64,000 nt of DNA, from the NCBI GenBank assembly GCA_027604505.1, contig JADIIX010000040.1, forward strand, positions 1 to 64,000. The letters are read 5' to 3'. Position numbers and translations under genes: made by a program. The stretch comes from Gonapodya sp. JEL0774. Lineage: Eukaryota; Monoblepharomycota; Monoblepharidomycetes; Monoblepharidales; Gonapodyaceae. The notes below the pieces were generated by a model that saw only the letters and a list, made by a program, of their open reading frames with translations, was not told the DNA's origin and made no database searches. This document shows, piece by piece, positions 1-64,000 of the stretch (the first letter of the stretch is position 1; each line of letters opens with the position of its first letter).

Positions 1-152
1 TTCGTGGAGCACCGGTCGCTCATCGTTGCCTGCTTATCTCTGTCGCTCCCACCAATTGAACCGTCTGTCGATCCGCTCCCCCACAAACCTCACGTGTTCC
101 CACGCCAACAACACACACACTCACCACAAAACGCACGTCACCCCTCTCCCCA

Positions 153-551
153 GGTACGGCTCCCACGATCCCGACGCAAAATATCATGTTCGCGTTCGAC
201 GAAGTACGCAACGGCGTGGCTGCGCTGGTGGAATTGCGCAAGCAGCTGGAAAAGGTGGAGCACGAGCTCAAGATGGCCAACGTGAGGAAGCAGAACGTGT
301 TGCAGCACGGAGTGGGGATCGTGACGGGACAGAACGTGGACGCGATGACGGTGGGTGTGGTGGGGGAGGGGGTGGGGGAGGGGGGCGGGTGTATATTTGA
401 TGGGGATGGTAATGGAGAAGCGTGATTGACGTGTGAGCAAGCGGTTGAGGAGCTGACACCATTGTTTTTACCTCTGTTTGTGTGTATGTAGGTCAAGCGA
501 CCGGCGTCTGGTGTGCTGATGAACCCGCGGGACAAGAAGCAAAAACGGTAG
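153..551 (+). CDS. Unrecognised small coiled-coil nuclear protein (3' exons, 5' end off window or uncertain)
   Basis: Two exons are visible. The first runs from an acceptor near 152 (CCCCAG) to 350, the second from 492 to the TAG at 549-551, joined in phase 0 across a G-rich intron. The first exon reads through TIPTQNIMFAFDEVRNG into a heptad-like helix (VELRKQLEKVEHELKMANVR) predicted to form a coiled coil. The second encodes a short basic tail ending DKKQKR, a likely nuclear localisation signal. An internal ATG at 186 would give a 74-residue protein, but the frame is open upstream to the acceptor, so an earlier exon probably exists at or before the window edge. I do not recognise the family; a small subunit of a chromatin or RNA-processing complex would fit the shape but is only a guess. 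Confidence 0.5.
351..491 (+). other. G-rich intron with G-quadruplex potential
   Basis: The intron of the first gene starts GTGGGTGTGG and ends TATGTAG. Its first 40 bases (351-390) hold at least five runs of three to six G separated by one or two bases, on the sense strand, immediately next to the 5' splice site. This exceeds the usual four-tract G-quadruplex pattern. Whether it folds or affects splicing cannot be judged from sequence alone. Confidence 0.6.
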
Positions 552-1541
552 TGTGGTGTGTGGCAGGCGGCAGGCATCTTTTGGGGGACGTTGATGTGGC
601 CAATGGACACGTTGATTCTATTTTGGTTCTTGTCTATACCAGTAATTTTTTTTTTCTTTTTACCAATGTGATTGCATGTGCATGGAATACTTGTTGAGCG
701 AGGGAGAGCGGATGTGGATCGAGCAAGTGTGTTTTCGGTTCTTTTAGTACCTGGTGGCTGGTTGTATAAGTAGTGGTGGGTCGGTGACGTTGCGGGTCTC
801 CACGAGTGAAGGAGACGGGCATTGATGAAAAAGTGCACGATTCGATAATGCACATTTACTGTGTGAACAAAACTGGAATAGCAATCATGAAAGAGTTCTC
901 ATTGTGTATTATCACATTCTGTGGTTGAAGCTGTGAAGGAGAACTCTGATGGTCGATCACCATGAAGGGAGGAACAAGCGGAGTTTTTGTTTTATCAGCG
1001 ATTGCAGTGTGGCTCTGTCATGTGGCAACAACAGGGATTCGCATTGTTCAAAATGTTAGGGTCTTGACCCTTTGGACTGACGAGTTGGGTGTGGGGGGTT
1101 CCACTTGTACTTGGCGTGTTTTGTCCCTGTTCCCCACAAACCCAAACCCCAGATGAAAACAACGCTGAATCGCCAATGCTCATCAACCACACGCCATCGC
1201 TGTATTTCTGTGTTTATGCAGTCTCAAACATCACTGTAATAGCAAGTTGCGGATGGGTCTCTTTCTGACGGGACGGATACCTCTCATTCCTGCCCTCTCA
1301 CAACCCTAAACGGCGCTTTCTTTCGTTGAAACACGTTTAGGACTCATCCGCTTATCGCAGTCTCCTTTTCTCTGCTACCTATATCCACAATCATGACAAG
1401 CGGCCGAAAAGTAGGCCCGACGGATTGATTGGTCCTGGCTGTAGTACTTAACGCTCATCGTCCTTCCTCCCAAGATTCCACCACATCGCTGCAATCCTTC
1501 CTTCTTGTCTACTCAAACTCCAGACAAAACAATCAGCTGAC
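552..1541. other. Intergenic region without recognisable gene
   Basis: About 1 kb between the first gene and the permease. Short open frames on both strands lack coherent composition, splice continuity or any family resemblance. It should hold the 3' UTR of the first gene and the promoter and 5' UTR of the permease; the last 200 bases are pyrimidine-rich, as is common upstream of fungal start codons. Confidence 0.5.
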
Positions 1542-4141
1542 ATGTCAGAAAAGGAGGCAGTTCTCGATTCCTCGGAGCCCGATGTCCAATGGACCAAGGA
1601 CGAGGAGAAGTCCTTGGTCACCAAACTCGACTGGAAGATCATGCCCTTTGCCATGTTGCTCTTCACTTGCGCACTCCTCGAGTAAGTGCGCATTTCCACG
1701 GGCCCCGTTGTGCAGTCCTTGGAATCCATGTACACATTCGAGTGCGTGAAGCGATGAAGTGTGGGGAAACCTTGACCAATTGTCCCTTCCCCTTCCCTCC
1801 CACCATTTTTTCGGTCATTGAAATCTCCAGTCGAAACAACTACGGCAACGCGCGAGTTCTTTTCCAAAACACGGACAGGGGTATGGAACGCGAACTCGGA
1901 AGTACGTGTGAAAACCCCAATTCCTGCGCTCCAAACACTGCACCGAGCGAGCACTCACAAACCCAAACCACGCTCCCTCACCGGTCCTTACACACACCCC
2001 TCGCCCGAATTGCATCGAAACCCCACACAGTGGTCGGCTACGACTACCAACTCAGCGTCTCCCTCTTCTACATCACCTACGTCATCTTCGAAGTCCCCAG
2101 CAACATGCTCCTCAAGAAATTCACCCCACGCCTCTGGTTCACCCGCATCATGATCACCTGGGGTATTTGCTCGGGCTGCCAAGGGGCATGCAACAGCCTC
2201 GCCGGAATCATTGTGTGCCGCTTGCTCATTGGAGCCGCAGAAGCCAGTTTGCTCCCGGGGCTCATCTTCTGGATCGCCTTTTGGTACAAACCGTTTGAGA
2301 TCGCCACTCGTACGGCGCTCATTCACTGCAACATATCTATTGCCGGAGCGTTTACGGGATTGCTGGCGTACGGTGGGTGTAGTCGCTCCACCCCTGCGTC
2401 ACCTGTTGTTCGTGGCAAACGCTTGCTCCACCCTTCCCAGGTATCGGAAACCTGCACGAGGTTGGAGGCCTTTCCGCTTGGCGCTGGGTAGGTCTCGTGG
2501 TGTGGTTGTCCGTTTTTGGGGGGGTTTTGTCAGGTTTGCTCACCATCATTTGACGCCATTGACCAACCAACTCTCACAAAGGTCTTCATCGTGAGTGTAC
2601 AGATTTGAAATCTGATAATAGATAGCTCCAAAATTTGATTCTTATCTCCAACGTTGACCGCTCCAGCTGGAATGCATCCCTTCCTTCGTCTTGGGCGTCT
2701 TCACCTTCCTCTTCCTTCCCGACTACCCACAAACATGCAAATTCCTTGTGAGAATCACTCAAAAGTCTCCCCATATCTTTCGAAGGTTCCGTACTCGTCG
2801 ATCACTCACACGACCCCACATCACCCTTCTCCCACCCCGCGTGCCACTCTCGCCTGTCACAGAGTCCCCGCGAGAAGGAGGTCGCCATCCGCCGCCTACC
2901 TGCTACGGCTCCCTCTCACCTCGAAAAGAGTTTCGACGCCAGCCACTTCAGCGCCATCATCAGGGACCCAATGAACCTGCTCCACCCCATCTCGTACGGA
3001 ATCACCATTCTGCCGCAGTCATCCCTGTCCTACTTTTTGGTGCGTTGCGGTGTTGGCTGGTTGTGTGCGACGTGCGAAATTTTGAAGAGGGAAACTGACT
3101 CGGCCACCCGCCCCTGGAAAATACTGTGTTTCAAACATCATAGCCCACGATCTTGACCGGTATGGGATACACGGGGTCGAGTGAGTTCCCTTTTGGCTGT
3201 GTATCTGGAATCTCAAGAGTAACTGCGTCTCAATATACTTGTCCTCCTTTCCAATTGCATGTTCTAGCCAGTAACCTCATGAGTGCACCCCCCAAGTGAG
3301 TCCTCCTCCTCATTTCTGGGTGCAAAGTCTCGTCCCAACAGACCAAAATCTAACTCGTCCCACCGCACAGCGTTTGGGCAGGTTTCCTCGAAATCTTCGC
3401 CGGTTTCCACGGCGACTACCGGCAAGAGCGCGCCCTGCACATCGCGATCCCCTCCTTCTTTTCCATGCTCGGGTGGATCCTCATCCCGCTCGGTGGCAAG
3501 AATGGGTGGCCCGTGGGGCTGCGGTACTTCTTCGTGTTTTTCGCCACCACGGGGATCGCAGGTGAGCTTTCTCCGTCCGAGTCTCAAGCCCCTCGCGTGT
3601 CAAATAATGAATTAACCGTGCGGCTCTTCAAAGGTGCGCCCGGATGGTTCTCGTGGCGCCAAAACATGTTGGCAGGCAGCACCCAAAACGCGGTCGTGCT
3701 TGCTTGGGTGAACACCGTGTGCAACGCCTTGTGAGTCAGTCGCTTCGATCCGAATCAGTGCTTGTCCGCAAAACTGACTTGACGCGCTTTGCAACTTTGT
3801 GGTGTTGGCGTGGACTCTAGCGGTGCCGTCGCCCCGTTCTTGTTCCCAAGCTCCGCCGGTCCCAACTACGAGGTCGGAGGTGCGATTTGTGCCGCGTGCT
3901 GGGGTATATCGATTTTGGGGTGTGGATTGGTCTACTTGTGAATATTTTACCTCTGCGCATCACGCAATCCGACCAGGAGTGCTGACCTGTTGTGTTTGTT
4001 TGAACTTCACACAGATACGACCGTCACCGCCGGAAGCAAGGCTTCTACGATGCGATGGAGGAATCTTCGCGCAGGGATTTGGAGCGGCTGAATGAAATGT
4101 ATGCGCAGGCGGCTGAGAAGGAGAAGAGTGCGACGGTGTGA
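1542..4141 (+). CDS. Major facilitator permease, anion:cation symporter (allantoate permease-like) family
   Basis: Probable plasma-membrane importer of organic anions (the fungal Dal5/Tna1/Seo1 group carries allantoate, nicotinate, vitamins and similar compounds); the actual substrate is unknown. The ATG at 1542 opens MSEKEAVLDSSEPDVQWTKD, followed by a typical pre-TM1 segment (LVTKLDWKIMPFAMLLF). Family hallmarks appear in order over about ten exons: RNNYGNAR, YITYVIFEVPSNMLLKKF (TM2), IVCRLLIGAAEASLLPGL (TM4), FLFLPDYPQTCKFL before the central loop, then SGMG-like TILTGMGYTG, SNLMSAPP, and the last helices WFSWRQNMLAGSTQNAV and GAICAACWGISILGCG. The C-terminal exon has the usual RHRRKQ-type basic turn and a hydrophilic tail. 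Introns are about 50-150 nt. Between NAR and the following helix there are a few extra residues compared with the family, so one exon edge there is uncertain. Confidence 0.9.
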
Positions 4142-4370
4142 ATGGATGTGGTGCAAGACGTCAACCTGAACTCGTTGTGATACATACTGGCGAGATTGTT
4201 CATTCTAGTTTTGAATTTATGACAATTTCTATACGTGGACACAATTCTGAGTGAAATTGCCGCGCGTGCGTGCTGCAGTTGGGCCCTGTGGTGCATGCTG
4301 ACAGTCCCAGCTGGTGTGGAGTCGGAGAATTTTGCCGAATGCAGACATTTGATATTACTCTTCCCAACCA

Positions 4371-5749
4371 TGGCGACGCGCTCACGAACACTCTTGTTCC
4401 TACAATATCGCAACTCGTTTGCCCGCACGACACAAAAGTCAGCACCCGTTGGCCCAGACACCTCCGACAAAGCCTCGTTACTTGCGAATGGGGAGGGATT
4501 CGTGGTCGAGATGTCGGTGTTGCCGCCCAAGTGGGTGGACATCGTCGAGGAGGTCGAAGAGAGGATGGATGCCATCAAGCGTAAACGTGAGTGAATTGTT
4601 CTCAGCGGTTGCGCTCGCCTGCTCGAGACCTTCTGACACACTGGTCGATCGGACTGCACTATTTGCATACGTTCAAGTCACCGACCTGCAACAATTGCAC
4701 AAGAAGTCTTTGTTACCTGGATTTGATGACAGAAGAGCAGAAGAGCTGAGCATAAAGAACCTGACCCAGGACATCACAGACGTGAGTTTTGAGAGATCGC
4801 CAGTTCCCTACTCAGTTTCTCACCTCAAGCTCCCTGCTATGGGATGGTCCGAAATTCCAAGAGATTCCAAGACTGCCAAAGAATGATAAAGCACGTGCAA
4901 GCAGAAACCCAGGCCTCGGGCCACTCAAAACACACCGCCGCGTTTTCTCGTAACATCCAGACCTCCCTCGCAACCAAATTACAGGAGCTTACAGGCCAAT
5001 TTCGGAAAGCACAATCAAGTTATCTCCAGAGTATGCTCATGTAGTCTCCGATGCTTCCGTTCGGTTGTCCTAGTTACATTTGAGCGTCTACGCGTTCCAG
5101 AACTCCGAGGCCACGAGACCACCCGGCGAGATATGTTTTCAATGGCTGGAGACAGCATAGAAAGTCAAAATGACGATGACTTTAATGATGGTGTAGGTGG
5201 TTGTTTTTGAAATACCTTTAAGAAGCAAGACTGACAAAACGAATTCCCCATCCGCACACACAATTATTGTTTGGTGTCCGTACGACGCTCCGCTATCTCC
5301 AGGGACTTACTGACGACCAACTTGCCGTCATTGAATCTAATGAAGCCGCAATCACTCAACGCGAAAAGGAGATTAACCACATCGCGAAATCAATCCACAC
5401 TTTGGCGGAGATATTCCGTGACATGCAGACTATGGTGATTGACCAGGGAACTATGCTCGATAGGATTGACTATAATATTGAACAAACGGCACTCTACACG
5501 GAGGAAGCGGTGGTGGAGCTGAATAAGGTGAGGAGACTGCTTTACGTGTTCACCAGCGAGGACACAACAAGAACTGAAGTTCCTCGACAGGGCGCAAAAT
5601 ACCAAAAAAGCACACGAACTAAACTCTTCATTATCCTTCTGTCCATTCTTGTTCTTATCATGCTGGTGGTTTTGATTTTCAAACCTCGAAAGAGTTCTCA
5701 GTCTTCGACGACTCCATCTGGTCAAACTGGCACCAACAAACTCTTGTAA
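4371..5749 (+). CDS. TLG2: Tlg2/syntaxin-16 type t-SNARE
   Basis: Qa-SNARE of the trans-Golgi network and endosomes, needed for endosome-to-Golgi retrieval. The ATG at 4371 opens MATRSRTLLFLQYRNSFART, the characteristic Tlg2/syntaxin-16 N-peptide that binds the SM protein Vps45. A following exon carries the Habc helices (LQQLHKKSLLPGFDD, then RFQDCQRMIKHVQAE). The last exon (from about 5303) has the SNARE motif with the zero-layer glutamine in IFRDMQTMVIDQG and ends in a single transmembrane anchor (KLFIILLSILVLIMLVVLIF) plus a longer Ser/Thr-rich tail than is usual. Introns inferred near 4589-4677, 4782-4861, 5033-5099 and 5191-5302. It is convergent with UTP20, 213 bp apart. Confidence 0.92.
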
Positions 5750-5962
5750 CCCATCCTGATCGGCGAGGTTATATACCAGTTATCACATTACCCCGTATTT
5801 GTTGCACGTACCGTTTGAGATGCATAGTACTATATTGTAACCGGCTTTTTGCAATCGAACGGGAGCACACGGAATACTTTTTGCGTATTATCATGATACA
5901 TAGTTCTGGTTCTGTACATATATAATGGCGAACATGCAACTTGCCAGGTGGTACGTGGGTTA

Positions 5963-8900
5963 TCAACGATATACAAGTTTCATTTGTTTGTGTTCCTCCA
6001 CTTTCCGTTTCTTGTGGGCTTTCTTCTTCAAACCCGCCTCGATTTTTCTCTTTGCTGCAATTTGTGGTCTTGCTACGGTATCCAAGTCCTTTTGTGCTTT
6101 GCGTTCTTGTCGAACCCGCAAAGAGGCGGCGTGCACGGTATTGTAGGCCTCAAGATAGGCATCAGTGCCAGAGAACTTCTGATATGTCTCCAGGGTCTCT
6201 TGCGCCAAAAGTTTGAGGTCATCTGGGCGCAGAAAAGGGAAGTGTGCGTGCGTTCAAAGTCATCCCTCAGTTGATTAGAAACTACAACGTACCAGCGTTA
6301 CGTTCTGTTTCATCCACCACCACACGGTATGCCGTAGCAATCATGGTCGGAAGATGGCGTACAAGTACATCCTTCGGCAAGAACGCAGAAATGGCACCGT
6401 AAAACTTGAATATGATGGTCCGCTAAATGTTGAACCATGTATCACTGACACAAACCACGAATACTTCATAAAGAGAACAGTAAGCTTACGGCATTCTGCA
6501 TTTTTGTACGAGTTCGTTCGGTTCTCGCTATATACGCCACTTTTCTGATAAGCCAGGTCAGTGGGTGGCTATGTGTAGTTCCGGTGTGATCGTCGCTTTC
6601 ATCCCCGGACTCGATGTTAACGGTCGTGAGAGATTCAAGATTATGCAACCTCTTCGCGACATAAACAATGTTTTGGAGAAGCAACGATTTGAGATCTTCT
6701 GTCATTTCTGTTGCTTCCAATTGAATGCACATTGCTTTGGCCAAGTCGACCGCACTTGCAGGATTTTGCAGAATCGATGCTTGCTGGGAGGAATCCTCAA
6801 ATGTGCCAGAACTGGGATCAACTGCCCCGAAGTACATGCCCCATAATCTCGACGTGAGGGTCCGAATCCATGAGTGGGGATGAACCGCAAATTCTTTCGC
6901 CATCATCCACATCTGGACTGAGTCTGACGCAGAGATATACCTCGGATGTTGTGATAGTACCTTTGAGAAGGCGTTTAAAACATAATAGTCCAACTCCCAC
7001 GTTCTTGAAATCTCTTCGCCGCTTTCATCTCTCCACCTGGAAGACTGTAACGAGGAACTGAAGGAAGCGAGAAGTTCCGGGACATGCTTCGCTGTCATCA
7101 AAGAACTGCTCTCAATTATGATACCGTACACCTGTGCGGCCGTCCGCCGAAGGCGAAGTTTTGAAGTTCCCGCGAACCACTTCTTGACCAGAGTAAGAAG
7201 CCGGTCGCCACTCGGCTGCCCTTCAAAACATTTCTGAAGTACCTTTTTCGTAAGTTCCCCTGCCGCTCTCCGGCATTGCCGAGACTCGTCGTTCACGATG
7301 ACAACTACGAGCGCCAGGAACACTCCTTCTGCAAACTCCAGCAAAACTGACACCGGGAACTTTTGAAAAACAACTGTCAACATCTCAAGTACAGAATTTC
7401 GTCCAGCTTCGAATTCGTACGACAGGTTCTGGATCAAAAAATCCATTTGCTTTCTCAATCGTCCCGTGCCCTGTGGATAGTCCAAGAGAAATTGCAGCCA
7501 AGTACTCCGAGAGAGATCCCGCGTTTCGGAACTTTGACTCGTAATGAGCAGCTGAGCAATGGAGTCCATTATATCATACATGTCCTCGTTGACAATCTTC
7601 CTCGTCATGATGGCTCTGAGTACACCAAAGGTGGTGGATCTTGACTCCAATTGATCAAGCTCGGGCTTCACAACCTTCAATATCGCCGCCAGCTGTTTTT
7701 CTGTGATTGTTACGTCCGGGCGATCACGAAGAACGACGGTGATAAGCTTTAAGATTGCCTGATTGAGCTCGGCGTCCGCATTTGCTGAGGCTGCAAGCAA
7801 CTCAAACACCTTCCTGAGAATGACAGGCATGGTCGCTGAGATTCCCGCGATGTTTGATCCACAGACTAAGCTTAGTACTTTAAGGGCCTCCGCAACAACT
7901 TCCAAACTTCTGGAGTACAAACACTCGCCGACTGTTCCCACAAGTGGTGCAATCATTCCCCTGGTATTCTCATCTGTCAGGTCGATCCGGTGACGCCGTA
8001 AGCCAGAAAAGAGGAGCGAGAGACCGAATTTGGTGAATCGATGGGCGTTTGTTGCGAAGTGAGAAATCGGTCCAAGGGCATCCTTTGCTCGGAGCTGAAC
8101 AAGAAAATTCTCCTCGGCCAAAGTCTTCTTCTTTGACATTATTTGTGCGACCTTCGAAAGCGGAAGTGACTCTGTGAGCAATCCATGGATGAAAATCAAA
8201 AAATCTGCCGTCGCAACATCTGCATTCAGAGCAAGTCCAGCGGAGATACGTCTCAGAACTTCGTCAACCTTGCTCATGGATTTCGCTTTGTCTGTTTCAA
8301 CCATTATCCGCTTTAAAGGAACAAGTAGGTCTCCTACCCTCGTGAAGCGAATGACTTTGGTGAGGGTTTCAAGTGTTTCGAAGCTCTTGTGAGATTTCAT
8401 CTCCTTTGTTTTGCCCGCCAACTCTTTAATCTCCTTTTCATCTGCAACATCTCCGAAGATGTCGTCGATCAATATCGGCACAAGTTCTTCCAGACAATAA
8501 TCGATATCTCCAATTTTAAGATTCGGAGCCATGTTTGCGATGAGCGAGTTAACAGTGTAAGTCATCACATGCTTCTGATATCCCCTATTTAGTGAAGTTT
8601 TGAGTTGCACAATGACGAAAGAGAGGTAATCTGGGCCAAGGAGTTCTAGAATCTTTGAGAGAGTCTCTCTTGTGCTATCCCTGGCACTTTGCATCCTACT
8701 CCGAAGGAGGACACATAAATTGAGGAGAAGCTGTGGTAGTTGTGATCGCAGTGTTTCTGGTGGCAATCGTTTCAAGAGCTTCGCGATGGCTAAAGCGATT
8801 GGTACACGAATACTGACTGTCTCGTCATCCTCTTGCTTGAGATATTTATACAACCCCGGAAGAAGTTTCTCCAAAACGACTGAAAAAATATGTTCAGATT

Positions 8901-11900
8901 GCTCCACTCCTCGGCGTGTCCGGTTTTCTTTGTCTGCCTTGCTATCCACGAGATCAATATCTTCATCATCGTCGTCAGATTCAGCAACTTCAGGGTGTTC
9001 GATCAAGGCGGCAGCACTCGAAACTTTCAATTCAACACTCGTTGCTCCACATACTTCGAAGTGGAACCCATCGAGAATTGAGCTTAGAAGGCGAATCAAA
9101 ACCTTGCTAAGCTCCTCGTGCCGTACCAGACCGGCAAGAACAATTCTCACTAAACTGTAGTAAGCACCCCAGCTCAATTGAGTGGACAAAATTCCAAGCG
9201 CAGCGATGGCCTCATTGATCAAATGATGATCCGTGACGCGATCCGATTCGAACACAATATGACTAATCAAAGGCACAAACACACCGGCAATTGTGTTAGA
9301 ACGAATATCGTCATTCACACAATGCTCTGCCAGCCGTCGCATCGCTCGAACCCGCCGATGAACTTGAAGGTGTTGAAGGTTGTTAAAAACATTGGCCTCC
9401 TCGTCTTCGCCCGCCAATAGGGGCACCATCTCCCGAAAGTGTTCATCTGTTGGAAAGGATTTCACCATCTCACTCAACACCGTCAACAGCTCCTGTCGAA
9501 CACCGATGCTCCGATTCTTCATGCCCCGTTTGATGGCAGGATATATAACAAACGAGATCTGCTCCATAAACTTGGGTGCCTCTGCGCTTTCACCTCCTCT
9601 CTCGGACGCCACTCGGCGAATAAAGGTAATCAGACCGTTAGAAGACGCCGTCCGGACGGCATACTCGTCGGCATCCTGAATATCGTAGATCAAATGATGC
9701 AAGAGTGGGAGAACACGCATAGGATCCAGTTCTTTGAGCAAGGTATTGTTGATTTCGGCAAATGCGTTGAACTTTCGAGCGAAGTCGATTTCATCCAAGC
9801 GCTTGTGTGACACAGCATTAAGATCCGAAATAACCGATGCGATTGCTTGGAGGGAGGAATCAATCTTTGCAAAAGCCTGGAATATTCCATCTAGTTCGGA
9901 ACGACACGCTCTGTCACGTAGTGTGGACAGGAGCCGTGATGCGATCCCATAAAGTCTGCTTTCCGTGATGTCCCCAACAACGATTGCGTGAAGATGAGGT
10001 ACAAAAGATCTAATAACAAGAAGGATCTTTGCTTTAGTTTGATGATCGATGACCTTCGTCGACTTCTTGAGTGATGGTAAGAGCAAATCCACGAGCTTGG
10101 TGGCACTGTATGTGTCCGTAACAAATGCAGCCAATCGCGCCAGAATATCTATGGTTCTGCGGAAGATATTCGCAGATTCCCCCGGAACTCGAGAACCCGA
10201 GATCTCCTCCAAGAGGTTGTCAATGTTCCTCAAAATATGCGGTACACAAGGCTGGATCGAGAATCTGACATTGAATTCTGTAGTTTCTGCCGCACTCTGA
10301 GATTCTTGTGCCGCCAGAAGATCTTCGATTACCGACAGTACGGTGACTGTTACCTTCGTGGCAACTTTCTTAGCAGACAGTAAGCCGAACAGTTTGGGAA
10401 GCAGTTGATGATCGAAATCCGTCAGATACTTCAGGTACGGTGGATTGCTGGCCCACGTAGCGAAAAGTAGCAAAAGGGCTGTCGGTGCTTGCGTGTTCTC
10501 TGATTCCAAACGAGGAATCTTTTCTGCGAGAGAGATCCGAAACAACTCCCCTACCAGAGGTGCGAACGGCAGGTCTAAGCCGATGGCAAAAATTTCACCA
10601 AATCGCCGCAACACTTGTTGACGGAGGATTCGTATATGCTTCGTACTCGACTGTTCACGGTTCAAATCATCCGAAGTTGTGCCATCTGCATCGAGTGTAT
10701 CAGCCGGTTCCGCGTCCTCGGCAGACATGGATTCCGTTACCCCGTGACTTCCCTCGATCATCGTCTCCGCGCGATTCAAAACATATAAAAGAATTTCACA
10801 CAAGAAAGGCAGAAAGGGTTCAGCAAGATGCCGCAACTGGCGGATGAAGTCTTCAATATTGTGGAGCAGCCCGAGTATTCTCGGCATTGGAATTTTATCC
10901 ATCGCTTCGTGACCCGCTCTATTTGCCGAAACAAATCCGGAAGCTGGCATTGCGGGAGGTGGCTTATCCCTTGGATAGTGCAAAATAGAAAGTAGGTCCC
11001 CGAATGTTTCGGTCATTAGCGATAAAAAACGACTTCGGTCTTGCTGTCGGCATTGTGCAAGGAAGGCAAATATTGCCAATCTCCGCGTTTTGAGTCCAGC
11101 TTTCGCTGTGTCTTTTCCTCGCCGTGTGACAAGCTTCCCATACAGAATGCGAGTAAGAATGTCCATAAACTGGTCCTTTTCGGACTCGTGAATTATAGCG
11201 CTGTCAATCTCCTCCCAATTCAAAAGCGAGAGCTGATTGCGGAATTTGGAATCGTCGATGACCGCATAAAGTGCCTCCCGATAAGTCGCCATGAAGCCGT
11301 ATTTCCAATTCTCCAAGCACTTGAGTGCGAGATCCTGAATCTTCTGATCTCCTTTGGTAAGTAACTTCATGAAGCAACCATGTAACTCCGATGATCTGTG
11401 GATGCGCTCTGGGTGTCTGAATTTGCTCAACAATGTCAAGTACTGCAGTAGTCTATCACGCTTCGCCTTCGAGGATGGAGGGGGCAAAAGCGATGATCCA
11501 CCATCAAAACCATTGGAATGGTTCTCACGATTCGTTTCGGTTTCACGATCCAAGAAGTCCTTCACAATGAATTGCAAAAACACTATTACGAGGTCACGAC
11601 TTCGCTGTTCGACCAAAGCTGGGGTATCTTCCAAGGCCTTCAAAAGCTGCAAATAGTAGAACCATGCGTCCAACGTACGCTCGGGTTCCGTAGTGGACTG
11701 CAGTGAGATGTGACAAATTACCACGGGCGTTCAATGCGATAAGCAAGGATGTTAGCACTCACCGCAATCAACAGTGATTGCAACACAGACCCATTATTGT
11801 TAAAAAGGTTTTCGCTTGCCCTCTGAGCATCTTGCACTTTCCTCATAGCCCACGTATCCAGAGCCAGCTCCGGGAAGTCTCCTTGAAGCTTTCGAGATGT

Positions 11901-14900
11901 CCGAACGGGAAACAGTTCTTCATGGAACTTGAAATACTCAACCTCAGGGATATAAGGTCGGGGGAAGTACGAGTGTGCTGTCAGTGCGACAAGGGTGTTC
12001 TATCACACCATCAACATGAACATTCCCATGCCAAGGCAAATTCTCACCGTGCTCGGAGTGAAATTTGGAGATTTCATCCCACAAGACCTCCCACATCACC
12101 TTCCCTTTCACCTCTACTGCAGACGCCAGTAAGGTCTTCGCATCTTTCCAAAGTGGCGCAAATCCCTCCCCAAGCATTCCGATAATGCAACGAGGTACCA
12201 CCTCGTCATAGAGCTCGGGCATTTGCCGCGACGAAGCGAGAATAGCAACCTTCGTAAAATAGACAGTCTTGTCACGGAAAGATTGGGGAAGCGAGGGGAT
12301 TGCAGTCATATGGTACAGAAGATCAAATACCTATTGGGGAAGAATGCCGATCTTTAGGTACCGAGAAACGATGCACGGGTGTTGAAACGAACTCTTCCGA
12401 TCTCACATCACAGGTTTTGGAAGATTTCGACTCGCCCGCTTCTCCTTTCGCCTTCTCATTACCGACGATGTGATCGACATCTCCTCTTTTCCGCTTTCTG
12501 CTGCCAGATGTCTCGGATTTTCCCGAAAATGTTTCTATGGTCCCAACACTGTTTGTTGATAGAAGTGGAATCTGATCATAGCATCGCAAGATACGAAGAG
12601 TATGTAGCCGAAGGTTAACACTTGGGGATGAAAGGTTGCGCTTGAGGATGGAGTAAGCCAATGACAGCTTCGAAGGTGAGAATAAACCCGCACCGACATC
12701 ACTGTGTGAAACACTGAAACGATCAATCTCCACACGTCGCCACCGATATATGTTATAAAACTCAACGAACCTCTTATGTATGCACTCGGCGAGCGTAGCG
12801 ACTCCCTTCAACACGTCAACCGCAGTAGACGCTTTCTCCAACAGTGACTCAACAACTTCGCTCCACAGTGTTGCCCCAACATCATATCTCCCAAGTTTCG
12901 TTGTTACTAGTGCCACAGCCTCCATTGCTTGTCCAATGAGAGTTCCTTGGAGGTACCATTCCCGCCGAAATGGAGCATCATACACGGGTTCTTGAGGTAG
13001 GGTTCGCGCGGCACTTTGTGAAAGGCTGGCGAGATCATGAATCATCGGCTCCCCTGGAAGGTCAATTCGCCCAAGTACGCTCACTACCGCAGCAGCCCTC
13101 CCAATGGATCTCGAAGTTTTGTCGGATTCCTGTAGCGCCGAGCAATCCCAATGCTCCGCAGATAGTGCGGAGCGCTTCACTGTATCCTCAACATGTCGTG
13201 CGACGGCGGGCGGGACCCTTAACATCCCCGCCGCAAAGCTCACAGAAGTAACTTTGCTGACCCAATCGCCACGAATAAGATCCGAAAGTGATACAAGTGC
13301 AATGTCCGCGTCCTCAATGCTTTCCGACCCGAGTGTCCTTGCGAGTCTTTCGAGGAAAGGCTTCCAGATCGATCCTACAAAAGTCTCCATTCCAACCTGG
13401 GAAGCAACTCGTGCCCAAGATGCCACGTCCACGAAAGATGGAAGTGACATAACAGCTGTCGTGAGATCTCGGACGTGAGAGAGTGCTTTCGGAGTCGGAG
13501 TGATAAGTAGGAGGGTGTGGGACAGCTTCAAGAGAGCCGGTAATGATGCTGGATGAACTGTATTCGTAGCTTTAACATATTGGGAGATGGAAGAAGTAAC
13601 AATTTGGAACAGAGGGCCGGGGTCTGGAATACGCACATTGTGCGAAGGATTTCTATGATGTTACAAAGGAACGCTTTGCACCACCACCCCCTCACCTGTC
13701 ACAAGGTCCCCCTTTTTGTTGCCCGCCACAACATTCAAAAGCTCAACCGTCAAAGCAAGTTGCCACCATGATTTTGTCTCGTCGCCTGTCGCTTCCTTGA
13801 TTACTGACATGTGCGTTCGCACTTCAGAGAGCAAAAGGGTCCACAGTTCCACGCATACGGTTTGCGATACATGTGTGGAGATGATGACGAAAACGTGCTG
13901 AAGAAGGCGTGGAACTGGTAGGGAAACACAGATGGCGAGTTGAAAAAGGAAAACGAAAACAAAAAACGACTCACCATTGCCCTGCATACCGCCGTCTATT
14001 TCCTCATAGCCTCTCTTCATTAAATCCAGCAAAAACACGCCTGCCCGTGAGTACAAAGTACCACTTGCACCCTTGCACACCTCTGCCACCAAAACCGCGA
14101 CTCCCTCCCTCGTCCAGTCTTCCGCTTTGGAGCCCACCGCATCTCTTACGACAGCTAAAAATTCGTCAATTGCAGTGTTCACGTGCTCGTCGGTTTTCAA
14201 GCGACGGACGAGGAAGGAGAAGGCCTGGGCTGCGAAGACACGCACATGTGTTTTTGAGTGGGACAGGAGCGGAAGGAGGAGCGAGAATGTGGATGAGAGA
14301 TTGCGAATAAGATGGGAGGAAAGATATTTGAGGAGATGTGAAAGTGTTGTGAAGCAAATCTGAAATGGCGGACAAGGTGTGTGGTTTTAGTAACGACTGC
14401 AAAGTTGACACTTCGGCGTTATTGCAAGAGAGCTCACCTCAACAATTTTAGCGTCTCTAACATTGATGAAGCCAGAAACAGCTTCGAAGATGGCAGGCCA
14501 ATCGTCCGCAATTTCCACTCCGAGATCCTTCACCAACTGAACTGACAGGTCCATCAAGGGCTCACAGGCCAGTGTATCCAGCTCTTTGAGACTATTCACG
14601 ATAAGCTGAGCGACAGTTCTCTTGTTGAATAGGAGAATAGGCAGAGACTTTGAATAGGGGTCCACTTCGGCTGCAAATCGGGCAAACGGCAAGGTGGTGT
14701 TCTCTTCGCGCCATTTGAGAAGCGAGGATTGAAAGAAACAATCGGCATCCTAAACGGGTGTGACCATCGACACGGTCGATGAGCATGGTTCCCAACATTG
14801 AGTGAAGAGTCACGATCCCACAGGGCAAACTGTGCTGCAAACCCACTTCCAGTGAGTCCTGAGCGCGTTTTAGAGAGGACACAGTCAGCTTAATATCCTT

Positions 14901-15310
14901 GATTCTTTCATTGAATGGTATGAACTGTTATCGAGGAGAATGAAGAATGAGTCGACTGGCTCAAACATATATGGAACTGCTCTGTGTGACAAGACGATCA
15001 CTTTGTAAGTGTTTCTCCCTGGTCCCTTGTTGAGATCGGGTACGGGGAGTGGCTCCCGCATCGTAGGTAGAGGGAAGTCGACAAGTTGGGACGGCAGAAA
15101 CGTTTCGGTGGGAAGTATGGAGGAGCTTTGAGCTTCTGGCGGGAGCTCGAATTTCTTCCTTTCATTGACCAAAGCTGTGCACGATTCAGGCCGCAAGGCC
15201 CCAGCAAGTTCTTGAACAGAAACAACTTCGATTTTATCATGGAACAAAGATTTACTTGCAGCTAGAAAATCTGTCACTGTTTCTGCCGCTGTGCCGTGCA
15301 TGCTCTTCAT
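5963..15310 (-). CDS. UTP20: UTP20, U3 snoRNP / small-subunit processome scaffold
   Basis: Giant HEAT-repeat protein of the nucleolar 90S pre-ribosome, required for 18S rRNA maturation. The C-terminus (5963-6228) is the Lys/Arg-rich tail (GLKKKAHKKRKVEEHKQMK). A 5.2-kb exon (about 6490-11697) holds the central helical repeats with family segments such as PLAKRIMVETD-like LKRIMVETDKAKSM and GVRQELLTVLSEMVKSFP. Upstream exons at about 11770-12340, 12350-13636, 13661-14390 and 14430-14745 give the N-terminal part (VFAAQAFSFLVRRLK; CEPLMDLSVQLVKDLGVE; CFFQSSLLKWREEN). The first exon probably starts at the ATG at 15310 and joins through RNTYK to FIPFNERIKDIKLTV, matching the family N-terminus; the donor of the second intron (about 14750-14830) is uncertain. 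Estimated size about 2,700-2,800 residues, as in human UTP20. Confidence 0.92.
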
Positions 15311-15517
15311 TCTCTAGCTCCAGTGGCCACTGCAGTCGTTTGGCCTTCTCGGGCCTAGGATTTGCTTTTGAAAGTCGGTCTGTGTTCTTGAAAGGTCCAC
15401 GATGCGATTTGGTGCAGTGAAGAAAAAATTTTGCCGAGGATGGGTGCGGGTAGACAAAGGCTGATAACTTTCAGCTGCCGGGTGTTCACCCCCACTCCAT
15501 CCCTCCTCTTCGCGACC
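15311..15517. promoter_or_regulatory. Short divergent intergenic region between UTP20 and VPS1
   Basis: Only 207 bp separate the two divergent start codons, so the promoters of both genes must overlap here or lie within the genes. No clear TATA box is visible; pyrimidine-rich stretches lie close to the VPS1 ATG. Confidence 0.5.
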
Positions 15518-18500
15518 ATGGACACAAATCTGATTAAAACCATCAACAAACTCCAGGATGTTTTTGCGACAGTTGGCGTGCAGAATCCCATCGACCTACC
15601 CCAGGTGGGACCCGAAGTGCTTGCGATTGACTCCACTGAGACCAACGAGTATTTTCCCTCTTCTTCCACGGCCCTGCCACCATTCATGAAACATCTCTAT
15701 CATCCATACTCTGACGGTCGTGGCTAATGACTCCTCTGTGTGCCGTGTCGCTTAATGCTGCCGAAACTGGGGCCTTCAATTGAATCCGTTTGGGTTGAAT
15801 TCACAGATCGCCGTCATTGGATCCCAAAGTAGCGGGAAGAGTTCAGTACTGGAAAACATTGTCGGACGAGACTTTCTCCCTCGGTATGCAGCAGGAAACA
15901 GCGATTGGCTGTAAAGTCATGGTTTAGTGATCAACAGTCTGACCATTCCACCTTGGATTTGTTTGTGGTCACCGTTTCCGCAAAATCCTTAACTCTCGAT
16001 ACTTATTAGAGGATCTGGTATAGTGACTCGACGACCACTCGTTCTTCAACTCATCAACCGCCGACTCTCCACGCCTTCTCCCACTGGTTCTGAATCCCCT
16101 GCGCTGACCAACGGAGTCTCGCCTTCCTCCCCAACTTCTAAGGAACCCACTTCTTCGAATGGGGAACCCCTGGAGTGGGGCGAATTTCTTCATCTTCCGG
16201 GCAAGAAGTTCACCAATTTTGATGAGATTCGGGACGAGATTGTCAGGGATACCGACGCCAAGGTCGGCCGGAACGCCGGCGTGTCGGACCTTCCTATTAA
16301 TCTTCGCGTGTTCTCGCCCAACGTTCTCACCTTGACCTTGGTCGACTTGCCAGGACTGACCAAGGTGCCAGTCAATGGGCAGCCCCAAGACATCGAACGG
16401 CTGATAAAGGACATGATACTCAAGTACATTACCAAACCGAATGCCATAATTCTTGCAGTAACTGCCGCCAACACTGATTTGGCGAACTCGGACGGCCTGA
16501 AACTGGCGAGGGAGGTGGACCCCGAAGGTGTCCGAACTATTGGCGTTCTCACAAAAATAGACCTAATGGATCCCGGGACTGACGTTGTGGATATTCTTGC
16601 TGGTAGAATCATCCCTCTGCGACTCGGTGGGTAGTCTTTCATTCATTTGAGTTCCTCAGGTCGACCTGATGGTTTGACCATTCGCAAACGTTCTTGCCGC
16701 TGAAGGTTATGTCCCCGTGGTGAACCGAGGACAACGTGATATTGATACGAAGAAGAAAATTGAGCGCGCTTTAGATGACGAACGTGCCTTCTTTGAGAAC
16801 CACCCCGCTTACAAATCGAAAGCGCAGTACTGCGGGACACCTTTTTTGGCCCGGAAACTCAACATGGTGAGATTCATAAGTTTTTGCGGCATGACTGTTG
16901 ACTCAACCGTGGGTGCTCCTGCTGGGCTAGATCCTCATGCACCATATCCGCAACACTTTGCCCGAGATCAAGGCGAAAATTTCCTCTGGCTTACAAAAGT
17001 ATCAAGCAGAGCTCGCACAACTGGGAGATCCTCTTGGAGACGGAAACGCTTCCCAGGCAAACTTGGTGCTGTCTGTCATTACGGAGTTTTGGTGCGTTGC
17101 TGGAACCCAATGTCAGCACTTCTTTTGGTTGCCCGCAACAATCTGATCGATGACATCTGCTACTGCATTACCTCCTCTTTTTTGGCGTTATCTCCCTGCT
17201 TCAGCAATGAATTCAGAACCGTCATCGACGGAACTTCGCAGGATCTCTCGTCGAACGAGCTTTCCGGCGGTGCCCGTATCTCTTACGTTTTCCACGAAAT
17301 TTACCGTGATGCCATCAAGAACATGGAGATTTTTGATCAGGTCAAGGATGTGGACATCAGGACGATCATGTACAACTCTTCTGGCTCCCAACCAACTCTG
17401 TTTATTGGTACAGCTGCCTTTGAAGTGCTCATTAAGCAGCAAATAAAACGACTTGAGGACCCCAGTCTAAAGTGTGTTCAGATGGTGTATGACGAATTAA
17501 CAAGGATCCTCAACCAGCTGCTGGGCAAACAGGTTTGTTGTTCAGTAAAATATTTCGAGTTCTCTCCAGTTCTTTGATGTGCTCTTATGTCGTCAAAATT
17601 CAGGTGTTCCGGAGGTTCCCCTCGCTGAAGGAACGCTTTTATGCCGTGGTGATTAATTATCTGAAAAAGTCACTGTCACCAACCAACAAAATGGTGACAG
17701 ACCTTATCGCGTGAGTTTAAGTTCAGGTCTTCCGCAATGTTTTTCGCATATTTACTTTTGCGGGTGATTCATCCAGTGCCGAAGCATGCTACATCAACAC
17801 TGCTCATCCTGACTTCCTTTCTGGCCACAAGGCTATGGCAATGGTACAGGATAAAATGGCACAGCAGAGGCAGTCTGGTATTTCAGGCCTGGTTGGTGGT
17901 CCCAATGACCCTAAATCGGGTCGGGGGGGAGCGAGCCCGGCTCCTCTGAGTGGACCTGCTGCAACCGTCGCCAGCGCTGATGGGGACTCCGGCTTCTTTG
18001 GTAGCTTCTTTGCAAAGAAGAAGAAGGCTGGCGGTGTTTTGGAACCGGTGAGTTTTTATTGATGGTGTCACATTCCAGGCCGAGTTGACCGTCCGAGCTG
18101 CTTCTCGAATTCCGAATCGAAGCCCCCGCCCGTACTGAAGGCTAGTGGCTCCTTATCTGAGCGGGAACTCGTTGAGACAGAAGTCATAAGTGGGTGTCAC
18201 AGAAGCGATCGAACACATTGGTTTCGCATTAATGGACACACTACTGTGAAAACGTGTTTCTAGAACTCCTCCTTCAATCCTATTACTTCATTGTGAAGCG
18301 TACAGTATCAGATGTTGTGCCGAAGGCCATTATGTTGAATTTGGTTACAGCTGCCAAAGAGGAGATGCAACGGGAAATGCTCTCAGAATTGTATAAAGTG
18401 GAGGTAATGGAGGAACTGCTCAAGGAGAGTGACGTGACCGTTGCAAGAAGGAAGGAGTGCCGGAAGATGATCGAAGCGCTAGTGAGTTTTGGCGTGAATC

Positions 18501-18614
18501 GAGATCCCTTCTTACCCCACGCTCCGTTTTCTTTTCCGTTTTCTTCGTGTGTTGATTTCACGCTGTTTTTGTTGGAAAATTCAGGCAAAGGCGGACGAAA
18601 TCATTAACGGGTGA
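15518..18614 (+). CDS. VPS1: Vps1-type dynamin-related GTPase
   Basis: Large membrane-scission GTPase acting at Golgi, endosomes, vacuoles and peroxisomes. The first exon opens [20 protein letters not shown] and runs to NPIDLPQ. The next gives the P-loop [20 protein letters not shown], then [14 protein letters not shown]3 DLPG and G4 TKIDLMD, with the [13 protein letters not shown] signature after a Ser/Thr/Pro-rich insert of about 30 residues. Middle-domain sequences ([62 protein letters not shown]-like [11 protein letters not shown]) match Vps1 more closely than the mitochondrial Dnm1 group. A disordered linker rich in Gly/Ser/Ala and Lys precedes the C-terminal GED ([20 protein letters not shown] to ECRKMIEAL). 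It ends EIING at 18614. About nine introns. Confidence 0.93.
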
Positions 18615-18972
18615 GCATTTAAGCGTGATAAAGGTGGTTGTAATGAGGAAATTCTCATTTAACCGCATGATCTACCAACAGGGTTTAATTAGATTGGTAT
18701 TCACGTGGTCTTACCCTGTGAAAACTGACTGGATGGTCTACTCGGTCGTTCTTCAGGACGGTGTGTGGGCCACCGGGTTTCGGGGGTCCTACTTGTCATA
18801 TGCTCCATAAATCAGTGTACTGTCGTTCAAAGTCTTTTCAGAAATCTACAGTAGAGAACGTGTAGATTTCGAGGGTTCATGTTCCCACATTCGGTGGTGT
18901 CTGGGATCGAAGTCTCGTCATGTGCACTCATAAAACTAAAACTTTCCTGAAACCCACACCATTTCATTCAGG
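18615..18972. other. Intergenic VPS1-THOC3 with a perfect inverted repeat
   Basis: Tandem-gene spacer of 358 bp with no gene. At 18841-18870 two perfect 10-base arms (GAAATCTACA and TGTAGATTTC) flank a 10-base loop, about 100 bp before the THOC3 start codon. It could be a hairpin in the THOC3 leader, or a dyad operator; nothing else stands out. Confidence 0.55.
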
Positions 18973-20364
18973 ATGTTCGCAACTCCGGATCAGTTGCGGG
19001 CTTTAGACTATTCCCGAAATCGATTTTCCAATCAGACTGTGCGAGAGACCAATGCTCATGACTCCTTCCGCGTGCATGGGCTTGAATGGAACGGAGACGG
19101 AACAAAGTTGGCGACCTGTGGAGCGGATAAATTCATCAAGATTTTGAACATTGGAGGAAAGGATGCACCCCTCTCCCTTCGAGGCCATCTGGAAGCTGTG
19201 AATACCGTGTGCTGGGATCCGGTGTCCAGAGACAGGCTCGCATCAGCGTCAAAAGACAAGACCGTCCGAATCTGGGACCAGCGAAGTGCGTTTTGGAGTT
19301 ACTTTGGCTCTAGGCAGCGGGAAGTTTCAGGAAGATCATTGTTGGACTCTCACCAACCTTCCAGCTGCCAAGTGCGAGAAGACCGTTCACACCTCTCACG
19401 AGAACGTCTGCCTTGCCTTCTCGCCCGACGGAAAGCAATTAGCCGTTGCCGACAATGATAGGACTGAAACGGTCACAACTGTTGATGTGGGGCAAGGCGT
19501 GGTGCTTACAACAACCAAAATCGGCTATGAAGTAGGATCCTTACTCGAGATCGCTAAGCGTCAATTGTTTATTTGACTTATTGCTATTGATTTTCATCGA
19601 CCAGGTCACGGAACTTCTTTATAGTCTCACAGGAGACTACTTGTTCATAGCGACACTCGATGGTCAAATCCTTGTGTACTCAGTGGCTACAATGACACGC
19701 GTTCACACTGTTCATGGCCACACAGCAAATATTTACTCCATTAAAATTGATCCCAGGGGCAGGTACGCAGTCGATTTTGGTTCGCAAGCTCCCCTTGTCT
19801 CCAAGACTCGAACCATTCGTGTCGACTTTTCTTCTCTATAAATCTGTTTGACTTCTTGTAGATATCTGGCTTCTGGTGCAGCGGACGGAATCGTCTCCAT
19901 CTTCGATTCCTCGGAACTCATCAGCGTGCGCACGTACACCAATGTTGAGTGGGTCATCGCTTTTCTCCATCTTGTTCATTTGCATTATGCATGACTGACA
20001 CACGTTTTCAGAGGGCCCGTTCGAAGTATATCATTCAGTTACGACGGCGAGTACGTAGCCGCGGGCTCAGAGGAGACTTCAATAGAGATCGTGAGTTTCT
20101 GGGGTGACTGTTTCTCTGTGATGCTTACCATTCTTAGCATCAGTAATTATTGCTTCATCTTGCAAGTTTCACGCGGACACTTGCCTCCCTGTCGGCAAAG
20201 TGCCGCCGCCCACTCCCAGCTACAATTGTAATGTTGTCGCATGGCATCCCCATCGCTACCTTCTGGCTCACGTTGGAGACTCGCACGAAACTAGCGCAAG
20301 GCTTCAGAACGGATTCGTAAGGCTGGTGCAGTTTGGGTCGGACCGAGATTTCGGGGGGCGATAG
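18973..20364 (+). CDS. THOC3: THO complex subunit 3 (Tex3/THOC3), WD40 repeat protein
   Basis: Beta-propeller subunit of the nuclear THO/TREX complex coupling transcription to mRNA export. The ATG at 18973 opens MFATPDQLRALDYSRNRFSN. WD repeats follow in order: VHGLEWNGDGTKLATCGADK, VNTVCWDPVSRDRLASASKD ending RIWD, CLAFSPDGKQLAVADND, LLYSLTGDYLFIATLDGQIL, IYSIKIDPRG then YLASGAADGIVSIFD, VRSISFSYDGEYVAAGSEE, and VVAWHPHRYLLAHVGD. These match THOC3 in order and in inter-repeat wording, including the closing VAWHP blade. Short introns fall near 19287-19363, 19531-19604, 19764-19860, 19946-20012 and 20091-20167. It ends DFGGR at 20364. The AG just before the ATG leaves open a non-coding or short extra 5' exon. 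Confidence 0.88.
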
Positions 20365-20696
20365 TTGCCGGAGCGCATGGCGATACCCAGCTAAATACCA
20401 TGTAACATTTCTTACATGTCCGAAAGAACAAAGTATTTTTTCGCGACATCAATGATGACGGGTCGACTGGCATATGCATCGACTCGTGTCGCATTGTGAT
20501 CCGCATTTAGTGCATGAGCTCGACGGTTACACTTCGTGCATCAACGAACCATCACGCTATGACTAAAATACATTCTGTGCGGAACATCATCATTCACCCC
20601 ATATCACGCCTTCCAAGTCAACTGGCCGGCCACAGTCGCACGCATCTCACAGACCGCACCTGATGACTTGACTCACTTCGTCGCTCCATCCACGTT
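20365..20696. other. Convergent 3' intergenic region
   Basis: 332 bp between the stop codons of THOC3 and PBP1. It contains no gene that I can support; it should hold both 3' UTRs and polyadenylation sites. Confidence 0.5.
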
Positions 20697-23600
20697 TCAC
20701 TGAGTCGGGACCACTCCCTGAGCTGCAGGTACGACTTGCGTTGGTACTTGAACTGGGGCTGGCATCGTGGGTACAACTTGGACTCCGGGTGGAACACCCG
20801 GTACTGCCACACCAGGGAGTGCTTGCACCGGAACTGGCAATGGGACTCCTTGTGGTACGCCCCCTGTGACCATTATTTGACCATCAGGACCTTGCTGGAA
20901 CTCTGCACCCGCAGCCATGAGCATTTCTGGTGTCATCATCACCACTTGAAAACCAGGGGGTATCATTTCGGGTGGGAATGGCATTGTCCCAGGCTGTGCA
21001 TAAACGAAAGGACCACGGGGTCCGCCGGCGGGCGGGAATCCTTGCACAGGCACGGAATGAAATCAATATGAGTGTCTTGCAATTGAATGAAAACGATCCC
21101 TACTCACCAGGTGGTGACATGGGCCCACTTTTTTGAGGGAATCTCCCTGTCTGCATCATTTGCGGTGTCGCGTATACCGGTGGTCTACCGGGAATGGGCT
21201 GATAATGCGGCATTGCGTACTTCGAAACAAAATTGAAAACCCATACGACAAGCCACCTATCAGAAGTCACCAGCCTGCAGACTTAACAGACGTACTCACC
21301 GGATACGGCCCCAATTGCGGGTTGGGCATCATGACCACAGGTCCATACGCCTGACCGTTCGTCCCCATGGCCATTGGACGGGCACCGATAGGCACCTATT
21401 TGAAAAAGTAAAACATTGGCGCGGTTGGAGAAGGTAGGGGTTGAGAATCTAAAAAGTTAACGAACAATAGTACACAAACCGACCTGGGGATAGAAGGGCA
21501 TGGGAGGATACACGTATTGCATTTGTTCGGGAGGGATGGGCATCGGTGGAGCAGGTCCTGTGATGCATCACCACATGCAGTGTCAAATTTTCAATTTCGT
21601 GGCCTGAAAAAGAGGAACCCGCAACTCACGTCCAACCTTCTTCCCTCCGAAGTATGCCATCTTATCACCTTGCCCTCCACCAGGCGAATGTGGGGCGGCC
21701 GACGGCATCATTAGACCCGGGCCACCCTGCAAACCAAAGGCCATAAATATGTTCACATTCACAAATGTGTAAGACGATTGAACTCACAGGCACAAAGTCC
21801 ACTGCACCAGGGTTGAAAGAAAACTCCTCTGCCTCCACATTAAACTTAAATTGCTTTTCATCGTCATCTTCCTTCCCTGACTCCTGGGGGGCACCTTGAC
21901 CGGAGAGCGTAATACCGTTATTTCCAGGTGAAGCAATCGCCGGGCTCCCGCTTCTGCTCCCATGCGCTGTGGTGGGTGCGGTGTGTGCCCGGTTCGCGGC
22001 TGCTGCACTTGGTGGTCTCAATCTTGCTCCTTCTTCACTTTGCTTTGCTACAGCCATCACGGACGCAGATCGCGCTGCAAGTTCGCCTGGGGCAGCACTT
22101 GTACTGACAAGCAGGGGGGATGGGGCAGAGGATTGTGCGGGGGAGGCAAGTGAGGCAGAGGCAGGAGCGGTGGCAGAAGTTGGCGTGTCGCGACGGATGA
22201 TATCTTTCAAATCCTCAGGAACGGGTGCCTTAATCTGGAGTAGTGATCAAACAATGGGACACGGCAAAAATTTCAGAAATGGAGCAGCGATGGTCGTTCG
22301 GAGAGCGCAAAAGCTCAGAACTTGGTAGCAGAATAATCCCTTCACGCAGAAACCAACCTTAAAACTCGTACTCCATGTTTTAAAATCCTGCAACAATGAG
22401 ACTTTATTCTTCTGGGCAATCTGTTGCTTCTTCTGGAGCAAATTTTCCTTCTCCTTTTGAGAAAAATCGCGAAATCGGTCGGAGAGCTCGTTAAAAATGG
22501 TGCCAACAGCAGCTGGAAACAGTGGGAGATGATGATGACAAGATCAGAGGTGAACATGCGAGGAGTTCGGGCGCGTGAAGTCGAGAATAATTTGATTTCA
22601 ACGCAGTAGGACACACCTCTTCCCTCCTCTCTTGCAGGACTGCTTGCCCCAGCCTGCCCCTCCTTCTCTCTTTCCCTCTCCTTCTCCTTTTCTACCTTCT
22701 CTTTCTCCTTTGCAGCTGCCGCTGCGGCTGCGGGTCTTGCAGCTACGGCAGCCTTGGCCACTTCCGTGGGCGTGGCTTTGGGGGTTTGCCCCATTGGTGT
22801 GGTGGCAAGCTGGTGAGTTGTGCTAGGAGCGGAAGAGGTGCTAGTGGCAGGAGCACGAGGGGCAGGAGTAGGCGTTGTAGGGTGGATGGATGTAGTAGTG
22901 GGTGCTTTTGCGGTAACGGGGGGCTTTGTTGGAGCTGGTGGTGGAGCGCCAGAGCCAGCAGAAGCTGACTGTGTGGCTGGCGTGATTGGTGTAAGGGGCG
23001 GTACTTGAGAATTGGACACTTTCGATCCAGGTAAAGCTGATGCTGACGAGGCAGCCTTCGCGTCCTTTACTGCTCCTGCAGCAGACACTGGAGATGCTGG
23101 CTTCCCTTCTTTAGGAGGCGCTGGAGACGGAGGCTTTCCCTGTCCCTGTGGCTTTCCTGTCGCTGTGGACTGTGATGCCGCCAATGGTGTTCCGCTGGGT
23201 GCAACTATAGCTGCAGCGCGAGCCGCGTCGCGGGCGCGGGCTTGAGGAGGAACGTACGCTCCCGGTGTGCGGGCCACAGAAGAGTATCTTCGAGGAGAAT
23301 CAAAAATGCCCATTCAAATACGTAATCATTGCAAAATCAGGAGCTTTTCGCACCTCCCCTCCTCATCGTCTTCTGTATCCGCAACGGCTTGCCCACGTTC
23401 TTCTGCAAGATGAGGATTAGAGGTGGACATCTGGAGGGAAGTTTGTTTGTTTTATGACGGATCGAATTCCCATAAAAACGTGTGTATGATTTCGGAATCC
23501 ATGAGGATGAAGTTTTAGAACATGTGGTGGTAAGTGATGACGAAAAGAAGTCTGACTTCTGCAGGAACTCCATTCACATTGAGCTAGTCTAAAGCTCCTG

Positions 23601-25234
23601 CTGTTTTCTTGCCCAGAAGCCCTGACAAGTCTCCTTTTCCCCAGTCACTTCCCATTTGCAATGATTAGCTCGGCCTTGCCCGATCTTTCGCAATCAATCA
23701 AGCATCCAACGCTCACTCCTTCTCTTGCTTCCAGCCAAAAAATCTCTGGACCCCGCAGACACTCGTTTTTGCACTCTTCAGTTCTTATCACCCTCCCCCG
23801 ACGAATAAAGCAACTCACCCCTTGAATCTCATTTGCGATCCTCGCCGCTTCGGTCTCCCTTTTTTTATAATCTGGCTTACTCCGATCGATTTTAGTCGTA
23901 TAAATTTCTTCCGCAAAGTCTGTTGTGACGCCGAAAAGCTTTTCATTGGCTGCGAATTGGTCCCATCTCTGTAAACTAGCACCACTCGCAGGTCCTGCGT
24001 TGCCGAGGGTACCAAGAGATCCCAACGCTCCCACAGAAAGATCGTCAGAAGGAGATTTGGGTATAGTGAGGTCTTCGCCGATGGCGGGGGAGCTTGTAGG
24101 GGCCACCCATGGTTTTAGTTCACGTGTTAGGTTCGGGAGTTGGGTGGTAGCAGTGTGGGAGGATATGGCGGTGTCGGTGAGAAAGGCTGGGCAGGTTGAA
24201 ATAGTGAGTGCGCGTGACAACGGGTCAGGGTTCGCAGGTGAGCATCGAGAAGAAATGAGGAGTCCAGTTCCAATGACCAGAACTCCTGTCTCGTGTACGG
24301 CATCGCAGCAATTCACGCCTGTCATCCATTACCCGCAAAAATTTCGCACAACAATTCCACTTCAATGTCATGTGGAACAGTCCGAGTATGAGAAGTAGAG
24401 TAAACCACAAAAGATCAACCCTTTTCCATGGTTCTCGGCATGTCGCTGAAGCAGGATCTTTAAATAACAGCTGCGGCGTGCGTCGTTCCCTGTGTCAGTC
24501 CTTTACTGTTTCTGTATCCGGTTCTTCAACGCTTCCGGTCCTTGCCGGAACGAGAAGACGGGGCCATCTGCCTGTGCGACACTCACAATCGTCCTTATCT
24601 TGAGCACTCAAGTCAACATTCTTTGCTGTAACCATGAGAACATCCTTCCCGGTGAATATCAGTTCTCTGATGAGGGGAAGTTGGGCTCGTTGAACACTCC
24701 TTGACGTTTCTGTTTCGGGAGCTACGCGCGAAGCCATCTTGAGGCACACTCCGAGGTCGTCTGGGCGAGCTGCATGAAAAATCCCCGAGTAGACGGCACC
24801 ATCCGTCGTTGTAACTTCGACATGGAGGCCCTGTTGCCAGAACGACGAGACGGGGGTAGAAAGTGAAAACGATCATCCCACCCAAAAAAATACAGTGATA
24901 AATGAATGTGATCAATCAAAAGTGCAAGGTGGGCGAATGGAATGCCAGGTTAAAAGCGACCAACAAAAGAAGGTAGGAACTCATATGCGACCGGACTCAG
25001 ACTCACAACCAGTGCAACCAGCAATCCCAATAAAGCTTCTCCAGGTGTTTCTTCTCCTTCGCCGAAATCCACTCTTTCCGCTCGGTCGCCCCATCCGCCC
25101 CGCCCTCCCCCACGTCCTCCCCACCCGCCTCCGTCCGCACCTCCTCGTCCTCCCCCTCCCCACCCTCCACGCATTCCACCGCCTGCACCTCCTCGTACTC
25201 CTCCTCGTCCACGTCCGCGCTCGCCGCGTTGCAT
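20697..25234 (-). CDS. PBP1: Pbp1 / ataxin-2 homologue
   Basis: Cytoplasmic RNA-binding regulator of poly(A) length, stress granules and TORC1. The ATG at 25234 opens an RGG-rich exon ([16 protein letters not shown], many GGR/RGG) that ends LLGLLVALV and splices directly to the ataxin-2 Sm-like fold ([37 protein letters not shown]). The next exon starts SFLTDTAIS and carries LsmAD ([37 protein letters not shown]). An exon reading [18 protein letters not shown] then [13 protein letters not shown] completes the conserved core. A Pro/Ala/Lys-rich linker leads to a PAM2 motif for PABP binding ([10 protein letters not shown], exon near 21790) and to a Pro/Met/Gln-rich tail split over several short exons, ending VVPTQ at 20697. 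About ten introns. Confidence 0.9.
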
Positions 25235-25571
25235 CGTGAGGGGCAACGGCTGGTGTCAGAAGTGCACCCACTTCACCTTGGGGCTGGCTGTCTGGTACGG
25301 GTCCCTCTTTACCGCAAAGATCCACAGTGACACCGCATTTTTCTTCCCACTCCACCTTCCTTCTTTCGTATTATCCTCCTATTTGTTTTCTACTGCGTTA
25401 GAAATATACCTCCTTATAGTACAAGGCCAATTCAAACTGCGTCACGAAATTTGCAAAAAGTGTGGCTCCTATTACACTGGCCGCATACGTACGCACAGAG
25501 TCATCCACTGATGATTGTATATGTGCGCTAATATTCACTCATTTCAACACAAATTGGACCTCAATGCTCTC
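25235..25571. promoter_or_regulatory. Spacer between eIF3c 3' end and PBP1 5' end
   Basis: 337 bp between two minus-strand genes, holding the PBP1 promoter and 5' leader and the eIF3c 3' UTR. A forward open frame of 91 codons here has no domain and no splice partner, so I do not call it. Confidence 0.45.
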
Positions 25572-28500
25572 CTACGTCTGCTGCCAATTCCGGCGCGGAA
25601 CACCTCCCTGATTGCCACCACCACCCCGTCCACCCCCTCGCCCACCCCTGCCACCGCCGCGACCACCGTCTCGCCTTTGCTGACCGTCACTAACAAAGGA
25701 ATCGAAGCTTCCAATATTAAAAAACTAAGGAGTGCGAACAGGCCCATTCAACTCACCGCTGTTGGAACCTTTGTGCATCTTGTCCACCCTGCTGTTGGTT
25801 ACGCGCACCAGCATTTGGGCCAGCAGATCTTCCCTCGAAAGACTTTTCGTTGGAGTCCACCATTTGATTGAGCTATGAAACGACAAAGGTATGGTCGTAA
25901 AATGTAAAAAATGCCATCTGTCCCCCTCGTATTTACGCGTTCCCACCTTATCAGCGTATTGCAGCGCAAGGTATTGCAGCCTCGTCACACGTTGCCCAAC
26001 CCTCAAAACCACGATACCCTCTTTCTCGTCCACACTACCATCAATCTCTTCGTTCACGATCATCCTCGCGACAATCCTATCCACCTCTTTAGGCTCGATG
26101 CCAAAGTTCCCCGCCAGCAATTTGAGGCTGATGGAATTATGATATACGCTGCAGGAGAAGAGGAAGGTCCGCAAGGCTTCCTCTTGTATCTTCTTCGCCA
26201 ACATATCTTTGATTGAGGCAGTATTCGGAACAATGTCCCAGATCTTGATGGAGTGAATGAGCTCCGTAGATTTCTGCCAGTCTCCAAGAGACAGCGCTCG
26301 AGCGGATGCCATGATGTGATCACGAATAGTTTCAGGGGGGCCTGCGACAGAACACATGGGTTAACAATGCGAGCTGGAACCACCTACTCCGATACCTAAA
26401 ACTGACCTGTGAACACCTGCCTCTCATTGTACGTCAGCATCCTCCTGAAAACCTTGGAGATGACCTTACGACCGGAATCATGCCTGTTCGCTGCCATATA
26501 CGGCACCTCGAGCAGCATCGATGTTGTGAGATAGACACACTCGAGCAATTCTAAATTGATATGCATGTGGAAAGGCATCTGCCTCGCTTTCTCGAGCCTC
26601 TCCTGCTCTGGCGTTTTCTCCTCCCGCGGTCCCTTGCTGAGGAAACCCTGTGCCAAAAGTTCTCGTGGTCTTCCGGATTGCATGAACTCTTGCAGTGCTT
26701 GATTTGAATCCCTTATCATACCAAGCCGGAACGCGCACAAACCAATCTGAGCCAGAGTGCGGTTGAACAAAATTTGAGTGGAAACATCAGCAGACATGAT
26801 TGTCTCTTGGAGGTGCGACATCAGAAGTAGGTCGCGAGCTTCAAAGAATCGGTCGTGAAGGGCGTGGTGATAGACGTGAGTGAGAAGAGCGCGGGCGCGG
26901 AGACGGTCGTTGGGTTGATTGTACTGGCGGACTGCAAGTGAGTGAACAAGATCGCCGGCGTCGGCAGCAGGCAGGTCTGCAAGGGATCCGTGGCGCTTGC
27001 GGATAAGCTCCTCCGTTGTTTTAATGACCGCGTCAGGCTAAAGAGGCGTGTGCGACCGTCATTGGGATTACTATCACAAGTTTTCCCCACGACGCTCTTG
27101 TCCCTCGCTCACCTTGTAGTAGAGATGTTCCAAACGCCTCCCGACTGTTTGTGCAGTTTGCTCGCTCATATCATTGCGCTCAAAGTACCGTTGGCCGCAA
27201 ACAATAATACCGTACAGAACTACCTCATCTCTCAGTCGCTCGATGTACTCCATAGTGTGGGGGTCGATGTTCTGCAACGACCGAGTGAACTCATCGTCCA
27301 GGCGATCCACAAACGAAACGAGAGAGCCCCGAATGATGGTGCGCTCGCCAGCACGGGACTTGCTTTCGTTTTCCAGCTCATCCTCCTCATCTGTGGGAAT
27401 AGTTTCGCGGACCTCGATGTGCGGGTTCTTCCATAAAAGTGTGAATAATGTGTCCAGGTCCTTTGCCGCACTAGGATTGTGGCGAACATCAATAAGATTG
27501 TTCAGAGAAAATGCGCTTCGTCACATACTGACCTTGTCCAATTCTCCACACTTAAATGCGCTACTGTACTCATATTGTAGTCGAATTGGGCTGGGATCAA
27601 AGCCAGAAGCACTTTGATTTTCTGGTGTGGGGATACCGCAACCTCTAACATTTGCTGGAATGTTCTGACTTGCTCCGATTTGTTTGTGGCCTGTAAGAGC
27701 ATTGTCATAAGATCTCTCCAGTACGTCAACGAAGACCTGCAGAACTCTTGCGAACCTTCTTCCCTCGCAACTCCAACGACTCCTTCAATTTTTTGAACAA
27801 GTTGTCGACCGTCAAGAGCTCGGAGCCTGCTTCGTTCCTCGCCACTTCCTCTTTCACTCTCACACCCTTTGCAGGCACCGATGTGAATCCGTCGCCGTCA
27901 CTTGGGCCAACAGGCGCAGAGGCTGCCTCATCCTCAGACTCGTCACCCCAAGTTTTTTCCTTTTTATCAACCAATGACTTTACCTTCGGCTCAACTTTCG
28001 GTGTCAGCGCCAGGATGGCTGCATCGTAAGCAACGGGATCCTGTCACACGTAGCAGCAAAATCACTCCACTATAAGTTCAAAGTCACATAATAAGGATAG
28101 ACTTAAAACGATGCTCACCGCTTTGAATAACTCTACGAATCCCTGAACGTCCTTGTTCCACTTGCGAACTTTTTGCTTCATGGCCATGAGCGCCTTTGCA
28201 TTGCTCTGGTTCATCTTTTTGCGGTCCGTCTTCTCGAGCGTGTCCTTTACGTGATCTTCCAGCTCGGAGATAGCGCGCATATAGAAACGCGGCGGGGGGT
28301 GATTGGGTGTGGGCTGGAGGAGGTTGGAGTTTTTCGTGGCAGCTTTGGTGAGCTTGTCGAACTCTGGTGAAGAACGCGGACTTCAAGACAAATGTGCAAA
28401 AGACAGTGCTCTTACTCAGGAACACATACCGTTCTGTATGGAAACCCAGTCGTTAATCTTCCGTCCGTTGTCTAGGGAGTGAATGATTGTTTCCAGCTCC

Positions 28501-29918
28501 TGGAAACGCTTGTCACGATGACTAACAACAACCCGGCGTCCCTCATCTTCCTCGTCGTCAGACTAACAGCCACCAACGCAAAGACGATATTGAACGTATG
28601 TCCCAGAACCAACCACAAGTCCGCGGGCACTCACGGAATCTGCACCACCCGCACCTTTCTTCCACCTCGATGACGCTCCCTTCTTCATCTCCCCATCTGA
28701 GTCTTGCCCACCAGCGCGCTTATCCCCGTCCTCGTCTTCATCCGAATCTTCCTCGGTCTCACTCTCTGACTCGCTCTCCGATTCCGACTCCGAATCTCGG
28801 CCTGCAGGCTTTTTGAGCCACTTGGACGCTGCTGCCGGCTTCTTGGGGGCGGGTTTCGGATCGTCCGACTCGTCACTGCTTTCGTCGGAGGCCTCGTCGT
28901 CGTCACTGCTTTCCGAGTCAGCACCAGCAGATTTTTTGAGCCATTTAGAGGGTACTGCGACCGGTTTATTGGGTGGAGTAGGCTTCTTGACCGCCGCTCC
29001 CTTGTTTACCACCGGATTCTCCTCTTCGCTTTCGCTTTCTGACTCTGTCTCCTCGCTACTGCTAGACTTCCCTCCAGCAGACTTCTTGAGCCACTTGCTT
29101 CGGCCGGCGCTGGGTTTCGCTGTTGAAGGTTCTGGCTTCTTCCCTCCAGAGAGGGCTGGTACGGATTGTTTGCCTGCAGGCTTGGCGGCAGTTGTGCCCT
29201 TCTTGCCAGGGAGAGGTTTGGCGTCCTCCTCAGACGACTCATCGTCATCCGATGATTCGACCTTCTTGGTCCACTTCGAATGAACTGCGGCTGGTTTCAC
29301 TGGAGCGGCGGCTGGTTTAGCGGGTATGGGCTTTGCCGCCGCGGGTTTGCTAGGTTGCGCGGCAGGCTTTTTCGTGAGTTTTACGTCCTCCTCTGATGAT
29401 TCCTCTTCTGAAGACTCCGATTCCACCTTCTTGGCAAACTTTGCAGGAACAACAGCAGGCTTTGCCGGAGTAGCAGCAGGTTTTGCACTAGTAGTCAGTT
29501 TTGAGGGTGCTGCTGATTTTCCAGCAGCTGCAACAGCAGGCTTCTTGGCTTGTGGTGTGGCTCTAGCGGACGGGGTGTCCGAATCCTCATCCTCATCCGA
29601 TTCATCGTCCTCTTCGGACTCCTCCTGCTGCTTCTTTGAAGGCATTGGAGCAGGCTTTTTCGCAGCTGCGGCGGGAGTCGCCACAGGTTTCTTAGCCTGG
29701 AGGAAAGTCTTCTTGGGCGCTTCCTCTTCACTACTCTCCTCACTTTCCTCGCTTTCGTCTGAGTCCGAATCCACCTCCACTGGTTTCTTTTGAGGAGGGG
29801 CTGGTTGTTTCTTGGCGGCGGGGGTGGATGCTTTCACTGCAGGCTTCTTGGGTTGTTCATCCTCAGACGACTCGGACGACTCCTCAGCCTTCGCGACGCG
29901 TGCGGGGCGAGGTGGCAT
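25572..29918 (-). CDS. NIP1: Translation initiation factor eIF3 subunit c (Nip1)
   Basis: Scaffold subunit of eIF3, which joins the 40S subunit and recruits eIF1/eIF5. The conserved core starts in the second exon ([36 protein letters not shown]), then [40 protein letters not shown], the central helical region ([39 protein letters not shown]) and the PCI domain ([20 protein letters not shown], ending near ALQYADK). The C-terminus is an RGG/GGGR tail ending RRNWQQT. The first exon (28640-29918) is unusual: about 425 residues of Lys/Ala/Pro blocks alternating with Ser/Asp/Glu blocks, where the family normally has a short acidic N-terminus. Total is roughly 1,250 residues, against about 850-930 normally. 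Confidence 0.9.
28640..29450 (-). repeat. Degenerate repeats in the eIF3c N-terminus (W/F-L-K-K plus acidic Ser tract)
   Basis: At least six repeats, each with a short motif followed by a Ser/Glu/Asp run, separated by Lys/Pro/Ala linkers. The motifs are [79 protein letters not shown] and [12 protein letters not shown]. The last copy runs across the intron into the acidic segment that normally starts the conserved core, so the array looks like local expansion of a motif present once or twice in other eIF3c proteins. Confidence 0.75.
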
Positions 29919-30307
29919 TATAAGCTTGGAAACCCGATGTACGGAATGAATATGATGTGTAATTCGACTGTCCAGATGTTGTCAACGAACTGAATGGAGA
30001 CCAGAGAGCGGGCGAGTAGCAGTTCCGATTCAGCACGCGGTTCGAGCCTCGGTTTGGCCCGCAGTCAACAATAAAACAGAGGCTTCTCACTTAGATTGTC
30101 GTCAAACTTGATGGATCCCGATGCCCTTGTTCGACACTCTGGCTGATCTGTGTGTATTTGGGTCTGTGCAGAATAAAATGAAGTGCGCAAACACCACCTA
30201 AGAGCGACTAAAGTCATACCAACAATCTTGTGCGAACCCTTTTTCGGAAATTTTGCTCAGTCCTTTCTCGCTGAATTATAATACTGAGTCGCTCCCAAGC
30301 CTCTCAC
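29919..30307. promoter_or_regulatory. Region between eIF3c start and transposase start; left flank of the mobile block
   Basis: 389 bp without a coding frame. The part next to 29918 should be the eIF3c leader and promoter; the part next to 30308 should include the left end of the transposon. I could not define a terminal inverted repeat or a target duplication by eye. A T-rich motif TTTTGCTCAGTC lies at 30251-30262 and resembles motifs at the right side of the block. An AT-rich TTATAATACTGAG lies 30-40 bp before the transposase ATG and could act as its core promoter. Confidence 0.4.
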
Positions 30308-31411
30308 ATGAGACAAAACGAAATGCAAAAGACCGCTAAAGCGTGCGCTCACCTACAAACTGTCGTTGGAGTTACTCCGTATGAGCTTGCTGCAGCATAC
30401 GACGTACATCTCAGCACCATCTATAGTTGGTTGGAGAGGGCGCGTGGTAGCCCTGCACCCACATACGGTCCTCCGAATCGAAGTGGTCGAAGGACCAAAT
30501 GCAATCCAGAAATAGAGGCCTTTGTATGTGACTGGATGGTTGCCGATGCAGCCCGAACGCAACGGGAAGCCGCCACGATGGTGCTCGAGCGGTTTCATGT
30601 CTCGGTATCACAGCAAACCATTTCAAACATCCTGAAAAGAAACTCGGTGACAAGGAAAAAACTATCCACCGTGTACTCAGAGCAAGCTGGCCGCGAAGAG
30701 GAAGTGCTTACCTACAAACGTGAAATGTCAGCTGTCCACCACGAAATGTGGATGGCTATGGATGAAAGTGGTTTCAAACTTAATGAGGTCCCCCACTACG
30801 GCTACTCGAAGCGGGGAACACGTGCCACTGAAAGAAAACCAAACTGTTTCTCCGCAAATTACAGTCTTCTCTTGACATTGCGGTGGACACGTAATTATTA
30901 CGCCCCAGTGGCAATGGAAACCACAGATAAGGCGTTAGCGCGCGCCGCTAGACACTTATTGGATCCACTACCGGAATCACCAGTTGTTTGTTGGTCACTT
31001 GTTAAAGGTTCGGTAAATGCGGTTGTGTTTCAAGAATACTTGGCAAAGGGTATTGGACGCAGTGTAGGCGTTCAGCCTGCACTTGCTCTTGACAACGCAA
31101 GGATACATCGAGCAACAAAAGCCTGCCTCGAAAATGGAATACCAACAATCTCGGAAACGGCTGCAGCAATAAACCTAAATCTGAAATATTTGCCTCCTTA
31201 TTGTCCATTTCTTAATCCAGTGGAACACGCATTTAAGCTTATTAAAAACGATTTTGTTCGCCGGGCTCGTCCGCGTACAGAAGCACAACTGCGGGCAGCA
31301 ATTTCAAAAGGCATACAATCGCTGACATCTACCAAGGTCAATAGACTTTTTGAGCACTGTTTCTTACGTTCAAAAATGCCAGTGATTACGTCGGGCAACA
31401 ACAATTCATAA
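30308..31411 (+). CDS. IS630/Tc1-mariner superfamily DDE transposase
   Basis: Intronless 367-residue cut-and-paste transposase. An N-terminal helix-turn-helix reads TPYELAAAYDVHLSTIYSWL, followed by GPPNRSGRRTK and a second HTH region (TQREAATMVLERFHVSVSQQ, ISNILKRNSV). Catalytic residues are D152 (MAMDESGF), D262 (LALDNARIHRA) and E306 (LPPYCPFLNPVEHAF). Motif wording matches the DDE endonuclease domain of IS630-like and Tc1-like elements. The spacing between the second Asp and the Glu is 43 residues by my count, longer than the classic 34, because of an extra stretch after ENGIP. The frame is complete with no stop or frameshift, so the protein may be active. It lies 117 bp upstream of the Fanzor start codon on the same strand. 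Confidence 0.88.
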   Translation: MRQNEMQKTAKACAHLQTVVGVTPYELAAAYDVHLSTIYSWLERARGSPAPTYGPPNRSGRRTKCNPEIEAFVCDWMVADAARTQREAATMVLERFHVSVSQQTISNILKRNSVTRKKLSTVYSEQAGREEEVLTYKREMSAVHHEMWMAMDESGFKLNEVPHYGYSKRGTRATERKPNCFSANYSLLLTLRWTRNYYAPVAMETTDKALARAARHLLDPLPESPVVCWSLVKGSVNAVVFQEYLAKGIGRSVGVQPALALDNARIHRATKACLENGIPTISETAAAINLNLKYLPPYCPFLNPVEHAFKLIKNDFVRRARPRTEAQLRAAISKGIQSLTSTKVNRLFEHCFLRSKMPVITSGNNNS

Positions 31412-31528
31412 TTGAGCAGACTGTGATCTTGAAAACTGATTGCTTTTGCGAAGGTGTCTGCGCCACACTTTTGGACATCAAAGAGCCCTCTTCTGGCCAT
31501 TGTTTTCGAACATCCCTCTTCTTTTCCA

Positions 31529-34500
31529 ATGGGGTGGCCCCGTCTGGTGGTAGACCTCCACCAGAAGGGCGCCCTGGCCCTCTTTTCGACGCTGGACCAA
31601 ACTGCATTCGCGGACCTTGTCCATGACGCAGCTCTACAGCGCGGACTTCCTCCCCAGACTCAAGCCGTTGGCTACGTCGATGCCTCCCCCCTTATCTACC
31701 GCCTTGCAGCGACTGCAATGGTAGCAGGAACACTGGAGGTTTGGACGGGACTGTTTCACCTTGGCGAGAACTTCACTGTGGAGGTCAAGGACCACATAGT
31801 TGATCGTTGGGCAAACCATTACGCTAGCAAACTCTATGACACCATCAACGCGACAGTGCCAATCGATTCTCCACTAATTAACGAGCTCCATGTCTTTGTG
31901 GAACGTCGTGAAGCACGGGGGTTCCACAACAGCAGTGACGTCTCTCAGTCTGGTCGCACTGCATTCCAAAGAGCGAGATCCATAACCAAGAGTGCCTCGA
32001 CTTGGTTGTCTCACATGTTCAAGACACTTTACCATGTACCTCTGTACCGACCCAATGCTGACACTTTGTGTTGTAAGTCATAACCCTTTCCCAAAATCGG
32101 AGTACAATCAAACTCACATGGAGCCAACAACAGGTGACCCACCACCTACTTTGAAGACGACGGTGTCTCATCTTGCCAGGGCCGGCTCTCGGCTTCCGGA
32201 CTGGTTTCTCATACCCGTTGTTCAACGTCTCGCAGTCTTGTCGGGAAAGATTCGGATTCGTATGGTCGAAGGAATTGCCGACGAAGCCGCTGCGGCACAA
32301 GGTACTGCCTGACCTTTTCTTGTTGACCTGACTCGGTGATGTGAACCGCTGTGTATTCCAACAGCTGTGCTGGACATACGACCGGTGGTCAAGTTTGCAC
32401 TATCCTCTGACACAGACTGGCTGGCAGCCGGAGTCGACGGGCGGTTTGATCTGTTTTTTTCACCAACAAGTCCGAGGAATGAGCGTTATCCTGGTCTGGA
32501 TGGCAGACCGTACTGGGTTCGACCTGCCGCGGTGGTGCAGACGCTATTTCCAAACGGGAATCCAAGGGCGTTTGTATTCTGTGGACACTATGCCGGAACA
32601 GATACAAGCCCAAGAAACAAGACGGTGAGATGAGAGCGTCAGTCAGCGGTTCGAAAAAGGACCACTAATCGTCGTTTCTGTGTTGCGTCTTTGTAGAGTC
32701 GAAGAGTCCTTTTCTCGTTTTTCGAACATCTTGCACGGTCCGAAGTACCAACAACTCTTGACGAGTTTCACTCTTATTTGGTTGCCCGTCCCACGTTTGG
32801 CTAGCAGGAGACACGATCTTACCTGCATGCAGACACCGTTGACATAATGGCCGCAAACCGAGAAGAACTCCGACACGTCATTACCCGAATGATCCCCACA
32901 TTAGACGATTTACAAAGTGGTCGCGTCTCCTACCCCTCTTACGCTGACACCATGCAAATGGAAGAGTGGAGATCTGCGAGTAGGTGCAACGAACCATCGC
33001 GGCTGGAGCAGCATATTGCTCAGACCAGACAGGGGTCAACCGGTAGTGACGACATTGTGTCCTGCCGTCCTGGGGTTCTGGCGCTTTGTATCCAATTTTG
33101 CGAGGTACTGTCGTGGCAGATTAAGAATTCAACTGTCACGTTATTCTCACCCATTTGCAACCGCCACCAGAAATCAGGAAGGGACGTGCCCTCATACCTG
33201 AAAGCGCATCTTGGTTCTCGTAACACCCGGTCACCAAGCAATCATCGTACACTCACAAAGAGACAGGTCCTTGACGCTGCTCGTTGTGTGAGAGAGAAGG
33301 TTGCGAGAAGGCGTGCATTGAAACGACTCTCATATCGCACAGAACTTGGAATGCAATGGACATTCGTGAACTTTTGCCGACAGGCGCCTCAGAATGTTTC
33401 CGCAGCAGTCAGCGGGCACATTGCCTCTGCTGATCTCTTGTCTCTTCGCAACGACACACACTTCGGCATGTTTCTGCAGTATTCCATGGACGGAATGACA
33501 CTTGACCATTTTGCAAGCATGTGCAAGGCCGTCCAGATTGCCATTGTGCAGATGTATGCGTATTGGAAGCAACCTCGGGTCACCGCCAACAGTCGAACTT
33601 GGACAGATTGCGTAGCAGACTTGAATAAGTTCTCAGCGATTGCTCCTGCGAGTGATGGCGAAGATGTCGAGATAACATACCCTGAGGCCCAAAATACATT
33701 TGCTGGTGAGTTACTTCAATCGGTTTGACAACCCTCACATCCAATATTCGGTGCTGATACTTGTTTTACATGGTCTACCTGTCTGTTGGCTTTTTCCCAC
33801 CAAGACGTTTCCACGTCGAACACAAAGCGGAAGACTACTCACATCGCCGAAGGAGACCACGAACAAGTGGACAAGAAGCGGAAGCGAAACGCAACTAAGC
33901 TTACAGAAGACGAGATCAAACGCCTGTACATGCTAGTGACAATCCCGATGACTACCTTGGACGAGCTTCTCTGTCTCCCAGACACTCTCCGGCGACTCAT
34001 TGTGGATGGGCTTATCCCGGTCCATCGTAGGCTTGTCAACGCCGCCCGTATTGGATGCACATCCACCCTACTCGTGGATTTGAGCATTGGCAGAGGCTCT
34101 TTTATCACTGGCAGTGATCTTCAAAAGTTATTTGTTGACATGTACAGTGAAACAGCAAAGGAGGAGATGTTGACGAGCATGGCAATTGACAAGCCAATAC
34201 AGCAGTTTGGCAAACATTTCGCAGGCGCTGTCATCGGCGCATGCAAACGTGCACTTCCACGATTGAGCAAGGTATGTATTCTGTTATTTTGGTGAAACCT
34301 TTTCTCCGCGCCTGTTTATGTTGTTTCTGGATTTCAGCTGTGGTTACGTGCTGAAATCCAGAAACAAGTGGCTGGGACATCTGTTAGGACCGATATCGTC
34401 AGAGGGCTCATAGTGCTTCTCAACCGTGTCATTGCCGGTTTTCCTGGAGACTGGAGGAGTGCCCTACAAGGGCAACTGAATGACGCTGATGATCGATTGG

Positions 34501-36981
34501 CAGAAGGCAACGACGACAACGATTTCAACAATGGTGACACTGTGGATATTGCCGTGGACGGAGAAGACGAGTCTGACATTGAGGAGGCACGCAATGCCCT
34601 GCTGCAAGAATTGGCAGCAAAGAAAGATTTTACGACTGATGCGACACGCCTGAAGAGTCGGTTTGAACGGCTTTTTTCTGGCAAGCGGCTAACCCCAGCC
34701 GAATTATCATTCCGAAACACTTTCAACATTGATCTTGTGAGAGGGAACTCGACAAAGGCTTGGATCGCCGAAATGCGCCGGCGATTCTTACACCCAACCC
34801 TCCTTCGAAGTGGACTGTATCCAACAGACGGTGGACCGACTGATATGGGCAAGGTTGTCACGGATTCCACAATCGGCTGGGTGTTGCAGTTTGTCTATGA
34901 CATCGATCAGTTTGTTGTGCAGAGCAACCCCGATTCACCACGTGGCATTCCCCAACTCTTATGCCCTCAACCGTCCTTTTCAGGTGGCTTTGTTTCCGAG
35001 ACAGCGACCACTTTCTCAGCCATTGTTTGTGAAGCCATCCAAATTGCTGTAAAAGCTCGAGACAATGGCGACACTGTGGTGAACGGCGTTGACGTTCCGT
35101 CAGACACGTACAAACTGATTGTCGCACACGTCGAATCACGCATAGCGTCTGCTATTGCTTTGGGTTATGAGGCGATGGGGCTTGACGAACCTGCCGTCAA
35201 TCAGACTCTCTCGGAAAGGGTTGAGACTTACAATGCATTCCGCTCCAAGTGGCTCTCAGCAGACCCAACCGATCCGACTGGGTTATACAGATCCCTGCAG
35301 ATGGGTTCTGACAGTAATCCTATGTTGCACCCCATGCTGATCCCGAACATCATCCAGAAAAGGGGTAATATATCCTGTTCTATCAGTGTTTACACACCAG
35401 CGCAGCCATTCCTCTTTTTTACTTTTATGCCCGGTGCGGCAACATATTTCGGAGAGCGCTGGCGTCGCGGACAGCATTTGTGGTTCAAGCACAGCTTTGC
35501 AACGGATGGACTCAATGTTCGGCTACAGGCCTTTGATCTCAACAGTTACACGTCACGGAAGAACGCTGGATATCCGGTTGGAGGGAACAATCGGTCACGC
35601 AAATCCCGCTTTACGGTGAATGATGTCTCTGGTTTTGACTTCCTTTCACTTTGATCTCACTTAGTCCTCAAAAGTCTCGTCCGGCCGATGCGTTTCTCTA
35701 TGGCATCGGTCTGCGTCCACCCAATGCCAGCTGCCGTCCAGGAACCTTGCGCAAAAGCCCACAGAGCCCAAACATCGTACCCGATCGTCCTTTTGGCACG
35801 ATTCCGCCACAAGACGACAAGATATTCATGGGCCCCGGTACCTCTGGCACGAGACTTTTCGGGAAGGGGCACCAGTACGTGAAGTCCAAAGGCATCTGCT
35901 ACCTATCGAAGGTGCCGGAATGGTGTCACGTTGGCAATCAAGAGTATCTCGAAGCCGCAGTCAGGGGCCGTCATGTTTATGCATTAGATCTTGGTGAGCT
36001 CGGTTAACATATTTGAGTCTGTTTGTGAGAACGATGACGATCCATTATTTCGCAGGACGAAAAAGCATTGCATATGGACAATTTGCAACATTGGAAATCA
36101 CAGCAAATGGGATTGTTCCCAAGTCCATTCCGGTCGACATTTCGTCTTCATTCAAGGACAAAATCAGTGGTCAAACGGCGGGGATGAATTCTGCCAACAC
36201 AGACATCCAGAACCAGATCAAGGACGCTGTTGTTGAGCTTTCACGCGCAAGTGCCAGAACTCTAGACGACACACGGTACAGTGATTTTACTGCGTCTGCC
36301 CAAGTTCATGGCTCGGTTGTACTCGAGCACAACTGCAGCCCCACACAACTCGGGTTTCGGGACAACCAGCATCGTCAGAACCAGAGATTTTGGTTGGGCG
36401 AGGTCAACCGTGTCCTCGCCTTGGACGATGCCTCACACATACAGGACCGGGTGGATCAAGTGCGAAAGGATTTTGACGGGCCTTGGACTGATGCAGTAGA
36501 GGCAATGATACGGACCAAAGTGACAATGGATCTCATTGCACACCCAGAGGTCAACGCTCCTATTCTGATCATAGGAGATGCACCATTTGCTCCACAGCAA
36601 CGGGGGCACCGAGGTGGCACAATTGGGTGCGCCAAGAAGTTCATTCAAATGATGACACGATTCTTTTTCGTTGTCGTCGTAGACGAGTATATGACGTCAA
36701 AGGTAAGTTTTCTCTTCTGAGCATTACTTCCAATCTGCAAAAGTCTGAAACTTTGTGCATGTCAGACATGTCCGTGTTGTCTTAACAGGCTCACACCAAA
36801 CCCACTCTACCCCAACGACATTCGCCATTGGAAATGTAGAATGTGCCAACACACCAACGGCGTCAGTCCACTTGTTGTCAACAAGGATTCAAGCGCTTCT
36901 CTTTGCTTCATCCGCATCTTTGTGTCAGTAATGTTGACTGGGTCAATACCGTCGGCATTTAAGCGCCCTGACACATCATGA
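31529..36981 (+). CDS. Fanzor-type (TnpB-related) RNA-guided RuvC nuclease, 1,614 residues, ten exons
   Basis: Eukaryotic relative of TnpB/Cas12, predicted to be an omegaRNA-guided DNA endonuclease. Exons by splice consensus and matching phase: 31529-32072, 32134-32301, 32365-32624, 32697-32744, 32808-33705, 33805-34271, 34338-35615, 35675-35993, 36056-36702 and 36766-36981. The RuvC core is C-terminal: RuvC-I Asp about D1326 (YALDLGRKSIAYGQ); a glycine near 1501 (LIIGDAPFAP) where TnpB carries its Glu; DEYMTSK with E1538, the probable relocated Glu; zinc ribbon C1545/C1548 (TCPCC) and C1567/C1570 (WKCRMC); RuvC-III D1584 (VVNKDSSAS), followed by the family-like tail GSIPSAFKRP. The FATDGLNVRLQAFDL segment before RuvC is also Fanzor-like. 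The N-terminal 1,280 residues are unrecognised and include an acidic stretch and a basic KKRKRN segment. Family call is firm from the C-terminus; the start codon and exons 1-6 are less certain. Confidence 0.85.
34321..34367. repeat. Perfect 18-bp inverted repeat across a Fanzor 3' splice site
   Basis: The arms are 34321-34338 (TTGTTTCTGGATTTCAGC) and 34350-34367 (GCTGAAATCCAGAAACAA), exact reverse complements, with an 11-base loop. The left arm contains the polypyrimidine-like tract and the AG acceptor of the sixth intron; the right arm is coding sequence of the next exon (ten codons downstream of the junction). In pre-mRNA this would fold into a strong hairpin that buries the acceptor. It could be a splicing switch, a structural RNA element, or the trace of an imprecise small insertion. 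Confidence 0.9.
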
Positions 36982-37251
36982 AATCACCCGTACAACATAT
37001 ACGGTTTCTACGGTAAGTTTTTTTTGAGCACTGGACTGTGAGTGTCTGACTTAACATATTTTTCTGGTCTGCTGGGGACTTTTTTGCTTGGTCAATTTTG
37101 CTGGGTTGTTTTTGCTCGGTCGATGACAAAACACCCCTTTTTGGGATTCTCATGTAAATACTTGTTTAGCTGTAGATAAGGCAGTGCACACAAATAAAGG
37201 GGCGGGGCGCCTCAAGAGAAAAGTGGCCAAGCGTAACTTATCGCCTAACGA
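36982..37251 (+). ncRNA. Candidate omegaRNA region / right end of the mobile block and IMP3 leader
   Basis: Fanzor and TnpB guide RNAs are normally encoded at or just past the 3' end of the nuclease gene, overlapping the element end, so this flank is the expected place. It holds a small hairpin directly after the stop codon (CCGTA at 36988-36992 pairing with TACGG at 37000-37004, and a second TACGG at 37009-37013), a T8 run, and three T-rich imperfect repeats at 37081-37122. The last part, with CACACAAATAAAGGGGCGGGG, is probably the IMP3 5' flank. The RNA itself is inferred from position only. Confidence 0.35.
37081..37122 (+). repeat. Three imperfect tandem repeats (TTTTGCTNGGT) near the right end of the mobile block
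   Basis: Copies read TTTTTGCTTGGTC, ATTTTGCTGGGTT and TTTTTGCTCGGTCG, spaced by about 14 bases, with a related TTTTTCTGGTCTGC just upstream. A similar TTTTGCTCAGTC occurs once at 30251-30262, before the transposase, in the same orientation. They could be transposase-binding subterminal repeats or part of the guide-RNA scaffold. Confidence 0.6.
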
Positions 37252-38053
37252 ATGCGTGAGCTCAAGTTCCACGAGAAGAAGCTTCTCAAGAAAGTCGATT
37301 TCCTGCAATGGAAGGGTGACTCCACCCTGAGGGAAGCGCAGGTGATGCGTCGGTATCATCTACAAAGGAGAGACGACTATTTGATGTAAGTCGAGCTTCT
37401 TCTTTGCGGAGCTTCCTGCCCCCAGCATAGCGACGACCAAGCTAACTGTTTTTTGTCACCGTTATTGGGTACCCAGGTACAACAAGCTTTGCGGACAGAT
37501 TCGCAAGCTCGCCAACCGGATATCACTTCTTGACCCACGCGATCCATTCCGTGCGGAACGAGCGGACGCGCTATTGGAGAAAATATACCAGATGGGCCTC
37601 ATCACATCCGCAAAGAAGGGGTTGAGTGAAGCTGATAAGGTCACAGTGTCCGCGTTCTGCAGGTATGTGTTGTAGGTTATGAGTCGCTGCGACTATTGCA
37701 CTCAGAAACCAGTCGATGGTCGTAGGCGGCGTCTGCCTCTCGTTCTATGTAGATTGAAAATGGCGGAAACGGTGAAACAGGCGGTCACTCTCGTGGAGCA
37801 GGGTCACGTTCGGGTGGGGCCCGAAACTGTAACGGATCCAGCGTACCTCGTAACGCGGACCATGGAGGACTTTGTGACGTGGGTGGACACTAGCAAAATT
37901 AAGAGGAAGGTCGCGACGTATAACGATCAGGTAAACTGCTGTTAGTGTCTGGTTGTGCTTGTCTCTCACTGCTCACATTTGTCCTCCTACCGCCACGTCA
38001 CCCCCACCAATCCTACCTAAACCTTACAGCTCGATGATTACGAGCTTATGTAG
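37252..38053 (+). CDS. IMP3: U3 snoRNP protein IMP3 (S4 domain)
   Basis: Small nucleolar protein that binds U3 snoRNA and helps it pair with pre-rRNA in the small-subunit processome. The ATG at 37252 opens [20 protein letters not shown], the family N-terminus. The second exon follows from [20 protein letters not shown] to TVSAFCR; the third exon starts [14 protein letters not shown] and carries the S4 RNA-binding loop ([20 protein letters not shown], then [20 protein letters not shown]). A tiny last exon encodes LDDYELM. Four exons, with introns at about 37384-37476, 37663-37725 and 37930-38029. Its 5' end faces the mobile block, and the next gene upstream beyond that block is the divergent eIF3c. 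Confidence 0.95.
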
Positions 38054-38308
38054 GAGGCAACACCTGCATATTGCTCTTCGGCTGCGATTTGCATTCGCAT
38101 TATTGACCCTGATTCTTCGATCATGCACCATTCAGAACATTCAGATTGACATACCTTTTCTGTACAATAATTGTAGTTAGGCTCTATGTTGCATTATCAG
38201 AGATTATTTTCGAGTTGGGGGGTTTCCGAGAATTCCACCCTTCGACTGCAGCTGCTGCATTTGCCATCGGTGCTTGCCATCAGTAGTGGTTGCAACTGCC
38301 CAACGACA

Positions 38309-39642
38309 ATGCTCCGATTCGTTGCAATCAGCAATCCTGCTCTTCGTTCCTTGCGATCATCTCGTGCTGTTTTTGCATCCTGTGCCCATGCCTATCGTCC
38401 ATCTTCGGCGGATTGTCCTCGACGGGCCGCTGCACCCCGTAACCCGATCCCCCACAGATTCGAGTCTCACAGCACGAATGGACCGATATATCCTCATATT
38501 CCACTCGCCCCGATGCTGATGGCTCGTAACATTCGATGGTTATCGAGCGCCCGACCTCCTGCCGCTCTTCCACCAGCTATCCAACCAGACGCACCCGGCA
38601 AGATTACTCCCTCCAGTCCAGCGATCCCAGAGCTCGTTAATTCGAGTTCCTACCTTTCCCCCGGCGAAGCAACCAAGTATCTCCTGCAGTCCTCGGTCGC
38701 CAAGTGCGCGCGAAGCCCCACCACCATATTCGTCGCTTCGTTTTTGGGAGGTGCGTACCTTTCTTTTGGTGGACTCTTATCTTTGTCAGTGGCGGGCGGC
38801 TCGGCGGGCATCCTGCCGGCTGGGATCGTTTCTTTGTTGGCGGGCATTACATTTCCAGTCGGATTGTCCGTGAGTCCTTCACGTTCGCCCATCTGCGGAG
38901 CGAAAACTTGCATACACTTCACCGTCAATCGATTACCAGATGATCATCTTCACTGGCACTGATCTACTTACCGGGAACATGATGTATGGCACTGTACCCT
39001 TCATGAACCTCAACGCAAAATCTGGTCAAGACCACCAGTCTGCCGTGTCGTCATTGACGAAGATCCTCTCAGTTTCGTTCTTGGGGAATCTCGCGGGTAG
39101 TGGGCTCATGGCACTCACTCTTGGCGCGTTTGGCGGCGTGGCGGAAAACGCCGCGGTGGCTGGTTGGGTGATAGCGCTCGCCAAAAAGAAGTGCGCGTTG
39201 CCATTTATGACTGCCTTTGTTAGGGGCATTGGTGCTAACTGGGTGTGTGACGCGCAAATTTGACTTATCGAACTGCCCAGGAAACTCATGTTGCGCGGGT
39301 ACCTCCTCCTTCCACACTGTCCAGCTCGTCTGCCTTGCTGTTTACATGTCTATGTGCTCTCGAACAGCCGGCGGTAAAATTGCCTCTCTTTGGCTCCCCA
39401 TAACTACCTTCGTTGCTCTTGGCTTCGAGCACAGTGTTGCAAACATGTTCACGATCCCGCTAGGAATGTACCTTCTTTCGGGAACCCCCAACGCACTTGG
39501 TGCGATGGATTTTCTGGGGAATTTGTTACCTGTGGTGATGGGCAACTTCGTGGGGGCTGCAGTGTTTGTGAGTGCGGCGCAATGGTACTTGGCTTTCGGG
39601 TTGCGGAGAGGAATTTTTGAAGATAAATCTAAGCATGACTGA
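38309..39642 (+). CDS. Formate/nitrite transporter family protein with a mitochondrial-type presequence
   Basis: FNT channels (FocA/NirC-like, six-helix pentamers) move formate, nitrite, lactate or hydrosulfide. The core starts YLSPGEATKYLLQSSVAKCA, then helix 1 (TTIFVASFLGGAYLSFGGLL), SLLAGITFPVGLS, and across an intron MIIFTGTDLLTGNMMYGTVP, a family signature, followed by FLGNLAGSGLMALTL, FVRGIGANW, and after a second intron LVCLAVYMSMCSRTAGGKIA, FEHSVANMFTIPLGM and NLLPVVMGNFVGAAVFV. The first in-frame ATG (38309) gives an extra N-terminal segment of over 100 residues, rich in Arg, Ser and Ala with few acidic residues, including MLRFVAISNPALRSLRSSRA and a possible cleavage site near RWLSSA. 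That suggests import into mitochondria, which is inference. Confidence 0.85.
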
Positions 39643-39952
39643 TGGGCTGTTGATTGGATTGCTAATTAAAAGCTTTACTTTTTGAATCCTGTAAACGCCC
39701 GGTGCAGCATGCACGATCTAACAGTACTGCTGCATACTTGGCATCAGGTTGATCGGCCAACTCTTCTGCACCCAACGCTGCAACGCCTCATAAGGCCACC
39801 TCCGTTCTGATCGGTGTCTCCGGTGGTTTGAATAGCGGATATTATACGACATCGCTTCTCTAATTGGATTTCTTTTCGTCACAAGAAGTAATTATTCGAT
39901 TCATGGAGGCTCATAGTGTTACAGAGGGTGAGCAGCCTGAACTGCATGCTAA
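39643..39952. other. Convergent 3' spacer
   Basis: 310 bp between the FNT stop codon and the stop codon of the GyrI-like gene on the other strand. No gene or repeat is visible. Confidence 0.5.
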
Positions 39953-40550
39953 CTAATTTTCCAACAAGTATTCTACCACTGATTTCCACTTTGTTCTGTC
40001 AGGTTGGTCCTCGGGTCCGTTGAGATAGTGCTCCACTCTCGCGGCTGCTGTGACGAGACCCGACATTTCATCTGTGATATCCCAAATAATTCAGTCATGA
40101 TATCCAAGGCGACGCGGCGAACGATAATCGATGTGATATTTGAAACTCACCCTTCGTCACAGCGAAGCGATCCCTGCCTTCCCACTCGGACATAATCGTG
40201 TTGGCATCGTAAAGTGTTTCCGGCGGACCAATCCATTCTATTGTAGCGTATTCTCCGGCAGGCAAGTCATCAATTTTGAGCGTAGTGTCTTGCAAGATCT
40301 TCGCTGCATCGGGCGGAATGGGCCACCCAACATGCACAGTGAGTAATGGCATGTCGACAAGAGTGTATCGCACGAGAGGAGGGCCAGCGTTCAGGACACC
40401 GTGTTTGTCCAAGACTGTGCGAACCTTTGGGAGACCATCCTCAATGCTGCCGCCCAGATCGTTCATCGATGTATCGTATAGACGGTAGGCATACGTCCGC
40501 GACGTAGCATAGGATTTGGTCGCGACTGGCGGAACATTCACAGCCGGCAT
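39953..40550 (-). CDS. GyrI-like (effector-binding) domain protein, 172 residues
   Basis: Two exons, 40550-40151 and 40071-39953, joined in phase (VTK-D-EMSG). The protein is one GyrI-like/SOUL-type small-molecule-binding fold: VRYTLVDMPLLTVHVGWPIP, TTLKIDDLPAGEYATIEWIG, then LVTAAARVEHYLNGPEDQPD ending TKWKSVVEYLLEN. The closing GPED-PD--KW signature is typical of the effector-binding domain of bacterial AraC/MerR regulators and their stand-alone relatives; there is no DNA-binding domain here. Function is unknown; ligand binding, hydrolysis or detoxification of a small compound are possible. Such proteins are mainly bacterial, so an old transfer is possible. Confidence 0.8.
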
Positions 40551-40769
40551 TTTGTGTTATGCTGTGTTGCGGCCGTTGCCTTGGGACAGCCGTTTTCGCA
40601 TTCATAAATGGCGCTGGTGTAGAATGTGTGGAAGAATCTGTGTTTTTGCGTGGCCAAAGTCGAAACAAAACAAGAATGTTCCGCCTCTCTTTGGACCGTG
40701 CATTCGGAATCCAAACGCATTGTCGAAACTCAAGCTAACACGTGAATACTGCATGATTATTATTGCAGC

Positions 40770-43700
40770 TCATCGATTCTTTTTCTTTCCCCTTCCCGAG
40801 GGGATCGACCTGTAATGAAAATTACCACTCCCATTGCTTTCAGTTGGTTGATCATATTTGTCAACCCTTTGTTTTGACAACGGAAGCTCAACGGAGTCCG
40901 AGTCCTCCTCAATTTCATCCTCCATATCCGCATTCGAGTCAACCTCTTGACCAAAACGGTCGACCTGAATAGCTGGGATTGCAGCAATTGACTTCTTCTT
41001 TGCTGACTGACGACCGTCCACTGCTGCCTTAATTGCATCGATCATCTTGAGACGAGCACGCTCGACAATTTCTGAGTCCCGATCAAGAAAATTTCGCGCA
41101 AGCGCGTTCCTCTCTTTCCGTGCGCTTTGTTTCGAAGGAAGGATTGGACCATCATCATTATCCTCAGTTCCGGACGCTCCATCACGGTCGCTGAAGTCAC
41201 CGTTAAACATAGTGTCTTCCATTTCCTCCGCTAAGTCCCTTTTTCCGTGATTCGGATTCGCAAATCGGTGTTCAAGGATAATGTCCACTATTTTTCGTGC
41301 GGCTAAGACAGCCTGAGCAGTATTTGAGCTCATGCGAAACTCCACCATGTCATCTGAGTCTCCAATTTGTAAGATAGTATCACCGGACCGCCGTCGACCG
41401 ACGGAGTTCAAGTGCACTGCACCAGTCGCAAACAGAGCAACCTCGAGATCTCCGACCACTGTCGTGTCCTTCAGGGCGACCCCACCCATGACAGTTGTTC
41501 CTGCCTCCGAATAGATCATCCATCGGCCAACATCTAGTGTGAGTGGAACATGGAAATTGACAGAGGACGGGTGAATTCCGGCTCGCGTGGTTGGGTTGGT
41601 ATAGATCTTTGGGGATGGTGTTTTGGTGGACTTCCTGTTCTTGGCCCCAGGGTAAAGAATCCGAGCGACATTCAAACTTCCGGCCAGCAGCGCCGCTGGG
41701 ACCAGCGCATCAGTTTGTGAAGTGCTATCGGTGATTCCATCATCATCAACGCTATCAACGCCAACTACTCGGGCGACCGCTTCACGGAGCTTTCTCCTCT
41801 CCTTTTCGATCATGTCCATGACCGCTCCCGAAACCCAGCTCTTGCGTGACCAATCTTTGCGAGCAGCTTCGCCTCCCTCTTGAGAGCATCGCTTCCACTC
41901 GGAAAATGCGTGGAGGAGTGTGAGATGATCAGACATTGTGCCACCAGAGAGTTCGACTCGAGATCTTCTCGCTTGCTCGCGATCCGCGAGGTTTGGGAGC
42001 ACAAATGGTGATCGGAAAGCGAGAGCTGAAGCGATGGTTAACGCCGGTGAAAGACATCCGAGAATGGAGGCATATCTGTGAACACATACGAAAGTTCAGT
42101 TGAGATCGTTGAGGAACGTCAAAATACCACCACTCACATGAGCATTTTCCCCACGGCAGGGCCAACGGGGATCTCCAGTAGCGCTTTCCCCAGGGCAGTT
42201 AGTTTCTCTTCTGTTGTCTCTTCGAGTGCTCCGAGATCTTTCAAATTGTCTACTGCAGAACGTATCGAAGCCTCTTTCGGAGGGTCTATTGCATTAGTGA
42301 GGAACAATCGGCACGGGCTTCTTCCAAGCGCCACCACTTGAAGACACAAATCTTCAAGTGGCACCCGTAGGATCTCGGGAATGGGTCTTTCGGAAATAGC
42401 CGAAGACAGGAAGAAATCCCGTGGGAGCAGTCGCCAGCACTTCCCTGCCCGCACGCGGCCTGCTCGCCCTCTCCTTTGTTGAGCATTTTGATGCGAGATC
42501 CACTTGACAGCTAGAGTGGAGAGTTGTGTCGATGCATCGAATTCACGTTCCTTATGTCGACAGGTGTCGATTACGTGCACGACATCTGTGTGTTGATAGA
42601 GTTGCCGTACTCAATTATGAACAACGGATATGTGAAGTTCAAAAAAAAAACATACCATCAATCGTGATGCTGGTTTCTGCGACATCAGTCGCAACCACAA
42701 CCTTGACCTTACCACTTCCAGGTTTTTGGAAAATCTTAGCCTGCTCCTCCTGAGGCACTGCACTGTGAAGGGGCACAATCACATCCCCGCGCATCACTTT
42801 GCTGCGGCGCAAACTATCCACGAGTGTTGAAATGTCTTCCCACCCGGGAAGAAACACCAAAATGGCTCCCTGGGGTTCTCTAGCGTCGCCCATTCGGAGT
42901 TTTAAATATTCCACAAGATCTAGCAAAAGTGATGACTCCCATTCAGATACTTTGCGTGGAGGAAAGAGAGCAGGCGCGCCCACTGATCCCGCATACGTCG
43001 TCTCATTGGAGATATTTTGAGTGTTTCCCGTTTTCTCATATTCGGGTTTGGAAACACGACGGAAGCTATTGCTAGCACCATAAAGGATCTGTTCGCGCCA
43101 ATTTGCAAGTGATTTCACCACGCTTGGCGAAAAGCTTCCCTGGGTATTCGGAGGGAGGCCAACGTTTTGTCCTCCTGCTTTGGAATAAGTTGGAGGAATT
43201 GGTGTGGCAGAAGATGAACCTGATCTATGGTTCATGCGCTGCGGGTGAGAATCACTAGCTTTCGGAGCCGGAATGGTGGCGTTCGGGACTACTCGAAGAA
43301 TATCCTCAAGATACAACTGCAAAGAGTCTCATCAACAATTACTGGCGGAATGATAGGTCATGCAAAGCTCACCTCTTCCACCGGAAACATACGACCCGGA
43401 ATATTTATGATTGGAACCGTGTGATCTTGCCAATCATGCTCGAAATACTTTTTGAACCGATCTGGTTCGATGGTCGCCGACACTGTGATTAGCGTGTCAA
43501 TGAACACCGCGAGTATATCAAGTGCAAAATATTAGGACCTAGGGTTGCATCGGGAACTCGAGCTTCTGTTGACAACTCACTTAAAACAACTCGCAAATCT
43601 TTCCTTCGTTTCACCAAATCTCTCAACACCACCACGACAAAGTCCTCGTTCAGATTTCTTTCATGCACTTCATCCAAAACTACCACCCCAACCTCAGTCA

Positions 43701-45023
43701 AATCTTTGTCGTCTGTTAACATTCTCAATAGGACGCCAGTAGTTACAAAAACGCATCTTGTGGCTGCCGAGTCTTTGTGGCTGAGACGAATGCGAAACCC
43801 CACTGTATCTCCTAACGGAACCCGAAGCTCGCGACTGACACGGAGTGCCACGGAAGTGGCAGAAATGCGGCGGGGTTGAGTGACTATACAAATTGGGGCT
43901 GGTTTGGTTGGGTTACTAACTTCTGGAAGAACTGATTGGATAATGTATTGAGGTAGTTGGGTAGATTTTCCACAGCCTGATGGGAATTGGTACATGAAGT
44001 TTTGATGAATTTCATTCATTTGTGAGTACAAACTCACCTGTGGCACCACAAATCACCACCACTTGATTGTGTCTGATCACATCGACTATTTCCTCCCTCA
44101 TAGCAGTAATAGGCAAGCCCTGCTGCACTTCAACAATCTTTGCGTATTCTTCGTCCGGCACCACCTGCCGGGGATCAAACGCCGACGCGGGTTGAAGTTG
44201 AGAGTAATGGGTCGAAGTTTGTTGTGGAGGGGTATCGGTTTGTTCCACTCCAATCTGTGCATCTTTCCAGCTTTGGAGGGCACCAGATACTTCAAGTAGA
44301 GATTGGGAAACGACTGGATCGAGCTCGAAGTGGATAGGTACTAGGTCGGCCTGTAGAGTCGCTCGAATTGAATACCCGAAGACCGGTGTAAAATACGCAA
44401 CACCCATCCAAACCGCAGTTGTCAAGAGCTCTCTCACCTCTTCCCACTTCCTCCGCCGGAAATCAGCTCCCGACTTGCTCTGCTGTTTGCGTTCGTTCTT
44501 CCTCTTCCGTTCGGGGGTACCTCGCGAATCCTGCTCCCCACTATCCTCAGACGTCTCATTTCGAGAGCCACACGGCTCTGTCTCGTCCATCACAGAGCTC
44601 GCATCAGATGCATCGGTGTGTAAATCGAAGTACGACCCAATGTCGGGCGGCACCGTGATCACAAACTCGGACAGCTTCCCTTTGCCTTGCTTCTCAATAC
44701 GAAGACCCATGTGTATGGTAATATTCTTAACATACTTCTGTGGATTCAATTAACGTTGCATTTGAAGCAGGAGCTTCCTCACGTAGGATGAGTCATCCCT
44801 CGTCGAAAAGCAAACTCACCCTTTCGAATCCGTTGAGAGCAGAGTACGGTATCACTAGCGCTTGCTCTGCAGGCGCTTCTTGCTCATTTTGTGCATTTAC
44901 TCCTTCGATGGATAAACGATCGGCAGTCCCTCGTCGTTCCTGGATAATGCGATCACGGAAATCTTTCAATTGAGCTCTATACCGATCCCGAGAGTTGGTT
45001 CGAGTTGTTTCGTCGTCAGACAT
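40770..45023 (-). CDS. DExH-box RNA helicase of the DEAH/RHA family (DHX29/DHX36/DHX57-like)
   Basis: ATP-dependent RNA helicase. The ATG at 45023 opens a Ser/Arg/Glu-rich N-terminus; a basic linker leads to the RecA core: motif I GATG-CGKST split by an intron near 44037, motif Ia TQPRRISA, motif II DEVHER (DEVH variant), motif III SATIEPD, then FLPGWEDI, motif V ATDVAETSITID and motif VI QRRGRAGRV. HA2 follows (LCLQVVALG to LKDLGALEE), and the OB-fold/C-terminal region lies in the last exon (NFHVPLTLDVGRWMIYSEA, VVGDLEVALFATGAV). The acidic/basic tail ends GRGKKKNR. Roughly 1,300 residues. Closest in layout to DHX29/36/57, which act in translation initiation or G-quadruplex unwinding, but I cannot assign an orthologue. 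Confidence 0.88.
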
Positions 45024-45257
45024 TATGCGGGTCGTGAGACGGAAAATCTAAGTGGTGGGAGTCGAAATTGCGCTTGACTTGACAATATGGATGTTGCGAT
45101 CCAAAACGAGCCGGCCGTCCGCAACCGGATCTTGAAGGCATACTGAGGATTCTCAGGTCATACGTAACTTCGAATTTTGCAGAACAATCAACAACGTGAT
45201 ATAGTATTTGCAGCATCGTCTCTCTGCTCGCAGATATTCAGTGATCATGGTTCTATC

Positions 45258-47943
<2,686 letters not shown>

Positions 47944-48768
47944 TGCGGTTCAAGAAATGAGAAAAACACGATATTGGTAAGTACAGGTCTCATAGCAGGA
48001 GTGGGTGTACCATCTATATGCACCTCATTCTGGATGGGATTCAGAGAATGTTCCGTGATTCGAAGTGGGACGGCGATCCTATAAAGCAGCCAAGACCACG
48101 GAGACACCGCCTTATAGGGAGTATTTTGCGGAGATAAGAATTGCTCAGGCGCACTTCTCGCAAATGTATGCGCCCAAAGACGGAGCGGTGTTCGAGTCAA
48201 GAACTGGTGAAACGTCTTGTGCGCAGCACCACAAATCCAATCATGGCATAATGCGCACCAACCACTCACAGGAAACCCTGACACACCAGAACCAGGAGCG
48301 GGGGCGTACCAACACCAGAGAAATACACGTGTCAGGATAGCTTTGAGCTGGCTGCGCTCAGTTTGTGCATATAGGATCGGAGGGTATTGAAACGAAAAAG
48401 TTGCTCGTCCGTGGAAGAGCCGGCACACGCGCCCTTTTGCGTGAAACGTGATTCAGATCGCCTCCATGCTTTTTCACTACAGACGGTATTCAAATATATC
48501 GGTGGAGTTTGAGGGCGGGACATCTACACCGCAACTTTCATGTGGTATGGGGAAATGAACGCTCCTCATGCATATTTCTTCAGCTCCACTGCTCAAACAA
48601 ATACATTGCTACATAAAGAGGAAGTCCGACTTTCTAACGTAGTTGCGATGCAACGCCTGAATGCTCGAACAAACAAAGCGTCCCCTGGTCCGAAATCATA
48701 AGCAGACGCTCACAGTACTAAACGGTATCGAACTCTCTGCAATAACGACAAGCCCCGGTATCCAATAA
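47944..48768. other. Intergenic region between CEF1 and the GT2 gene
   Basis: 825 bp with no supported gene; both neighbours are on the minus strand. It holds the CEF1 promoter and leader and the GT2 3' UTR. Short open frames here have no domain or splice partner. Confidence 0.5.
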
Positions 48769-51401
48769 TCACAAGTTCGCCGAGCACTGATCCCCGATAA
48801 TCTTTCCAGTAACGCCTGCAGCCTCCGAAACAAGAACAGCCATACAGAAAAATATGAGGAGATTGGGGATAATTTCAAGCATCCAGACGAATTTGCCAGT
48901 CGGCGGAACGCAATCCTCGGGGCGGACATGCGGGATGCCGTACTCGTCGTATGTTCGGACGTGATCGGGATCCACGGAAACGGGACTCATGAGGAACAAA
49001 ACCGGAGGCGCCATGTTCTGCGCGTTATAAACTATGAACCCAAGTGTTCGCTCAGTCAATGCGCGTTTGCTGAATGTATAGGCCAAGTCGTCTACTCACT
49101 CAAGAAGATGGCTTGAAAAGTGAACTTGAAAATCGCCTCGCAACTTTTGAAGTCTGTGGCTGTCGCTCTCCAGATGAAGATACCCAGACTTGCGCCGAGA
49201 TACAGAAGGTGGAACCAGACGCTCTTGATACCTTGCACAGTGAAGAAGGTGTTCTTTGAAGCCATGTTGCCTGCAGTGTTCGTGACCTTGAAAGTGGTGG
49301 CAATGGCGGGGATCAAGTCTGTTCATATTAAACAAGGAATTCAGTTAACAAGACAGGCCGGTCGTAAAAGCGATAACGGCGTCCAATAAACGTACACTTT
49401 AAAAGAGCCACCAAGTAGTACGGAGACATCCAGATGAAAAGCTGAGGGTCACGGTTGTGGGCTTGAAAACCACCAGGAAGACCCCAGTAGAGCGAGTAGA
49501 AGAGGACACTGGTGGCAGTTTGTTGCGTATCAATAATCGAATCTTGGGATGAGACGCTGCAAAGACCTACCGGTTCATAAGCAACCACGGACCCAGGAAC
49601 ATCATCAGTATCTTGGTTTCTCCTGGCTTCACTGGCACAATGGGCCAATCAAAGAGAATGGTCATGAAAGGCATGACGATGAAAGCAAGAAGGGCAACGG
49701 GGAGCAGGTAGGACACGCCGGCGGAGAAATACATCGCGCGTTGGTGGAACTTGAGCTGGCCCGCCATAAACATGGGGTTGCGCTTGAAAAAGATTTGAAG
49801 AGTGCCAATACCCCAACGCTCGCGCTGCTTTAAAGTGGCATCAAGTGTGTCAGGAACGAGACTATATTGATTGGAGCAATCCTGTCAGCGGTTTCTTTTC
49901 GTACATGACCTCAGAGTGAATCCTTACCCGAATTGGATCTTTTTATTGACATAGATTGACTTCCATCCTTTGTTCTGGCAGGCAATGGCCGTGTCGAAGT
50001 CCTCCGTAATGGTGCCGATGGAAAATCCTCCGATATCCTCAAGGGCCTTCCGACGGAAAATCATGCCAGTTCCGACACAAGGGGCGGAGTCACGGCCGTC
50101 ACGCCAAGGCATGATGATGTCGTAGAACATGGTAGTATAGTGCGCAAGAGGATCTCCAGCTGCAGAGAACGCGCAAAAGATGACCACGGTCAGTTGAGTC
50201 AGAAGCGTGAAAATCGAGCAAAGCAATGCATGATACACCATGTACTTAAGTACTAACCTGGAATATTGTAGTACGCTTGTGGGCTTTGCACAAAGGCGAC
50301 GTCCGTGCGCTCGTAAAGGTAGGGAACCAGGGTCAAGAGGAAATTCGGGGCGATAATCATGTCCGAGTCAAGAACTCCGACATATTCGCCGTGAGTGACT
50401 CCTAATGCGTGGTTCTGTGTCACATCGGAGGGAAGAGTGGGTTGTCATAAAGTCCCAGGGAAACGAAAGATATCACGGAATGTGTAGACTAAGAACTGAC
50501 CATGTTTCCAGCTTTGAAGTGGTGAGGAACCCCCTTGATCTTTACTCTTCGTATGTATGTAATGTTCAGGTTGCGGTCTTTCTGCAACTCGTTTTCGACA
50601 TAGTCTTTGAGCAAGTCGTCACCCCCGTCGTCGCAAATGTGGCACATGAAGTTCTCGCGGGGGTAGTCCTGTCCGAGTGCAGCCTTTATTGTATCTTTGA
50701 TAAGCTCAACGGGCTCTCCGCAACAGGGGATGAGGATGTCGACGGTGGGCAACCGTTTGGGGATGGGAGGTTGTGTTCGGTCGGGTGGTTCTGACCAGAG
50801 GAGATCTAGGAAGAGTGGTCTATCAGCACTGACGCCTCCGAGACCCCGCAGTAAAAGAAGAGGCCCGAATCTCCGGTTCCTCGTCGGGGTGGTACTATTT
50901 TGTATCCGGCGAAGGAAGAATGATGCTCCGAGGAACATCCAGGGACGACACACTGCAAAGCTCCACGTGGGTGGCAACTACACATAATGGTGCCAGACTA
51001 AGCATTGCCATCAAGTCAAAGTAGTTGCTTCCATTATGGTGAGGTCATAGTGGCGCTCTCCGGCTTGGATCCCTTTGTAACAAGGAACCAACATCAGAAC
51101 GCGTCAGTGACTCACCAACTAGCCATAGGATAGAAGAGGTGTACAGGAGGGCCTCGAGCGAAATAAAGATGTACGGTATTGGGTTGTATGGCTTCAATTG
51201 AATGATGTTGAGGAAACGCCAGAAGAGATACCCAGCTCTACACAACATCAGCTTTGGGTATTAAGAACAGCAAGGAAACGAGAAGGCCGATTAAACGTAC
51301 CCGACGACCAGCATCAGGAGTGAGAAGCACATGACGGTTGTGAACTTTGCCAACCGCTTGAAGGTCGACTGCTCGGGGTCGTGCGGCGTTGCTGGAATCA
51401 T
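48769..51401 (-). CDS. Cellulose-synthase-like family 2 glycosyltransferase
   Basis: Processive beta-glycan synthase of the plasma membrane, GT2. The ATG at 51401 opens MIPATPHDPEQSTFKRLAKF, followed by TM helices (FTTVMCFSLLMLVVG; YNPIPYIFISLEALLYTSSI). The catalytic domain starts RLPTVDILIPCCGEPVELIK, with the first Asp in ICDDGGDD, GVPHHFKAGNMNHALG, DxD as LDSDMI, FVQSPQAYYN, CVGTGMIFRRKALEDIGGFS, TITED and the QxxRW motif LKQRERW. Several C-terminal TM helices follow (YLLPVALLAFIVMPFMTILF; LEIIPNLLIFFCMAVLVSEA). About nine introns. Product could be cellulose or another beta-1,4/beta-1,3 glucan; I cannot tell. It lies next to a secreted GH26 enzyme, also on the minus strand, which may hint at shared cell-wall roles. 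Confidence 0.88.
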
Positions 51402-52253
51402 CTTTGCGGGTCCGAGTTGTTAGGCGGGGACGTTAAGGAGAAAGACGCCCGGACCGGCCGTGTCTGCAACTGTGGTGTTCCTGGGTAGTTGTGTTTGCTG
51501 GTGGGAAAGGTCGCTGCCACTGCCACAACACATGAAGCCCTTTTTCCGCAAATGGAACAAAATCTGCCAAAACAGGAACGCACGATAAACTGAACAAATT
51601 GAAAGCAACAGGATCTATGCAGAATGTACCGATTGTTTATTTGAAGTGGATCTGTCCTGCTCTTTGTACTTTGTCTCTTTGTTGTGGCTGCATACCAATC
51701 CAACCGCCCTCAGCGCTTTTTTCTCTGGGGGTTCCTCAAAGCACAAGATCGACAAGATGATGACGTCGACAAGCTCTCAATAAAAGCCAGTTTCTTGCTC
51801 AGAAGATACTCAGGTAATATGATATTTGTATTGTGTGCCGGACACTATTACTGTTGATACCGGTACATAAAAATTGCAGACCAATGCCAAGAACAGCTCG
51901 GCGGTTTGCTTGATCGACCACGTAGAGTACGTCGGAATGCACCTTCAATGCATCCAGTTGCATGAGCGGGGTCACATCGCGAGTACTAAGCTATTCTTTT
52001 GGCTCAAGGCTCAATATTATTGGTTGTTTTGGGGGAGTCTCAAGCTGTCTCAAGGAAGTTTCATGTAAACGAACTTGCACAGTCGCAACTTCACCATTCT
52101 GCTGTATAAATCTTAGCGTTACAAGCTAAAATCGATTGGTAGTACAAGCTCGTGTTCTAATTTTCAGATGTAGTTCCCCGCCTTAATTAGCCAAGACAAT
52201 TCAAAAAAGAGTATTTACAAATTATGAGTTCGCCAGGGGGTGGTTCCTTGCGG
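51402..52253. other. Intergenic region between the GT2 and GH26 genes
   Basis: 852 bp with no supported gene. It should hold the GT2 promoter and leader and the GH26 3' UTR. Open frames here are short and lack domain or splice support. Confidence 0.5.
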
Positions 52254-54287
52254 CTAGAATACAAACGTCAATAAAACCAACGCCCCACCCACCGCAGTCA
52301 CCCAAGTCCCCAGCCATGACGCTAACCCTCTCCCTATACCATTTATCTTGGCGCTGTTGGTGGCGAGACCTCCTGCAATCGTCGTCGTCACAGTCACGGC
52401 AGAGTTGGATGTCTGGCGGGTTGTTGTTGTTGTTGTTGTCGTCGTCGTCGTCGTGCGCCGAGTGGTAGTCGCTGTTGTGGTTGTAGGACAGCCAGGAGAA
52501 GCGAAGCCCGGTATCGCCGAGCAGCTATAATAGCGACACGTCGACGTACTTTATGAGTCTCAATTGGGGCGCAGATCGGGAAAACGCCAGCTACCCACCT
52601 CCCCCATGCAAAAATTGTTGGGTCCATGTCGGCAAGGAACGCCGTGCGCTGGGCAGTCTGTCGTGTGATGGAATAGTCCACAGGACTGGCAATCCCCGAT
52701 ACGTTGACCGTTGTCTCATAGAGGAAAATAGCCTGTGTTGAACGATTATGCGAACATGCCGTAAATTTATACCTCCAAACCGATTTCAATCTCCGAACCA
52801 GATGAGCGCTAGTTGCCTACCTTCATCCCGGGTAGCAAATTCAGTGCATCTGCCGTGACCAATTGCTTCCACATTGCCCTCTTAATATCCAGCTCCGAAG
52901 CCATACCGGACCCGCTTGCCGCATACATAGCGCCCGTCTCGGCCAGGGCAAACGGCTTGTTCCGGTCGGTCACATACCGCTGGAAGAAATCTGTGGCGTT
53001 GGTGAAGCTGCCGTCGGCAGGACTCAATCCGTGCAAGGAGTTGTAAACGAAGCGAGAATAGGGGATCGCGTTGTTGCCATAATTCGCGATCCCGCCGACC
53101 CAGTCTTCACGGAGGCAGAGTGAGTTTGGAGTCCATCCGCGCGCGGGTGTAGATGAATGCAGAACATGAAATTTCCAGGGGGTAGTTGAATATGACAATG
53201 CAATCAAGCAACTTACACAAGCTCATTCCAACCCAGTCAACGTATACATCACCCGGGTCTTGAAATTGGAATTTCAAGCGGATGCCGAGCACACGAAGTT
53301 TGCGCATGTAAACAGCCACTACCGACGTCCACTCGAGCTAAACAACTTTTCACTCACAGAAGGGTTCGTAAGGATCGTCTTTGTTGTCCACCACCCCGTC
53401 GCCATTAGTGTCGAGAGCGGTGAAATCAGCAGTACCATTTACGGCTTTCGAAACCGCATCGAACGGATAGTCGGTTCCAATATTCGGTGCCCAGAGCATG
53501 GCAGTGGAAGTTGCACCGGTGTGAATAGCACTGGTGAAGGTTGAAGGGTTTCGTTATGTTGGATTATGGACTGCATGTGTATGCTCCAGCAGTCAGGGCT
53601 TACTTTGCGAGCCTGATGAAAGTCGCTTTGTACAGTATAGGTTGGATGCCCCAAGGGTACCCTGTTGAAGAAATATCGATTTTGTGTGGGTACACGTGAA
53701 AGTGAATCTGTAACCACCAACTTGGATAATATAACTCACACGCTCCATTCATTTCGTGTGCAAACCTTATCAAGGAATATAAGCGTTCGAATATTTTCGT
53801 CAACCATTGCCGCGACTACTAGTGGCGCCACCAAATCTGAAGATATGTACCTGAGCAAAACGTCCACCCCATTGTTGTTCAGCAACGCACAGATCCGTAC
53901 AATCTCGGAAATCCACTGGTCTGTCATGATACTCAAACCTCCATATGGCTCGATAGTTAGCATCAGCATTCCTCTGTCGGCGCTTCCCTTAGATGCTCTG
54001 GGGAACGGTTTGGTGAGGATGACGTCGCTGATGTATCCCGTGTCGGCTGTGGTATTGAATGGCACGCTCAGAAAGTACTGATATGCGAGCGCGGAGTAGC
54101 CTATCCGCGATGAAAAATTGGTTGGAGAATCCGAACTCCATGGAAAAGTTGCACCGAGATGGGGTTTGGCGGTGGGAGGGACGGGGTTGGTGCTCTGAGC
54201 GAATGTGCCCAGGACCACCAAGACGGATATAAATACGAGATAGGAAAGAAATCTTTTGATGGATAAAGTTTTGGGAATATAACTCAT
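52254..54287 (-). CDS. Secreted, GPI-anchored glycoside hydrolase family 26-like enzyme
   Basis: Probable beta-mannanase or related endo-glycanase. The ATG at 54287 starts a signal peptide (FLSYLVFISVLVVLGTFAQS). The catalytic acid/base lies in VDVLLRFAHEMNGAWYPWG, spliced over two introns; TAMLWAPNIGTDYPF and DVYVDWVGMSL follow, and the nucleophile Glu is in PFALAETGA. A calcium-loop-like insert (LDTNGDGVVDNKDDPYEPF) sits before the VYVDWVGMS strand, as in many fungal GH26-type enzymes. The last exon is a Thr-rich stalk from an (ACG/ACA) codon run, then a hydrophobic tail (WVTAVGGALVLLTFVF) fitting a GPI anchor. Precise substrate unknown. Confidence 0.85.
52421..52454 (-). repeat. Trinucleotide repeat coding for the Thr-rich stalk
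   Basis: A (GTT)n(GTC)n tract on the plus strand, read as ACG and ACA Thr codons in the GH26 gene. It gives eleven consecutive Thr residues, likely O-mannosylated, and is a probable length-variable site between strains. Confidence 0.85.
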
Positions 54288-55416
54288 TGCTGGACGGGGA
54301 GGAGGGAGTAAGATGGGTTCCGGAATGAAGAAGGCTTGGAGGCGATGAAGACCCCGATGCGATTTGAGAAGCGCAAGTGAGCCAGGTCAAATGATGGAGC
54401 CTTGACTAGTCCGAATGATTGAAATTTATGAACGGTTGAAGCCGAATTTCGGCCGGCGACCTTTGTTTTTGTCGCGAAGTGGGAAAGGACGTTTCGCCAT
54501 GAGTCTGATCACATTTCTTGGTCCCCAAAACACAGAAGGATTATATGTAAGGCCACTCCTCCCATTGAATTGATTCAAACGAATATTTCAGTCGCGTTGA
54601 CTGCGCGTGGAGCTTGATATTCGGCTCGGATCAGCTCTTGACCTTTTTTTCTGCAATACAAAAAAAGACCTCTCCATGAACTCTCCCAGGCGCTCCCCAA
54701 CAGATCAGAGAAACTAAAGGAGCAGAGTATATCGTGATACAGCCTACAAATCAGTCGTCGCTTTGAAAGTACATTTGCACATAAATTGTTCTCAGATTCG
54801 GCGGCAGTTCAACCCCTACGCTGAGCTGAGGATGACGTCACACAAACGCACAACGTCAATCCTACACTGTTGTCCGTCTCATGCCAAAGAGATCTGATCA
54901 CAATGCGAGGTGACCTTAAAATTTGGAGGCTGTTGTTGGGAGGCGAGTGCAAACGGGAGTGACAAAACTACGAGGTAAGTAGGACGTTCCCTTAATTCGA
55001 CCTGCGAACTGCGAATGAATCGATTTTTCCACCCTGTGCACGAACAATTCAACCCGCGCCGTGAAAGTATCCTATGTTCACGTTTTGGCATATGGATAAC
55101 GAAAGGCAATTTTTTACGATGATGGGCACTACTGCTGCTGGTTACGGCATAAGAGTAATAATTTTGGAAGTAACGTGGAATGGAACTCTCTTCCCCCCCC
55201 CCCCCTTCCTGCCAATATCACCTGGATGCCCCCGTCACTTCTGCCGGATCTCAAATCCAACCAAAGTTTGCGCGGAGTCAGCCAAGATTGTTGGCAAGAT
55301 CAGTGCTAAATTGGAAATGTGCTCAGATACGGAGATAAACGGCTTTATTTCAAGGAGATAATTCAATTGGCATTAACCTCATTTGCTGGTGAGGTGAACG
55401 GAGGACGTCAAGTGTG
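54288..55416. other. Intergenic region with a C13 homopolymer
   Basis: 1.1 kb between the GH26 5' end and the 3' end of the next minus-strand gene. No gene is supported. A run of 13 C lies at 55193-55205. The part near 54287 should hold the GH26 promoter. Confidence 0.5.
55193..55205. repeat. C13 homopolymer
   Basis: Thirteen consecutive C on the plus strand in intergenic DNA. Length is likely variable and sensitive to sequencing error. Confidence 0.95.
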
Positions 55417-57773
55417 TCAGCTCCACTGGGTTCGCGCCATCCCACAAAAAAATTCCCTACTAGCCCTCCACGAACCCTCCGCTCCTCGCACCACTTCCAC
55501 CTCACTCAACCGATCTCTATCACTGAGCACCCTTGCCTCCCGCTTCCCATTTCCGATTCTATTTGCTGGTGGAGCGTGGATCCCGAACCCCTGTTTCGCA
55601 TACGCGTCGTACTCTTGGTCCGATACGATCGGATCGGGTTTGTGACGCGCAATGTGCCCCGCAAGGAGGAGTTCCCGTGATGTCAAAGAGATGAGGGAGT
55701 ATCGGCGAGACGACGTAGAGGAGGCAAGGTCCGTTAATGTGGCGGCACGGAAGGTCAGCTTGCGAGGGGAGGCTATGAAGACCTTTCGGATGCATTGGGG
55801 GATCATCCAGATCAGCGTCATGGGGGGGTTATAAGTCTCCAGCATTGGAGTTGTTGGGCTCAAGGAACGTAGTTGATCTCACATAGCTCTGCACTTGGTC
55901 AACCTCCTCCTCGTCCACAGAGACTCGCGGTATATTCTCTGAAAAACACCGTACGTGGGGAAACACGTAAGCCACGGTCGCGGCCACTGAAGAGAATGAT
56001 ATGGATGGGTTGGCTCCAACAAAAACCTGGGCAGAAACACATGAAGTGAAGCGCTTAGAAAATACTCGAGGGCAGCTTCGCTTATAACTTCTATGCCTGA
56101 AACAAGCACTTGACGTGTCGGTGCTCTCATAGAGAGGATTGTGTCTCAACTTACTATGCTCATTATCCCGTTCTGTTTCAAGGCCTTTCTGACTGCCACC
56201 ATGCCTTCAACGCCCACCAAATCCCCATCAGGCACTCCGCCAGCAAATGCGTCATCCACCACGACGAAGTCGTATGTTGCCCGGGCAACGCCTTGGTCAA
56301 GAAAACGACGTGCCGATGAGCGAGTCAAGATGGTCGCGCTCATGGTGGTACTATCTGCAGATATGTTGCGCAGACCAAAATGCGTGGCTGCAAGTTGAGC
56401 TAGGATGTCGTCTTTGACAACCACGTCTACATGCATGCCTGACTCTACGAAACGCTGAAAGCTCGCAACAGCTGCTGCAACGCCCAGTATAAGTGCTCGT
56501 TTGGGGCCAGTTGTGGAATTGGGTCGGTTGACGAGCATAGCAAGTTCATGGAGGTGGTGGGCCGTGAAATAGCTTTCAGCGGGCGATAAAGTAGGGAAAT
56601 GAGAGTGTTGCGGTGTGGTAAGCGCGGCGAGGATTGAGGGGCCAGCGTGGAGGAAAAGGGTGGGGGTGGGAGAGCTTATGTGGCGGACCGAAAGGGTGCC
56701 TAATTGCTTAGGAAAGATGATGGCGAGGGTGGTGATGTTAGGCAGAGGGTATGAAGAGTAGCTTTGCTACGTCGGAGTGCCATTCATGTGGACCGATGGA
56801 GGAGGCAGGGTTTAAGAGCGACAGTAAATCGAGTGATTTTACACATTGACACAGTAGGACTTACAGCAAGACAGGGGAGCAGACTCGCTGTCGAGGAACG
56901 GCTCATGGCGTAGTAAGTCCACGGAACTGACATTGCAAGAAGAAAAAGGCCCGCATGCGGAGTTCGTCCTTCCAAACCAGAAACCATGCAATGCGTGGTG
57001 ACGACAATAATCGTGATAATCGCTCTTGCCCACGGCATTTCAAAGGACAATGGAAAGGACGCCATCGAGGAAACAAGGGACCACGACGCCGCTGCTACTA
57101 CTACAAAGACCCAGCGAGGAGTAACGAAGACTTTAGTGCCACGTGGTGCGCGTTTTAGAACGTCCGACTCGCTCCTATGAATGAATGTAATCAAGATACC
57201 GCAACCCGAGGCGGCCAGCCCCGGGAATACGCCAAAGATGGTATGGAAGGCTAGAGCACCGAGCTGTGGTGAGTTTGTGTGGAAAGAAACGGCGACTGCT
57301 AGCCACAAAGCGATGTCTAGGATCGGGGGAGCGAAAGCTACTGCCAACACTGGGAGTACGGAGATCCACCATGTCGCAGAGAGGAGAGCGGTCGTGGACA
57401 GACTTGCTCTATCAGCAAGATCGACGACAGATACTATGACAGTCCAAGCTATTGTTGAGACTGTCCATGCACGTTCATGTCCGTATCGACGGGCGAGGAA
57501 TTGTCCAAAGTGTTCTTCTGCAAAGAGCGATTCGATTGCAAGAACGAAGCACGAAAGAAGAGATAAAAAACCAGCGGCGCAGGCTACTATTGTGATATGA
57601 ATAGATCTCCGAAGAACAGACAGGCGGGGTGGGGTTGGTGGTAAGCGTCGTTGTGAGGGACCACCAGTGGACGGACTTGACGACTGAACCGAAACCGAGG
57701 TTTTGCTCCAGGACAGCAAGGGCGATTTGTCCAGGATTGTGGAACTGTTTTTGTGTCGCATGGAAACAGCCAT
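55417..57773 (-). CDS. Multi-pass membrane protein with a C-terminal spermidine-synthase-like domain
   Basis: The first exon (57773 to about 56850) starts MAVSMRHKNSSTILDKSPLL with a Ser/Pro-rich head, then about eight hydrophobic helices (HITIVACAAGFLSLLSCFVL; LLSATWWISVLPVLAVAFAP; WVFVVVAAASWSLVSSMASF; AIITIIVVTTHCMVSGLEG). The second exon has a strand-rich part (FPKQLGTLSVRHISSPTPTL) and a Rossmann-like segment (ALILGVAAAVASFQRFVESG) with the aminopropyltransferase-like DFVVVDDAFAGGVPDG. Two further exons give VAYVFPHVRCFSENIPRVSV and a basic C-terminus ending TQWS. Membrane-fused spermidine-synthase-like proteins exist in bacteria and fungi. The SAM-binding glycine motif is degenerate here (GVAAA), so catalysis is doubtful. 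Exons further upstream (57475-58145) with another hydrophobic helix are possible, so the start is provisional. Confidence 0.55.
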
Positions 57774-59413
57774 TATCCTGGGCACTGCAAATGAAGTTCG
57801 GATTCCGGACCTGAGTACTCGTCAGGGACAGTCGGTTGGGGGACATGCCCCACAACGTATGTAATACGTGGGCCAAGGAAACAGCTGCAAGAGTCACATT
57901 AGCAAAGACAAGTTAAAAAATCGTATTTCGCAGTTTCAAGCGTGTGCTCTATGCTCTTGGTTCAAAAACGGAATGGGGACGTCCACAACAGAAGTCACAG
58001 AAATGAAAGCCAACGGCGATACGTATAGAGTCAACATGGTTATCCAAGCGTAGATCCACACTAGGTGAGTTCTTTGTGAATTCATTGAGTTCTGCCAAGA
58101 TGAACAAAACAACATCGACGCGAACCAATTGGACTCCATGATCAAAGAAGACGTTTCAACCAGAAGAGCGCTTGGCTTCCTCTTCGTTTAATCGTGATGA
58201 GTGTTGCGACTCAATACATTCAGTTGGCGTGAGAACACATCGACGCTCCAAACAACAAGTATATCAAGCCGGTAGAAATATATGGGGTCGAGCCCGAGCA
58301 CTGCATGACCGGACGAGGGATGGTGGCTGGTTGCGGGATGTCTTGGGCGATTTATTTCATTGCATGACTGTTGGAGGGCATCGGGCTTGATTGGTAGTCT
58401 GTCCTTTGCGACCTGCTGCAGTACCCGTTTCCACCACTCCATCTGTAAGTTCGTAGAGAACCCTCTAGTGTTCTTGTTGATTCTTCACAGATCATAGATC
58501 ATAGAAGTTAGTCGGCAGAGGAGACCAGGCTTCAAAGTATGTGTGCGAACCCACTAGTTCCTGCGTCTGCGCTTCACGGATCGCCAGTAAGCTCTGAAGG
58601 TCGTGTAAGAGGCGATTGTAAAAGAATGCGAGGAGGGAATGTACGAAAGAGGGTGAAAGTCGACATTGGCGGTCTTCAAACGTCGCGGTGGGACTTGCTC
58701 GTCCAATTTGCGTCTCATTCCCGTCTTATACGCTCCCGATCAAGTGCCGTCCCACGCATGCGATTTGTTCCTCTCTGTCTATTTCCATTTTTGCTACACA
58801 GAAGTGCTCTACGCACCTCGGTTGGGACCGGGAAGTGTGTAGAAGGTGCCGAGGATCTTGGGTCGACAGCATATCAGAGGACGTGGAGAGTACATGTCAA
58901 TGACTCTCTTACATTCAATAAGCCACTTACTACGTTGCAGTACTCGGTGCATTGTCTCTGTGTGGTGTCTTTTCCCTGCCAATCGCAAACATCACCAGAC
59001 GTGGTTTAGAACACGGATTGATAAGCGGTTGTATTTGCTCACATTTATCTCTCTCATCGTTCTTCGATGAAGGAAAATTGCTCTTTGAGGAGACCCCACG
59101 TTTGAAACTACAGACGTTTGTGAACCAACTCGGTGGGGACGGTGGGGTCGTTGAATTCTGTTGGGCTTTGTCCACCTGTCCTCTGCAAATCACTCGCCCC
59201 GACAAAGACTTCGCTTCTCACCGGACAACATCCCGGAGGAGCGTTGCTGAAGATTCGCGTCTTCAGGGCCCAATCAAAGCCGTGATTCGTGCTTCCGCAG
59301 CAGCTCGTCTCCCGACTGGTCACAGTTCACCCGGGAACATCCATCCGTTTCCATTGTTTCGCCCGACCGGACCATTCGAACCTCTATTTTTCTGAGCACT
59401 TTTCATCGCAGCA
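57774..59413. other. Long divergent intergenic region upstream of CUL1
   Basis: 1.64 kb between divergent starts. Minus-strand frames at 57936-58145 (one hydrophobic helix, LVWIYAWITMLTLYVSPLAF) and 57790-57897 could be extra 5' exons of the membrane protein gene; I could not join them convincingly. Plus-strand frames at 58539-59395 overlap each other in different phases and look non-coding. The rest should be promoter and CUL1 leader. Confidence 0.4.
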
Positions 59414-63107
<3,694 letters not shown>

Positions 63108-63240
63108 GGGGTTACATTTCTGAGTTAAATGTACTCCAAGGGTTTCCGGGGGGGTATCGTGAATAGATTTCATTCCCGTGAATCGACAAAAGACAACTCT
63201 ATCAACAGCTAATATAAAAGAGAGCCTGCAGTCGAAACAA

Positions 63241-64000
63241 TTACTTAGCTACGGCCGGCTCTGGTGCTGCGGCGCCCGCCGATTGCATTCCAAACCATTC
63301 CAACATCGACATCTTCTTTTCCTTCATCTCTCTCATCTGCTTCTCGATTTCTTCAATCTGCTGCTTCCTTTGCTCCTCAGCCAGCTTTTTGAAGTTCTCC
63401 TGGTCCTTCAAGAATGTTTCTCGCATGGCCCGTGTTTGCGCGTCCATAATGTCAAAAGGTGTGGGCCCCAACACTGGGTCAACATTGTCCGTCAAAATCG
63501 CAGGCTGCTGCTCTAACATGCCTCTCCCGCGTCCAAACAAACCCTGCGTGACTCTCGCGACTGGATTGGAAGCATTTGCCGCTTGCGTCCGTTCAAGTTC
63601 CTCGCGGCGCTTGCGATCGTAGTCGTCGCGGAGCTTCTTTTGCCAGCGAGCAAACTCGGCGGGAACGTCTTTGCCGATGTAAGAGTGGAGAACGGGCCGG
63701 ACGTCCTCAACTCCAGAGAGAGCGAGCACTACGAATGGGGACGCGTTCCGGTGAGGCGAAAGTGGAGTGAAGAATGCGCTGCACAACTTACTTTCCAAGA
63801 AGGGAATCAGCTTGAGCAATCCATCGTCAACAGTGCTCCCATCCCATTTAGGAACAATAATAGCATTATCCCTCTGGAGCTTTATCGCTCTTTCGTCGAC
63901 GTCGATAGCAATCACTTTCTTGAGGTCGCGATTCAGATGAGACAAGTCCTTCTGATGTACGCCATCGACGTATTTTGTGGAGTCACGATAAAGGCGATAC
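63241..64000 (-). CDS. TIM50: TIM50, mitochondrial inner-membrane import receptor (3' part)
   Basis: Receptor of the TIM23 translocase in the intermembrane space, with an inactive FCP1-like phosphatase fold. The frame enters from the right edge as YRLYRDSTKYVDGVHQKDLS, then HLNRDLKKVIAIDVDERAIK and AIIVPKWDGSTVDDGLLKLI PFLE (spaced across a turn), an intron at about 63731-63791, VEDVRPVLHSYIGKDVPAEF and ARWQKKLRDDYDRKRREELE. The C-terminal coiled coil (EEQRKQQIEEIEKQMREMKE) ends in PEPAVAK with TAA at 63241-63243. The presequence, TM helix and first half of the phosphatase fold lie beyond the window. It is convergent with CUL1, 133 bp apart. Confidence 0.92.
   Translation of the reverse strand, partial: YRLYRDSTKYVDGVHQKDLSHLNRDLKKVIAIDVDERAIKLQRDNAIIVPKWDGSTVDDGLLKLIPFLESKLCSAFFTPLSPHRNASPFVVLALSGVEDVRPVLHSYIGKDVPAEFARWQKKLRDDYDRKRREELERTQAANASNPVARVTQGLFGRGRGMLEQQPAILTDNVDPVLGPTPFDIMDAQTRAMRETFLKDQENFKKLAEEQRKQQIEEIEKQMREMKEKKMSMLEWFGMQSAGAAAPEPAVAK

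Follow-up and report, generated by a model that had tools for sequence, protein, structure and literature searches.

A probable two-gene IS630/Tc1-mariner-type transposon carrying a divergent, very large Fanzor-type nuclease gene in Gonapodya sp. JEL0774

A locus from Gonapodya sp. JEL0774, a chytrid-like water fungus, probably represents a two-gene IS630/Tc1-mariner-type transposon that carries a divergent, very large Fanzor-type nuclease. Fanzor is a relative of CRISPR Cas12. Within the window that we analysed (the whole stretch of 64,000 nucleotides), the Fanzor-type gene seems to be carried as cargo by a DNA transposon of 6,966 bp (30209-37174, both flanking TAs included). The original prediction had recognized the Fanzor-type gene, which our analysis retains, but had overlooked the transposon and its transposase. 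The protein breaks two signatures by which Fanzors are recognized and keeps its catalytic residues; searches that require DPG or RD would therefore miss such proteins. The finding bears on how far the active site and architecture of Fanzors can drift and still function. As the nuclease gene adjoins an open IS630-type transposase gene, a single element allows a test of why RNA-guided nucleases are found in DDE transposons.

The element and its boundaries

The features of the element, apart from the nuclease gene, are as follows.

30209..30210, no strand: left-boundary TA, target-site duplication; reads C/TA/AAGTCATACC at contigs C40, C166, and C46, with different flanks
30211..30307, + strand: transposon left end; recurs at the ends of C46 and C166
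30308..31411, + strand: IS630/Tc1-mariner-type DDE transposase, 367 amino acids (NF033545, PF13358)
36982..37172, + strand: 3' stretch up to the right end; expected place of an omega or guide RNA, candidate only
37098..37172, + strand: transposon right end; found likewise at the ends of C263 and C168
37173..37174, no strand: right-boundary TA, target-site duplication; reads CTG/TA at C40, C168, and C263, with different flanks

The transposase frame is open, with zero internal stops, and scores above the cut-offs of both NF033545 (111.7 bits; curated cut-off, 100) and PF13358 (57.6 bits; cut-off, 28.6). Its triad, chosen by eye, is D-109-D-43-E.

Other contig ends carry copies of the two ends of the element but not of its interior, and each boundary shows TA. 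On the left, 30207-30283 is identical to the sequence at the end of C46, and 30208-30339 is 98% identical to that at the end of C166; on the right, the matches correspond to 37098-37174 (end of C263) and 37099-37175 (end of C168). TA was present at three of three left and three of three right junctions, both sides of a single insertion being visible only at C40. No empty site was seen, and none could be reconstructed by pairing flanks from the other copies. The terminal repeats agree poorly (17 of 40 positions, a level reached by 65 of 5,000 random 40-mer pairs), and none of the 18 inverted repeats listed pairs one element end with the other. No second interior copy was found in the assembly for 30700-34300, 34296-35654, or the C-terminus, nor for 35650-37300 outside its last 77 bases; thus, other copies of the element may lack both genes. 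The repetition of only the two ends would also suit a nuclease gene that belongs to the host or to another element and is merely flanked by mariner pieces. However, the repeated left end lies just 5' of the transposase gene and the repeated right end just 3' of the nuclease gene, TA is found at both, and only 117 nt separate the two genes, so we regard such an origin as improbable. According to the transposon reading, which we prefer, both genes would move together.

For the putative guide RNA, the fold of the 3' stretch 36982..37172 was no better than that of shuffled sequences (z 0.96 and 0.91; 166 and 164 of 200 shuffles, respectively, equalled or exceeded its stability). No omega-RNA signal was thus found, nor did Rfam give a match over the gathering score there.

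Exon-intron structure of the nuclease gene

All exons lie on the + strand and come from the splice-site reading, backed by the frame score for exons 1 to 7 and by profile matches for exons 8 to 10.

31529..32072, +: exon 1
32134..32301, +: exon 2
32365..32624, +: exon 3; the GenBank model has its first part only
32697..32744, +: exon 4, uncertain; not in the GenBank model
32802..32804, +: in-frame TAG, spliced out only if intron 4 (32745-32807) exists
32808..33705, +: exon 5; the GenBank model lacks one stretch
33805..34271, +: exon 6
34338..35615, +: exon 7; WED-like motif FKHSFATDGLNV (residue 1178) at its end
35675..35993, +: exon 8; RuvC-I, catalytic D1326 (LDLG)
36056..36702, +: exon 9; RuvC-II, catalytic E1538 (VDEYMTSK)
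36766..36981, +: exon 10; C4 zinc ribbon (CPCC..CRMC), RuvC-III D1584 (NKD), stop

Our independent splice-site reading reproduced the original prediction of ten exons joinable in phase, which give 4,845 nt, or 1,614 codons plus the stop (31529-36981). The nine introns are all GT-AG and 59-99 nt long, and in all ten exons the codon score of the chosen frame exceeds those of the other two frames, the margin being very small in exon 10 and in the 48-nt exon 4. Two further sequences agree with the model. P0002, a relative found in ENA, runs into unlike residues at the sites of introns 8 and 9; hence, these two intron positions look conserved in the sequence comparison between the gene and P0002. 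The GenBank model (P0001) has exons 6-9 in common with ours and exons 1-3 and 5 partly, and omits exon 4, the last part of exon 3, and one section of exon 5. It also begins with the N-terminus of the transposase and translates the last exon in a different frame, so that the zinc ribbon is missing. We rejected this transposase-nuclease fusion because of that loss and because it disrupts the open transposase frame, which is above its cut-off.

The acceptor of intron 7 at 35674 (CAAAAG) is poor, and the GenBank model uses the same joint. The length of intron 4 is a multiple of three, and its sole effect is the removal of the TAG at 32802-32804. Read in frame, intron 4 has a codon score of -0.225; the other eight introns all score lower, and so does exon 10 (-0.267). 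These properties would suit two proteins, namely the product of a 359-residue gene from 31529 to the TAG at 32802 and that of a second gene, Fanzor-type and of more ordinary length, starting from exon 5 or later. Such a division would also suit the usual length of Fz1 proteins, most of which have 600-700 residues (PMC11423790), as well as the restriction of Fanzor-like sequence by profile to the part from residue 1315, with the WED-like motif at 1178. Nevertheless, the score of intron 4 is lower than those of exons 1-9, and the GenBank model also closes an intron there, with another donor. We consider two proteins possible but rather doubtful, and prefer the reading in which the ten exons would encode one protein. 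A real protein of 1,614 residues would have about double the length that PMC10711439 gives for the largest of its Fanzor1s (about 800 residues).

Homology of the C-terminal part to Fanzor1

Judged by sequence, the RuvC-zinc-ribbon part of the protein is homologous to Fanzor1. An HMM of 11 other Fanzor1-type proteins, built without the query protein, matched the last ~110 residues with an E-value of 3.8e-9 (best of 2,000 shuffles, 0.51), although these references had been recruited with a profile containing the query protein and were thus partly chosen for likeness to it. By hhalign, the region from residue 1315 to the C-terminus is homologous to Fanzor1 with a probability of 97. The spliced C-terminus scored 28.2 bits against PF07282 (Cas12f1/TnpB zinc-ribbon; gathering cut-off, 26.3; E 2.1e-6), compared with 11.8 bits without splicing. 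The profile match to TnpB/Fanzor that had been proposed as a check was obtained with PF07282 and the Fanzor1 HMM. The score for the prokaryotic guided_TnpB model NF040570 was below its cut-off (16.8 bits; cut-off, 100).

Homologue searches with the whole protein returned nothing beyond the organism's own GenBank entry, and those with the C-terminus matched P0002 alone. Of the viral contigs, 37 stretches fitted the pattern searched for, and none encoded a relative. When the C-terminus was compared as a single sequence with those of the PDB, six matches were obtained at E <= 10, with no Fanzor among them. The structural superposition suggested by the original prediction was run on P0002; its predicted fold has Fanzors as the nearest solved structures, weakly (Foldseek best E 0.14, none <= 0.001; Z < 8), and was built with Fanzor1 rows in the alignment, which may steer the fold. 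The stretch of P0002 with the first catalytic D has a pLDDT below 50, and the alignment of P0002 with 8gkh begins at 52 with 365, so that the first catalytic D seems not to fall on D383. PpFz (4.7) and GtFz (4.6) stand amid unrelated rows in the VIA-align list. The lack of a Fanzor among the PDB matches and the low unspliced Pfam score are what a chance or convergent resemblance, with no Fanzor/TnpB kinship, could draw on; this explanation is contradicted by PF07282, the Fanzor1 HMM with its shuffled controls, and hhalign, the P0002 fold also speaking weakly against it, and we consider it extremely improbable.

Before residue 1315, no Fanzor match was found by profile, and when segments were compared with the full-length Fanzor1 HMM, the C-terminal segment alone matched. 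Residues before ~1178 have no detectable relatives, and for the N-terminal parts every Pfam family stayed below its cut-off (best E 0.081). A self-comparison by BLASTP gave the full-length match only, indicating no internal duplication. Exon 7 folded alone was unusable (pLDDT 38.9).

Catalytic residues and signatures

The motifs YALDLG, IIGDAPFAP, DEYMTSK, CPCC..CRMC, and NKD were located as previously claimed. The catalytic D, E, and D (D1326, E1538, and D1584) are all present, as are the four zinc cysteines and the C-terminal R. The glutamate is at the Fanzor-specific place, six residues before the first CxxC (E YMTSKT C), a spacing shared with three of the four references listed, the fourth being without CxxC there; PMC10711439 describes this repositioned glutamate as a Fanzor feature. 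At RuvC-I, the query and P0002 have LDLG, and 11 of the 11 references with letters there have DPG, which occurs "near exclusively" in Fanzors according to the same paper. Six columns are invariant in 12 references; the query differs in three, all adjoining the third catalytic D: K stands for R, S for N, and C for N, so that RD.N...N reads KD.S...C. The R of the DEFRTS motif is replaced by M. Compared with the Fanzor1 pattern D-X(125,275)-[TS][TS]-XX-C4-X(5,50)-RD (PMC3627910), the spacings, TS, and four cysteines fit, but RD is KD, so that the query falls outside the pattern.

The Fanzor identity holds for residue 1315 to the C-terminus by profile, zinc ribbon, and the three acidic residues. 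A "complete" Fanzor is not borne out as claimed, given three changed columns out of six, DLG in place of DPG, no profile match before residue 1315, and continuity as one protein that depends on two weak introns. The changes at invariant columns, together with the codon score of exon 10, the lowest among the ten exons, would suit a Fanzor with lost or changed activity, in which the fold is kept and the altered RuvC-III surroundings make it a weak nuclease, a binder, or remains. We find this conceivable but on the whole unlikely, as the acidic residues, zinc cysteines, and C-terminal R are all kept, and both D and E recur in P0002, a fragment of 54% identity, suggesting that this part has been under selection.

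Proposed mechanism

If the element is a transposon with an active nuclease, as we prefer, the transposase would excise it and insert it into TA, perhaps preferably CTAG. The second gene would be expressed as a protein with an N-terminal region, followed by a WED-like strand, RuvC, the C4 zinc ribbon, and RuvC-III. By analogy with TnpB and the tested Fanzors, this RNA-guided nuclease may bind RNA copied from the right end and flank and cut the DNA of the emptied donor site, and repair would restore the element, so that the nuclease would serve retention. More tentatively, the protein might belong to a giant, separate Fanzor-type branch in Monoblepharidomycetes: one protein of 1,614 residues that would combine a DLG resembling that of TnpB with the glutamate of Fanzors and an altered RuvC-III. 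Its N-terminal part of over 1,100 residues would have a function unlike that of any studied Fanzor, and an IS630-type transposase would carry and spread the gene, probably with CTA as the motif next to the target.

Comparison with known systems

We found no paper on Gonapodya and Fanzor, nor on Fanzor, introns, Mariner, and transposase together. The literature naming strain JEL0774 concerns, by title, another protein.

P0002, a fragment of 306 residues, is 54% identical over exons 8-9 (56% of the C-terminal search sequence). IS607-type TnpB and Fanzor2 belong to the same RuvC-zinc-ribbon superfamily, and D-hydrophobic-G, as in the DLG of the query, is typical of TnpBs; unlike the present protein, they are shorter and accompany a different transposase. 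The transposase of IS607-type elements is a serine recombinase.

The solved Fanzor1s SpuFz1, GtFz1, and PpFz1 (PMC10432273, PMC11423790), the nearest, if weakly, to P0002 in fold, share with the query the RuvC with a repositioned glutamate, the C4 zinc ribbon, and D/E/D, whereas the query has DLG instead of DPG. Its D-to-E distance is 212, compared with 153-167 in nine references, and its first catalytic D is residue 1326, compared with 270-579 in the references.

Fanzor1 in Tc/mariner elements has been known since 2013 (Bao and Jurka; PGv-1, PUl-1; PMC3627910). As in those elements, a mariner-like transposase and a Fanzor1-type protein lie here between TA-flanked ends; unlike in them, the transposase passes the IS630 model NF033545, and the second protein may be as long as 1,614 residues, is encoded with nine introns in the gene model, and has KD instead of RD. 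The pairing of transposase and Fanzor1 is thus already known, and what is new here is the very large size and the altered signature residues.

Gene structure

We searched the assembly (381 contigs, 25-Mb), in which the window is part of contig C40. The organism, Gonapodya sp. JEL0774, is a fungus from the Monoblepharidomycetes, and its own GenBank protein was the sole match in a search with the whole protein. By joining the splice sites, we reproduced the ten in-phase exons of the original prediction at 31529-36981, with 1,614 codons plus the stop. Long frames elsewhere in the window (4,582 codons) served to train a codon score, which preferred the chosen frame in all ten exons, with near ties in exon 4 (-0.03 vs -0.08) and exon 10 (-0.267 vs -0.274).

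The nine introns, read in the continuing frame, scored -0.225 to -1.224; the least negative was intron 4 (-0.225), above exon 10 (-0.267). Splicing of intron 4 only removes a TAG (32802-32804) and preserves the frame; thus, a stop at this position is possible, and the resulting protein would have 359 residues. The GenBank model has a 3' splice site at the same place as that of intron 4, but the donor it uses lies within exon 3. Intron 7 depends on the acceptor CAAAAG, which the GenBank model also uses. These two joints are the weak points of the gene model. At 34321-34367, an 11-nt loop separates the arms of a perfect inverted repeat of 18 nt; the repeat spans the acceptor of intron 6 and, as RNA, could mask it.

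Homology of the C-terminal region

Exon 10 matched PF07282 with 11.8 bits unspliced and with 28.2 bits after splicing (E 2.1e-6; cut-off 26.3). To recruit references, we used a profile of three sequences: the studied protein, P0002 (a fragmentary relative), and P0003, the canonical Fanzor1 from the same genome. It gave 13 further proteins at E <= 1, including the Gonapodya Fanzor1 already in the profile, and E was above 0.01 for seven of the 13. The source names of the references do not contain "Fanzor"; the Fanzor1 label rests on motifs (DPG, DEFRTS, and RD.N) and on PF07282, which was matched at E <= 0.1 by all eight references scanned, three of them above the cut-off.

The reference alignment (A3) contains 12 of the 13 proteins; P0011, a 191-residue piece, was omitted. 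An HMM of 11 references, without P0003 and the studied protein, was run against 2,325 sequences (the studied protein, its last 484 residues, P0002, 2,000 shuffles, and 322 window frames). Both versions of the studied protein ranked top over residues 1500-1612 (E 3.8e-9 and 2.5e-8), in a test that is only partly independent, as the references were recruited by a profile containing this protein. The best shuffle had E 0.51 and one unrelated window frame E 0.19; the frames at E 0.0035 and 0.0036 were exons 10 and 9 of the gene itself. P0002, which lacks the zinc ribbon, reached only E 0.015. Profile-profile comparison with A3, which includes the Gonapodya Fanzor1, gave a probability of 97 and a pairwise E of 8e-11, without database calibration; the aligned part, 239 columns, begins at residue 1315 and reaches the last residues. 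The gene of the original prediction is real, and its core was correctly named.

D1326, E1538, and D1584 occupy the positions of the Fanzor triad; D1326 was placed from the profile-profile comparison, as the alignment used for comparing residues is gapped there. The distance from D to E is 212 residues, against 153-167 in nine references. Six columns are identical across all 12 references; the studied protein retains three of them (G, the third D, and C-terminal R), and the other three, beside the third D, are changed (R to K, N to S, and N to C). DEFRTS of the references is DEYMTS here. A WED-like motif (an F followed after 3-5 residues by [TS]DG, then two residues and a small or hydrophobic one) was present 38-78 residues before the first D in all ten references inspected (P0004, P0010, and P0011 were left out). 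Its single occurrence in the studied protein, at 1178, is 148 residues before the first D; 68 of the 2,000 shuffles had the motif somewhere.

The front part gave no Pfam family above its cut-off, and only the C-terminal segment matched full-length Fanzor1 proteins. Fz1 proteins are mostly 600-700 residues (PMC11423790), some about 800 (PMC10711439). The studied gene is either an outsized Fanzor or two genes.

Other loci in the genome

At L001 (G000:C314:3158-3352, minus strand), an open frame of TnpB/Fanzor2 type (690 aa; 70.5 bits to PF07282) and a neighbouring frame that, judged by eye, resembles a serine recombinase make up an IS607-like pair. Because of this pair, the genome seems to have Fanzor2, Fanzor1, and the giant form together. 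L002 (C124; GenBank HDU93_001104, P0003), L003 (C229), and L005 (C8) are Fanzor1-type copies broken by introns or stops, with the motifs DEFRTS (DKFRTS in L005) and NRD.NAARNI.

The putative transposon

Features of the putative element (30209-37174) outside the nuclease gene
30308-31411, directly upstream of the Fanzor-type gene: IS630-type transposase, open frame (111.7 bits, cut-off 100; DDE_3, 57.6 bits)
30208-30339: left end, copied at the end of contig C166 (98%; DNA search of the genome)
30207-30283: left end, copied at the end of contig C46 (DNA search of the genome)
Right boundary, 77 bases: copied at the ends of contigs C263 and C168 (DNA search of the genome)

The D, D, and E of the transposase, chosen by eye, are spaced 109 and 43 residues. 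The flanks of the end copies differ from one another, and TA is found at all six junctions. In a 40-position comparison, the two ends were alike at 17, as were 65 of 5,000 random pairs or better. On its left the element is flanked by a minus-strand gene with its start at 29918, and on its right by an S4-domain gene, presumably IMP3-like, that starts at 37252. These two genes (29918-37252) are divergent, and the right TA is 77 bp ahead of the S4-domain start codon; formate/nitrite transporter exons (PF01226) follow downstream at 38177-39263. The base outside the TA was C in all three left junctions and G, G, and T in the right ones; thus, the target resembles CTAG. A title cited in PMC2170065 reports that IS630 prefers TA within CTAG.

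We found no second copy in the genome of 34296-35654 or the C-terminus as protein, nor of 35650-37300 as DNA beyond the 77 bases of the right boundary. Apart from the C166 end, the transposase had only diverged relatives (L011-L021 and L023; stretches 29-52% identical, several with stops). The four contigs break off 77-132 bases inside the element ends, so these copies may or may not hold either gene; short gene-less copies would also fit, and 77 bases may be the overlap length of the assembler. A two-gene IS630/mariner-type transposon carrying a divergent, very large Fanzor-type nuclease is the reading that we hold to be somewhat probable. It is improbable that mariner pieces merely flank a nuclease that belongs to the host or to another element; this alternative is strengthened, and the two-gene transposon weakened, because 30700-34300 as DNA is also single-copy.

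Possible mechanism and comparison with known Fanzors

If the two-gene transposon is real, the transposase would move it into TA by cut and paste. The nuclease would then be directed to the vacated site by RNA from 36982-37174 plus the flank, and repair after cutting would restore the element. This model was drawn by analogy, since Fanzor1 proteins occur within mariner elements with TA duplications (Bao and Jurka, PMC3627910), the Fanzors tested are RNA-guided nucleases (PMC10432273), and Fanzor1 RNAs extend about 15 nt beyond the target duplication (PMC10711439). Folding of 36982-37174 did not support the model: two sets of 200 shuffles contained 166 and 164 that were as stable or more so. For the Fanzor1 RNAs studied in PMC10711439, that paper predicts a three-stem shape. 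As C precedes TA in all three left junctions, CTA may be a candidate target-adjacent motif; it could equally reflect the transposase's own preference.

Judged by sequence, the protein would work like a Fanzor and appears as a divergent Fanzor-type variant rather than a canonical Fanzor1, because DPG and RD were looked for and neither was found. The mariner-element setting was already known; the protein size, the IS630-type partner, and the altered signatures are new. According to PMC10711439, the 'alternative' place of the glutamate is a mark of Fanzors, and E1538, six residues ahead of the first zinc cysteine, lies in that place. The same source describes DPG as near exclusive to Fanzors and D-hydrophobic-G as typical for TnpBs; in contrast to the DPG of Fanzors, the studied protein and P0002 both have DLG, which is TnpB-like.
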